Position numbers and translations under genes: made by a program. The notes beneath the pieces were generated by a model. The model was not told where the DNA came from. It ran no database searches and saw only the letters and a program-made list of their open reading frames with translations. Shown in pieces: positions 1 to 29,922 of a stretch of 29,922 nucleotides of DNA. Each line of letters starts with the position of its first letter. The first letter of the stretch is position 1. The DNA lies in the IMG/VR virus record IMGVR_UViG_3300029922_000241, positions 1 to 29,922 of that record. The stretch is one strand, 5' to 3'. This stretch comes from a virus.

Positions 1-205
1 TGGTTTTTGCTAATATGTGATATTTGTCAAATGGTATATCACCAATCTTTGAAAGAATATTAAATGCTGTGCCTCTTGATAATCCCTTGTTTATCCTGCT
101 TGGGGATTCCCAATCCGTAATTTCTTCTTGTGCCTTTTTAAACATGGCAACAAGTTCTTCTTTGGTTACCTTTTCAGCTATTTCTCTTGCTCTATTTCTG
201 TCCAT
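1..205 (-). CDS. Hypothetical protein, C-terminus cut by window edge
   Basis: This open frame begins at an ATG at 205 and runs off the left edge without a stop, giving 68 visible residues. A strong ribosome binding site (AAAGGAGG) lies just upstream of the ATG, which decides the start. The visible part is rich in charged helix (MDRNRAREIAEKVTKEEL) followed by a mixed segment with Trp-Glu-Ser-Pro-Ser-Arg; no signal peptide or membrane segment is visible. I do not recognise the family. It is the last visible gene of the recombination cluster, 119 bases after the HNH nuclease. Because the helical start is followed by a hint of a second alpha/beta part, a DNA-binding protein is possible, but nothing proves it. 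Confidence 0.7.
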   Translation of the reverse strand, partial: MDRNRAREIAEKVTKEELVAMFKKAQEEITDWESPSRINKGLSRGTAFNILSKIGDIPFDKYHILAKT

Positions 206-250
206 ATCCCTCCTTTAACAATGCCGTTTATCTCATTATTTCACTTGGTG

Positions 251-285
251 CTGGCAGGATTCATCTCGAGAAATTACCTTGCCAG
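251..285 (-). promoter_or_regulatory. Intercistronic hairpin
   Basis: The gap between the HNH gene and the edge gene contains an inverted repeat: CTGGC-AGG at 251-258 pairs with CCT-t-GCCAG at 277-285, with a one-base bulge and an 18-base loop. No T-tract follows on the minus strand, so it is not an intrinsic terminator. It could stabilise or separate the messages of the two flanking genes. Confidence 0.3.
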
Positions 286-324
286 TTGATTGATTATCTT
301 CTGCGTGCAGTGATTCGTTGGGAT

Positions 325-678
325 TCAAAGTGCCTCCAATGTGGTTAAAAGTTCTTGCATATCGGGAATTGTCCATCTTTTGAGCGCAGTTGCCCTTAGT
401 TTCAACGATGTGTACAAAGGCTCACCAAGGTACGTTTTTACGAAATCAGAGAGCTCTAGGGGCTTCCTGTGGCTTGTGAAGTGGCATCCAGCGCATAAAC
501 AAAGCAAATTGTCCAAATCCCACCTAACTGACCTGTAAGTACGGCTATAAATATGGGCGCATTGGAGTTTTTCGTAGTCTGCTGTGTTACACATGGCGCA
601 GAATCCTCTTGCCCGTACTATCCGGCTACATTCACGGTCAAGCTTGTTAGTTAGTGATTTTTTAGTTTGTTTTCTCAT
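325..678 (-). CDS. HNH / NinG-like zinc-bound nuclease
   Basis: This 117-aa protein has the treble-clef layout of small phage HNH enzymes. C27xxC30 and C62xxC65 form the zinc site; H42 (in AHIYSR), N57 (in RWDLDN) and H66/H70 (in GCHFTSH) occupy the HNH positions. The pattern of a Cys pair, an AH.YSR segment and a WD.DN..C.C.GCH segment resembles phage NinG/Rap-type recombination nucleases, which resolve branched DNA. Its start overlaps the upstream gene by 17 nt and the ERF annealing protein lies two genes upstream, which fits a recombination role. It could instead be a free-standing HNH endonuclease acting in packaging. The family assignment is fairly firm; the exact substrate is inferred. 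Confidence 0.75.
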   Translation of the reverse strand: MRKQTKKSLTNKLDRECSRIVRARGFCAMCNTADYEKLQCAHIYSRTYRSVRWDLDNLLCLCAGCHFTSHRKPLELSDFVKTYLGEPLYTSLKLRATALKRWTIPDMQELLTTLEAL

Positions 679-952
679 TTACTGGGTCTGGGATTATACA
701 GCCAAGTTCTATGGCCGCCCACCTTTGTATTTTCTCTATGTACAGGTTAAATTCACGGGTGTCTAACTGTGTAGTATTGGCCTTGCCCATTGGTTTTAGG
801 AACTTGAGTTTGAGTAGTTCATGGGTTTCTTCTGGTTCGTTGCCCGTTTCTTCGGAAATCATGTCTACTACCACCCCAAAATAATACTTGTTCTGGGGAT
901 TGCTTCGGGTGGTGCTTACCCATTGGAAATGACATTTAGGGCACTTAGGCAT
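662..952 (-). CDS. Recombination-associated phage protein with N-terminal zinc knuckle
   Basis: The 96-aa product opens with a Cys-x2-Cys knuckle (MPKCPKCHFQW). A core containing NPQNKYYFGVVVDMI follows, then a typical C-terminal signature: TTQLDTREFNLYIEKIQRWA and a final segment ending IPDP. That C-terminal pattern (Leu-x-Thr-x-Glu-Phe ... Ile-x-x-Ile-x-x-Trp-Ala ... Pro-Asp-Pro) recurs in phage proteins encoded beside annealing proteins and is reminiscent of NinB-type proteins. It sits between ERF (8-nt overlap) and the HNH nuclease (17-nt overlap), so the three are probably made together. The zinc knuckle appears to have only one clear Cys pair, so metal binding is uncertain. Function is inferred from position. 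Confidence 0.7.
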   Translation of the reverse strand: MPKCPKCHFQWVSTTRSNPQNKYYFGVVVDMISEETGNEPEETHELLKLKFLKPMGKANTTQLDTREFNLYIEKIQRWAAIELGCIIPDPVNEKTN

Positions 953-1535
953 TTTTCTTAATCGCCTTTATCTTGTTGAATATCACAGCATACTCGAGCT
1001 CTTTGAGGCCATCGAAGTTCTCTACACCGTTATCTACAAGCCACGCATTGAACTTGTCCAAACTGCCGTATTTCTCTGCCCAAAATTCTTTGCAAAATTC
1101 TTTCATAGACTTAACGCCTTCGGGTGGCTTAATATCTTCTTTCTTCTTTGGGGGAATTGAAGCGGCATTAGCGTCATCATCATCATCACTTACAAGCCCA
1201 AGGATGGCGGCATAAGCGTAGCGTCTTGAATAAGTGAGGCATGAACCTCTCCCTTGTGGGTCATCCTTAACTGGCTTGAGCGTAAGCTTGGAGCTGATAA
1301 ATTCCCCGCTTGTGTGTATAAGCATTGTGGTAACAGCTCCTTCATCCTCACAGAGTTGGGTAACTGAAAGCCCTTCCTTGGTGAGTTCTTCCCTTGTAGA
1401 TGACACGAGTGTGGCAAGGGTCGCATACTTTGACTTGAAGAATGGATTTGAGGCATCATATCCTATCGTTTTGCTCTTTGATTGGAACTGGTTTAAAGCT
1501 TTTGCTAATTCGGAGATTGTGGGAGATTTTTCCAT
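945..1535 (-). CDS. erf: ERF-family single-strand annealing protein
   Basis: This is an ERF-superfamily recombinase, which anneals complementary single strands during phage DNA recombination and repair. Diagnostic segments are NPFFKSKYATL (residues 30-40) and the core signature GSCLTYSRRYAYAAILGL (97-114), followed immediately by a run of five Asp and Ala-Asn. At 196 aa it is of normal length for the family. The C-terminal third after residue 125 is a Lys/Pro-rich linker and a small helical tail that may bind a partner. The start has AGAGGA upstream at good spacing. It overlaps the next gene by 8 nt. No exonuclease partner of the RecE or Exo type is in the window. Assignment is confident. Confidence 0.93.
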   Translation of the reverse strand: MEKSPTISELAKALNQFQSKSKTIGYDASNPFFKSKYATLATLVSSTREELTKEGLSVTQLCEDEGAVTTMLIHTSGEFISSKLTLKPVKDDPQGRGSCLTYSRRYAYAAILGLVSDDDDDANAASIPPKKKEDIKPPEGVKSMKEFCKEFWAEKYGSLDKFNAWLVDNGVENFDGLKELEYAVIFNKIKAIKKNA

Positions 1536-1536
1536 T

Positions 1537-1755
1537 TTATCCTCTTTGGGCTAACATTGTTTGGATACGGGCTTCTATTTCCTGTGCGTCTAAATACAGC
1601 TTGTTTAGTTCCTGCGTTGTGAGTTCCTTAAAGTCTGGTTCTTCTGCCTTGTACAAGTAAGCCTCGCCCTTTTTGGTGTTTAGGGTCTGTTTGCATATCT
1701 TAACTGTGTAGTCCATAATACAAAGGTATCCTTTCGTTCCGAGCCATTGGGTCAT
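1537..1755 (-). CDS. Hypothetical protein, helical C-terminus
   Basis: The 72-aa product is not recognised. The N-terminal half is short beta-type sequence with Lys (DYTVKICKQTLNTKKGEAYL); the C-terminal half is charged helix (LTTQELNKLYLDAQEIEARI), likely a short coiled coil. The ATG at 1755 overlaps the stop of the upstream membrane protein in an ATGA arrangement, which favours this start over the internal Met14. ERF begins two bases after the stop. It could be a small accessory factor of the recombination genes, but that rests only on position. Confidence 0.6.
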   Translation of the reverse strand: MTQWLGTKGYLCIMDYTVKICKQTLNTKKGEAYLYKAEEPDFKELTTQELNKLYLDAQEIEARIQTMLAQRG

Positions 1756-1904
1756 TTTATTAACATCCCTAAAACAAGTACGATTAGGGCTACGCCCATA
1801 CAGAGACCCAAAACCATACCTGCATCATTCTGTTTTCGTATTTCCATTGTTGTCCAATTCTTACCGGCACGCATGATTGACATATAGTCTTTATTGATTA
1901 TCAT
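1752..1904 (-). CDS. Small single-pass membrane protein
   Basis: This 50-aa protein starts at an ATG preceded by GGAGG six bases upstream. A longer in-frame extension lacks such a site and covers the zinc protein in another frame, so I reject it. Residues 1-28 are polar and basic; residues 29-49 (GMVLGLCMGVALIVLVLGML) form one clear transmembrane helix with a Lys at the end. The topology is not obvious. The stop overlaps the next start (ATGA) and the start overlaps the zinc protein by 14 nt. A role in superinfection exclusion or as a small membrane effector is possible but unsupported. Confidence 0.7.
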   Translation of the reverse strand: MIINKDYMSIMRAGKNWTTMEIRKQNDAGMVLGLCMGVALIVLVLGMLIK

Positions 1905-2124
1905 TTGACACCTCCGGGGCATCACCATCATCTGCCCTTGTGTGGTCTGCTTCTGAATACCAGCAGGAATAACAACACTTTTGCTTGAAATTGTAAGCAT
2001 CTTCATAAACACGCCCCTTGCAAACATCACAAAAGTATTCGTCATAACCACGATCGTCTTCTACTAACATATTGTTGCCATCTACCTTACTTAACGCGCT
2101 TTGGAGACTTTTTAGGAGACTCAT
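1891..2124 (-). CDS. Zinc-ribbon protein
   Basis: With the start at 2124 the product is 77 aa. That ATG follows GGGGGT, which can pair with the anti-Shine-Dalgarno using one G-U wobble; an alternative ATG at 2136 adds four residues but has no ribosome site. A zinc ribbon is visible as CDVC, then a spacer with FKQK, then CCYSCW. The tail is acidic (DHTRADDGDAPE). No further domain is recognised. It overlaps the preceding 46-aa zinc protein by 38 nt and the following membrane protein by 14 nt. Likely a small nucleic-acid- or protein-binding factor of the early cluster. Confidence 0.65.
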   Translation of the reverse strand: MSLLKSLQSALSKVDGNNMLVEDDRGYDEYFCDVCKGRVYEDAYNFKQKCCYSCWYSEADHTRADDGDAPEVSNDNQ

Positions 2125-2227
2125 TTTTACCCCCATGATTGTACGTTTTACATTTAGGACACTCTGCTGGTTTTTCTACTCTTGGGAGCCAACTATGTCC
2201 GCACTTGATACAATTTAATTTTTCCAT
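2087..2227 (-). CDS. Small Com-like zinc-ribbon protein (46 aa)
   Basis: A short gene starts at an ATG at 2227 behind AGGAGG and encodes 46 aa. The zinc ribbon is explicit: CIKCGHSWLPR at residues 6-16 and CPKC at 23-26, with Pro-rich spacing between, the form seen in many tiny phage and archaeal ribbon proteins. The tail is basic (KNESPKKSPKRVK), which suits nucleic-acid contact. The Mu Com translational regulator is a known member of a comparable class, but I would not claim the same activity. The 3' end overlaps the next zinc-ribbon gene by 38 nt, an unusually long overlap of two zinc proteins. Confidence 0.72.
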   Translation of the reverse strand: MEKLNCIKCGHSWLPRVEKPAECPKCKTYNHGGKNESPKKSPKRVK

Positions 2228-2278
2228 TTCCTTAACCTCCTAAAAACGAGTATGACATATGATAATAAGGAAGTCAAG

Positions 2279-2434
2279 CTATTTCTTTATCTTTTTTAAT
2301 TTCTCACGCGCTTTGTTTAAACACCATCTAACATATTCGCGTTTCCCCGTCGGGTAAGTGTTTTTATCGAGCATTTCAATATAATTCTGGATGTAGATTA
2401 TTAATGTTGCTTTGTCATTAGGTAGGTCTAACAT
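2279..2434 (-). CDS. Small basic helical protein (51 aa)
   Basis: The 51-aa product starts at an ATG at 2434 preceded by GAGGT at seven bases. It is mostly helical: an acidic/hydrophobic first half (DKATLIIYIQNYIEML) and a very basic end (KAREKLKKIKK). It overlaps the stop of the winged-helix gene by 7 nt, so the two are coupled. No family is recognised. The pattern is that of small accessory nucleic-acid-binding phage proteins, which is only suggestive. Confidence 0.6.
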   Translation of the reverse strand: MLDLPNDKATLIIYIQNYIEMLDKNTYPTGKREYVRWCLNKAREKLKKIKK

Positions 2435-2619
2435 AGTGTGTACCTCGCCCACCAATTCTTGCCGTCTGCTTCTGTGGTTACCATGATTTTATAACCTTCT
2501 TTCTTGAGTTGACAGATGTGAGCACCTAGTCTCGTAATGTGGTATTCTGTAATACACTGCCATGTGGATATTGAACCGTACCTTTTTAAGTGATCCAGCA
2601 CTTTCTGTTTTTGGCTCAT
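2428..2619 (-). CDS. Winged helix-turn-helix protein
   Basis: This 63-aa protein has the compact winged-helix pattern common in phage early genes: helix 1 (QKQKVLDHLKRYG), a turn with SISTWQCITEYHI, a recognition helix (RLGAHICQLKKEGY), then a beta wing (KIMVTTEADGKNWWARYTL). A strong ribosome site (GGAGGT) lies upstream of the ATG. It is the first gene after the intergenic region that carries the late terminator, so it opens the second gene block. Such proteins are often annotated as helix-turn-helix regulators; a transcription role is likely but the target site is not visible. Confidence 0.75.
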   Translation of the reverse strand: MSQKQKVLDHLKRYGSISTWQCITEYHITRLGAHICQLKKEGYKIMVTTEADGKNWWARYTLC

Positions 2620-2833
2620 TTCTTTACCTCCTTTATTTTTTAAATAAACCCTTTTCTTTTATCCCTAATACGTGATGTTTTAGGAATACAGAATTAAGGG
2701 CGTTTATACAATGCAACCTTATTAGGTCGTGGCCAAGAGAAAAGGGCAAAAGAACTTGGTTGATCCACATTGTTTACTGCAACGTGCCATGATATCGTTC
2801 GTGACTTGTTTTGAAACGGGAGATTTTTGGGAA

Positions 2834-2866
2834 TAAAAAAGCCCCATACGTTTTAAGTATGAGGCT
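2834..2866 (-). terminator. Intrinsic terminator of the late operon
   Basis: On the minus strand the sequence reads AGCCTCATAC, loop TTAAAAC, GTATGGGGCT, then a run of seven T. The stem is 10 bp and unbroken on the minus strand, using one G-T wobble; read on the plus strand that pair is a C-A mismatch and no T-tract follows, so the terminator is directional. It lies about 190 bases after the stop of the tail fibre gene and before the early gene block. Confidence 0.88.
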
Positions 2867-2874
2867 GAAACTTC

Positions 2875-2925
2875 TTGTCGGGAGAATATCTTTTGGAGAC
2901 GGTCTGCGACAACCGTTCCCGACAA
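2875..2925 (-). ncRNA. Structured 3' element before the terminator
   Basis: A perfect 9-bp inverted repeat (TTGTCGGGA at 2875-2883, TCCCGACAA at 2917-2925) encloses a second 5-bp stem (ACGGT 2899-2903 / ACCGT 2912-2916) that stacks directly on it, with an 8-base loop and a 15-base one-sided bulge. No T-tract follows. It is transcribed as the 3' end of the late message just before the terminator. It may be a processing or protective RNA structure, or a DNA site; too short and wrongly shaped for tRNA. Confidence 0.45.
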
Positions 2926-3051
2926 AAAGAAAATTATGTAATCATTGTTTTGTATCATCGCAGTTTCTCCAAACAATTTCAATTATACTTAGGTACTACT
3001 GGCAATCAAGAGAAATTTTATTTATTTTTAAGTACCAAATATTTTTTATTT

Positions 3052-4188
3052 CTATGCTATTTTAGTAAATTCCACAGTTGCATAAACCTCTGGCCCAAAA
3101 TTGCTAGGATAGCCTAAGCCATAAGTTGAAACAGAATTAGTTACTTGATATTGAAGAATTATATTAGTGCTACCAACAATAGTAATTAGACCTTTTATAA
3201 AAGAATAGCAGTCTATGTTAGATGCGTTTTCATATCCAGCAGTACCAGTTAAAAGGACAGATGAAGATGATGAATTGTACAATCTGGAAGAATAAGTATT
3301 AATTGAAGTGCCAGTTCCATGAAATATAGAAACAGCGCTAACTAGATAAGTGCCTGTTGGCAAAGTGATGATACTGCTACTAGTGCTTAGGGTTGCTATT
3401 GAGGCAGTATCATAATCTTTTGTATTTAATGTGTTTGTTTGCCAAGATCCTGACGTAGTTCCTCCTCCACCAGTGTTTTGAGCTTGTGTATTTGTAACTT
3501 TTATATAAGGATAAAAAACATGAATGTACCCACCTGCGTCAGTTTTAACTATGGTACTTGCAGCATTAGTTGAAGAAACAACAGTAAAAACAGCCGTTGT
3601 TGAAGTTGTTACTATGGTTAAATCTGATGTTGAGGAAGAAACTGTCAAAGTGCTTCCTGACGGGCCCTGAGGACCCGTAGCACCAGTAGAGCCCGTTGGC
3701 CCCGGTGGTACGTTAATAAACATAGTCCCCGTAGGATCTGAACCTAAAACCGTACCTATTGACGGGGTTGGAATAATAGTGCTGTATGTCGAAGACGTTC
3801 CGATTTGATATGAAACAAAAGGAGTATTATTAACTCTCTCTTGATCTATCATTGTAAGCTGGTCAAGGCCATTCTCTACGGTACTTGCAGGGAATACGTT
3901 GTAAGCACTAAAGGATGAGCTTTGCAACAAAGCAGTAGTCCTATAAACAAGGTAATTGTAATTAGTCCCGTATGTAGGAGAAACCGTCACCGTACCACCA
4001 ACGCCATTTGAATTAACAAAAACGGTATATTGGGTGCTATATGAAAGTGCTGTTACCGTTCCCCCTGTCAAAGCAATCGCACTGACGTTTATATAATTAG
4101 GAAACGCTGTTAAAGCGCGGAAGTTGAAAGTTAATACGCTTTGTCCCCCCGCGAAAACCTGCGTACTCGAAGTCGTAGATACTGACAT
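3052..4188 (-). CDS. Tail fibre protein with short collagen-like segment
   Basis: The 378-aa product is a probable tail fibre. Residues 1-120 resemble the T7 gp17-type virion-attachment region, including the segment FPASTVENGLDQLTMIDQE (99-117), which matches the conserved helix of such N-termini. Residues 163-180 carry six Gly-x-y triplets (GPTGSTGATGPQGPSG), a trimerising collagen-like stem, followed by Ser/Thr-rich beta sequence. The C-terminal 140 residues look like a jelly-roll head (WQTNTLNTKDYDTASIATL ... GTYLVSAVS ... YATVEF), the probable receptor-binding part. It is the last gene of the late operon, 8 bases after the ATP-grasp gene. A host-range determinant is the likely role. Confidence 0.82.
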   Translation of the reverse strand: MSVSTTSSTQVFAGGQSVLTFNFRALTAFPNYINVSAIALTGGTVTALSYSTQYTVFVNSNGVGGTVTVSPTYGTNYNYLVYRTTALLQSSSFSAYNVFPASTVENGLDQLTMIDQERVNNTPFVSYQIGTSSTYSTIIPTPSIGTVLGSDPTGTMFINVPPGPTGSTGATGPQGPSGSTLTVSSSTSDLTIVTTSTTAVFTVVSSTNAASTIVKTDAGGYIHVFYPYIKVTNTQAQNTGGGGTTSGSWQTNTLNTKDYDTASIATLSTSSSIITLPTGTYLVSAVSIFHGTGTSINTYSSRLYNSSSSSVLLTGTAGYENASNIDCYSFIKGLITIVGSTNIILQYQVTNSVSTYGLGYPSNFGPEVYATVEFTKIA

Positions 4189-4196
4189 ATACCCTC

Positions 4197-5450
4197 CTAG
4201 ATAGTAATACCAAACTCCTTTAATTTAGCTTCTTGTTCCGTTGCTTCATCTAAACTGTCTGCGTAAGTCTCTATATAGTGTCCTTCGATTTGTTCGCAAT
4301 ACTCCTTACACTTGGATATCGCTTCTTCTTTCGTGTCACCAGTAGCCACTACAGCCCCAATCTCGGGCAATCCTACGCCCTGTGGGACAACGTAATACTT
4401 ATTATTAATTATAGCAAGATTTCTAAACTTATATTGATCTCTTAACTCTATCGGAAAATCAATCGGCTGCCAATTAGTGTCTGCCCAAGAAGAATGAATA
4501 AGAACTTCCGCCCCAAACTTACCTTCACAAATAGGCTCTATTAATATCCCCTCTGCGCCAAACCACAATATTTCAGCTAAATTAGTATACATATTCTGAA
4601 CCAACTCACCCGGAGGACTTCCAAAGCGTGTCATGGGATCAATTACCCAAGGTGTTCCATCCTTAGTAATCCTCATTTCACAACAAAAGAAATTCTTATA
4701 GCCATACTCTTTAAGGGCTGGGGAGACTTTTGAGTTTACATCTAGAATCTGTTTTGGCATTTTGGCGTATTCTTTGAATATGCCAAGATAAGACTTATCC
4801 TTAATCTCAATACCTGCCATTGCGTGTTTAGGAAATTGACCGTCTACGGTGTACCCATCATACCCCACTTCTACAGCATCTTTAATAGCGTCCTCAACAA
4901 CCCACTGCATGATAGTTTTCTTGGCTCCTAATTTATATTCCAATTCGTCTAATTTAGGCTCTATCAGATTATAATTCTTAGAACGGAATGTTTCCATATC
5001 GCCGCGAGTAGTTGAAACCTTTACATACTGATCGTCATTCTCTTTCAAGTATTCACGGAGATTGTCCATCCCTGTAATGACTTCATATTTCCCAATATTA
5101 ACTCCTACGCTTTTAAGATATTTCTTTGTCTCAGGCCGATAAAGTTCTAATTCGTCACCGTTGCGCGAACCCCAAACCCTTTTGCCCTGTGACTCTAATT
5201 CAAGTTGTAGACCTCCGCAATAAATATCAGGAAAAACCCATAAATCAACCTCATCTTTCACTTCCCAATAGTCATTAATACGTGTCACATTTGGTATGCC
5301 AGTTCCTACTAATCTAGTGTTTGATTGGGGGAAGGCGTTTACCCACGGGGTGTGATAATATACCTTACCAAATGTTTTTGACAAAGTTACAGCTAGTTCC
5401 ACAAAGAGACCGTTATCTATTATCATCACGCATTTCTTAGAGAAGTCCAT
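4197..5450 (-). CDS. PurD-like ATP-grasp ligase
   Basis: The 417-aa protein has the layout of phosphoribosylamine-glycine ligase (PurD)-type ATP-grasp enzymes, which join a carboxylate to an amine through an acyl-phosphate. Visible parts are an N-terminal Rossmann-like region, the nucleotide lobe with QYVKVSTTRGDMETF (141-155), VGYDGYTVDG (195-204), the metal-site segment E258 to D271 (EMRITKDGTPWVIDP) followed by TRFGSPPGE (274-282), and a PurD-like C-terminal segment IGAVVATGDTKEEA (364-377). Length equals bacterial PurD, but purine synthesis is unlikely inside a virion operon and residues around the PurD substrate site differ. Its start overlaps the SpeD-like gene by 14 nt, so the two are probably one functional pair. 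Substrates are unknown. Confidence 0.78.
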   Translation of the reverse strand: MDFSKKCVMIIDNGLFVELAVTLSKTFGKVYYHTPWVNAFPQSNTRLVGTGIPNVTRINDYWEVKDEVDLWVFPDIYCGGLQLELESQGKRVWGSRNGDELELYRPETKKYLKSVGVNIGKYEVITGMDNLREYLKENDDQYVKVSTTRGDMETFRSKNYNLIEPKLDELEYKLGAKKTIMQWVVEDAIKDAVEVGYDGYTVDGQFPKHAMAGIEIKDKSYLGIFKEYAKMPKQILDVNSKVSPALKEYGYKNFFCCEMRITKDGTPWVIDPMTRFGSPPGELVQNMYTNLAEILWFGAEGILIEPICEGKFGAEVLIHSSWADTNWQPIDFPIELRDQYKFRNLAIINNKYYVVPQGVGLPEIGAVVATGDTKEEAISKCKEYCEQIEGHYIETYADSLDEATEQEAKLKEFGITI

Positions 5451-5799
5451 TTTTTAACCTCAATTCATGTGCCTTTATTTGTTTTATCTTAAACCCCAAT
5501 GCCCGAACCTTTTTATTTACTTTATTCAAATTTACAGTCTTGCATGAGCAAATAATTAAATACGCTCCACCAAAATCAGGCCATGCGTCAAACGCTATAA
5601 AGCTTTCGGTAATTGGTTGGATGTAAGTATATCCCGTTCCGCCACTACCACCGACGGGGTAATCATAAACTACTGGGTCATGGGCTTTATTCATTCCCAA
5701 GACCTTAACAAGTTCCTCCACAAGTTTTGTTCCCACAATAATAGAACAATGGCCTTTAATTGCAAGCGTTACAATGTCCATTCTTTCTCCGAGCTTCAT
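5437..5799 (-). CDS. S-adenosylmethionine decarboxylase-like (SpeD family) protein
   Basis: The 120-aa length and fold pattern match bacterial class 1B AdoMet decarboxylase, a self-cleaving pyruvoyl enzyme that makes the aminopropyl donor for spermidine. The processing site Glu-Ser is present (E65-S66 in PITESFIAFDAWP), the WP motif follows, and a Cys in the CSCK segment (C86) aligns with the catalytic Cys. By hand alignment to the Thermotoga enzyme, the proton-donating His is an Asp here (D71) and the second active-site Ser is a Thr (T58). The ATG directly abuts the stop of the acidic micro-gene. Polyamine supply, or an altered decarboxylase specificity, is likely; self-processing needs testing. 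Confidence 0.8.
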   Translation of the reverse strand: MKLGERMDIVTLAIKGHCSIIVGTKLVEELVKVLGMNKAHDPVVYDYPVGGSGGTGYTYIQPITESFIAFDAWPDFGGAYLIICSCKTVNLNKVNKKVRALGFKIKQIKAHELRLKNGLL

Positions 5800-5919
5800 C
5801 TAGTCCCCCCAGTAGTCGTCTGGCCCGTCATCAGGTGCAGCCATAATTAAAGGAAAATCTACCCCCAGCTCTCCATCACCTTCATCTTCTTCGTCTTCCC
5901 AATCCCACGGATCGATCAT
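5800..5919 (-). CDS. Ultra-acidic 39-aa protein
   Basis: This short gene starts at an ATG at 5919 that overlaps the stop of the large upstream protein (ATGA), with GAGG just upstream, and its TAG stop abuts the next ATG. The 39 residues include 16 Asp/Glu and no Lys, Arg or His: the first half has WDWEDEEDEGDGE and the end reads DDGPDDYWGD. No fold is recognised. The tight fit between two genes argues that it is real. Strongly acidic small phage proteins can mimic DNA, bind basic partners or serve as a charge shield; which of these applies is unknown. Confidence 0.75.
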   Translation of the reverse strand: MIDPWDWEDEEDEGDGELGVDFPLIMAAPDDGPDDYWGD

Positions 5920-7847
5920 TCGTCCTCACTCAATATCGTGAATTTCTTTCTGCGACCCTGTTTATATCTAAAGTCATTTTCTCTAAATATATCACTTTTT
6001 ATTCTTTTCTTTTCTGCGCTTATTTGTGCCATTTTATCTTCATCTGACAAAGACTTAAACTTAGAATCTTTTTCCGCTTTACTCATCCAGTCGTCAAATT
6101 TCTGGTTATATTCTTTGTTTGCTTTTGAGAACTTTTCTTTACCAACCGCACTGTAAAACTGTCCCATTATTTTACCACTGTCTTTATCCCATTTAGACTC
6201 ACCATCACTTCTCATGTCCATCCCGAATATCGCCAGAGGAGACGTAATAATCGCCCTTAAATTATTGGGGTCATTTGTCGCCATATTGATAAAATCCTGA
6301 ACAGTAATCATGGTCATTTTATTATATGCTTCGGTTTTGGCGAATTTAGTAATCCCTTCTTTTGTCCCTATGTCGAATTTATTCCCTGCCTGATCGCCGC
6401 CTGCTGCCGCGTCAACTATAGTCGCCATAAAAGGTGCAAGTTTCCCTCTAAAGAAATCTCCTATTACCCCAAGACGACCTTCTGCCTTATATCCTTTAGT
6501 GATGTCATAAGAAATACCTTCTGCGTTGACTTTCTTACCCGTAATCATAGTTTCCCAAAGTTTTAAGTAAGTAGAAATCCTACCTGCAGGGCTAAAGGTT
6601 GTTTTTCCGAATTTAAAAGTTATAGTTTTCCAATCAACTTTTGCACCACCTACTTGAGCTAACTCCAATATCCCTGCGGTTACCAAAGCCATGCTTGCTA
6701 ATTGCTTTAATCCCTGATACCTGACATACGGGTCTAATTTAGCGTACTTTATAGGGTCAAACATCCCGATAATTGAGGACAGGCCCCGGGGAGTAAACAA
6801 AAAGGTGTTTAATACAGGTGAGGTATTTGCATAAATATCATCTACGCCGAGCGCACCACGCCCCGTAAAGTCATTAACAATTATAGCAACATCACGAACC
6901 GCTTTAGAACCGACACTTATATCTTCCCCCCTCATTTTAAGAGCGTCGAGGATATTGCAGAAACGGGTAAAACGAACGTAGTTGTTATACCCTGCAAAAG
7001 CCCTGTTCGACATTTTCACAGGCACTCTTAATCCGGGGATATGTTCTAACAAGCTTGAATATGTCGCTTCTTCGCGTTCCGTTAATGCGTCTCCTAATTT
7101 CGTAATACCAAGTTTAGCCGCTTTTGCCTGTGCGTGATAAGGATGAGCAGAAATATATCCTTGAAGTTCTTTATAAGCAGACTCATTTTTCCAATAATTA
7201 AACATCTTTGGTAAACCCTGATACCATTCTTTAGTCCCGATCATCCCGTAGTTCTGTACGAATGGTGCAGAGAAGTGAGTTATCGTGGTTAGGCAAGTTT
7301 GTGGAAGTGAAGTATACTGCGCTAAGTTTAGCCAAGGATTTCCTTGCGGTTTCAAAGAATTTATGTAGTCAACTAAATCAAGCTGTTTAACGCCAGCGTC
7401 CGCAATAGACTTAAAATCATTCTTTTTGTTCTTTTGTGCTTCGGTAGCGAGTTTAGAGAGTCTTGCGATTTCCTTTGCTTCTTCAACTGACACGGGTTGT
7501 TTTAGTCCTAATTTCTTAGAAACAAGGTCAGCCGCAAATTTTTCTTTGTCTTCTGGGGTTAGTAATTTATCCAACTTCGCTATTTTGGAAACAACATCCC
7601 TCGCGGGAGGCTTTTTAAGTCCAAGAACTTGTTGCATTGCGGTTATCATTCCTTGTTCTTGGTTTTTAAGAAGAACTTTACTCTCAATCAAAGCACTTAT
7701 TTCAGTAGCATTTTTCTCATCCATAAAAGACGAAAAGTACCCGTGTAGTTGGGCGGGGGACATTTCGCTTAACGTTTCTGGCGTAATCTCCCCAGACGTA
7801 ATCTTCGCACTAAAAACATCAGCTAATTCTTTGCGTAAGCACCACAT
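5916..7847 (-). CDS. Large polyvalent-type internal virion protein
   Basis: This 643-aa protein is probably ejected with or held inside the virion. I place the start at the ATG at 7847, which overlaps the upstream stop (TAATG); a GTG nine bases earlier is possible. The N-terminal 150 residues are helical and Lys-rich (KLDKLLTPEDKEKFAADL). The middle (170-400) has aromatic helical sequence typical of large polyvalent protein-associated regions, with RFTRFCNILDALK, FTPRGLSSIIG and a hydrophobic helix ASMALVTAGILELA. The C-terminus is charged and ends with Arg/Lys-rich sequence. Such proteins follow the tail genes in podoviruses and often form part of the DNA ejection apparatus. No enzyme motif is visible. 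Confidence 0.65.
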   Translation of the reverse strand: MWCLRKELADVFSAKITSGEITPETLSEMSPAQLHGYFSSFMDEKNATEISALIESKVLLKNQEQGMITAMQQVLGLKKPPARDVVSKIAKLDKLLTPEDKEKFAADLVSKKLGLKQPVSVEEAKEIARLSKLATEAQKNKKNDFKSIADAGVKQLDLVDYINSLKPQGNPWLNLAQYTSLPQTCLTTITHFSAPFVQNYGMIGTKEWYQGLPKMFNYWKNESAYKELQGYISAHPYHAQAKAAKLGITKLGDALTEREEATYSSLLEHIPGLRVPVKMSNRAFAGYNNYVRFTRFCNILDALKMRGEDISVGSKAVRDVAIIVNDFTGRGALGVDDIYANTSPVLNTFLFTPRGLSSIIGMFDPIKYAKLDPYVRYQGLKQLASMALVTAGILELAQVGGAKVDWKTITFKFGKTTFSPAGRISTYLKLWETMITGKKVNAEGISYDITKGYKAEGRLGVIGDFFRGKLAPFMATIVDAAAGGDQAGNKFDIGTKEGITKFAKTEAYNKMTMITVQDFINMATNDPNNLRAIITSPLAIFGMDMRSDGESKWDKDSGKIMGQFYSAVGKEKFSKANKEYNQKFDDWMSKAEKDSKFKSLSDEDKMAQISAEKKRIKSDIFRENDFRYKQGRRKKFTILSEDE

Positions 7848-9517
7848 TATTTGCACCTTATCGTTTCAACTAACTCTTTCCATGTTTTTATTTTAGAATT
7901 TTCTTTCTTTATTGCTTTTTCAATTATCCCACTTACTTTCTTTTTTTCACTTGTTATCTTTTTGCTCTGTTTTTTGCTTTCTAATTCCCTTGACTTGTTC
8001 ACCTCACGAATAGACTTCACTACGTCATTAGGATCGTGAGCGTCTAACGCCTTAACCCTTTGGCCTAATTCAGTAGCCATAGCCGCCGCTTTATCTGAAC
8101 GGGCTAACTCCATCAGGGTTTCAACATCACCTTCAACCTGTGCCTTAATGCGTAAAGCAGTATATAACTCTTGTGCGCGTAAATCATCCTGTTCAGGAGC
8201 TTCACCTTTTGCAATCTTCATAGCAAGGTCGTGATTCTGATTGATAAATTCTGACGCTCTTGCTCCGACATCATCAGTATTCCTGACTTCGTGGGTAGGC
8301 AGTTCGCCCTTGTTTACTTGCTCCTCTTTCAGCCCTGCTTTGATAGCGTCAGCCAAGACATTTTTAGACAGTTCACTTGTCTTGATTACTGGCGGTTCCC
8401 CTTCAACGGGGGCTTCGATTGGTGATTCAATAGGTTTCCAAGAAATCTTACCTTTTTCATCTATCTGACCTTGATAATGAGGCTTTTGTGATGTTTCTAA
8501 AGTTTTATCAACCACCACTCTAATCTCTGGTCTTATATCAGGGTCTTTGCCCATTACTTCCACAGTGTCTTTAACTCCTTGGAAGTCGCCCTCTTTCATT
8601 TGGATATCAATTATATCTTGGTAGCCTTTAATAGCTGTCTGTTCAGGACCGAGCTTACTTCCTTGTGCCAAGTGTGGTAGAAGGGTAAAAATCACCCCGT
8701 AAGCTGCCCCCTGCGCCACCCCAGAAGCCATTTCTTCTTTGGTAGGGTATCTTCCCTTGCCTAATGCGTCTGCAGCTGCCATAGAGCCTCCTATAGCCGC
8801 CATCTTACCTATTCCTGACCATCCTGTGCCAGAAGCCGCATAAGCCGCATTTAGAGCCACATTAGCCCCTGCCTGACCGATAGCCTTAGGAACAGCCGAA
8901 ATAGGACTTTCACCCGCCTTAATTGATTTCTGTAAGCTTTCTTGAAGTCCACGCCATCCTGAACCTAAAGCGAAATCTGGCAAGTTACTCAGAGCACTTT
9001 CAACAGCAGGAAGGACTTTACCGGCTAAAGCCACCTTTGAAGTCGCCCCGGTCATTATATCCATTGGTAACGTAACGCCCAACTCCCCGAAACTTCGAGC
9101 TAACTCATTTGCTTGCTTAATGCCAAAATTATCTGAATCGGTTTGTTTGTAAATATCTCCCGCGATCTTGCGGGATTTTTCAATCGCCCCTTTATCTAAA
9201 TCGCCAAGACCAACAAACTCCAAGAGATTAGCAGACCCTTCTTCCATCCCGGCATAGAGTCTCATTCCTAATCCTTTAACGAATCCAATTTTATGTTCTG
9301 GTGCTAAAGGCTTGGTGTCTTGATGTTGAGTAACTGTTCCGTTATTAAAATCATCAAGGGTCATTACGTCTTTAGGTTGAGTAGCTTGTTCAGGCGTGGC
9401 GTTTTGAGACATGAAATCGCCTAAAGTCATAGTGTCGCCTTGAGGTTCAAGAACGGCAGTATTACTCTGCTGACTTTTCGGGCTTGCCTGTGGGTTTGTC
9501 TGTTGGTCGTTTGCCAT
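7847..9517 (-). CDS. Internal virion / polyvalent protein with hydrophobic Gly-Ala core
   Basis: The 556-aa product opens with a Gln/Ser-rich disordered arm containing a repeated short motif (DTMTLGDF at 28-35 and DVMTLDDF at 50-57). Residues 145-285 are Gly/Ala-rich and hydrophobic (AGANVALNAAYAASG, AAIGGSMAAADALG, AAYGVIFTLLPHLA), consistent with a membrane-inserting ejection protein. The C-terminal third is charged helix and ends with Lys-rich sequence and TWKELVETIRCK. It overlaps its upstream neighbour by 56 nt and the following gene by one base. The domain style matches proteins annotated as internal virion or large polyvalent proteins. No muralytic motif is evident. Role by context. 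Confidence 0.65.
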   Translation of the reverse strand: MANDQQTNPQASPKSQQSNTAVLEPQGDTMTLGDFMSQNATPEQATQPKDVMTLDDFNNGTVTQHQDTKPLAPEHKIGFVKGLGMRLYAGMEEGSANLLEFVGLGDLDKGAIEKSRKIAGDIYKQTDSDNFGIKQANELARSFGELGVTLPMDIMTGATSKVALAGKVLPAVESALSNLPDFALGSGWRGLQESLQKSIKAGESPISAVPKAIGQAGANVALNAAYAASGTGWSGIGKMAAIGGSMAAADALGKGRYPTKEEMASGVAQGAAYGVIFTLLPHLAQGSKLGPEQTAIKGYQDIIDIQMKEGDFQGVKDTVEVMGKDPDIRPEIRVVVDKTLETSQKPHYQGQIDEKGKISWKPIESPIEAPVEGEPPVIKTSELSKNVLADAIKAGLKEEQVNKGELPTHEVRNTDDVGARASEFINQNHDLAMKIAKGEAPEQDDLRAQELYTALRIKAQVEGDVETLMELARSDKAAAMATELGQRVKALDAHDPNDVVKSIREVNKSRELESKKQSKKITSEKKKVSGIIEKAIKKENSKIKTWKELVETIRCK

Positions 9518-10898
9518 GTTTTACTCTCACTAAAGGTGCGCCACTATCATTAAATCCTACAACTTCTGCCGACGTTCCTGTTTTCTGATTAAAAATTATT
9601 TGCCCCATTTGGTACTGACTTCTTGCAGGGTTGGTTTTCTTTTGGCGAGTCTCAATAGCTGTTTGGTATGCCTCTACTGGCGATTTTCCTGCATGGATTT
9701 CTTTTATGTAATCATTTAAGACTTGCGGATCATTATTCCCGTGCGCCCTGTTCCATCTTTCGACTGCGTTGAATCCACCATCAATAGCAACCTGCCCGGG
9801 ATTAATGTCTTTTAATCCTTTCGGTGGCAAAGCTTTTGCTCTGTCTTCTGCGGCATTAACCAATATTGCCATTTTATCTTCATCCATATTTGGATTCTTT
9901 AAGGCGTCTACTAAGTAATCACTGATTTCTTCTTTTGTTTTAGACTGAAAAAGCTTAGTAACTGAATTTGCGTAGTCATCATCATTGGATGACTTAGGCT
10001 GATACTCTTGACCTTGCGATTGTTTGTCAAAAACCATCTGTAAGGCATCCCCTAATTTAGAATCTTTTTTCGATATTTCGTTTATTTTATCTGCGCTTCT
10101 CCAATCTATCTCTCCCGTCGCTATTCCTTTAATCGTAGAAACACGACTATTAAATTGATTAACCACGTCTTGTTCTTTAACTTGTTTGATATGAGCAGCT
10201 ACCATTTTTTGAACTTCGCTTGATTCTTTTATATCTAATCCAGCACCTTCGGTTACACTCTTATAATCATCAGGATTTGTAGAATTACTCTGTAAGATTT
10301 TATTTGTTACCACGCTAACTTTGTATTGTTTAACCAGAGCGTTAGCGCGTTCAGGAGTAATTAACCCTCTGGACTGGTTAGATTGGAGCGTTGCCATAAA
10401 ATTATCTTCGTCTTGTTGACCTGCTGCCGGGCTTACTGCTGTTGCGACGCTCTGCGCTGTTGTAGTAGATAACTGGTCAAGCCTCTGGTCATTAGCGAAT
10501 ATTTGTTTCTTTTTAAATTCATCTTGTATTTTTATTCCTGTAAGAAAACCTAAATGCTGAATATCAAGACCCACTTGCCCTGCAACTTCTTGGTTGTCAA
10601 TCCCCTTAGTCGCCTGACCCATTACGTCGTTAATTGCTTTAATGTGCATTTCAGCGTTTTCAGGATTAGGGTCTTGAATGGCCGCTTGTTCCTGTTGGGC
10701 AAAAGCTATCTCCGCATTAGTCTTTGCCTTTGTTTCTTGCATGACATCGTTACGGTCTGACCACTTTTGAGTTAAGTCCTGAACGGTAGAATTTAGTTCG
10801 TTAGTCGCCTTAAAAGCATCTGCAACCTGATGACGTTCAGGAGCTTGGATATTAGGATTGATATTTGATTGAGAATCGTATATTGGGAATTGAGGCAT
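9462..10898 (-). CDS. Internal virion protein, coiled-coil rich
   Basis: The 478-aa product is mostly helical, Gln/Asn/Lys-rich and without membrane segments or enzyme motifs. It starts with a Pro/Asn arm (MPQFPIYDSQSNINPNIQAP) and continues with long coiled-coil-like sequence (DAFKATNELNSTVQDLTQKW). Residues 425-465 form a small beta module (YQMGQIIFNQKTGTSAEVVGF ... PLVRVKHGKR) before a basic tail. The start overlaps the previous stop by one base (TAATG), and the 3' end overlaps the next gene by 56 nt. Position after the gp12-like and gp14-like genes matches the T7 gp15 slot, a core protein ejected into the cell. No sequence identity to gp15 is claimed. Confidence 0.65.
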   Translation of the reverse strand: MPQFPIYDSQSNINPNIQAPERHQVADAFKATNELNSTVQDLTQKWSDRNDVMQETKAKTNAEIAFAQQEQAAIQDPNPENAEMHIKAINDVMGQATKGIDNQEVAGQVGLDIQHLGFLTGIKIQDEFKKKQIFANDQRLDQLSTTTAQSVATAVSPAAGQQDEDNFMATLQSNQSRGLITPERANALVKQYKVSVVTNKILQSNSTNPDDYKSVTEGAGLDIKESSEVQKMVAAHIKQVKEQDVVNQFNSRVSTIKGIATGEIDWRSADKINEISKKDSKLGDALQMVFDKQSQGQEYQPKSSNDDDYANSVTKLFQSKTKEEISDYLVDALKNPNMDEDKMAILVNAAEDRAKALPPKGLKDINPGQVAIDGGFNAVERWNRAHGNNDPQVLNDYIKEIHAGKSPVEAYQTAIETRQKKTNPARSQYQMGQIIFNQKTGTSAEVVGFNDSGAPLVRVKHGKRPTDKPTGKPEKSAE

Positions 10899-11392
10899 TA
10901 CGAACCTCCATAAACGGGAGCGCCGCTGGTATTTATTGAATTGGGTGCTTTTAGGTTATACATTGCATAATTTGAAACACCTTTTAACATATCACTAAAA
11001 GCGTTTGTGTATCCTGATGTTACGTCCTGAGATGCTTGTTGCTTAAGCATCTTGGCGCGATCTGTAGCAGAGTTCATGCCCATAGTCGTATTATATTGAG
11101 CAATGGCTTTATCTGTCTCAATTTGCGTTTGGTTATTAAGCTCTACCGCCGCCACCGAACCCGTAGGCTCTAAGCCAGCCGCACCAGCCACCGCTTGAAA
11201 ACGAGCCATCATCTGTCCGCCCTGACGAGTTAGCTGGCCCTGCTGAATCTGTCCTTGGACCTGTATGGCAGAAGCTTGGTTAGTTGCTATCTGTGCATTA
11301 TATTTGTCTTCTGCTCCCTGTGCATAGCCCTGACCTATCGCAGAAATCCCCTGAACTGCGCTCATTGCTAGTAAAGCTCCCGAAAACCCCAT
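10898..11392 (-). CDS. gp14-like internal virion protein
   Basis: I start this 164-aa protein at the ATG at 11392, which has GAGGT five bases upstream; an upstream in-frame start adds nine residues but lacks such a site. The N-terminus is hydrophobic (GFSGALLAMSAVQGISAIG), followed by a long Gln/Ala-rich helix (NAQIATNQASAIQVQGQIQQ) and a Gly-rich turn (AGAAGLEPTGSVAAVELNN). This layout, and its place directly after the tail nozzle gene, fits the T7 gp14-type ejection protein that inserts in the outer membrane. Similarity is by pattern, not by conserved catalytic residues. Confidence 0.72.
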   Translation of the reverse strand: MGFSGALLAMSAVQGISAIGQGYAQGAEDKYNAQIATNQASAIQVQGQIQQGQLTRQGGQMMARFQAVAGAAGLEPTGSVAAVELNNQTQIETDKAIAQYNTTMGMNSATDRAKMLKQQASQDVTSGYTNAFSDMLKGVSNYAMYNLKAPNSINTSGAPVYGGS

Positions 11393-11399
11393 AATTACC

Positions 11400-13733
11400 T
11401 CACTTCTCAAACGTCTCAAGAGTAGTTATAATATTTAAAATCTCAACCGGCAAAGGATCTGTAACTGTGATATAAACTTGTGAGCCGTACCTATAGTCAT
11501 CAGAAAAAGATATATTAGGCAGAATCCCTGTAACCAATGAAGGAGGAACTCCTAATACCGTTTGTGGACTTCTTCCTACCGGCTGGAACAAAGTTCCAGT
11601 GGTTCCGCTAATCCAGAAACCAGTATACGAATTATTCAATTTGAAAGCAATTTCATTTATTCTTTGTTTCTTGCCCTGTGCCGTTCCGCGTTCTGCAGCC
11701 GCTTCTTGAGGAAGCGTAAGCAAAGAACTCACCGCTTGAAGTCCAACCGTAACCACGAAATAATTATATGCAAGCGTAATAGTGCCTGCCGTACTAACTA
11801 CCTTAGATGGATAATCAACCCCGCCATCCGCGCAAACTACTACCGTAGAGCCTATAAGCTGATTTAATCCTGATATGTTAGTTACCGAAACCCCCCAAGA
11901 TCCGGACGAGTAGCTTGGTGCGGTAAAAGGATATGTGACGGTGCCTACAATAATCGTGCTTGAAGTGTAACCTGTTATAGTTATTTCACCTTGAATGTTA
12001 TCAAAAGAATCCACCGCCCTAAGACGATCTCCAACGTCCCCGACAACAAAATAAACTGCTGACGAAGTAATAACAACTGTTGATCCTGTCGTTCCGTATC
12101 CTGCGCCTATGCTTATAGACGTTGCCGTGGGTGAAGACGTAGCCGAGAAAGCGTTATATGTAAGTCCACAATGCACATAGAAAACCTGATCCTGTTGAGG
12201 AACAAGAGACCCTGTGCCCTGCATCGTAAGTAATTGGCTTGCAAATCGTTCTATGTAATTAACGAGATTCCCATTTATTCTTCTTGTGACTACCGCCCAG
12301 ACCTCATCATACGACCCATACTGGGAAGGAATGATTGCGATTGAAGCAAACGATCCTGCTGTTACCTGACGTGTCCACGCTTGCACGTCCTGATCGACTT
12401 CCCGTGTCATTGTTGCCAAAGTACCGTTTGTACATAAACACCAAAGAATCGTATCGGGATTCTGTTGATAGGCTATATCTAGGAAACCGCCACCATTTAT
12501 TTGCGGTGAAAGGATTGTTTTATCAATAGATTTATAATTTGCGGAAGTCCAGATATAAGATATTTCCCTGAGCTTCTGGAATCCACGTTGAATATAATAC
12601 GCAAAGTTACCTATCTTTTTAGGAACTACCGATTCTGAACCCCACGAGGTCTGCTGAATAACCCCCACAGAAGAAGGAGTTAATGGGTTGCCCGTTCCTA
12701 TCCCGGCACTAATACAAAACTCACCCCCGTAAGTTCCTACGATTAAGTCATTCATGGGAGCAAGCCATTTAACGTCGTTTCCTTGCGTAGCCGATAATTG
12801 AAGATTTAAAGCATCATCATCAGCCCCACCATTTACAGAGAAATTATTAAATACAAAGCTTTGTGATCCCCATACTGTTTGGGGTTCGTTCGTAGTTCTA
12901 GCGGCAAATAGCCTTGATTGAAAGAAAGTACACCGCGCCGGATAACCTCTGACCGCAGACCATGATCCCTCTGCCCAAATAGCCGTTGGTCCCGCCGTTT
13001 GTAAGGCACTTATAACCGTACAGGTAGCCGTTGACGGGTTTGTAATAGCGGTGATTTGAACATACCCTTGAACAGCTAGGCCAGTAGTTGCGCTTGTAAT
13101 CGTTGAACCTATTGACCAAAACGACCCCACATGACCAACCGTAGAACTACTTGGCGTTAATATAGCGCTTGATGCCACAAACGTCGTAGAAGCCCCAGAT
13201 GAAGCGCTTCCTATAGTTATAGTGGTTGAAGACGTATTGGATGCCATGAAGGGCCCGCCAGTGTAATTAAACGGGGTCAGAGTCCAGTTTGTAGAACCAT
13301 ATCTATTCAAGGTCTGTGGTGGGTAATTGCCGTGAAATAAATAAATTACATCGTGATTCTGGCAATACTGGACTGAAGATATATCAGCAGATGCGTAAGT
13401 ATGGGATACTTGATACGCCGTACTATTAGAAACAACCAACCCATCATTTGTATAGAACTGAAAGTACCCAACTCCCATCTCTATAATATAGGAATCAGTT
13501 ACCGAAAACTGGAATGGAATTATCCTTATCCCTGCGATAGTCGTTGATCCGCCCGTAACGCATTGATTTACATACTCAAGACCGGGAGTCGTAACAATAG
13601 ACCCAAAAGGACGGATGAGCCAGTTTTGAACTAAGGCGGCAGCGTTCTTATATTGGGCAACATCGACCCTCCCAAGCAAGGAAGGGCCGAACTCGCCGCC
13701 AACAAAAGACGTTTGTATTGTTTCAATTTTCAT
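11400..13733 (-). CDS. Tail tubular protein B (gp12-like nozzle)
   Basis: The 777-aa protein begins with the signature of podovirus tail nozzle proteins: TSFVGGEFGPSLLGRVDV, then NAAALVQNWLIRPFGSIVTTPGLEYV at residues 29-54. Mid-regions contain FFQSRLFAART and WAPMND-type segments, also typical (CTFFQSRLFAA, VKWLAPMNDLIVGTYGGEF). The size is close to T7 gp12 (794 aa). It forms the hexameric end of the short tail and contacts fibres. It follows the membrane cassette after a 69-base gap and is followed 7 bases later by the gp14-like gene. A central Ser/Thr-rich insertion (around 155-225, with many SST and TIT steps) looks like an added beta domain. Confidence 0.88.
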   Translation of the reverse strand: MKIETIQTSFVGGEFGPSLLGRVDVAQYKNAAALVQNWLIRPFGSIVTTPGLEYVNQCVTGGSTTIAGIRIIPFQFSVTDSYIIEMGVGYFQFYTNDGLVVSNSTAYQVSHTYASADISSVQYCQNHDVIYLFHGNYPPQTLNRYGSTNWTLTPFNYTGGPFMASNTSSTTITIGSASSGASTTFVASSAILTPSSSTVGHVGSFWSIGSTITSATTGLAVQGYVQITAITNPSTATCTVISALQTAGPTAIWAEGSWSAVRGYPARCTFFQSRLFAARTTNEPQTVWGSQSFVFNNFSVNGGADDDALNLQLSATQGNDVKWLAPMNDLIVGTYGGEFCISAGIGTGNPLTPSSVGVIQQTSWGSESVVPKKIGNFAYYIQRGFQKLREISYIWTSANYKSIDKTILSPQINGGGFLDIAYQQNPDTILWCLCTNGTLATMTREVDQDVQAWTRQVTAGSFASIAIIPSQYGSYDEVWAVVTRRINGNLVNYIERFASQLLTMQGTGSLVPQQDQVFYVHCGLTYNAFSATSSPTATSISIGAGYGTTGSTVVITSSAVYFVVGDVGDRLRAVDSFDNIQGEITITGYTSSTIIVGTVTYPFTAPSYSSGSWGVSVTNISGLNQLIGSTVVVCADGGVDYPSKVVSTAGTITLAYNYFVVTVGLQAVSSLLTLPQEAAAERGTAQGKKQRINEIAFKLNNSYTGFWISGTTGTLFQPVGRSPQTVLGVPPSLVTGILPNISFSDDYRYGSQVYITVTDPLPVEILNIITTLETFEK

Positions 13734-13802
13734 TAGAATTTCCAGTGTACAGTAAAAAAGTAAATATCAATCCTATGCGGAACCCCTGTAGCTGAAAGCG
13801 TA

Positions 13803-14159
13803 TTAGCTACCAGTTGTAACAATCCCTTGATTGCCAGTGGTATTAGGAACATTTAGCTGTCCTGCAATAACAGAAGCGAATGTAGAGATTGCTGTAACCT
13901 CTAGGTCCTTCAACGCTACTGGTAAGATTGGAATAACTGCCGCAACTAAAGCAGGAATAAACGTAGCTGCACTCAATCCCGGAGATTCATTTTGTAATGT
14001 AACTGCCGCTGATTTCAATAGTGGAATAATCGTTGTGGTTATCTCCACTTGCTCAGCAGTGATAATAGCCTTAATGATTGTTACAAGCTCTTCCTCAACT
14101 GAAACTAACCATGTTTTGATGTACCCTAAATCTGTATCTACTGTAGATAGAAAACTCAT
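13803..14159 (-). CDS. Hydrophobic membrane-cassette protein with shared tail
   Basis: The 118-aa product has an amphipathic N-terminal region (YIKTWLVSVEEELVTIIKAI), a hydrophobic stretch at about 64-90 (AATFIPALVAAVIPILPVAL) and the C-terminal tail GNQGIVTTGS. The same tail (GNQGVITTG) closes the upstream holin-like protein. It may be a holin partner, an LLH-holin-like protein or a small structural protein; it is not recognised with certainty. The ATG overlaps the preceding stop (ATGA), the third such overlap in a row, so it is translated as part of the membrane cassette. Confidence 0.68.
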   Translation of the reverse strand: MSFLSTVDTDLGYIKTWLVSVEEELVTIIKAIITAEQVEITTTIIPLLKSAAVTLQNESPGLSAATFIPALVAAVIPILPVALKDLEVTAISTFASVIAGQLNVPNTTGNQGIVTTGS

Positions 14160-14377
14160 TGCTGACCCCCTGTAGTAATTACTCCCTGATTCCCCACCTT
14201 TGCGATCCCATGACGCAAAGCCGCTACTGCGGCAACTATAGTGGCTTGCTGCGATAGCACTATAAAAGATGATAAGCTGTAGTCACTCACAATAAAAAAA
14301 TGGATTAAGGTGAATACTGCCGCTCCTATTGCGCAAATGTACGTTTTGTTACCATCGACCATTTGTAAGAATTTCAT
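14156..14377 (-). CDS. Holin-like two-helix membrane protein
   Basis: The 73-aa protein has a short N-terminal segment, a first membrane helix (YICAIGAAVFTLIHFFIV, residues 13-30), a polar turn, and a second moderately hydrophobic helix (ATIVAAVAALRHGIAKV), then the tail GNQGVITTGGQQ. The AALRHGIAK ending of helix 2 is common in small phage holin-type proteins. Holins time the opening of the inner membrane for lysis. The start overlaps the 46-aa gene (ATGA) and the stop overlaps the 118-aa gene. No endolysin lies nearby, so lysis is an inference from topology and from the XhlA-like neighbour. Confidence 0.68.
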   Translation of the reverse strand: MKFLQMVDGNKTYICAIGAAVFTLIHFFIVSDYSLSSFIVLSQQATIVAAVAALRHGIAKVGNQGVITTGGQQ

Positions 14378-14514
14378 ATCGACCCCCTCCCATAAGGCTT
14401 CTCCGGTTTAAGTTCCATGTGCTCTAAAATCCATTTAGTAAGTTCATCCCTTTGCCCTTCATGGCAATCGGGAGTTAGTTCTTGAATCTTGTGTTTGATG
14501 TATTCTTCGTTCAT
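14374..14514 (-). CDS. Small charged protein (46 aa)
   Basis: This gene starts at an ATG at 14514 overlapping the XhlA-like stop (ATGA) and ends with a TGA overlapping the next ATG. The 46 residues are hydrophilic and probably helical (EEYIKHKIQELTPDCHEGQRD, then ELTKWILEHMELK) with a Gly/Arg end. No membrane helix or known motif is present. Its exact fit between two membrane proteins makes it convincing. It might be an anti-holin-like regulator or a cytoplasmic factor of the cassette; there is no direct evidence for either. Confidence 0.72.
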   Translation of the reverse strand: MNEEYIKHKIQELTPDCHEGQRDELTKWILEHMELKPEKPYGRGSI

Positions 14515-14771
14515 TTTTTAAAATGGTCGGCAATCAACACAAGTAAAGTAACAAGTGAAATCACTCCTCCTGATACCCAAGATATTTGTTTTACAAGGAG
14601 TCTCTTTCCCTCTAGGATAGACCTATCATGTTCTAGCTCAGAAACTCTACCATTCTGAATAGCAACTTTTTTGTTCAGTTCAATAATGTCAACGTGTATA
14701 GTTTCCAGCTTCTCTTCGGCTTTAGCCATGAAGGTTACTATTCTTGTGTTTAATTCTCTACGCTCTTCCAT
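14511..14771 (-). CDS. XhlA-like membrane-anchored coiled-coil protein
   Basis: The 86-aa product starts at an ATG preceded by GGAGGGAG (a GTG one codon earlier is less likely). Residues 1-58 form a coiled coil (KAEEKLETIHVDIIELNKKV ... GRVSELEHDRSILEG) and residues 63-82 a membrane helix (ISWVSGGVISLVTLLVLIA) with a Lys end. This is the architecture of the XhlA/haemolysin family, which works with a holin in host lysis. It leads the four-gene membrane cassette, all members of which are linked by ATGA overlaps. A tail-associated anchoring role cannot be excluded. Confidence 0.75.
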   Translation of the reverse strand: MEERRELNTRIVTFMAKAEEKLETIHVDIIELNKKVAIQNGRVSELEHDRSILEGKRLLVKQISWVSGGVISLVTLLVLIADHFKK

Positions 14772-14796
14772 CACTCCCTCCCGCGATCAAGATTAT

Positions 14797-16038
14797 TCAA
14801 ATGTCCCCCCACCATCCTGTTTTAAGGTTCATTATTCCTTTAGCTGATACCGCTACTGTTGTCGCCTTAAACGCCCCAATGTCCCAAGGGACAGTACGGG
14901 ATGTTCCTACAATATCATTTGAAAAAGGAATATAAGTATCTGCTGAAAGATTTGCACCAAGTCCAGTTGCGCCAGTATCGCTTGCTCCAAGGTTGAAATT
15001 ACCACTTCCCGAATTAACAAAAGTTACTGTTGCTCCTGTATGATACGTCCCAATATTAGGACAAGTTGCATCGCTTGAAAGATTATTAGTTGAAAGTGAA
15101 CTAAATACCGATGAATTTGTAAAACTATAATCGGCGGTTGAATTGTTTACGCAGATATTATTCTTGATTAACCAAACTGGTTTTGTTGTTCCTTGAGCAT
15201 TTATGCCGACAACGCAATTTACAACAGTATTGTTATATACAAAAATATTGTCATAATAATTTCCTCCAGAAAGTATTCCGCAAGAATTTGTTCCCTGTAA
15301 AGCATAAATAAGATTGTTCCAAACATATACACTCCCATGATTATTATAGGATTGTACTCCTGTCGTTGAAGAATGATTAATGGTACCATTATCACTAATC
15401 AGAATATTGTCGGATATATAAAATGATGTACCTTGATACCCTAGAAAAATACACGAAGGACTACTATATGCTTGCACACGAGTTTTAAGGATTAATCCCG
15501 TAATATTCAAATATATTGGAGCTAGAGTTCCAATACAATTTGCCCCACTAGAAGAAGGATATAACATATAACCTTGGCTAACAGTTCCATTATGTCTTGC
15601 CGTTGGTGTTGTATAAATATTTATATAATTCGTAGATGAACAGGTATATCCTGAAATAGTAACAGCCGTCGTATCTGGACTTGACCATGTTCCATCAATC
15701 TTTATGTTTAAATAAGGGCTTGCTCTGACGCTCCCAAGAGTAACGTAATTTGTTCCTAAAGTTTCGTAGACAATTTCACCATTTTGAAAAGTTCCTGAAA
15801 TTGATATAATTAGAATTTGTGAATTGACAGATGAAGCATGAACGCAAGTTCCTGTTGCTCCAGAAGTCAGGCCAGTTACGGAAGTATTGTCTGTCATTGT
15901 TCCAGTAATTCCACCAGTAATGGAAAACACCCCCGTAGATGCAGCCGTTAAATCACATTCGCAAGCAACCAAAGCTGCATTAAGAGATGAGAAATCTCCC
16001 GATGATGGCATAACTGAAACTGTAAAAGGCGTTGCCAC
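14797..16038 (-). CDS. Right-handed beta-helix fibre/spike protein
   Basis: The 413-aa protein starts at a GTG whose G overlaps the preceding TAG stop, with AGGAG seven bases upstream. The N-terminus (FTVSVMPSSGDFSSLNAALVA) is the usual cap of phage beta-helix proteins. The middle has Asn-rich rungs (NNLIYALQGTNS, YDNIFVYNNTVVN, WLIKNNICVNNST), and the end has the closing motif GLGANLSADTYIPFSNDI followed by PWDIGAF, common to parallel beta-helix proteins. No hydrolase catalytic set is obvious. Beta-helix spikes bind or cut surface sugars. It is co-translated with a sulfotransferase and APS kinase, which may modify it or its receptor. The last eight residues (KTGWWGDI) look like an extension. 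Confidence 0.8.
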   Translation of the reverse strand: MATPFTVSVMPSSGDFSSLNAALVACECDLTAASTGVFSITGGITGTMTDNTSVTGLTSGATGTCVHASSVNSQILIISISGTFQNGEIVYETLGTNYVTLGSVRASPYLNIKIDGTWSSPDTTAVTISGYTCSSTNYINIYTTPTARHNGTVSQGYMLYPSSSGANCIGTLAPIYLNITGLILKTRVQAYSSPSCIFLGYQGTSFYISDNILISDNGTINHSSTTGVQSYNNHGSVYVWNNLIYALQGTNSCGILSGGNYYDNIFVYNNTVVNCVVGINAQGTTKPVWLIKNNICVNNSTADYSFTNSSVFSSLSTNNLSSDATCPNIGTYHTGATVTFVNSGSGNFNLGASDTGATGLGANLSADTYIPFSNDIVGTSRTVPWDIGAFKATTVAVSAKGIMNLKTGWWGDI

Positions 16039-16607
16039 TATTTTCTCCTGTCGATATATAAAGAACTGTCTACTGCTGTTGATGCTTTAATATAATTAAA
16101 TTTGAAATCATCCGTATTAATAAAATCCGCAATTTGTTTTGCAGCCATTAATGGGTCTTTACATATTGCATTATATTCCAATCTTAAAATATCATTTCTG
16201 CCTGTAAAAACTTTATCCCAGTCATCTGGCGCAACTACTTCTGTAACATTGCGTTTTAATGTTTTAATTCCAAGAAACATTTCTCTTGTATAAATATCAT
16301 CCCAAGATGATTGCATTTCTTTGATTGACCTTTGCAAATATATTAACTTCATACCTTGCGTACCTTGAAGCATACAAACAGACATTAATTTAGTGCATCC
16401 ATCTGTTCGATTTGCAACTCTTTCATCTTCAAAGAATCCATATGGATTTCTATAGGTTTCTAATGCTTCTTTTATATTTAAATAATCATCATTTCTTACA
16501 ATCAATCCCCCAAACGATAACATCCTCATTACCATTGAAGAGCCAGAACGAGGTTGACAACAAACACACACCCTTGGAATAACGCTAGATTTCAAAAGGG
16601 TAGTCAT
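16038..16607 (-). CDS. PAPS-dependent sulfotransferase-like protein
   Basis: The 189-aa protein has the two signatures of sulfotransferases that use PAPS. Near the N-terminus after a hydrophobic strand is QPRSGSSM (residues 18-25), the 5'-phosphosulfate loop; at 89-102 is IYLQRSIKEMQSSW, the 3'-phosphate-binding segment with R93 and S101. It is shorter than typical carbohydrate or tyrosyl enzymes but has the core. The upstream gene is an APS kinase (23-nt overlap), which makes the donor PAPS, and the downstream fibre gene starts on its stop. Together they form a minimal sulfation unit. Whether the acceptor is a glycan, a protein or a lipid is not shown. Confidence 0.8.
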   Translation of the reverse strand: MTTLLKSSVIPRVCVCCQPRSGSSMVMRMLSFGGLIVRNDDYLNIKEALETYRNPYGFFEDERVANRTDGCTKLMSVCMLQGTQGMKLIYLQRSIKEMQSSWDDIYTREMFLGIKTLKRNVTEVVAPDDWDKVFTGRNDILRLEYNAICKDPLMAAKQIADFINTDDFKFNYIKASTAVDSSLYIDRRK

Positions 16608-16905
16608 CGCCTGTCTTACCGCCTTCTAAATAAACAAATCTACAATTTGTTATTTCCTGAACCTGACTCCTTAATTCTTTATAGGGACAAATAGTTGAAA
16701 CTATCACATCAAACCCTTGAGATTCAAGATTCTTAGCCAATCTTGCCACTCTCATGTTCTGCTCTATTCTATCTTCCTGCGAAAACCCAAGTCCTGGCCA
16801 TACGGCTCTCATGTCATCACCATCAAGGATAACCTCATTCTTCTTTAGCCTTTTTGCTAAAGTTGTTTTTCCTGAACCGCTATTTCCCGTTATCCAAGTA
16901 ATCAT
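16585..16905 (-). CDS. Mini adenylylsulfate (APS) kinase
   Basis: The 106-aa protein matches the first part of CysC: P-loop GNSGSGKT (7-14), LDGDDMR (27-33), GFSQEDR (40-46), a helix with RVARLAKNLESQG, and the strand VIVSTICPYKELR (67-79) where CysC has ISPY. It converts APS and ATP to PAPS. Bacterial CysC has about 170-200 aa; here the segment between the late strand (FVYLEGG) and the closing TGDDYPFE is much shorter, so the lid with the KGLY loop appears missing. The start overlaps the upstream stop (ATGA) and the 3' end overlaps the sulfotransferase gene. Activity is likely but the reduced lid leaves doubt. Confidence 0.83.
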   Translation of the reverse strand: MITWITGNSGSGKTTLAKRLKKNEVILDGDDMRAVWPGLGFSQEDRIEQNMRVARLAKNLESQGFDVIVSTICPYKELRSQVQEITNCRFVYLEGGKTGDDYPFEI

Positions 16906-17348
16906 TGTGCCTTTTTAATAACACTACTTGTAAATGTTGGGCCATCTAAAGGTAATATTCCTATAATGCCAGTAGGATTCTGCAAAGTTCCACCATTCTT
17001 AATATTACCGCTACTTACACCAGTTAATCCTGATTGAACCACATCAGTTGAAACGCTGTACTGAAAACACTTTAATAATATCGGATTCTGCGGGTTTGTA
17101 TTATCGTACAATGCTCCTTCATATTGCTGTGCATCTGCTAGGGCAATGTCAGGACATTGGATAACAATGAAATTAGGCGGACATTCCATATCTTCCCATC
17201 CCCATCCATCATCACGAACAACAATAATATCCCCAGGCTGAACTCTTGCATTAAAATCAGCTAACTGTGCTGGACTTAACGCATTGATTTGGTCTTGCGT
17301 ATAATCGTCTTGCCAATGACCGCTTGCTTTAATTAAGAATTCAGACAT
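16902..17348 (-). CDS. Hypothetical late protein of the sulfation block
   Basis: The 148-aa product has an N-terminal module with FLIKASGHWQDD, then GDIIVVRDDGWGWEDME (39-55) and PNFIVIQCPD, a pattern I associate with small phage proteins of unknown function in which a loop with GD.v.Vr.DG.. WG..E is conserved. The second half is Asn/Gly/Ser-rich and beta-like. No enzyme motif is visible and there is no good ribosome site. Its stop overlaps the APS kinase start. It might be a small virion protein or an assembly aid for the fibre; the function is unknown. Confidence 0.65.
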   Translation of the reverse strand: MSEFLIKASGHWQDDYTQDQINALSPAQLADFNARVQPGDIIVVRDDGWGWEDMECPPNFIVIQCPDIALADAQQYEGALYDNTNPQNPILLKCFQYSVSTDVVQSGLTGVSSGNIKNGGTLQNPTGIIGILPLDGPTFTSSVIKKAQ

Positions 17349-17352
17349 ATTT

Positions 17353-18138
17353 TTATGGTGCTACATAATAATTAACTAGAATACTCAACGATCCCGCAGA
17401 GTTTACTGTACAAATAAAATTATTTGATGCTGGTATCTTTATAGGCGTTTGTTGAGGTATGGGATAAGTCATACCGCCGTTTGCTGCAAAATACAATGTT
17501 TGAATATTTATAGCCGTTGTCGTCGGTGCTGTTGCCCCTGTACCATATCCAAAATAAATTGTGCCAGCAGTGTTTCCGTTGCTCACTAAAATACTTGTTA
17601 AATAGATTGCATTTGTCGCTATTGAAGGAACTATGATTGATGTCCCTGCTGTGCCTACGTTAATCGTTGCCGAACTATAGCTTGGCATAACCACTAAAGA
17701 CACCGAGCCAGTAATAGGATTAACAATAGACACGCTTCCAGTTATGGCAGGTAGAACAGTTATGACTGAATTTGTTGTCGAAGCGTTTAATACCGTCACG
17801 CTACCCGTGATCGAAGGAAGTACAGTTATGACCGAATTTGTTGTAGACGCAGGCATACTTAAGACAGTAACGCTTCCTGTAATAGACGGTAGAACCGTGA
17901 TGACAGAGTTTGTAGTTGATGCCGGTGCGCTTAATATAGAAACGCTACCTGTTATCGTGGTTGAACCGCCCGAAGGAATGACGTAATAGGGGTTCGTTGG
18001 CAACCCTTTCTCTGCGCCCGTCCCATCAACTAAAACACTTATAGGAAGATTCACCTGCACAGCGCTCTGTGTGATTAAAAACGAACCAACGTATATCGTT
18101 GACCCCGTATCTATCGTGAATTGATTTGTGGTTGACAT
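17353..18138 (-). CDS. Repeat-containing beta-rich virion protein
   Basis: The 261-aa protein has an N-terminal beta region, a central array of about 24-aa repeats (residues 62-152) of the form ITGSVTVLSMPASTTNSVIT plus VLPS, and a C-terminal beta domain with GTIYFGYGTGATAP and PIPQQTPIKIP that resembles small phage structural modules. Ser/Thr/Val make up most of it. No membrane segment or enzyme motif is present. The repeats suggest a fibrous stalk built from short beta turns. It lies between two small virion proteins and the sulfation genes, so a fibre or decoration role is likely. The family is not recognised. Confidence 0.7.
   Translation of the reverse strand: MSTTNQFTIDTGSTIYVGSFLITQSAVQVNLPISVLVDGTGAEKGLPTNPYYVIPSGGSTTITGSVSILSAPASTTNSVITVLPSITGSVTVLSMPASTTNSVITVLPSITGSVTVLNASTTNSVITVLPAITGSVSIVNPITGSVSLVVMPSYSSATINVGTAGTSIIVPSIATNAIYLTSILVSNGNTAGTIYFGYGTGATAPTTTAINIQTLYFAANGGMTYPIPQQTPIKIPASNNFICTVNSAGSLSILVNYYVAP
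17683..17955 (-). repeat. Tandem 72-bp (24-aa) repeats inside a virion gene
   Basis: Two full 24-aa units, one 22-aa unit and two partial units of 10-11 aa, each opening with ITGSV, are encoded here. Units differ at many synonymous positions while the protein sequence is kept, so these are old repeats under protein-level selection rather than a recent replication slip. Confidence 0.85.
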
Positions 18139-18139
18139 A

Positions 18140-18397
18140 TTATGAAATCATCACTCTCTTAGTTGTTCCTTCATTCGTGCGATAAGAAAACTGGTAACTA
18201 TAACTAATGGTCCCGCCTGATCCTGCCGAAACATATGTAAACCCAAGTCCAAGAAAACTCCTTAACTTACCACCACCCACCACACCATGACCGCTTTGAG
18301 TTACTAAAACCCAAGCTTGTTGAGGGCTAGGACTAGAGGGGTCTGATGTTAATTCAGGGATAACAGAAGACGTTGCCCGTATCAGACTTGAACTCAT
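18140..18397 (-). CDS. Small late protein
   Basis: I start this 85-aa product at the ATG at 18397, which overlaps the upstream stop (ATGA) and has GAGAGG six bases upstream; a GTG further up adds six residues. The sequence is Ser/Gly-rich with a polar N-terminus (LIRATSSVIPELTSDPSSPS), a strand (QQAWVLVTQSG) and a Gly-rich turn, ending with beta-like YSYQFSYRTNE. No motif is recognised. It is coupled to the preceding beta protein and is presumably a minor virion component. Confidence 0.66.
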   Translation of the reverse strand: MSSSLIRATSSVIPELTSDPSSPSPQQAWVLVTQSGHGVVGGGKLRSFLGLGFTYVSAGSGGTISYSYQFSYRTNEGTTKRVMIS

Positions 18398-18657
18398 TGA
18401 TCCCTCTCCCACCAAGTAATCGTTGCCGTTCCGCTAGAGGTCACCCCCCAAAGCTGACCACGATATCCTTTTATTCCCGTGTAGTCATCTACAAACACGT
18501 CATTCTGATTTAAATAGATTGTGTTTGACGGGCTGATAGTGCCGTTAGGCCCTATGTAACAAGTCACACTAGAATTATTCGTTACAATCGCATCAAGTCT
18601 ATACTGGTTAATATCATATATAAGAATTGGCGTTGTTGATATTGTTACCGATGGCAT
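18394..18657 (-). CDS. Small beta-sandwich virion protein
   Basis: The 87-aa protein is nearly all beta: RLDAIVTNNSSVTCYIGPN, then NTIYLNQNDVFVDD, GYRGQLWGVTSSGTATITWWE. This is a pattern seen in small podovirus structural proteins that sit near the gp11-like gene (decoration or adaptor type). No helix or membrane segment. The stop overlaps the next start (ATGA) and it follows the gp11-like gene by 9 bases. A virion role is likely, the exact place unknown. Confidence 0.68.
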   Translation of the reverse strand: MPSVTISTTPILIYDINQYRLDAIVTNNSSVTCYIGPNGTISPSNTIYLNQNDVFVDDYTGIKGYRGQLWGVTSSGTATITWWERDQ

Positions 18658-18666
18658 AATATCCTT

Positions 18667-19302
18667 CTAGATTGCGACCGCGCCTTCAGACGGATCGTAA
18701 TTACCGCTATCATAGAATTTAGCATTTACCCAAGCGCCATCTCTGGGCATTTGCTGAATACCTGTTTGTGAATTTGATGACATGGCTTTAGGCAGAGAAA
18801 CGCCCTCATACTTCTTTAAGAATGATGCTGCTATCTGTGCATTGTTTATTATTAAATATGCTATGTCAGAACAAAGTTTATCTATAAAAGCGTCAAGGAA
18901 ATAGCTCGGATAGTCATTAGGATTGTCATCATAATATGTATAGAAGATTCCAAGATTGACTGTGTCTGAAATTAAATTACCACTCTCCTCGCGCACCCGT
19001 GCGTTAATAGGATTTGTTTGCCATATCCTTATCACGTTGCTTGGTAAAGCGTAAACAACAACTTCTCCGGGCATTAAGAAAGCAGGGTATGTCGTTGAAC
19101 TAGAAGCCAATACCGACGGCATATTCCTTATCGTACAAAAATTCCATTTACATTCGGAAAGAATAGACTGTAAAGAAAGCTCATATACGTTGTTCAAGGC
19201 GATCGCATTAGGCGAATTGTCTGTAATGTTTGTGATCGTAGCAGCCCCACAAAGAACAAGGGCTTTGTTTACTATCAGAGTTTGTGAATTTGCAATGGTC
19301 AT
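18667..19302 (-). CDS. Tail tubular protein A (gp11-like)
   Basis: The 211-aa protein is a probable gp11-type tail adaptor: ANSQTLIVNKALVLCGAATI at the N-terminus, VYELSLQSILSECKWNFC (residues 39-56), and the C-terminal helices DAFIDKLCSDIAYLIINN followed by FLKKYE. This short helical bundle with a beta insert is typical for proteins that join the portal to the tail nozzle. The length is close to T7 gp11 (196 aa). It follows a spacer with a hairpin and precedes a run of small virion genes. Confidence is good from the arrangement and pattern, moderate from sequence alone. Confidence 0.83.
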   Translation of the reverse strand: MTIANSQTLIVNKALVLCGAATITNITDNSPNAIALNNVYELSLQSILSECKWNFCTIRNMPSVLASSSTTYPAFLMPGEVVVYALPSNVIRIWQTNPINARVREESGNLISDTVNLGIFYTYYDDNPNDYPSYFLDAFIDKLCSDIAYLIINNAQIAASFLKKYEGVSLPKAMSSNSQTGIQQMPRDGAWVNAKFYDSGNYDPSEGAVAI

Positions 19303-19312
19303 AAAACCTTTC

Positions 19313-19341
19313 AGGGGCTACTCACTTTCGCTTTCGCCCCT
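19313..19341 (-). promoter_or_regulatory. Intercistronic hairpin before gp11-like gene
   Basis: The 45-base gap between the decoration-like gene and the gp11-like gene contains AGGGGC (19313-19318) and GCCCCT (19336-19341), a 6-bp GC-rich stem with a 17-base loop. There is no T-tract. It may protect the upstream capsid message or reduce read-through into the tail genes. Confidence 0.4.
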
Positions 19342-19347
19342 TGAAGA

Positions 19348-19860
19348 TTAGGTATAACGTATGATAGTGCTTAACGTACCAGATGTTGGTGTAGTCAAGT
19401 TTGCGCCTGTCAATGAGAGATATATAGGCGTATTGACGTTGGTAAGAATAACACCACCAGAAACGGCTGTAGTACCAGAGGTAACTACATACGCGAAGCC
19501 CGGCTGATTATTCATTCTCACCACATTGTAGACTAGGGTGCTGTTCGTCCCGCCCACATACGCAGTAGAGTTTGAAATCAACACGGCTGTCGCATAAGAA
19601 GGGCCTACGTTGATAGCGCAATTCGTAGGAGCCCAAGTCGTAGGAAGATAAACTTCCACACCGACGATTTTCTTATTCGCAGGGATATAACCGATGACCA
19701 AAGTATCGCTCGTAGTCATTAACGCAGTTGACGCGGTATTGAAGATATACGAATCAATCCACACTTTTTCAACTGCCCGAACATAACCATCAGGGATAAG
19801 GTTATCACCTGACGCACCACTGTTATACAGGGTGCTGTATGAAGACACATAATTAACCAT
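19348..19860 (-). CDS. Decoration-like virion structural protein
   Basis: The 170-aa product lies directly after the major capsid gene with a strong ribosome site (AAGGAG). It is beta-rich: VEKVWIDSYIF, DTLVIGYIPANKKIVGVEVYLP, PIYLSLTG and a Thr/Ser-rich end. The segment DTLVIGYIPANKKIVGVEVYLP is typical of small phage proteins that follow the capsid gene and are taken as head decoration or stabilisers. No membrane segment. The role is inferred mainly from position and composition. Confidence 0.72.
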   Translation of the reverse strand: MVNYVSSYSTLYNSGASGDNLIPDGYVRAVEKVWIDSYIFNTASTALMTTSDTLVIGYIPANKKIVGVEVYLPTTWAPTNCAINVGPSYATAVLISNSTAYVGGTNSTLVYNVVRMNNQPGFAYVVTSGTTAVSGGVILTNVNTPIYLSLTGANLTTPTSGTLSTIIRYT

Positions 19861-19872
19861 TTTAATCTCCTT

Positions 19873-19889
19873 GTAGGTTCTCTGCCTAC
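19873..19889 (-). promoter_or_regulatory. Hairpin beside the decoration gene ribosome site
   Basis: GTAGG (19873-19877) and CCTAC (19885-19889) form a 5-bp hairpin with a 7-base loop in the 32-base gap after the capsid gene; AAGGAG starts one base downstream of it on the minus strand. It could set how efficiently the decoration gene is read relative to the capsid gene. Confidence 0.4.
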
Positions 19890-19892
19890 TGT

Positions 19893-20747
19893 TTAGCCCT
19901 CATTCATAATAACGACGCGTTGTTCTTCAAGACGGACAGCGCCGATGTTTAATTCATAATACACTTGCCAAGAATACGACAAGTCAGTACGTTCGTCTGT
20001 ACGCACCACAGGAGCATCTGCCATAGCCATACAAATACCATTGCGGTGATAAGCCACTCCGATAAGTGTTGAGGTAGAAGCTGCCGCGATACGGGTTGAC
20101 ATAATCCATTTGAAACCTAAGAAGCTGTCAATCTCACCGCGCACCAAGCTCTTTACAGAGTTGTAATCGCTCGAAGTAAAGGCTGTAGTGTTAAGTAAGT
20201 TGTCCAGAGCATCAGGACGGATTACGATAAACCGATCTTCCATCTCAATATCGTTCACGTCAAAGACTTGCTTGACAGCGAGGATACGCGCCAAGGTCAT
20301 TGAAGCAGACGACATGAGAGTGATGTTACCTGCTGTCGTGGTTGTAGAACCAGTCTCACCTGTGTAAGACAGCCCGAGTAAACCAGTTTGCAGAATGGTG
20401 TCGTCAATCTGACGGCCCAATGAGGCACCAGCAGCAATCGTATAAGCACTACGAGGATCAGAGATTACCTTTAACTCGTCTGTTCTATCTAGCAAACGGT
20501 TATCGTTGTAATCAAACATCAGACCCATACGACGTGCTAAGTTAGGATCGTTGTTAGGTGTCTGCGAGTTACGACCAGCTTTTAAGGACATTGCCCATTG
20601 CCCAATCTGATCTTGAAAGAAAGCCTTACCACGGACATTAGGCTTCATGTAGACTGTGTTGTACAGCTTGGAATACTTCTGCTGTGCCAACTGCATAATG
20701 TTTTGTGAGTAGGCTTGGGCGTAGATAGCATTTTGCGTATCGGCCAT
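19893..20747 (-). CDS. Major capsid protein
   Basis: The 284-aa product sits directly after the scaffold gene and has the look of a podovirus HK97-fold capsid protein: an N-terminal helix (AIYAQAYSQNIMQLAQQKYS), an E-loop-like region (GKAFFQDQIGQWAMSLKAGR), a spine helix (ASMTLARILAVKQVFD) and late beta strands (DRFIVIRPDALDNLLN, GEIDSFLGFKWIMST). The segment FDYNDNRLLDRTDELKVI is typical for this capsid group. No protease or signal is present, as expected for a scaffolded capsid. A 135-base non-coding spacer precedes it on the message. It forms the shell of the head. Confidence 0.87.
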   Translation of the reverse strand: MADTQNAIYAQAYSQNIMQLAQQKYSKLYNTVYMKPNVRGKAFFQDQIGQWAMSLKAGRNSQTPNNDPNLARRMGLMFDYNDNRLLDRTDELKVISDPRSAYTIAAGASLGRQIDDTILQTGLLGLSYTGETGSTTTTAGNITLMSSASMTLARILAVKQVFDVNDIEMEDRFIVIRPDALDNLLNTTAFTSSDYNSVKSLVRGEIDSFLGFKWIMSTRIAAASTSTLIGVAYHRNGICMAMADAPVVRTDERTDLSYSWQVYYELNIGAVRLEEQRVVIMNEG

Positions 20748-20882
20748 TTTGACATCCCCTATTTAGATAAAGTTAATTCAAGTTTGTTGTTCTTGTTTGG
20801 CTTATCCTTTCGGGGCCTCTCATGGAACCACCTACATTCGCGGGGCTTTCGCTTGTCCGCACTACAAACCAATCAGCAGGGG

Positions 20883-21782
20883 TTACCCTTGTCTGCCTTT
20901 TTGGTATACTCCGAGCAAATGGTTCACCCGGTCAACTGCCGCATCATGTTCTTTAGGTGTCCAACGACCCTTGCTATTCATATACGGGCCGTCCATATCC
21001 ATCTTGATCTTAGTGACTTCTTCCAAAGCTTCCTCAGGAGCTAAACTGAATCGCTTCATTTGGAACTCTGGAACTTTGTTCTCTGCAAACTGCTCACCCA
21101 CTTTAGCAAGAAACTTAATACCAGCAGGATCTCTCGACAACAAAGCAGTGATCTTATCATTTGTCTCTTTAGAATCTGAAAACTTATTTATAACCATCTG
21201 TCCTAATTCGACGTTAGTATCGTAAGAATCTCCCCACTCACCCCGAAGCGTATTAACGGTGTTGGTTAATTGCTCTTTCTGTTTGACCATAGCCTGTTTG
21301 TAAGCGCCTATAGCCTTTTGTTGGTAAACATCCCAGATACCCTTAACAGCACCCGGTGGGACCTTGTGAGCGTGCATGACCTCTGCAAACTCGTTCTTGT
21401 TTAAAGTCAGACCCATCTGTGCAAGATCGGCCGGTATAGAAGCATCCGCAAGGCCGTAACCTTCTGCCTTATCAGGAACGCCTAAAGCTTTACTCAAACG
21501 ATTCCATCCCTCAACATCGTTAATGTCTTTAGGGATTGGGACTTTGTCGCGTCCTAAGAGCTGTTCAAGATTGTTATAACTCTCTGCAAGCTTCCCAATG
21601 CCTTCGGGTGTATCATCAAACTTTGAAAGACTGTTTCTTACATCGGCATTAGCTATGCGTTCTTTCCATGCTGCGCCCCTATTAGGGTCTATTCTTCCCG
21701 CTTCTAAACCTGCAGCTGCTGCTTGGGCACTTCCGTTATCCACGACTGGGGCGGCTGTGTTGTCCACGATTGTTTCTGGCAT
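20883..21782 (-). CDS. Scaffold / head assembly protein
   Basis: The 299-aa product is acidic and helix-rich with an Ala-rich N-terminus, a middle that reads like gp9-type scaffolds (LGVPDKAEGYGLADASIPAD), a long coiled coil around residues 165-215 (GAYKQAMVKQKEQLTNTVNT, LRGEWGDSYDTNVELGQM), and a basic C-terminus (WTPKEHDAAVDRVNHLLG) that could contact the capsid subunits. It is placed between portal-linked genes and the major capsid gene, the normal scaffold slot. The ribosome site AAAGGA lies inside the end of the 25-aa micro-ORF. Assignment is by context and pattern. Confidence 0.82.
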   Translation of the reverse strand: MPETIVDNTAAPVVDNGSAQAAAAGLEAGRIDPNRGAAWKERIANADVRNSLSKFDDTPEGIGKLAESYNNLEQLLGRDKVPIPKDINDVEGWNRLSKALGVPDKAEGYGLADASIPADLAQMGLTLNKNEFAEVMHAHKVPPGAVKGIWDVYQQKAIGAYKQAMVKQKEQLTNTVNTLRGEWGDSYDTNVELGQMVINKFSDSKETNDKITALLSRDPAGIKFLAKVGEQFAENKVPEFQMKRFSLAPEEALEEVTKIKMDMDGPYMNSKGRWTPKEHDAAVDRVNHLLGVYQKGRQG

Positions 21783-21784
21783 AC

Positions 21785-21862
21785 TTATCCTTTCGGTTGT
21801 GCTGGATTGGTTGGTACTTTGATACTACCTCTGCGCGGATGCGCTCTACCTGTTCTTGACAT
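21785..21862 (-). CDS. 25-aa basic micro-ORF
   Basis: A strong site (AAAGGAGAG) precedes an ATG at 21862; the frame encodes 25 residues, Arg/Lys/His/Pro-rich (SRTGRAHPRRGSIKVPTNP), and its end supplies the ribosome site for the scaffold gene. The frame fits exactly between the paralogue gene and the scaffold. It may be a real microprotein, perhaps a DNA- or scaffold-contacting peptide, or a leader that couples translation to the scaffold. Real expression is not proven. Confidence 0.6.
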   Translation of the reverse strand: MSRTGRAHPRRGSIKVPTNPAQPKG

Positions 21863-21872
21863 ACTCTCTCCT

Positions 21873-22139
21873 TTAACTTTGTAGTCCCGTGTTTCCGAAA
21901 GAAGCCAGCCCATTACTATAGACCGGCTGTTTTGTTTGTGTTAAATATCCGTTTGTCCATCCGGCATTGAACGAACCAACTGTTAATGCCGGGAACGTAT
22001 TGGCGTATCCATTGGGTTGCCCCGGTGCCGCGCTATCGTTATTATTCATCATAATAGCTGAACCATTAGATGTTGATATTGTACCGGCCGCATATGTAGG
22101 ACACGTTGGATCCTGCGCTGAACTTGATTGTTGACTCAT
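21873..22139 (-). CDS. Ser/Gly-rich protein, paralogue 1
   Basis: The 88-aa product is polar and low-complexity (Ser, Asn, Gly, Gln) with no predicted helix. It shares a pattern with the upstream gene: DP-x-x-PTYA-x-GTI near the start, VG-x-FNA in the middle and G-x-x-GLQ at the end, so the two are tandem paralogues. The ATG overlaps the upstream stop (ATGA). The gene lies between a Bbp19-like protein and the scaffold in the head module, so it is likely a small virion or assembly protein. The family is not recognised. Confidence 0.7.
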   Translation of the reverse strand: MSQQSSSAQDPTCPTYAAGTISTSNGSAIMMNNNDSAAPGQPNGYANTFPALTVGSFNAGWTNGYLTQTKQPVYSNGLASFGNTGLQS

Positions 22140-22345
22140 GTTTGTAGCCCCGGAAACCCTTGTGGCGTGCCCTTAGACAACGCCCAATTATTATGGTCTG
22201 CATTAAATGTACCAACCCCTATCGCTCTTAGCTGTACTAAAGATGTTGTGCTTCCTGTCGTATTCGTTGAGCTGTCTGCGATAACGTCTGTACTCATTAA
22301 AGCGATGGTTCCTGAAGCATATGTGGGCATTGATGGATCAGACAT
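22136..22345 (-). CDS. Ser/Thr-rich protein, paralogue 2
   Basis: The 69-aa product carries the same skeleton as its downstream neighbour (DPSMPTYASGTI ... VGTFNADHNNWAL ... GFPGLQT) but with a shorter middle. A GGAGG site lies in the end of the Bbp19-like gene. It is polar with little secondary structure expected. Position in the head module suggests a small capsid-linked component. The function is not known; the paralogy with the next gene is directly visible. Confidence 0.7.
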   Translation of the reverse strand: MSDPSMPTYASGTIALMSTDVIADSSTNTTGSTTSLVQLRAIGVGTFNADHNNWALSKGTPQGFPGLQT

Positions 22346-22346
22346 A

Positions 22347-22583
22347 TCATTCCTCCGTTAAGGCGGCTATCTGTTCAGCCGTCAGTATCATTATTGACTT
22401 TAAAGTTCCTATTAAGCGCCTGTTAGCATCGCGGGCGATAATCTCGTTTGTCTCTCCTGAATCGTATACCGTAGGAGTCCAGCATCCTATCTTCTCAATA
22501 TACCTCATTGTTTCTTTGCCATGAGCACTCTCAAACGTGGCGTGTATATTAGCTTTTAATGTCTTTGCTTCTGCAACTGTCAT
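22347..22583 (-). CDS. Bbp19-like small head protein
   Basis: The 78-aa protein is helical (MTVAEAKTLKANIHATFESA) and has the pattern of Bbp19-type podovirus proteins: a segment with F-x-S-x-x-GKE-x-MRYIE, a spacer with Asp/Gly, then ARDANRRLIGTLKSIM, where homologues have a G-x-R-x-[VL] helix. These are encoded between portal and scaffold genes, as here. The start overlaps the portal stop (ATGA). The molecular role of the family is not well defined. Confidence moderate. Confidence 0.7.
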   Translation of the reverse strand: MTVAEAKTLKANIHATFESAHGKETMRYIEKIGCWTPTVYDSGETNEIIARDANRRLIGTLKSIMILTAEQIAALTEE

Positions 22584-24283
22584 TGCGCCCTCGTTTGGGG
22601 AACTATCCCTGTATGCGCTTTAGCCTTTGCAACATTCAAATCTACCTGTGAGCCATCCTTCACAGTCGCCGCCCCTTGTTGCGCCATCTGCATATCATGT
22701 TGTTGCTTTGCCATCTGACCACGGACCTGCCTCAACTGCGCTATCTCAGCATCATCCCTCAACACACGGTCAGGAGCACCCGTAATCGCCCAGACTTCAT
22801 TAACTACCTTATCAGGATCAACCGCATCAGTTACCTGTGGAGCAAACTGAGCCATCTGTGAAACAATCGTCAGACCACCAACTAAAGCATTTAACTCGCT
22901 TCTACGCTGTGCCTGTGCTAATTGGCTTACGCAGTCAATCTCATAGTCAGGATCCATCATGAACTCTACAGGAGGCTTTGGAAGGCGTCCCCTGCGCGCT
23001 AGGATACCCAAGGTTCGTATGATTGCAGGGTTAAGCATCTCAGATACATACCTACCAACCGCAGGCCCCAACATGGTCATCTTTTCGTTAATTCTTTCCA
23101 TGACCTCTGGATTGTTCATGCGCTTATCTATTGCATCAAAAGCTAGGAAAACATCGTTGTACATCATGGCCTTGACACGATTAGTGTAATACTCAAGCGC
23201 TTGCATACCGACTTCTGGATTAGCGCCACCCTGTAAAGTAAACAAGTCTGCAGCCCCGCGATCCATAATCTTTTTATTGTAATAGTTAATCGCTCTAGGA
23301 TTCTGATTAAACGGCATGATGAAAGCATTGTCTGGCAACGCTATGGCTGGATCAGTCGCTTTCATCATAGCCCTTAGATTAGTCTTGGCAATAGCGTTTA
23401 AGATGCGAGCGAATGGCAACGTCTTCATTCCCGGACTGAATCCCCACACAATGGATGGCCTCTTGTCAAACCTATGACAGAACGCAGGAAACTCATTGTA
23501 TCCGCTCTCATCTATGATTACACGCGATTCTTGGTCTATCCAAACCGCCTCTATCGGCATATTCTTCTTATCTGACTTCTGCACTTCTCTTGCGTGACGT
23601 GTCGCTATGTAAAGTAAAAATAGGTGCTTATTGGCCTTCTCACTACCAGACTCTAACTCCTCTTGTAACGGCCTAGCTAAAGCCTTACGTCCCCACTTGC
23701 TCTCTGCTTGTCTGGCAGTATACTCAAACTCTATGAAGTATTGGACAACCCTTCCCCTTCCATCTTCAACCAAAACAACGTTCTTGATAGCGAGGGAGTT
23801 AAATCGTATGTCATCTTCCAAGTCTTCTTCTTCAATGAGAATGCTTGTGCCGTACACTCCCGATCCTTTATACGACGCAATGATTTGATTGTAGAAATTC
23901 GATTTGTTGAGCGCATAATTAACTTCATCCGTGCAATCTTCTAGGAACTTACATATTGCTTTATTGGCCCTGTTCTTTGGGTTCTTGGGGGTCAAACCAA
24001 ACCACTTGCTTGTAGGTGGCGTTAGATAATTCATAAACCCGGATGCTAAGACGTCCGCACTCTCTAGGGTTGTCGAGTCGTATAGGTATGACGCGTTTAG
24101 TTCTGTCCCCGGGTAATAGGTTGTATTGACATCTTCTGCTTCGATATAAAAGTAGTCGTGTAGACTCTGCCAATAAGATTCAAAGTTAGACCTTAATCCT
24201 TTGTGCATCCTGTACGTGTCTAGGAGTTGATCTGCTCTTGGCTTTGCGTTATTAACCTTCTTTGGTTCTTCTGTGCCTATCAT
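22580..24283 (-). CDS. Portal (head-to-tail connector) protein
   Basis: The 567-aa protein is a T7 gp8-type portal: the start has LDTYRMHKGLRSNFESYWQS and YLYDSTTLESADVLASGFMN (67-86), then LTPPTSKWF, typical of this family; further on are WGFSPGMKTLPFARILNAIA and a helical wing/crown region with MMYNDVFLAFDAIDKRMNNP (390-409). The Gln-rich C-terminal end (QMAKQQHDMQMAQQG) is the usual tail of such portals. Twelve copies form the vertex through which DNA is packaged. It lies one base after the small hydrophobic gene. Strong assignment. Confidence 0.92.
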   Translation of the reverse strand: MIGTEEPKKVNNAKPRADQLLDTYRMHKGLRSNFESYWQSLHDYFYIEAEDVNTTYYPGTELNASYLYDSTTLESADVLASGFMNYLTPPTSKWFGLTPKNPKNRANKAICKFLEDCTDEVNYALNKSNFYNQIIASYKGSGVYGTSILIEEEDLEDDIRFNSLAIKNVVLVEDGRGRVVQYFIEFEYTARQAESKWGRKALARPLQEELESGSEKANKHLFLLYIATRHAREVQKSDKKNMPIEAVWIDQESRVIIDESGYNEFPAFCHRFDKRPSIVWGFSPGMKTLPFARILNAIAKTNLRAMMKATDPAIALPDNAFIMPFNQNPRAINYYNKKIMDRGAADLFTLQGGANPEVGMQALEYYTNRVKAMMYNDVFLAFDAIDKRMNNPEVMERINEKMTMLGPAVGRYVSEMLNPAIIRTLGILARRGRLPKPPVEFMMDPDYEIDCVSQLAQAQRRSELNALVGGLTIVSQMAQFAPQVTDAVDPDKVVNEVWAITGAPDRVLRDDAEIAQLRQVRGQMAKQQHDMQMAQQGAATVKDGSQVDLNVAKAKAHTGIVPQTRAQ

Positions 24284-24284
24284 A

Positions 24285-24575
24285 TTAGTTTCCTAAAAGT
24301 GTTTTACGCGCAGTATTAGCTTGGGTTGTTAGTCCTAATGGTGAAGTATAAACGTCTTGGCTAGCACCTGCCGCTTGACGCTTCTGACTTAATGCCGCTT
24401 GTGCTTGGCTACTTGCTGTATCCTGAGCCGTAACCAATGCAGCGTTAGCTGCTGCTTGTTGATTAGCGGCGTTCTCGGTTGCTTTCTTAGTTTGGTCAGA
24501 GGACTGCACCGCTGAAACTATTGATGTAGCTGCTCCTGCTACGGCTGCTCCTGCTATGATAAATGGGATTAGCAT
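24285..24575 (-). CDS. Small hydrophobic/Ala-rich late protein
   Basis: The 96-aa product begins with a hydrophobic helix (LIPFIIAGAAVAGAATSIVS) and continues as a long Ala/Gln/Ser-rich helix (ANQQAAANAALVTAQDTASS), ending in a polar tail. The layout is similar to, but shorter than, the gp14-like protein at 10898-11392, so it could be a related ejection or head-associated protein. It sits between the GNAT-like gene (7-nt overlap) and the portal. No motif defines its function. Confidence 0.7.
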   Translation of the reverse strand: MLIPFIIAGAAVAGAATSIVSAVQSSDQTKKATENAANQQAAANAALVTAQDTASSQAQAALSQKRQAAGASQDVYTSPLGLTTQANTARKTLLGN

Positions 24576-24955
24576 ATATACCTATGTAGTTTTGTAAAGT
24601 TGGGATTCCACCAGCTTATTGTTTTTGGTTTTAACTTCATTGCCCTGCGTAAACCTATCTTAATTGTCTTAAATCCGTTTGCCGCAAGTAATACAAAGTG
24701 AAAGTTCTTCCCGTTCTCTAAACACAAGGCTTGTAATACATCAACCCTTGAAATATCTATGTCCTCTAATCGTTGATAGGTCTCATCTGATAAGGTAAGA
24801 AACCATGCCATCCCACATATTCCCTTGTCCCTTACAACGATTATCTTGTTAGGATGATTCAGAATAGCTTGGTTAATCTGTTCATGAGTCGGTACAATAT
24901 CCATTCTATTCGTGTGAGCATAGTAATTATCCATTAAGTATTTTGCTATCTTCAT
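24569..24955 (-). CDS. GNAT-like protein next to terminase
   Basis: The 128-aa product resembles phage proteins found beside large terminase genes. Key stretches are IIVVRDKGICGMAWFLTLS (38-56), FHFVLLAANGFKTIKIGLRR (85-104), and KTISWWNPNFTKLHRY (111-126). The strand-turn-helix order around KGICGMAWF and the C-terminal strand suggest an acetyltransferase-like (GNAT) fold, though the acetyl-CoA pyrophosphate loop is not clear. The start overlaps the terminase stop (ATGA). A catalytic function is not shown; a structural or accessory packaging role is equally possible. Confidence 0.6.
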   Translation of the reverse strand: MKIAKYLMDNYYAHTNRMDIVPTHEQINQAILNHPNKIIVVRDKGICGMAWFLTLSDETYQRLEDIDISRVDVLQALCLENGKNFHFVLLAANGFKTIKIGLRRAMKLKPKTISWWNPNFTKLHRYIC

Positions 24956-26301
24956 CGAACTCCCGCTATTTCAAACAAGTTGTCTGATTGTGGCCTGCGC
25001 TGGTTAGCTATCGCCCCATACACATTCTGTTGTTTCTTTGTAACCTCATCTATTAAGCTCACAGCCATTATCAAAGCATCTGCCATGTTGGGTGACTTGA
25101 CCCCCTGCTTCTTCATCTTCTCTTTGCTCACTAATATCCTGCGCTGGTTATGATCGTACTCATATCTTAAAGTCTCAAGCTCTTGCAATAAACCCTCATC
25201 AGTAATATGAATGTGTCCTTGGAGCATCATATCCTTAAGCCTGTACGTATTTGAAGTGCGTGGATTACCATAAAATCTATCTTTATCATATCCCAATGAT
25301 GGATTCCTAAACCCTGTAAAACTATCCAAGCCTCTGCCTTTAGTCAAGGTATCAAGAGGCCCTGAACCTATACCGTCTTCATCAACAATAGACTTATCTA
25401 CCTTCTGCTCTGTGTGAACCTTTAGAATCTCGCCAGTTGTCCAGTTGAGGTCCTTGTGATCCCATTGATTGACATAAACAACTTCCCAGTGTAACGCTCC
25501 TACCTGCTCAATAATTACGCCAGCACATTTATCATCACCGTACCGAGCTACATCAAAACCTGCTATCCTTGTGCCATATCCCATTCTCTTTGGATAGACA
25601 GCCCTCTTGGCACCATCAATCTCTGTATGTGTAAACACAGAGTCTTCTGTCTTGTCTAATGGTAAGCCCAACCATATATGGTTGTAGTCTTCCATTGACT
25701 TCTTCTGGCACTCAATAGCTTCTTTCTTGAGCGCATTAGTACAGAAAGGATTGTCATTGTAGTTAAGATGAATATGTAAACAATCGTCTCGGTCAATGAA
25801 TTGCGCATAAGCAGGATCGTTCCTCACAAACCTATTCATTGTGAATATTATCTTGGCATTGTCTTTGCGGATCGTGGGGATAAGAATGTCTAAGGTCTGC
25901 TTGGTTAAGGCTTGGCTTTCATCTATCCAGACTATATCAATACCTTCCATCCCTTGTAGGTTAAAAGCTCCCTGCTCTCTAAATCCTCGAAAGTTAATCT
26001 CTGTCTTTGTATCACGGTGAATAATTGACTTGGCTAGTATGGTGAAGTTTAAATTGTACTGCTGTATAAGATCGGTGAGGATTGAATAAACTGATTCCTT
26101 AATGCTGTTCTGTATCTCTCTGCCGCAAACTATTCTTAGTGAATATTTCTCTGCTAAGTAAAGCATCCATCTTGCAACAGCATGAGACTTACCACCACCT
26201 CTACCGCCATCAATCAAGAAATATCTCTTGCCATTGAATTGTTGGATAAGGGGCAATAGCTTAGTTGGAACTTGGAGTATAGTCGGCAATTCGGCTTCCA
26301 A
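24952..26301 (-). CDS. terL: Terminase large subunit
   Basis: The 449-aa protein is the packaging ATPase/nuclease. Visible are the Walker A loop GGRGGGKS (32-39), Walker B IVWIDES (123-129) and the coupling segment IIFTMN (151-156). The nuclease domain has AGFDVARYGDD (247-257), SIVDEDGIGSG (304-314) and SPNMADALIMA (403-413). The start is a TTG with AGGAG seven bases upstream and overlaps the preceding gene by 41 nt; no nearby ATG in frame fits. It cuts and pumps DNA into the head through the portal. Clear assignment. Confidence 0.95.
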   Translation of the reverse strand: MEAELPTILQVPTKLLPLIQQFNGKRYFLIDGGRGGGKSHAVARWMLYLAEKYSLRIVCGREIQNSIKESVYSILTDLIQQYNLNFTILAKSIIHRDTKTEINFRGFREQGAFNLQGMEGIDIVWIDESQALTKQTLDILIPTIRKDNAKIIFTMNRFVRNDPAYAQFIDRDDCLHIHLNYNDNPFCTNALKKEAIECQKKSMEDYNHIWLGLPLDKTEDSVFTHTEIDGAKRAVYPKRMGYGTRIAGFDVARYGDDKCAGVIIEQVGALHWEVVYVNQWDHKDLNWTTGEILKVHTEQKVDKSIVDEDGIGSGPLDTLTKGRGLDSFTGFRNPSLGYDKDRFYGNPRTSNTYRLKDMMLQGHIHITDEGLLQELETLRYEYDHNQRRILVSKEKMKKQGVKSPNMADALIMAVSLIDEVTKKQQNVYGAIANQRRPQSDNLFEIAGVR

Positions 26302-26527
26302 GGTCTAGCTCCTGTTCTTTACCATCTATCTTAACTGTTGGCATCTTGGTGACTGAGTAAGAGCCCTCTACTATCTGTGGCATGGACTTAGAGCAAAGTG
26401 CAACAACGACTTTTAACTTATTGGCCTCAGTAAACTTGTGAAAATTCTCATCTACATAATCCCATAGCTTTGTGAGGACTTTCTGACGGATGGTTTCTTG
26501 CTGTGCAGTTATTTGTCCTTGTCCCAT
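26261..26527 (-). CDS. Probable terminase small subunit
   Basis: The 88-aa product is the first gene after the promoter and overlaps terL by 41 nt. It is helical with a conserved-looking core LWDYVDENFHKFTEANKLKV (21-40), then KSMPQIVEG and a beta part (YSVTKMPTVKIDGKEQELDL). Position directly upstream of TerL suggests a small DNA-recognition subunit, although it is shorter than most and the helix-turn-helix is not obvious. The ATG lies only a few bases from the -10 box of the promoter, so its leader may be extremely short. Confidence 0.62.
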   Translation of the reverse strand: MGQGQITAQQETIRQKVLTKLWDYVDENFHKFTEANKLKVVVALCSKSMPQIVEGSYSVTKMPTVKIDGKEQELDLGSRIADYTPSSN

Positions 26528-26533
26528 AGCTCT

Positions 26534-26561
26534 AGTATATTAAACCTAGGTACAATTGCAA
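26534..26561 (-). promoter_or_regulatory. sigma70-type promoter for the packaging/head operon
   Basis: On the minus strand TTGCAA (26556-26561) is followed after 16 bases by TATACT (26534-26539), then AGAGCT and the ATG of the putative small terminase. The boxes match the consensus at 4 of 6 and 5 of 6 positions. The expected transcription start would fall on or beside the ATG, so the message could be leaderless. An alternative -35 (TTTGCA, 17-base spacing) overlaps this one. Confidence 0.55.
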
Positions 26562-26579
26562 ATAATTCAATAACTATTC

Positions 26580-26591
26580 ACAATATATTGT
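26580..26591. promoter_or_regulatory. 12-bp perfect palindrome, possible operator
   Basis: ACAATATATTGT is a perfect palindrome about 20 bases upstream of the -35 box of the late promoter. It lies in the only AT-rich gap between the surface cassette and the packaging genes. It could bind a dimeric regulator; no second copy was found by eye. Confidence 0.35.
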
Positions 26592-26600
26592 ATACTGGGG

Positions 26601-26759
26601 TTATTTTAATACTCTACGGGAAGGACAAACTCTATCGGTCTTGCGGTTTAATCTCATGTGTAAAATGTGTCTCTTGAACTGACAGGTGTAATGTCCACAT
26701 GTCTTGCGGAGGATGGGGCGTTTATTGCAATAGGGGCAAATCACCTCAGTTCCAGCCAT
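26601..26759 (-). CDS. Small zinc-finger protein
   Basis: From the ATG at 26759 the product is 52 aa; an upstream ATG at 26789 would add 10 residues but has no ribosome site. CPYC near residues 8-11 and CGHYTC near 20-25 form a likely C-x2-C ... C/H-x3-C zinc site, followed by a very basic helix (KRHILHMRLNRKTD). This resembles the small DNA-contacting zinc finger of mobile nucleases, without the nuclease. It overlaps the end of the glycosyltransferase gene by 19 nt. Likely a nucleic-acid-binding protein; not recognised further. Confidence 0.55.
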   Translation of the reverse strand: MAGTEVICPYCNKRPILRKTCGHYTCQFKRHILHMRLNRKTDRVCPSRRVLK

Positions 26760-27307
26760 AATGTCCAGCTTTCTTTTAGAGTCTTCCATATTGATATTAA
26801 TTTAACTTTCTTGTTGCCGGGCGTAAATTCAATAGGCACTTCTATCATGCTCATACCTTTTTGTTTAGCCACTGAAAGTATTTCTAAATCAAATAACCAG
26901 CCATTGCTATACCAATCCCCTAGGGCGTATGTTCTGAAAGCCTTTATCCCTGTTTGGCTGTCTACTTTTACTCCAAAGAGTAAAGCTATATAAATGCGTG
27001 AAAAATACGATAGCACTCTACGTGACCATCTGCCACTAATAGGTTTCACTCCGCACACAATGTCATAGTCCCTTAGATAAGGCAATAACCTCAAAATCAT
27101 TCTTGGGGATATGTCACCGTCACCGTCGATAAATATAACTGTTGTGCCGGTAGCTTGAGCTAATGCTGTTCTCATAGCCCATCCCTTACCCTTGGCCTCT
27201 CGATCATTGCAACCAATTATTTGAATGTCTCCCGGGACTTCATTCTCTATTTCTTCCATAAACTTCTGTGTATCGCAATTATGACTTGGACATATAATAC
27301 TTAACAT
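26741..27307 (-). CDS. GT2 glycosyltransferase (DPM/GtrB-like)
   Basis: The 188-aa protein is a GT-A fold family 2 transferase of the dolichol/polyprenol-phosphate type: a first strand and turn LSIICPSHN, the KGWAMRTALAQATG segment (41-54) with VIFIDGDGD (57-65) as the metal-binding Asp motif, and later DSQTGIKAFRTYALGDW typical of DPM1-like enzymes. It lacks the C-terminal membrane helices of full GtrB. The start is the ATG at 27307 behind GAGG. It follows the GT-C gene, so it may load a sugar on a lipid carrier that the GT-C protein then transfers. Confidence 0.82.
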   Translation of the reverse strand: MLSIICPSHNCDTQKFMEEIENEVPGDIQIIGCNDREAKGKGWAMRTALAQATGTTVIFIDGDGDISPRMILRLLPYLRDYDIVCGVKPISGRWSRRVLSYFSRIYIALLFGVKVDSQTGIKAFRTYALGDWYSNGWLFDLEILSVAKQKGMSMIEVPIEFTPGNKKVKLISIWKTLKESWTLWLELR

Positions 27308-27314
27308 TATCACC

Positions 27315-28631
27315 TCACATTAGAATAGTTACTTTTCCTTCTTCAAAGTTTTTTATTATTTCTCCGCACGCTTTCTCTTGGCCCCGTGGAATATTAGTCT
27401 TGGCCTGTGCTAGAAGTTCCATTGCTTCTTTCTTGTTATTTAACATCATTAAGGATGAGGCAAGATTATAAAGAAGTTTAAATTCTTTTGGGCTTAAGGA
27501 CCTTGCGATTACCCAGAATATCACAGCTTCGGTATATGATTGCTTCTCCCATCTTTTCATAGCTGCTATGTGCCATGCAAACCAAGACTTAGGCTGGTGC
27601 ATACGCGCGAACTCTACCATCCAGAAATCATTTTGGTATCCGTCCATGAAAAACCACATCTTTGTAGCGTACATCATCAGGAATCCTGCGACAAGATACG
27701 GATTATTATGTATATAAAAAGCAAGGATAAGCATAAGTCCGATATTGGCAACATAAACATACCTTTCTCCTAATTCCTGTTGCATACGATATAAATTCAC
27801 GAAAGGAGATATCCCAACACACCACCAAAGGACCCCAAAACAGATTATGTCCCATTTATGAAAAATAACATACCAAGCCATTAGTAATATTGATGCTGTC
27901 CCAAACCAAAAGAACTTACAAGGCGTATAGGCATTAGCTTTCTTACAACCGGCAATGCTTTCTAAATAAGAATGATAGAAGGTCGTCTTGATTGGTATAA
28001 TCGCGTGGCTAAGATATATGCCAAATGTTTTTATAACTAACATGAACTTGCGCGGATGCCATTCTCTGTCCTCTGGCAATAACTCCATAGTCATCTTGGC
28101 CCCTACGTTAGTCTTAAACCTTTTCCAGTGGTATAGCCATACCAAAGGCGCAAATATAAATAAATAAGGATGGCTTGAGCCAAGCAAGATTACCGGCAAT
28201 AGGAATCCCGCATTTGAATAGGTCGCTCCCAGCAACATTAGTCCGCCCATCTCCATAGGTAGAACTAATGCCCAAACCATCCCTAATGCACTTAAAACGT
28301 ATCCGCGCCCGCTTATCCAGACTGATCCCTGATTGTTAATTGGGTTGAACGAGAATAATAACGCGGCCAAGAATGAAATGTCATTAGAACCAAAGCCAAG
28401 GTAAATCCCAACGCAAACGAGAGAGTGCAGAACTGTAGTAATAGCATGGTCTATCCTCGGAGTTGATTTTAGTTTTCCTTCAAATACCCAGAACCATTGA
28501 ATCCACCCCTTCTCTTTTGGGCGTTGAGAAGATGGAACGTCGTCGCTGACATATTCAAATTTCAATGTCTTAGCGTAGAATAGAAAGTTTACTGCTAATA
28601 TTATGAGGCTTTGTGTAATAATTTCCTGCAT
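27315..28631 (-). CDS. TMTC-like membrane GT-C glycosyltransferase with TPR end
   Basis: The 438-aa product is a multi-pass membrane protein. I start it at the ATG at 28631 with GGAGG upstream rather than at an earlier start 19 codons up. The first loop after helix 1 contains FEYVSDD, the acidic motif at the usual GT-C catalytic site, and many hydrophobic helices follow (FLAALLFSFNP, YLFIFAPLVWLY, GLMLILAFYI). Residues from about 360 are soluble, helical and TPR-like (EKQSYTEAVIFWVIARSLSP ... LYNLASSLMMLNNKKEAMEL). This matches TMTC-type mannosyltransferases in outline. It overlaps the radical SAM gene by 31 nt. A phage version likely alters host surface sugars. Confidence 0.75.
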   Translation of the reverse strand: MQEIITQSLIILAVNFLFYAKTLKFEYVSDDVPSSQRPKEKGWIQWFWVFEGKLKSTPRIDHAITTVLHSLVCVGIYLGFGSNDISFLAALLFSFNPINNQGSVWISGRGYVLSALGMVWALVLPMEMGGLMLLGATYSNAGFLLPVILLGSSHPYLFIFAPLVWLYHWKRFKTNVGAKMTMELLPEDREWHPRKFMLVIKTFGIYLSHAIIPIKTTFYHSYLESIAGCKKANAYTPCKFFWFGTASILLMAWYVIFHKWDIICFGVLWWCVGISPFVNLYRMQQELGERYVYVANIGLMLILAFYIHNNPYLVAGFLMMYATKMWFFMDGYQNDFWMVEFARMHQPKSWFAWHIAAMKRWEKQSYTEAVIFWVIARSLSPKEFKLLYNLASSLMMLNNKKEAMELLAQAKTNIPRGQEKACGEIIKNFEEGKVTILM

Positions 28632-29641
28632 TTTTCCTCCGTAACTAAACGAGCCCCCCTTAAAAGATAAGTAAAATCCTCCCAACATTTAATATCTGAA
28701 AACTTCCTCAAAATAAATTCAGGGCTTTTATAAACATCATAGAACTTAGGCAAATACTTATGACCGATAGAAGTAGGATTAGGGCTTGTACGAGGGGGTG
28801 AGTATACACTTGCTTGAGCAGTCTTAATATACCCCTTCCTGAGTAGGTAGTGACAGAGTTCGATCGTTCTTCGTTCATCTTTCTCCGTTTCCCAAGGATA
28901 TCCCGTCATAAATGTGGCATGGATATTTATTCCAGATTCGCTTGCTCTTTTCATATCCTTGATTGTTTCTTCTGCCTTAGTGCTCTTTTTAATTTTGTCT
29001 AGTGTAATCTGATTAGCAGATTCTATCCCCACAAGTACAAACCTAAAACCGGCACCAGCCATCATCTCCCAAGGGGCCTCACCAACCCTCATGTTACATC
29101 CTATCTTTATCTTTCCCTTACGATTATTAACCATCATCTTAACGCAAAATTCGTTTAGCCATTTACCAATCGGGAAAGTCCCTGAATCATCAAAAACTTC
29201 TCTGTATCCATGTTTAATAAGGTCGTCTATTTCTTCCATGACGTGATCTACTGTTCGAATACCACGCTTTTCTCCATCTTCAAGTTTCTTAGTGTCAATA
29301 CAGAAAGTACACTTAGAATACCAGCAAAGATTTGATGACATCATGTGTGTGGCAGGATGCCATCGGTAATTCCCGTAACTTTGCCATCTAGGGTTCTTAG
29401 CGTCTGTGAATATGCGGTCTGGATAAGGGAGTTTCTCAAAAGACACGTTTATTTGGTCGTCTGTTAATATTATCTTGTCCCCTGCACCATTAACAAAATC
29501 TTCTTCCCAATCCCAATAAACACTATTACCTTGATTCCTTAAATAAGTAGCATACATAGCTAAATGAGCAGGGTAAACCCATACAGGCTTCTCGAACTGT
29601 CTTTGCTGGTTGTAGGGATTTAAGGGAAACAAATATCTCAT
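28601..29641 (-). CDS. Radical SAM enzyme
   Basis: The 346-aa protein (ATG at 29641, overlapping the previous TGA as ATGA) has a short N-terminal Rossmann-like part (YPAHLAMYATYLRNQGNSVY) reminiscent of a shrunken cobalamin-binding domain, then the cluster loop C106 WYSK C111 TF C114 (a Cys-x4-Cys-x2-Cys variant), and canonical core strands: FRFVLVGIESANQITLDKI, then HATFMTGYPWETEKD. Such enzymes of the B12-type group act on lipids, sugars or small molecules in surface biosynthesis. The substrate is unknown. Its place between an epimerase and a GT-C gene suggests the same pathway. Confidence 0.83.
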   Translation of the reverse strand: MRYLFPLNPYNQQRQFEKPVWVYPAHLAMYATYLRNQGNSVYWDWEEDFVNGAGDKIILTDDQINVSFEKLPYPDRIFTDAKNPRWQSYGNYRWHPATHMMSSNLCWYSKCTFCIDTKKLEDGEKRGIRTVDHVMEEIDDLIKHGYREVFDDSGTFPIGKWLNEFCVKMMVNNRKGKIKIGCNMRVGEAPWEMMAGAGFRFVLVGIESANQITLDKIKKSTKAEETIKDMKRASESGINIHATFMTGYPWETEKDERRTIELCHYLLRKGYIKTAQASVYSPPRTSPNPTSIGHKYLPKFYDVYKSPEFILRKFSDIKCWEDFTYLLRGARLVTEEKCRKLLHKAS

Positions 29642-29922
29642 AATCCCACCCATCTAGGATTTCTAACTGTCCAGGTAACCGTATCCTCTAAAGACTTCTC
29701 TAAATTCTTAGGAAAACGATGGCCATAATTATATAATTTCTCTCCACTTAGTCCGTAAAACATATCATGACCACTTCTGCTTGTAGTAGCGTCTATTAAC
29801 TCATAATTCAATGGCTTTCCTATTATTTTAGCGATTAGCTGTGCCATTTCTAGGTTACTTATCTGCTTCCCCCCTACAATATTAAATCTCTCTGGGCGGC
29901 TAGACTGCGGGAACAAGGGGAC
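29638..29922 (-). CDS. SDR sugar-nucleotide epimerase/dehydratase, C-terminal part
   Basis: The frame is open to the right edge, so only the last 94 residues are visible. They match the C-terminus of NAD-dependent extended SDR enzymes such as dTDP-glucose 4,6-dehydratase: RPERFNIVGGKQISNLEMAQ, then IGKPLNYELIDATTSRSGHD (the substrate loop, normally RPGHD), GLSGEKL and a final TWTVRNPRW. The N-terminal nucleotide site lies outside the window. It probably makes an activated sugar for the glycosyltransferases that follow. Its stop overlaps the radical SAM start. Confidence 0.85.
   Translation of the reverse strand, partial: VPLFPQSSRPERFNIVGGKQISNLEMAQLIAKIIGKPLNYELIDATTSRSGHDMFYGLSGEKLYNYGHRFPKNLEKSLEDTVTWTVRNPRWVGL

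Follow-up and report, generated by a model that had tools for sequence, protein, structure and literature searches.

The kinase and the sulfotransferase encoded side by side in the window (the whole stretch of DNA analysed here, a 29,922-base IMG/VR virus record) probably catalyse two steps of a phage sulfation module, PAPS formation and sulfate transfer; in most relatives, a small nucleotidyltransferase would make the APS. As for this nucleotidyltransferase, the evidence tips us, though by no means decisively, towards a third class of ATP sulfurylase, minimal in size, that is not related to CysDN and not orthologous to Sat. Together with the lid-less APS kinase it would constitute the smallest known PAPS synthetase, serving sulfation and not assimilation, in phages and in some bacteria (Patescibacteria, Omnitrophota, SAR11).

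The kinase-sulfotransferase pair and its surroundings

The following features of the locus are used below.

16902..17348, minus strand: small accessory protein with GWGW motif, upstream of the kinase; short similarity to L067:6379-6723
16585..16905, minus strand: minimal CysC/APS-kinase-like P-loop kinase, 106 aa, ATG start at 16905
16864..16887, minus strand: Walker A GNSGSGKT, kinase residues 7-14; G7, G12 and K13 invariant in 30 relatives
16807..16824, minus strand: DGDDMR, the DGD phosphotransfer motif plus Arg33; D28 and R33 invariant, D30 in 28/30
16585..16607, minus strand: kinase/sulfotransferase overlap of 23 nt, from ORF positions
16038..16607, minus strand: PAPS-sulfotransferase-fold protein (predicted), 189 aa, ATG start at 16607
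16533..16556, minus strand: 5'-phosphosulfate-binding-type loop QPRSGSSM, from the PF13469 alignment; G22 invariant in 27 relatives
16302..16340, minus strand: 3'-phosphate-binding-type loop YLQRSIKEMQSSW; R93 at least 90% conserved in 27 relatives
14797..16038, minus strand: putative fibre protein, 413 aa, beta-helix-like, candidate acceptor, GTG start

Our reading of the ORFs agrees with the original prediction on the positions of both genes, their minus-strand orientation and their 23-nt overlap. The claimed fusion of the sulfotransferase stop with the GTG of the 413-aa ORF was also read in the sequence (TAGTG, one base in common). The overlap is likely to bring about translational coupling, and comparable kinase/sulfotransferase overlaps (-7 to -28 nt) were found in L026, L031, L032, L035, L042, L057 and L067. 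At its other end, the kinase gene (ATG) and the end of ORF 16902-17348 (stop) overlap by 4 nt. The assumed tail-operon setting holds too, since the pair is flanked on the same strand by virion genes assigned with PHROG (terminase, portal, tail and internal virion proteins). The major capsid protein, encoded on this strand as well, is 39% identical to that of Pelagibacter phage HTVC010P. Judging solely by operon position, the pair may be expressed late.

The kinase matched, at a level far beyond chance, the Pfam APS_kinase profile PF01583 (E 2.4e-19, profile positions 4-98 of 152) and APS kinases of the PDB (E down to 6.6e-14; best 7yq0 and 8a8h). Over the homologous ~95 residues it has in common with CysC (PF01583/TIGR00455) the Walker A and DGD motifs, two invariant arginines at APS-contact positions and [ST]xI[CS]PY. 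In the alignment, which comprised 29 phage relatives, R46 is conserved in 30/30, as are D28 and R33; from CysC structures, we take R33 and R46 to be the APS-contact positions. The difference from CysC lies in the lid and the last strand and helix, which are missing or collapsed to GGxxxxxYP[YF]E, so that the protein has 106 aa against ~180-200. The lid and C-terminal region (KGLYKKA...FTGIDxPYE) were not found, the Pfam alignment ending at 98/152 and the protein at residue 106, and the score against the NCBI apsK equivalog TIGR00455 was 71.4 bits, below the cutoff of 138.7. Because it departs from CysC in both these respects, we place the protein in the APS-kinase superfamily and do not file it as CysC. 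Of the CysC-type kinase originally proposed, the family and motifs (PF01583, Walker A, DGD) are thus retained, but the form is a minimal, lid-less one and not the standard CysC. Lacking the lid and C-terminal part, the kinase may have no activity or may use a different nucleotide. The DGD motif is essential in human PAPSS1 (PMC11697783). In the kinase tree, minimal and canonical forms separated with support 98/97, and nucleotidyltransferase partners occurred on both sides.

As for the second protein, its AlphaFold (AF2) model was of medium confidence (mean pLDDT 69.6, pTM 0.68), with a good core and poorly predicted residues 40-68. When the model was compared with known structures by Foldseek, as the original prediction had suggested, sulfotransferase-family structures made up 50/50 of the PDB matches listed, the best among those listed being 1ov4 (human SULT2A1, DHEA-ST; E 2.6e-4, TMq ~0.5). 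On this model, the protein is a sulfotransferase at the fold level. Its score against PF13469 (Sulfotransfer_3) was 20.1 bits, under the Pfam gathering cutoff of 27. An HMM of 15 sulfotransferase-like neighbours that excluded the window protein recovered it with E 7.4e-6, and single-sequence phmmer matched two of these 15 neighbours at ~1e-4 (1.2e-4); E-values from iterated HMMs were not used as evidence, as the window sulfotransferase had entered the training set. Both loops quoted originally are present, QPRSGSSM at residues 18-25 and YLQRSIKEMQSSW at residues 90-102, and align with 26 relatives as the 5'-PSB and 3'-PB loops. A search for cellular relatives of this protein found none, and a reciprocal search baited with it recovered its own contig alone. 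Four supposed relatives (L002-L005) were rejected, being a helicase reading frame.

The 413-aa protein, plausibly a beta-helix fibre, had no match in Pfam or PHROG. Downstream of a nucleotidyltransferase-kinase-sulfotransferase trio, L035 and L067 encode a small 'GWGW' protein (DGxGW motif) and then a fibre-like protein, 57% identical between the two loci. The window candidate occupies the same position, and no sequence similarity was found between it and these two proteins. The neighbourhood of kinase, sulfotransferase and fibre, which the original prediction proposed to look for, is seen in the gene order of L035 and L067 but not in the sequence of the window fibre. For the small protein at 16902-17348, the similarity to L067:6379-6723 is short and weak (E 9e-6 in a single comparison).

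Other genes of the window are mentioned here as separate observations. A 261-aa protein with repeated ASTTNSVITVLPSITGSV units (17353-18138, minus strand) is likely a beta-rich virion decoration. An S-adenosylmethionine decarboxylase-like protein (5437-5799, minus strand; PF02675, E 2.5e-6, above the gathering score) lies among tail/fibre genes. Upstream of terminase, a radical SAM protein, a 457-aa protein of no assigned family and a GT2 glycosyltransferase are encoded (26741-29653, minus strand), a possible cluster for glycan or peptide modification.

The nucleotidyltransferase-kinase module in viral and cellular genomes

Close searches with the kinase yielded one relative only. A motif scan followed by an alignment search added ~20 further short kinases whose tails have the same signature, and in most short-kinase loci a ~110-aa HxGH nucleotidyltransferase was encoded directly beside the kinase. 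Searching with this nucleotidyltransferase gave at least 318 viral relatives; 80 loci were kept, and removal of near-duplicates left 73 non-redundant viral loci. In these, nucleotidyltransferase and kinase were fused (9 loci), adjacent (33) or near each other (7), with the kinase only in 12 loci and the nucleotidyltransferase only in another 12. Partner presence can be taken as a fair figure because either gene served as bait: the nucleotidyltransferase was present in 12 of the 19 kinase-baited loci (outgroup L047-L052 and the window excluded), and the kinase in 37/49 nucleotidyltransferase-baited loci. Fusions found in isolates (Clavibacter phage 33, Stenotrophomonas phages DLP_6 and Suzuki) are annotated as 'kinase' or 'hypothetical'.

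Among the motif-scan loci, a kinase was present only in L016 (same contig as L001), L019, L023 and L025; the remainder, rejected as chance pattern matches without a kinase, were controls. The phage matches of one search were rejected as minimal forms, being ordinary full-length CysC. The kinases of L047-L055 except L053 (142-155 aa, 32-33% identity, no module neighbours) represent the outgroup.

Sulfotransferases were the commonest neighbour family (15 loci in a pairwise search). With the window counted, 20/73 loci have a sulfotransferase at -76 to +13 nt from the module, two of them (L032 and L036) being weak sulfotransferase calls; in most module loci, no sulfotransferase was found in the DNA examined. 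A PF13469 match was detected in 20/50 module records against 0/21 control phage records, the latter being few and not habitat-matched (Fisher p 3e-4). The kinase-sulfotransferase pair recurs in many phages that are otherwise unrelated, with its loops conserved among the relatives, as the original prediction required. Rather than a one-off, the pair belongs to a widespread module, usually including the third enzyme. Glycosyltransferases and sugar enzymes were found near many modules. In L001 (3363-4559), a sulfotransferase domain fused to a methyltransferase domain is encoded upstream of the nucleotidyltransferase-kinase pair.

The nucleotidyltransferase carries the HxxH adenylyltransferase motif, with H17 and H20 invariant in 36 sequences. 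By profile and fold it is nearest to NadM/PPAT, not to ATP sulfurylase (Sat): it has the HxGH core, the NPF/YxxxER stretch and the S[AGS]TxIR motif in common with NadM/PPAT, which also provide its best PDB matches, and the Sat profile PF01747 was matched only by L085 (E 0.0019, under cutoff). It nevertheless differs from NadM in being shorter, in the GRxVG motif (75/82 module nucleotidyltransferases vs 0/59 NadM), in the median spacing from HxxH to SxTxxR (88 residues vs 120) and in its fusions with APS kinases, and the L036 protein reached 49 bits against the cutoff of 181 of the NadM equivalog TIGR01527. GRxVG presumably resembles GRDHAG of Sat, which we treat as a lead only. Full-length APS kinases above the apsK cutoff of 138.7 were fused to it in both orders, the nucleotidyltransferase coming first in L085 (kinase 219 bits, NCBI apsK) and the kinase first in L064 (156 bits).

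In cells, the nucleotidyltransferase is present in Omnitrophota, Planctomycetota, Patescibacteria and SAR11, and in Omnitrophota, Scalindua and a second planctomycete it is fused to APS kinases of full length. Twenty cellular genomes with this gene were inspected. Sat (PF01747) was found in one, a strong CysD match in six and neither in 14, while APS kinase was present in 20/20 and Sulfotransfer_3 in 15/20. Single absences carry little weight here, because most of these genomes are MAGs or SAGs whose completeness is not stated. Sulfotransferases directly precede the nucleotidyltransferase-kinase fusion in L140 and L148, and by eye a sulfatase-like gene lies downstream of the fusion in L148.

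Proposed function and alternative explanations

The nucleotidyltransferase most likely forms APS and would be a minimal, non-orthologous ATP sulfurylase. This is suggested by its fusions with full-length apsK, by the Sat/CysD gaps in the pathway and by the neighbourhood, namely the sulfotransferases upstream of the L140 and L148 fusions. According to the mechanism we propose, the nucleotidyltransferase, encoded beside or fused to the kinase in most relatives, would convert ATP and sulfate to APS. The minimal kinase would then phosphorylate the 3'-OH of APS with ATP, giving PAPS, as its family and conserved motifs suggest. Finally, the sulfotransferase, probably co-translated with the kinase, would use PAPS to sulfate an acceptor that is produced or becomes accessible as virions assemble. 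In the window contig, no nucleotidyltransferase was detected by motif or profile, and APS would for this reason be supplied by the host or through DNA that the record does not include. Of the donor synthesis and transfer originally ascribed to this phage, the kinase and sulfotransferase steps are therefore kept, but an APS-forming enzyme is absent from the contig. The acceptor would most likely be a virion fibre or decoration, or a phage or host glycan; fibre, other virion protein and glycan are all allowed because of the sugar enzymes near modules and the position in a virion operon.

Several other explanations were considered. First, the nucleotidyltransferase and kinase might activate a group other than sulfate, yielding a 3'-phosphonucleotide donor from which the 'sulfotransferase' would move that group. 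There is a precedent in Campylobacter, whose CysC-like Cj1415 acts on CDP-phosphoramidate, and the literature pairs the term cytidine diphosphoramidate kinase with Cj1415. The proximity of the nucleotidyltransferase to NadM/PPAT and the loss of the APS-kinase lid in the window would fit as well. We nevertheless consider this unlikely, since the kinases fused to this nucleotidyltransferase include full-length ones that exceed the apsK equivalog cutoff, the partners include clear Sulfotransfer_3 proteins (L074, E 1.7e-17), and there is the sulfatase-like gene near L148.

Second, the kinase might be an auxiliary metabolic gene of assimilatory sulfate reduction, supplying PAPS for cysteine and methionine, with the adjoining sulfotransferase incidental. 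Viral cysC has indeed been filed under this pathway, without validation (PMC12713726; PMC12766990), and PAPS feeds the assimilatory route in many bacteria. The predominance of sulfotransferases among the neighbours and their abutment on the module in 20 loci speak against it, however, as do SAR11 and Patescibacteria holders that include genomes without Sat or CysD; moreover, no PAPS reductase was noticed in those neighbourhoods that were read. This makes assimilation an improbable role. Third, it is very improbable that the pair is decaying, i.e. that the kinase, truncated and inactive, and the transferase, divergent, are remnants of a larger module: the kinase is short, the contig lacks the nucleotidyltransferase and the sulfotransferase scores under the Pfam cutoff, yet the short kinase form, the tail signature C-x-F-[IV]-Y-x-x-GG...YP[YF]E and the invariant catalytic residues are common to ~20 divergent phages, the window kinase shares 72% identity with its L026 counterpart and has a short tree branch (0.095), and both frames are open and overlapping.

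Relation to known systems

The sulfation module would work like a PAPS synthetase with a sulfotransferase added. If it is compared with bifunctional PAPS synthetases (PAPSS; Sat-APSK fusions, PRK05537), the common principle is that an APS kinase is joined, by fusion or coupling, to an adenylyltransferase of the HxxH class. The partner differs, being a ~110-aa NadM-like nucleotidyltransferase in either order instead of a ~400-aa Sat domain. Phage auxiliary genes of the same PF13469 family have been reported, for example in OM43 phages, and their function was stated to be unclear (PMC10580990); here, in contrast, a dedicated PAPS-making module adjoins the sulfotransferase. In the open-access papers searched, no link between viral cysC and phage sulfotransferases and no description of the module nucleotidyltransferase was found.

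Regarding viral cysC and phage sulfotransferase as one module makes it testable that viruses bring along both donor synthesis and sulfate transfer. Should the nucleotidyltransferase indeed make APS, current annotation lacks a class of ATP sulfurylase, and metagenome inferences of no sulfate activation in SAR11 and Patescibacteria would need revision. The minimal kinase, if active, would imply that an APS kinase can work without the lid.

Some minor observations concern individual modules. In Pelagibacteraceae (L149:4429-6316 and L150:4447-6335), a conserved row of kinase, nucleotidyltransferase and a short pyruvate-kinase-like gene was seen by eye. The kinase-nucleotidyltransferase fusions of L152 and L154 (Rhodospirillaceae, Reyranella) have a very divergent kinase half and group in the tree with phage DLP_6 and marine phages; their substrate may differ. 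Neighbour clusters inspected by eye contained 2-oxoglutarate/Fe(II)-oxygenase-like genes near the marine modules of L079, L086 and relatives, and an annotated Fe(II)-dependent oxygenase is also found near the DLP_6 fusion.
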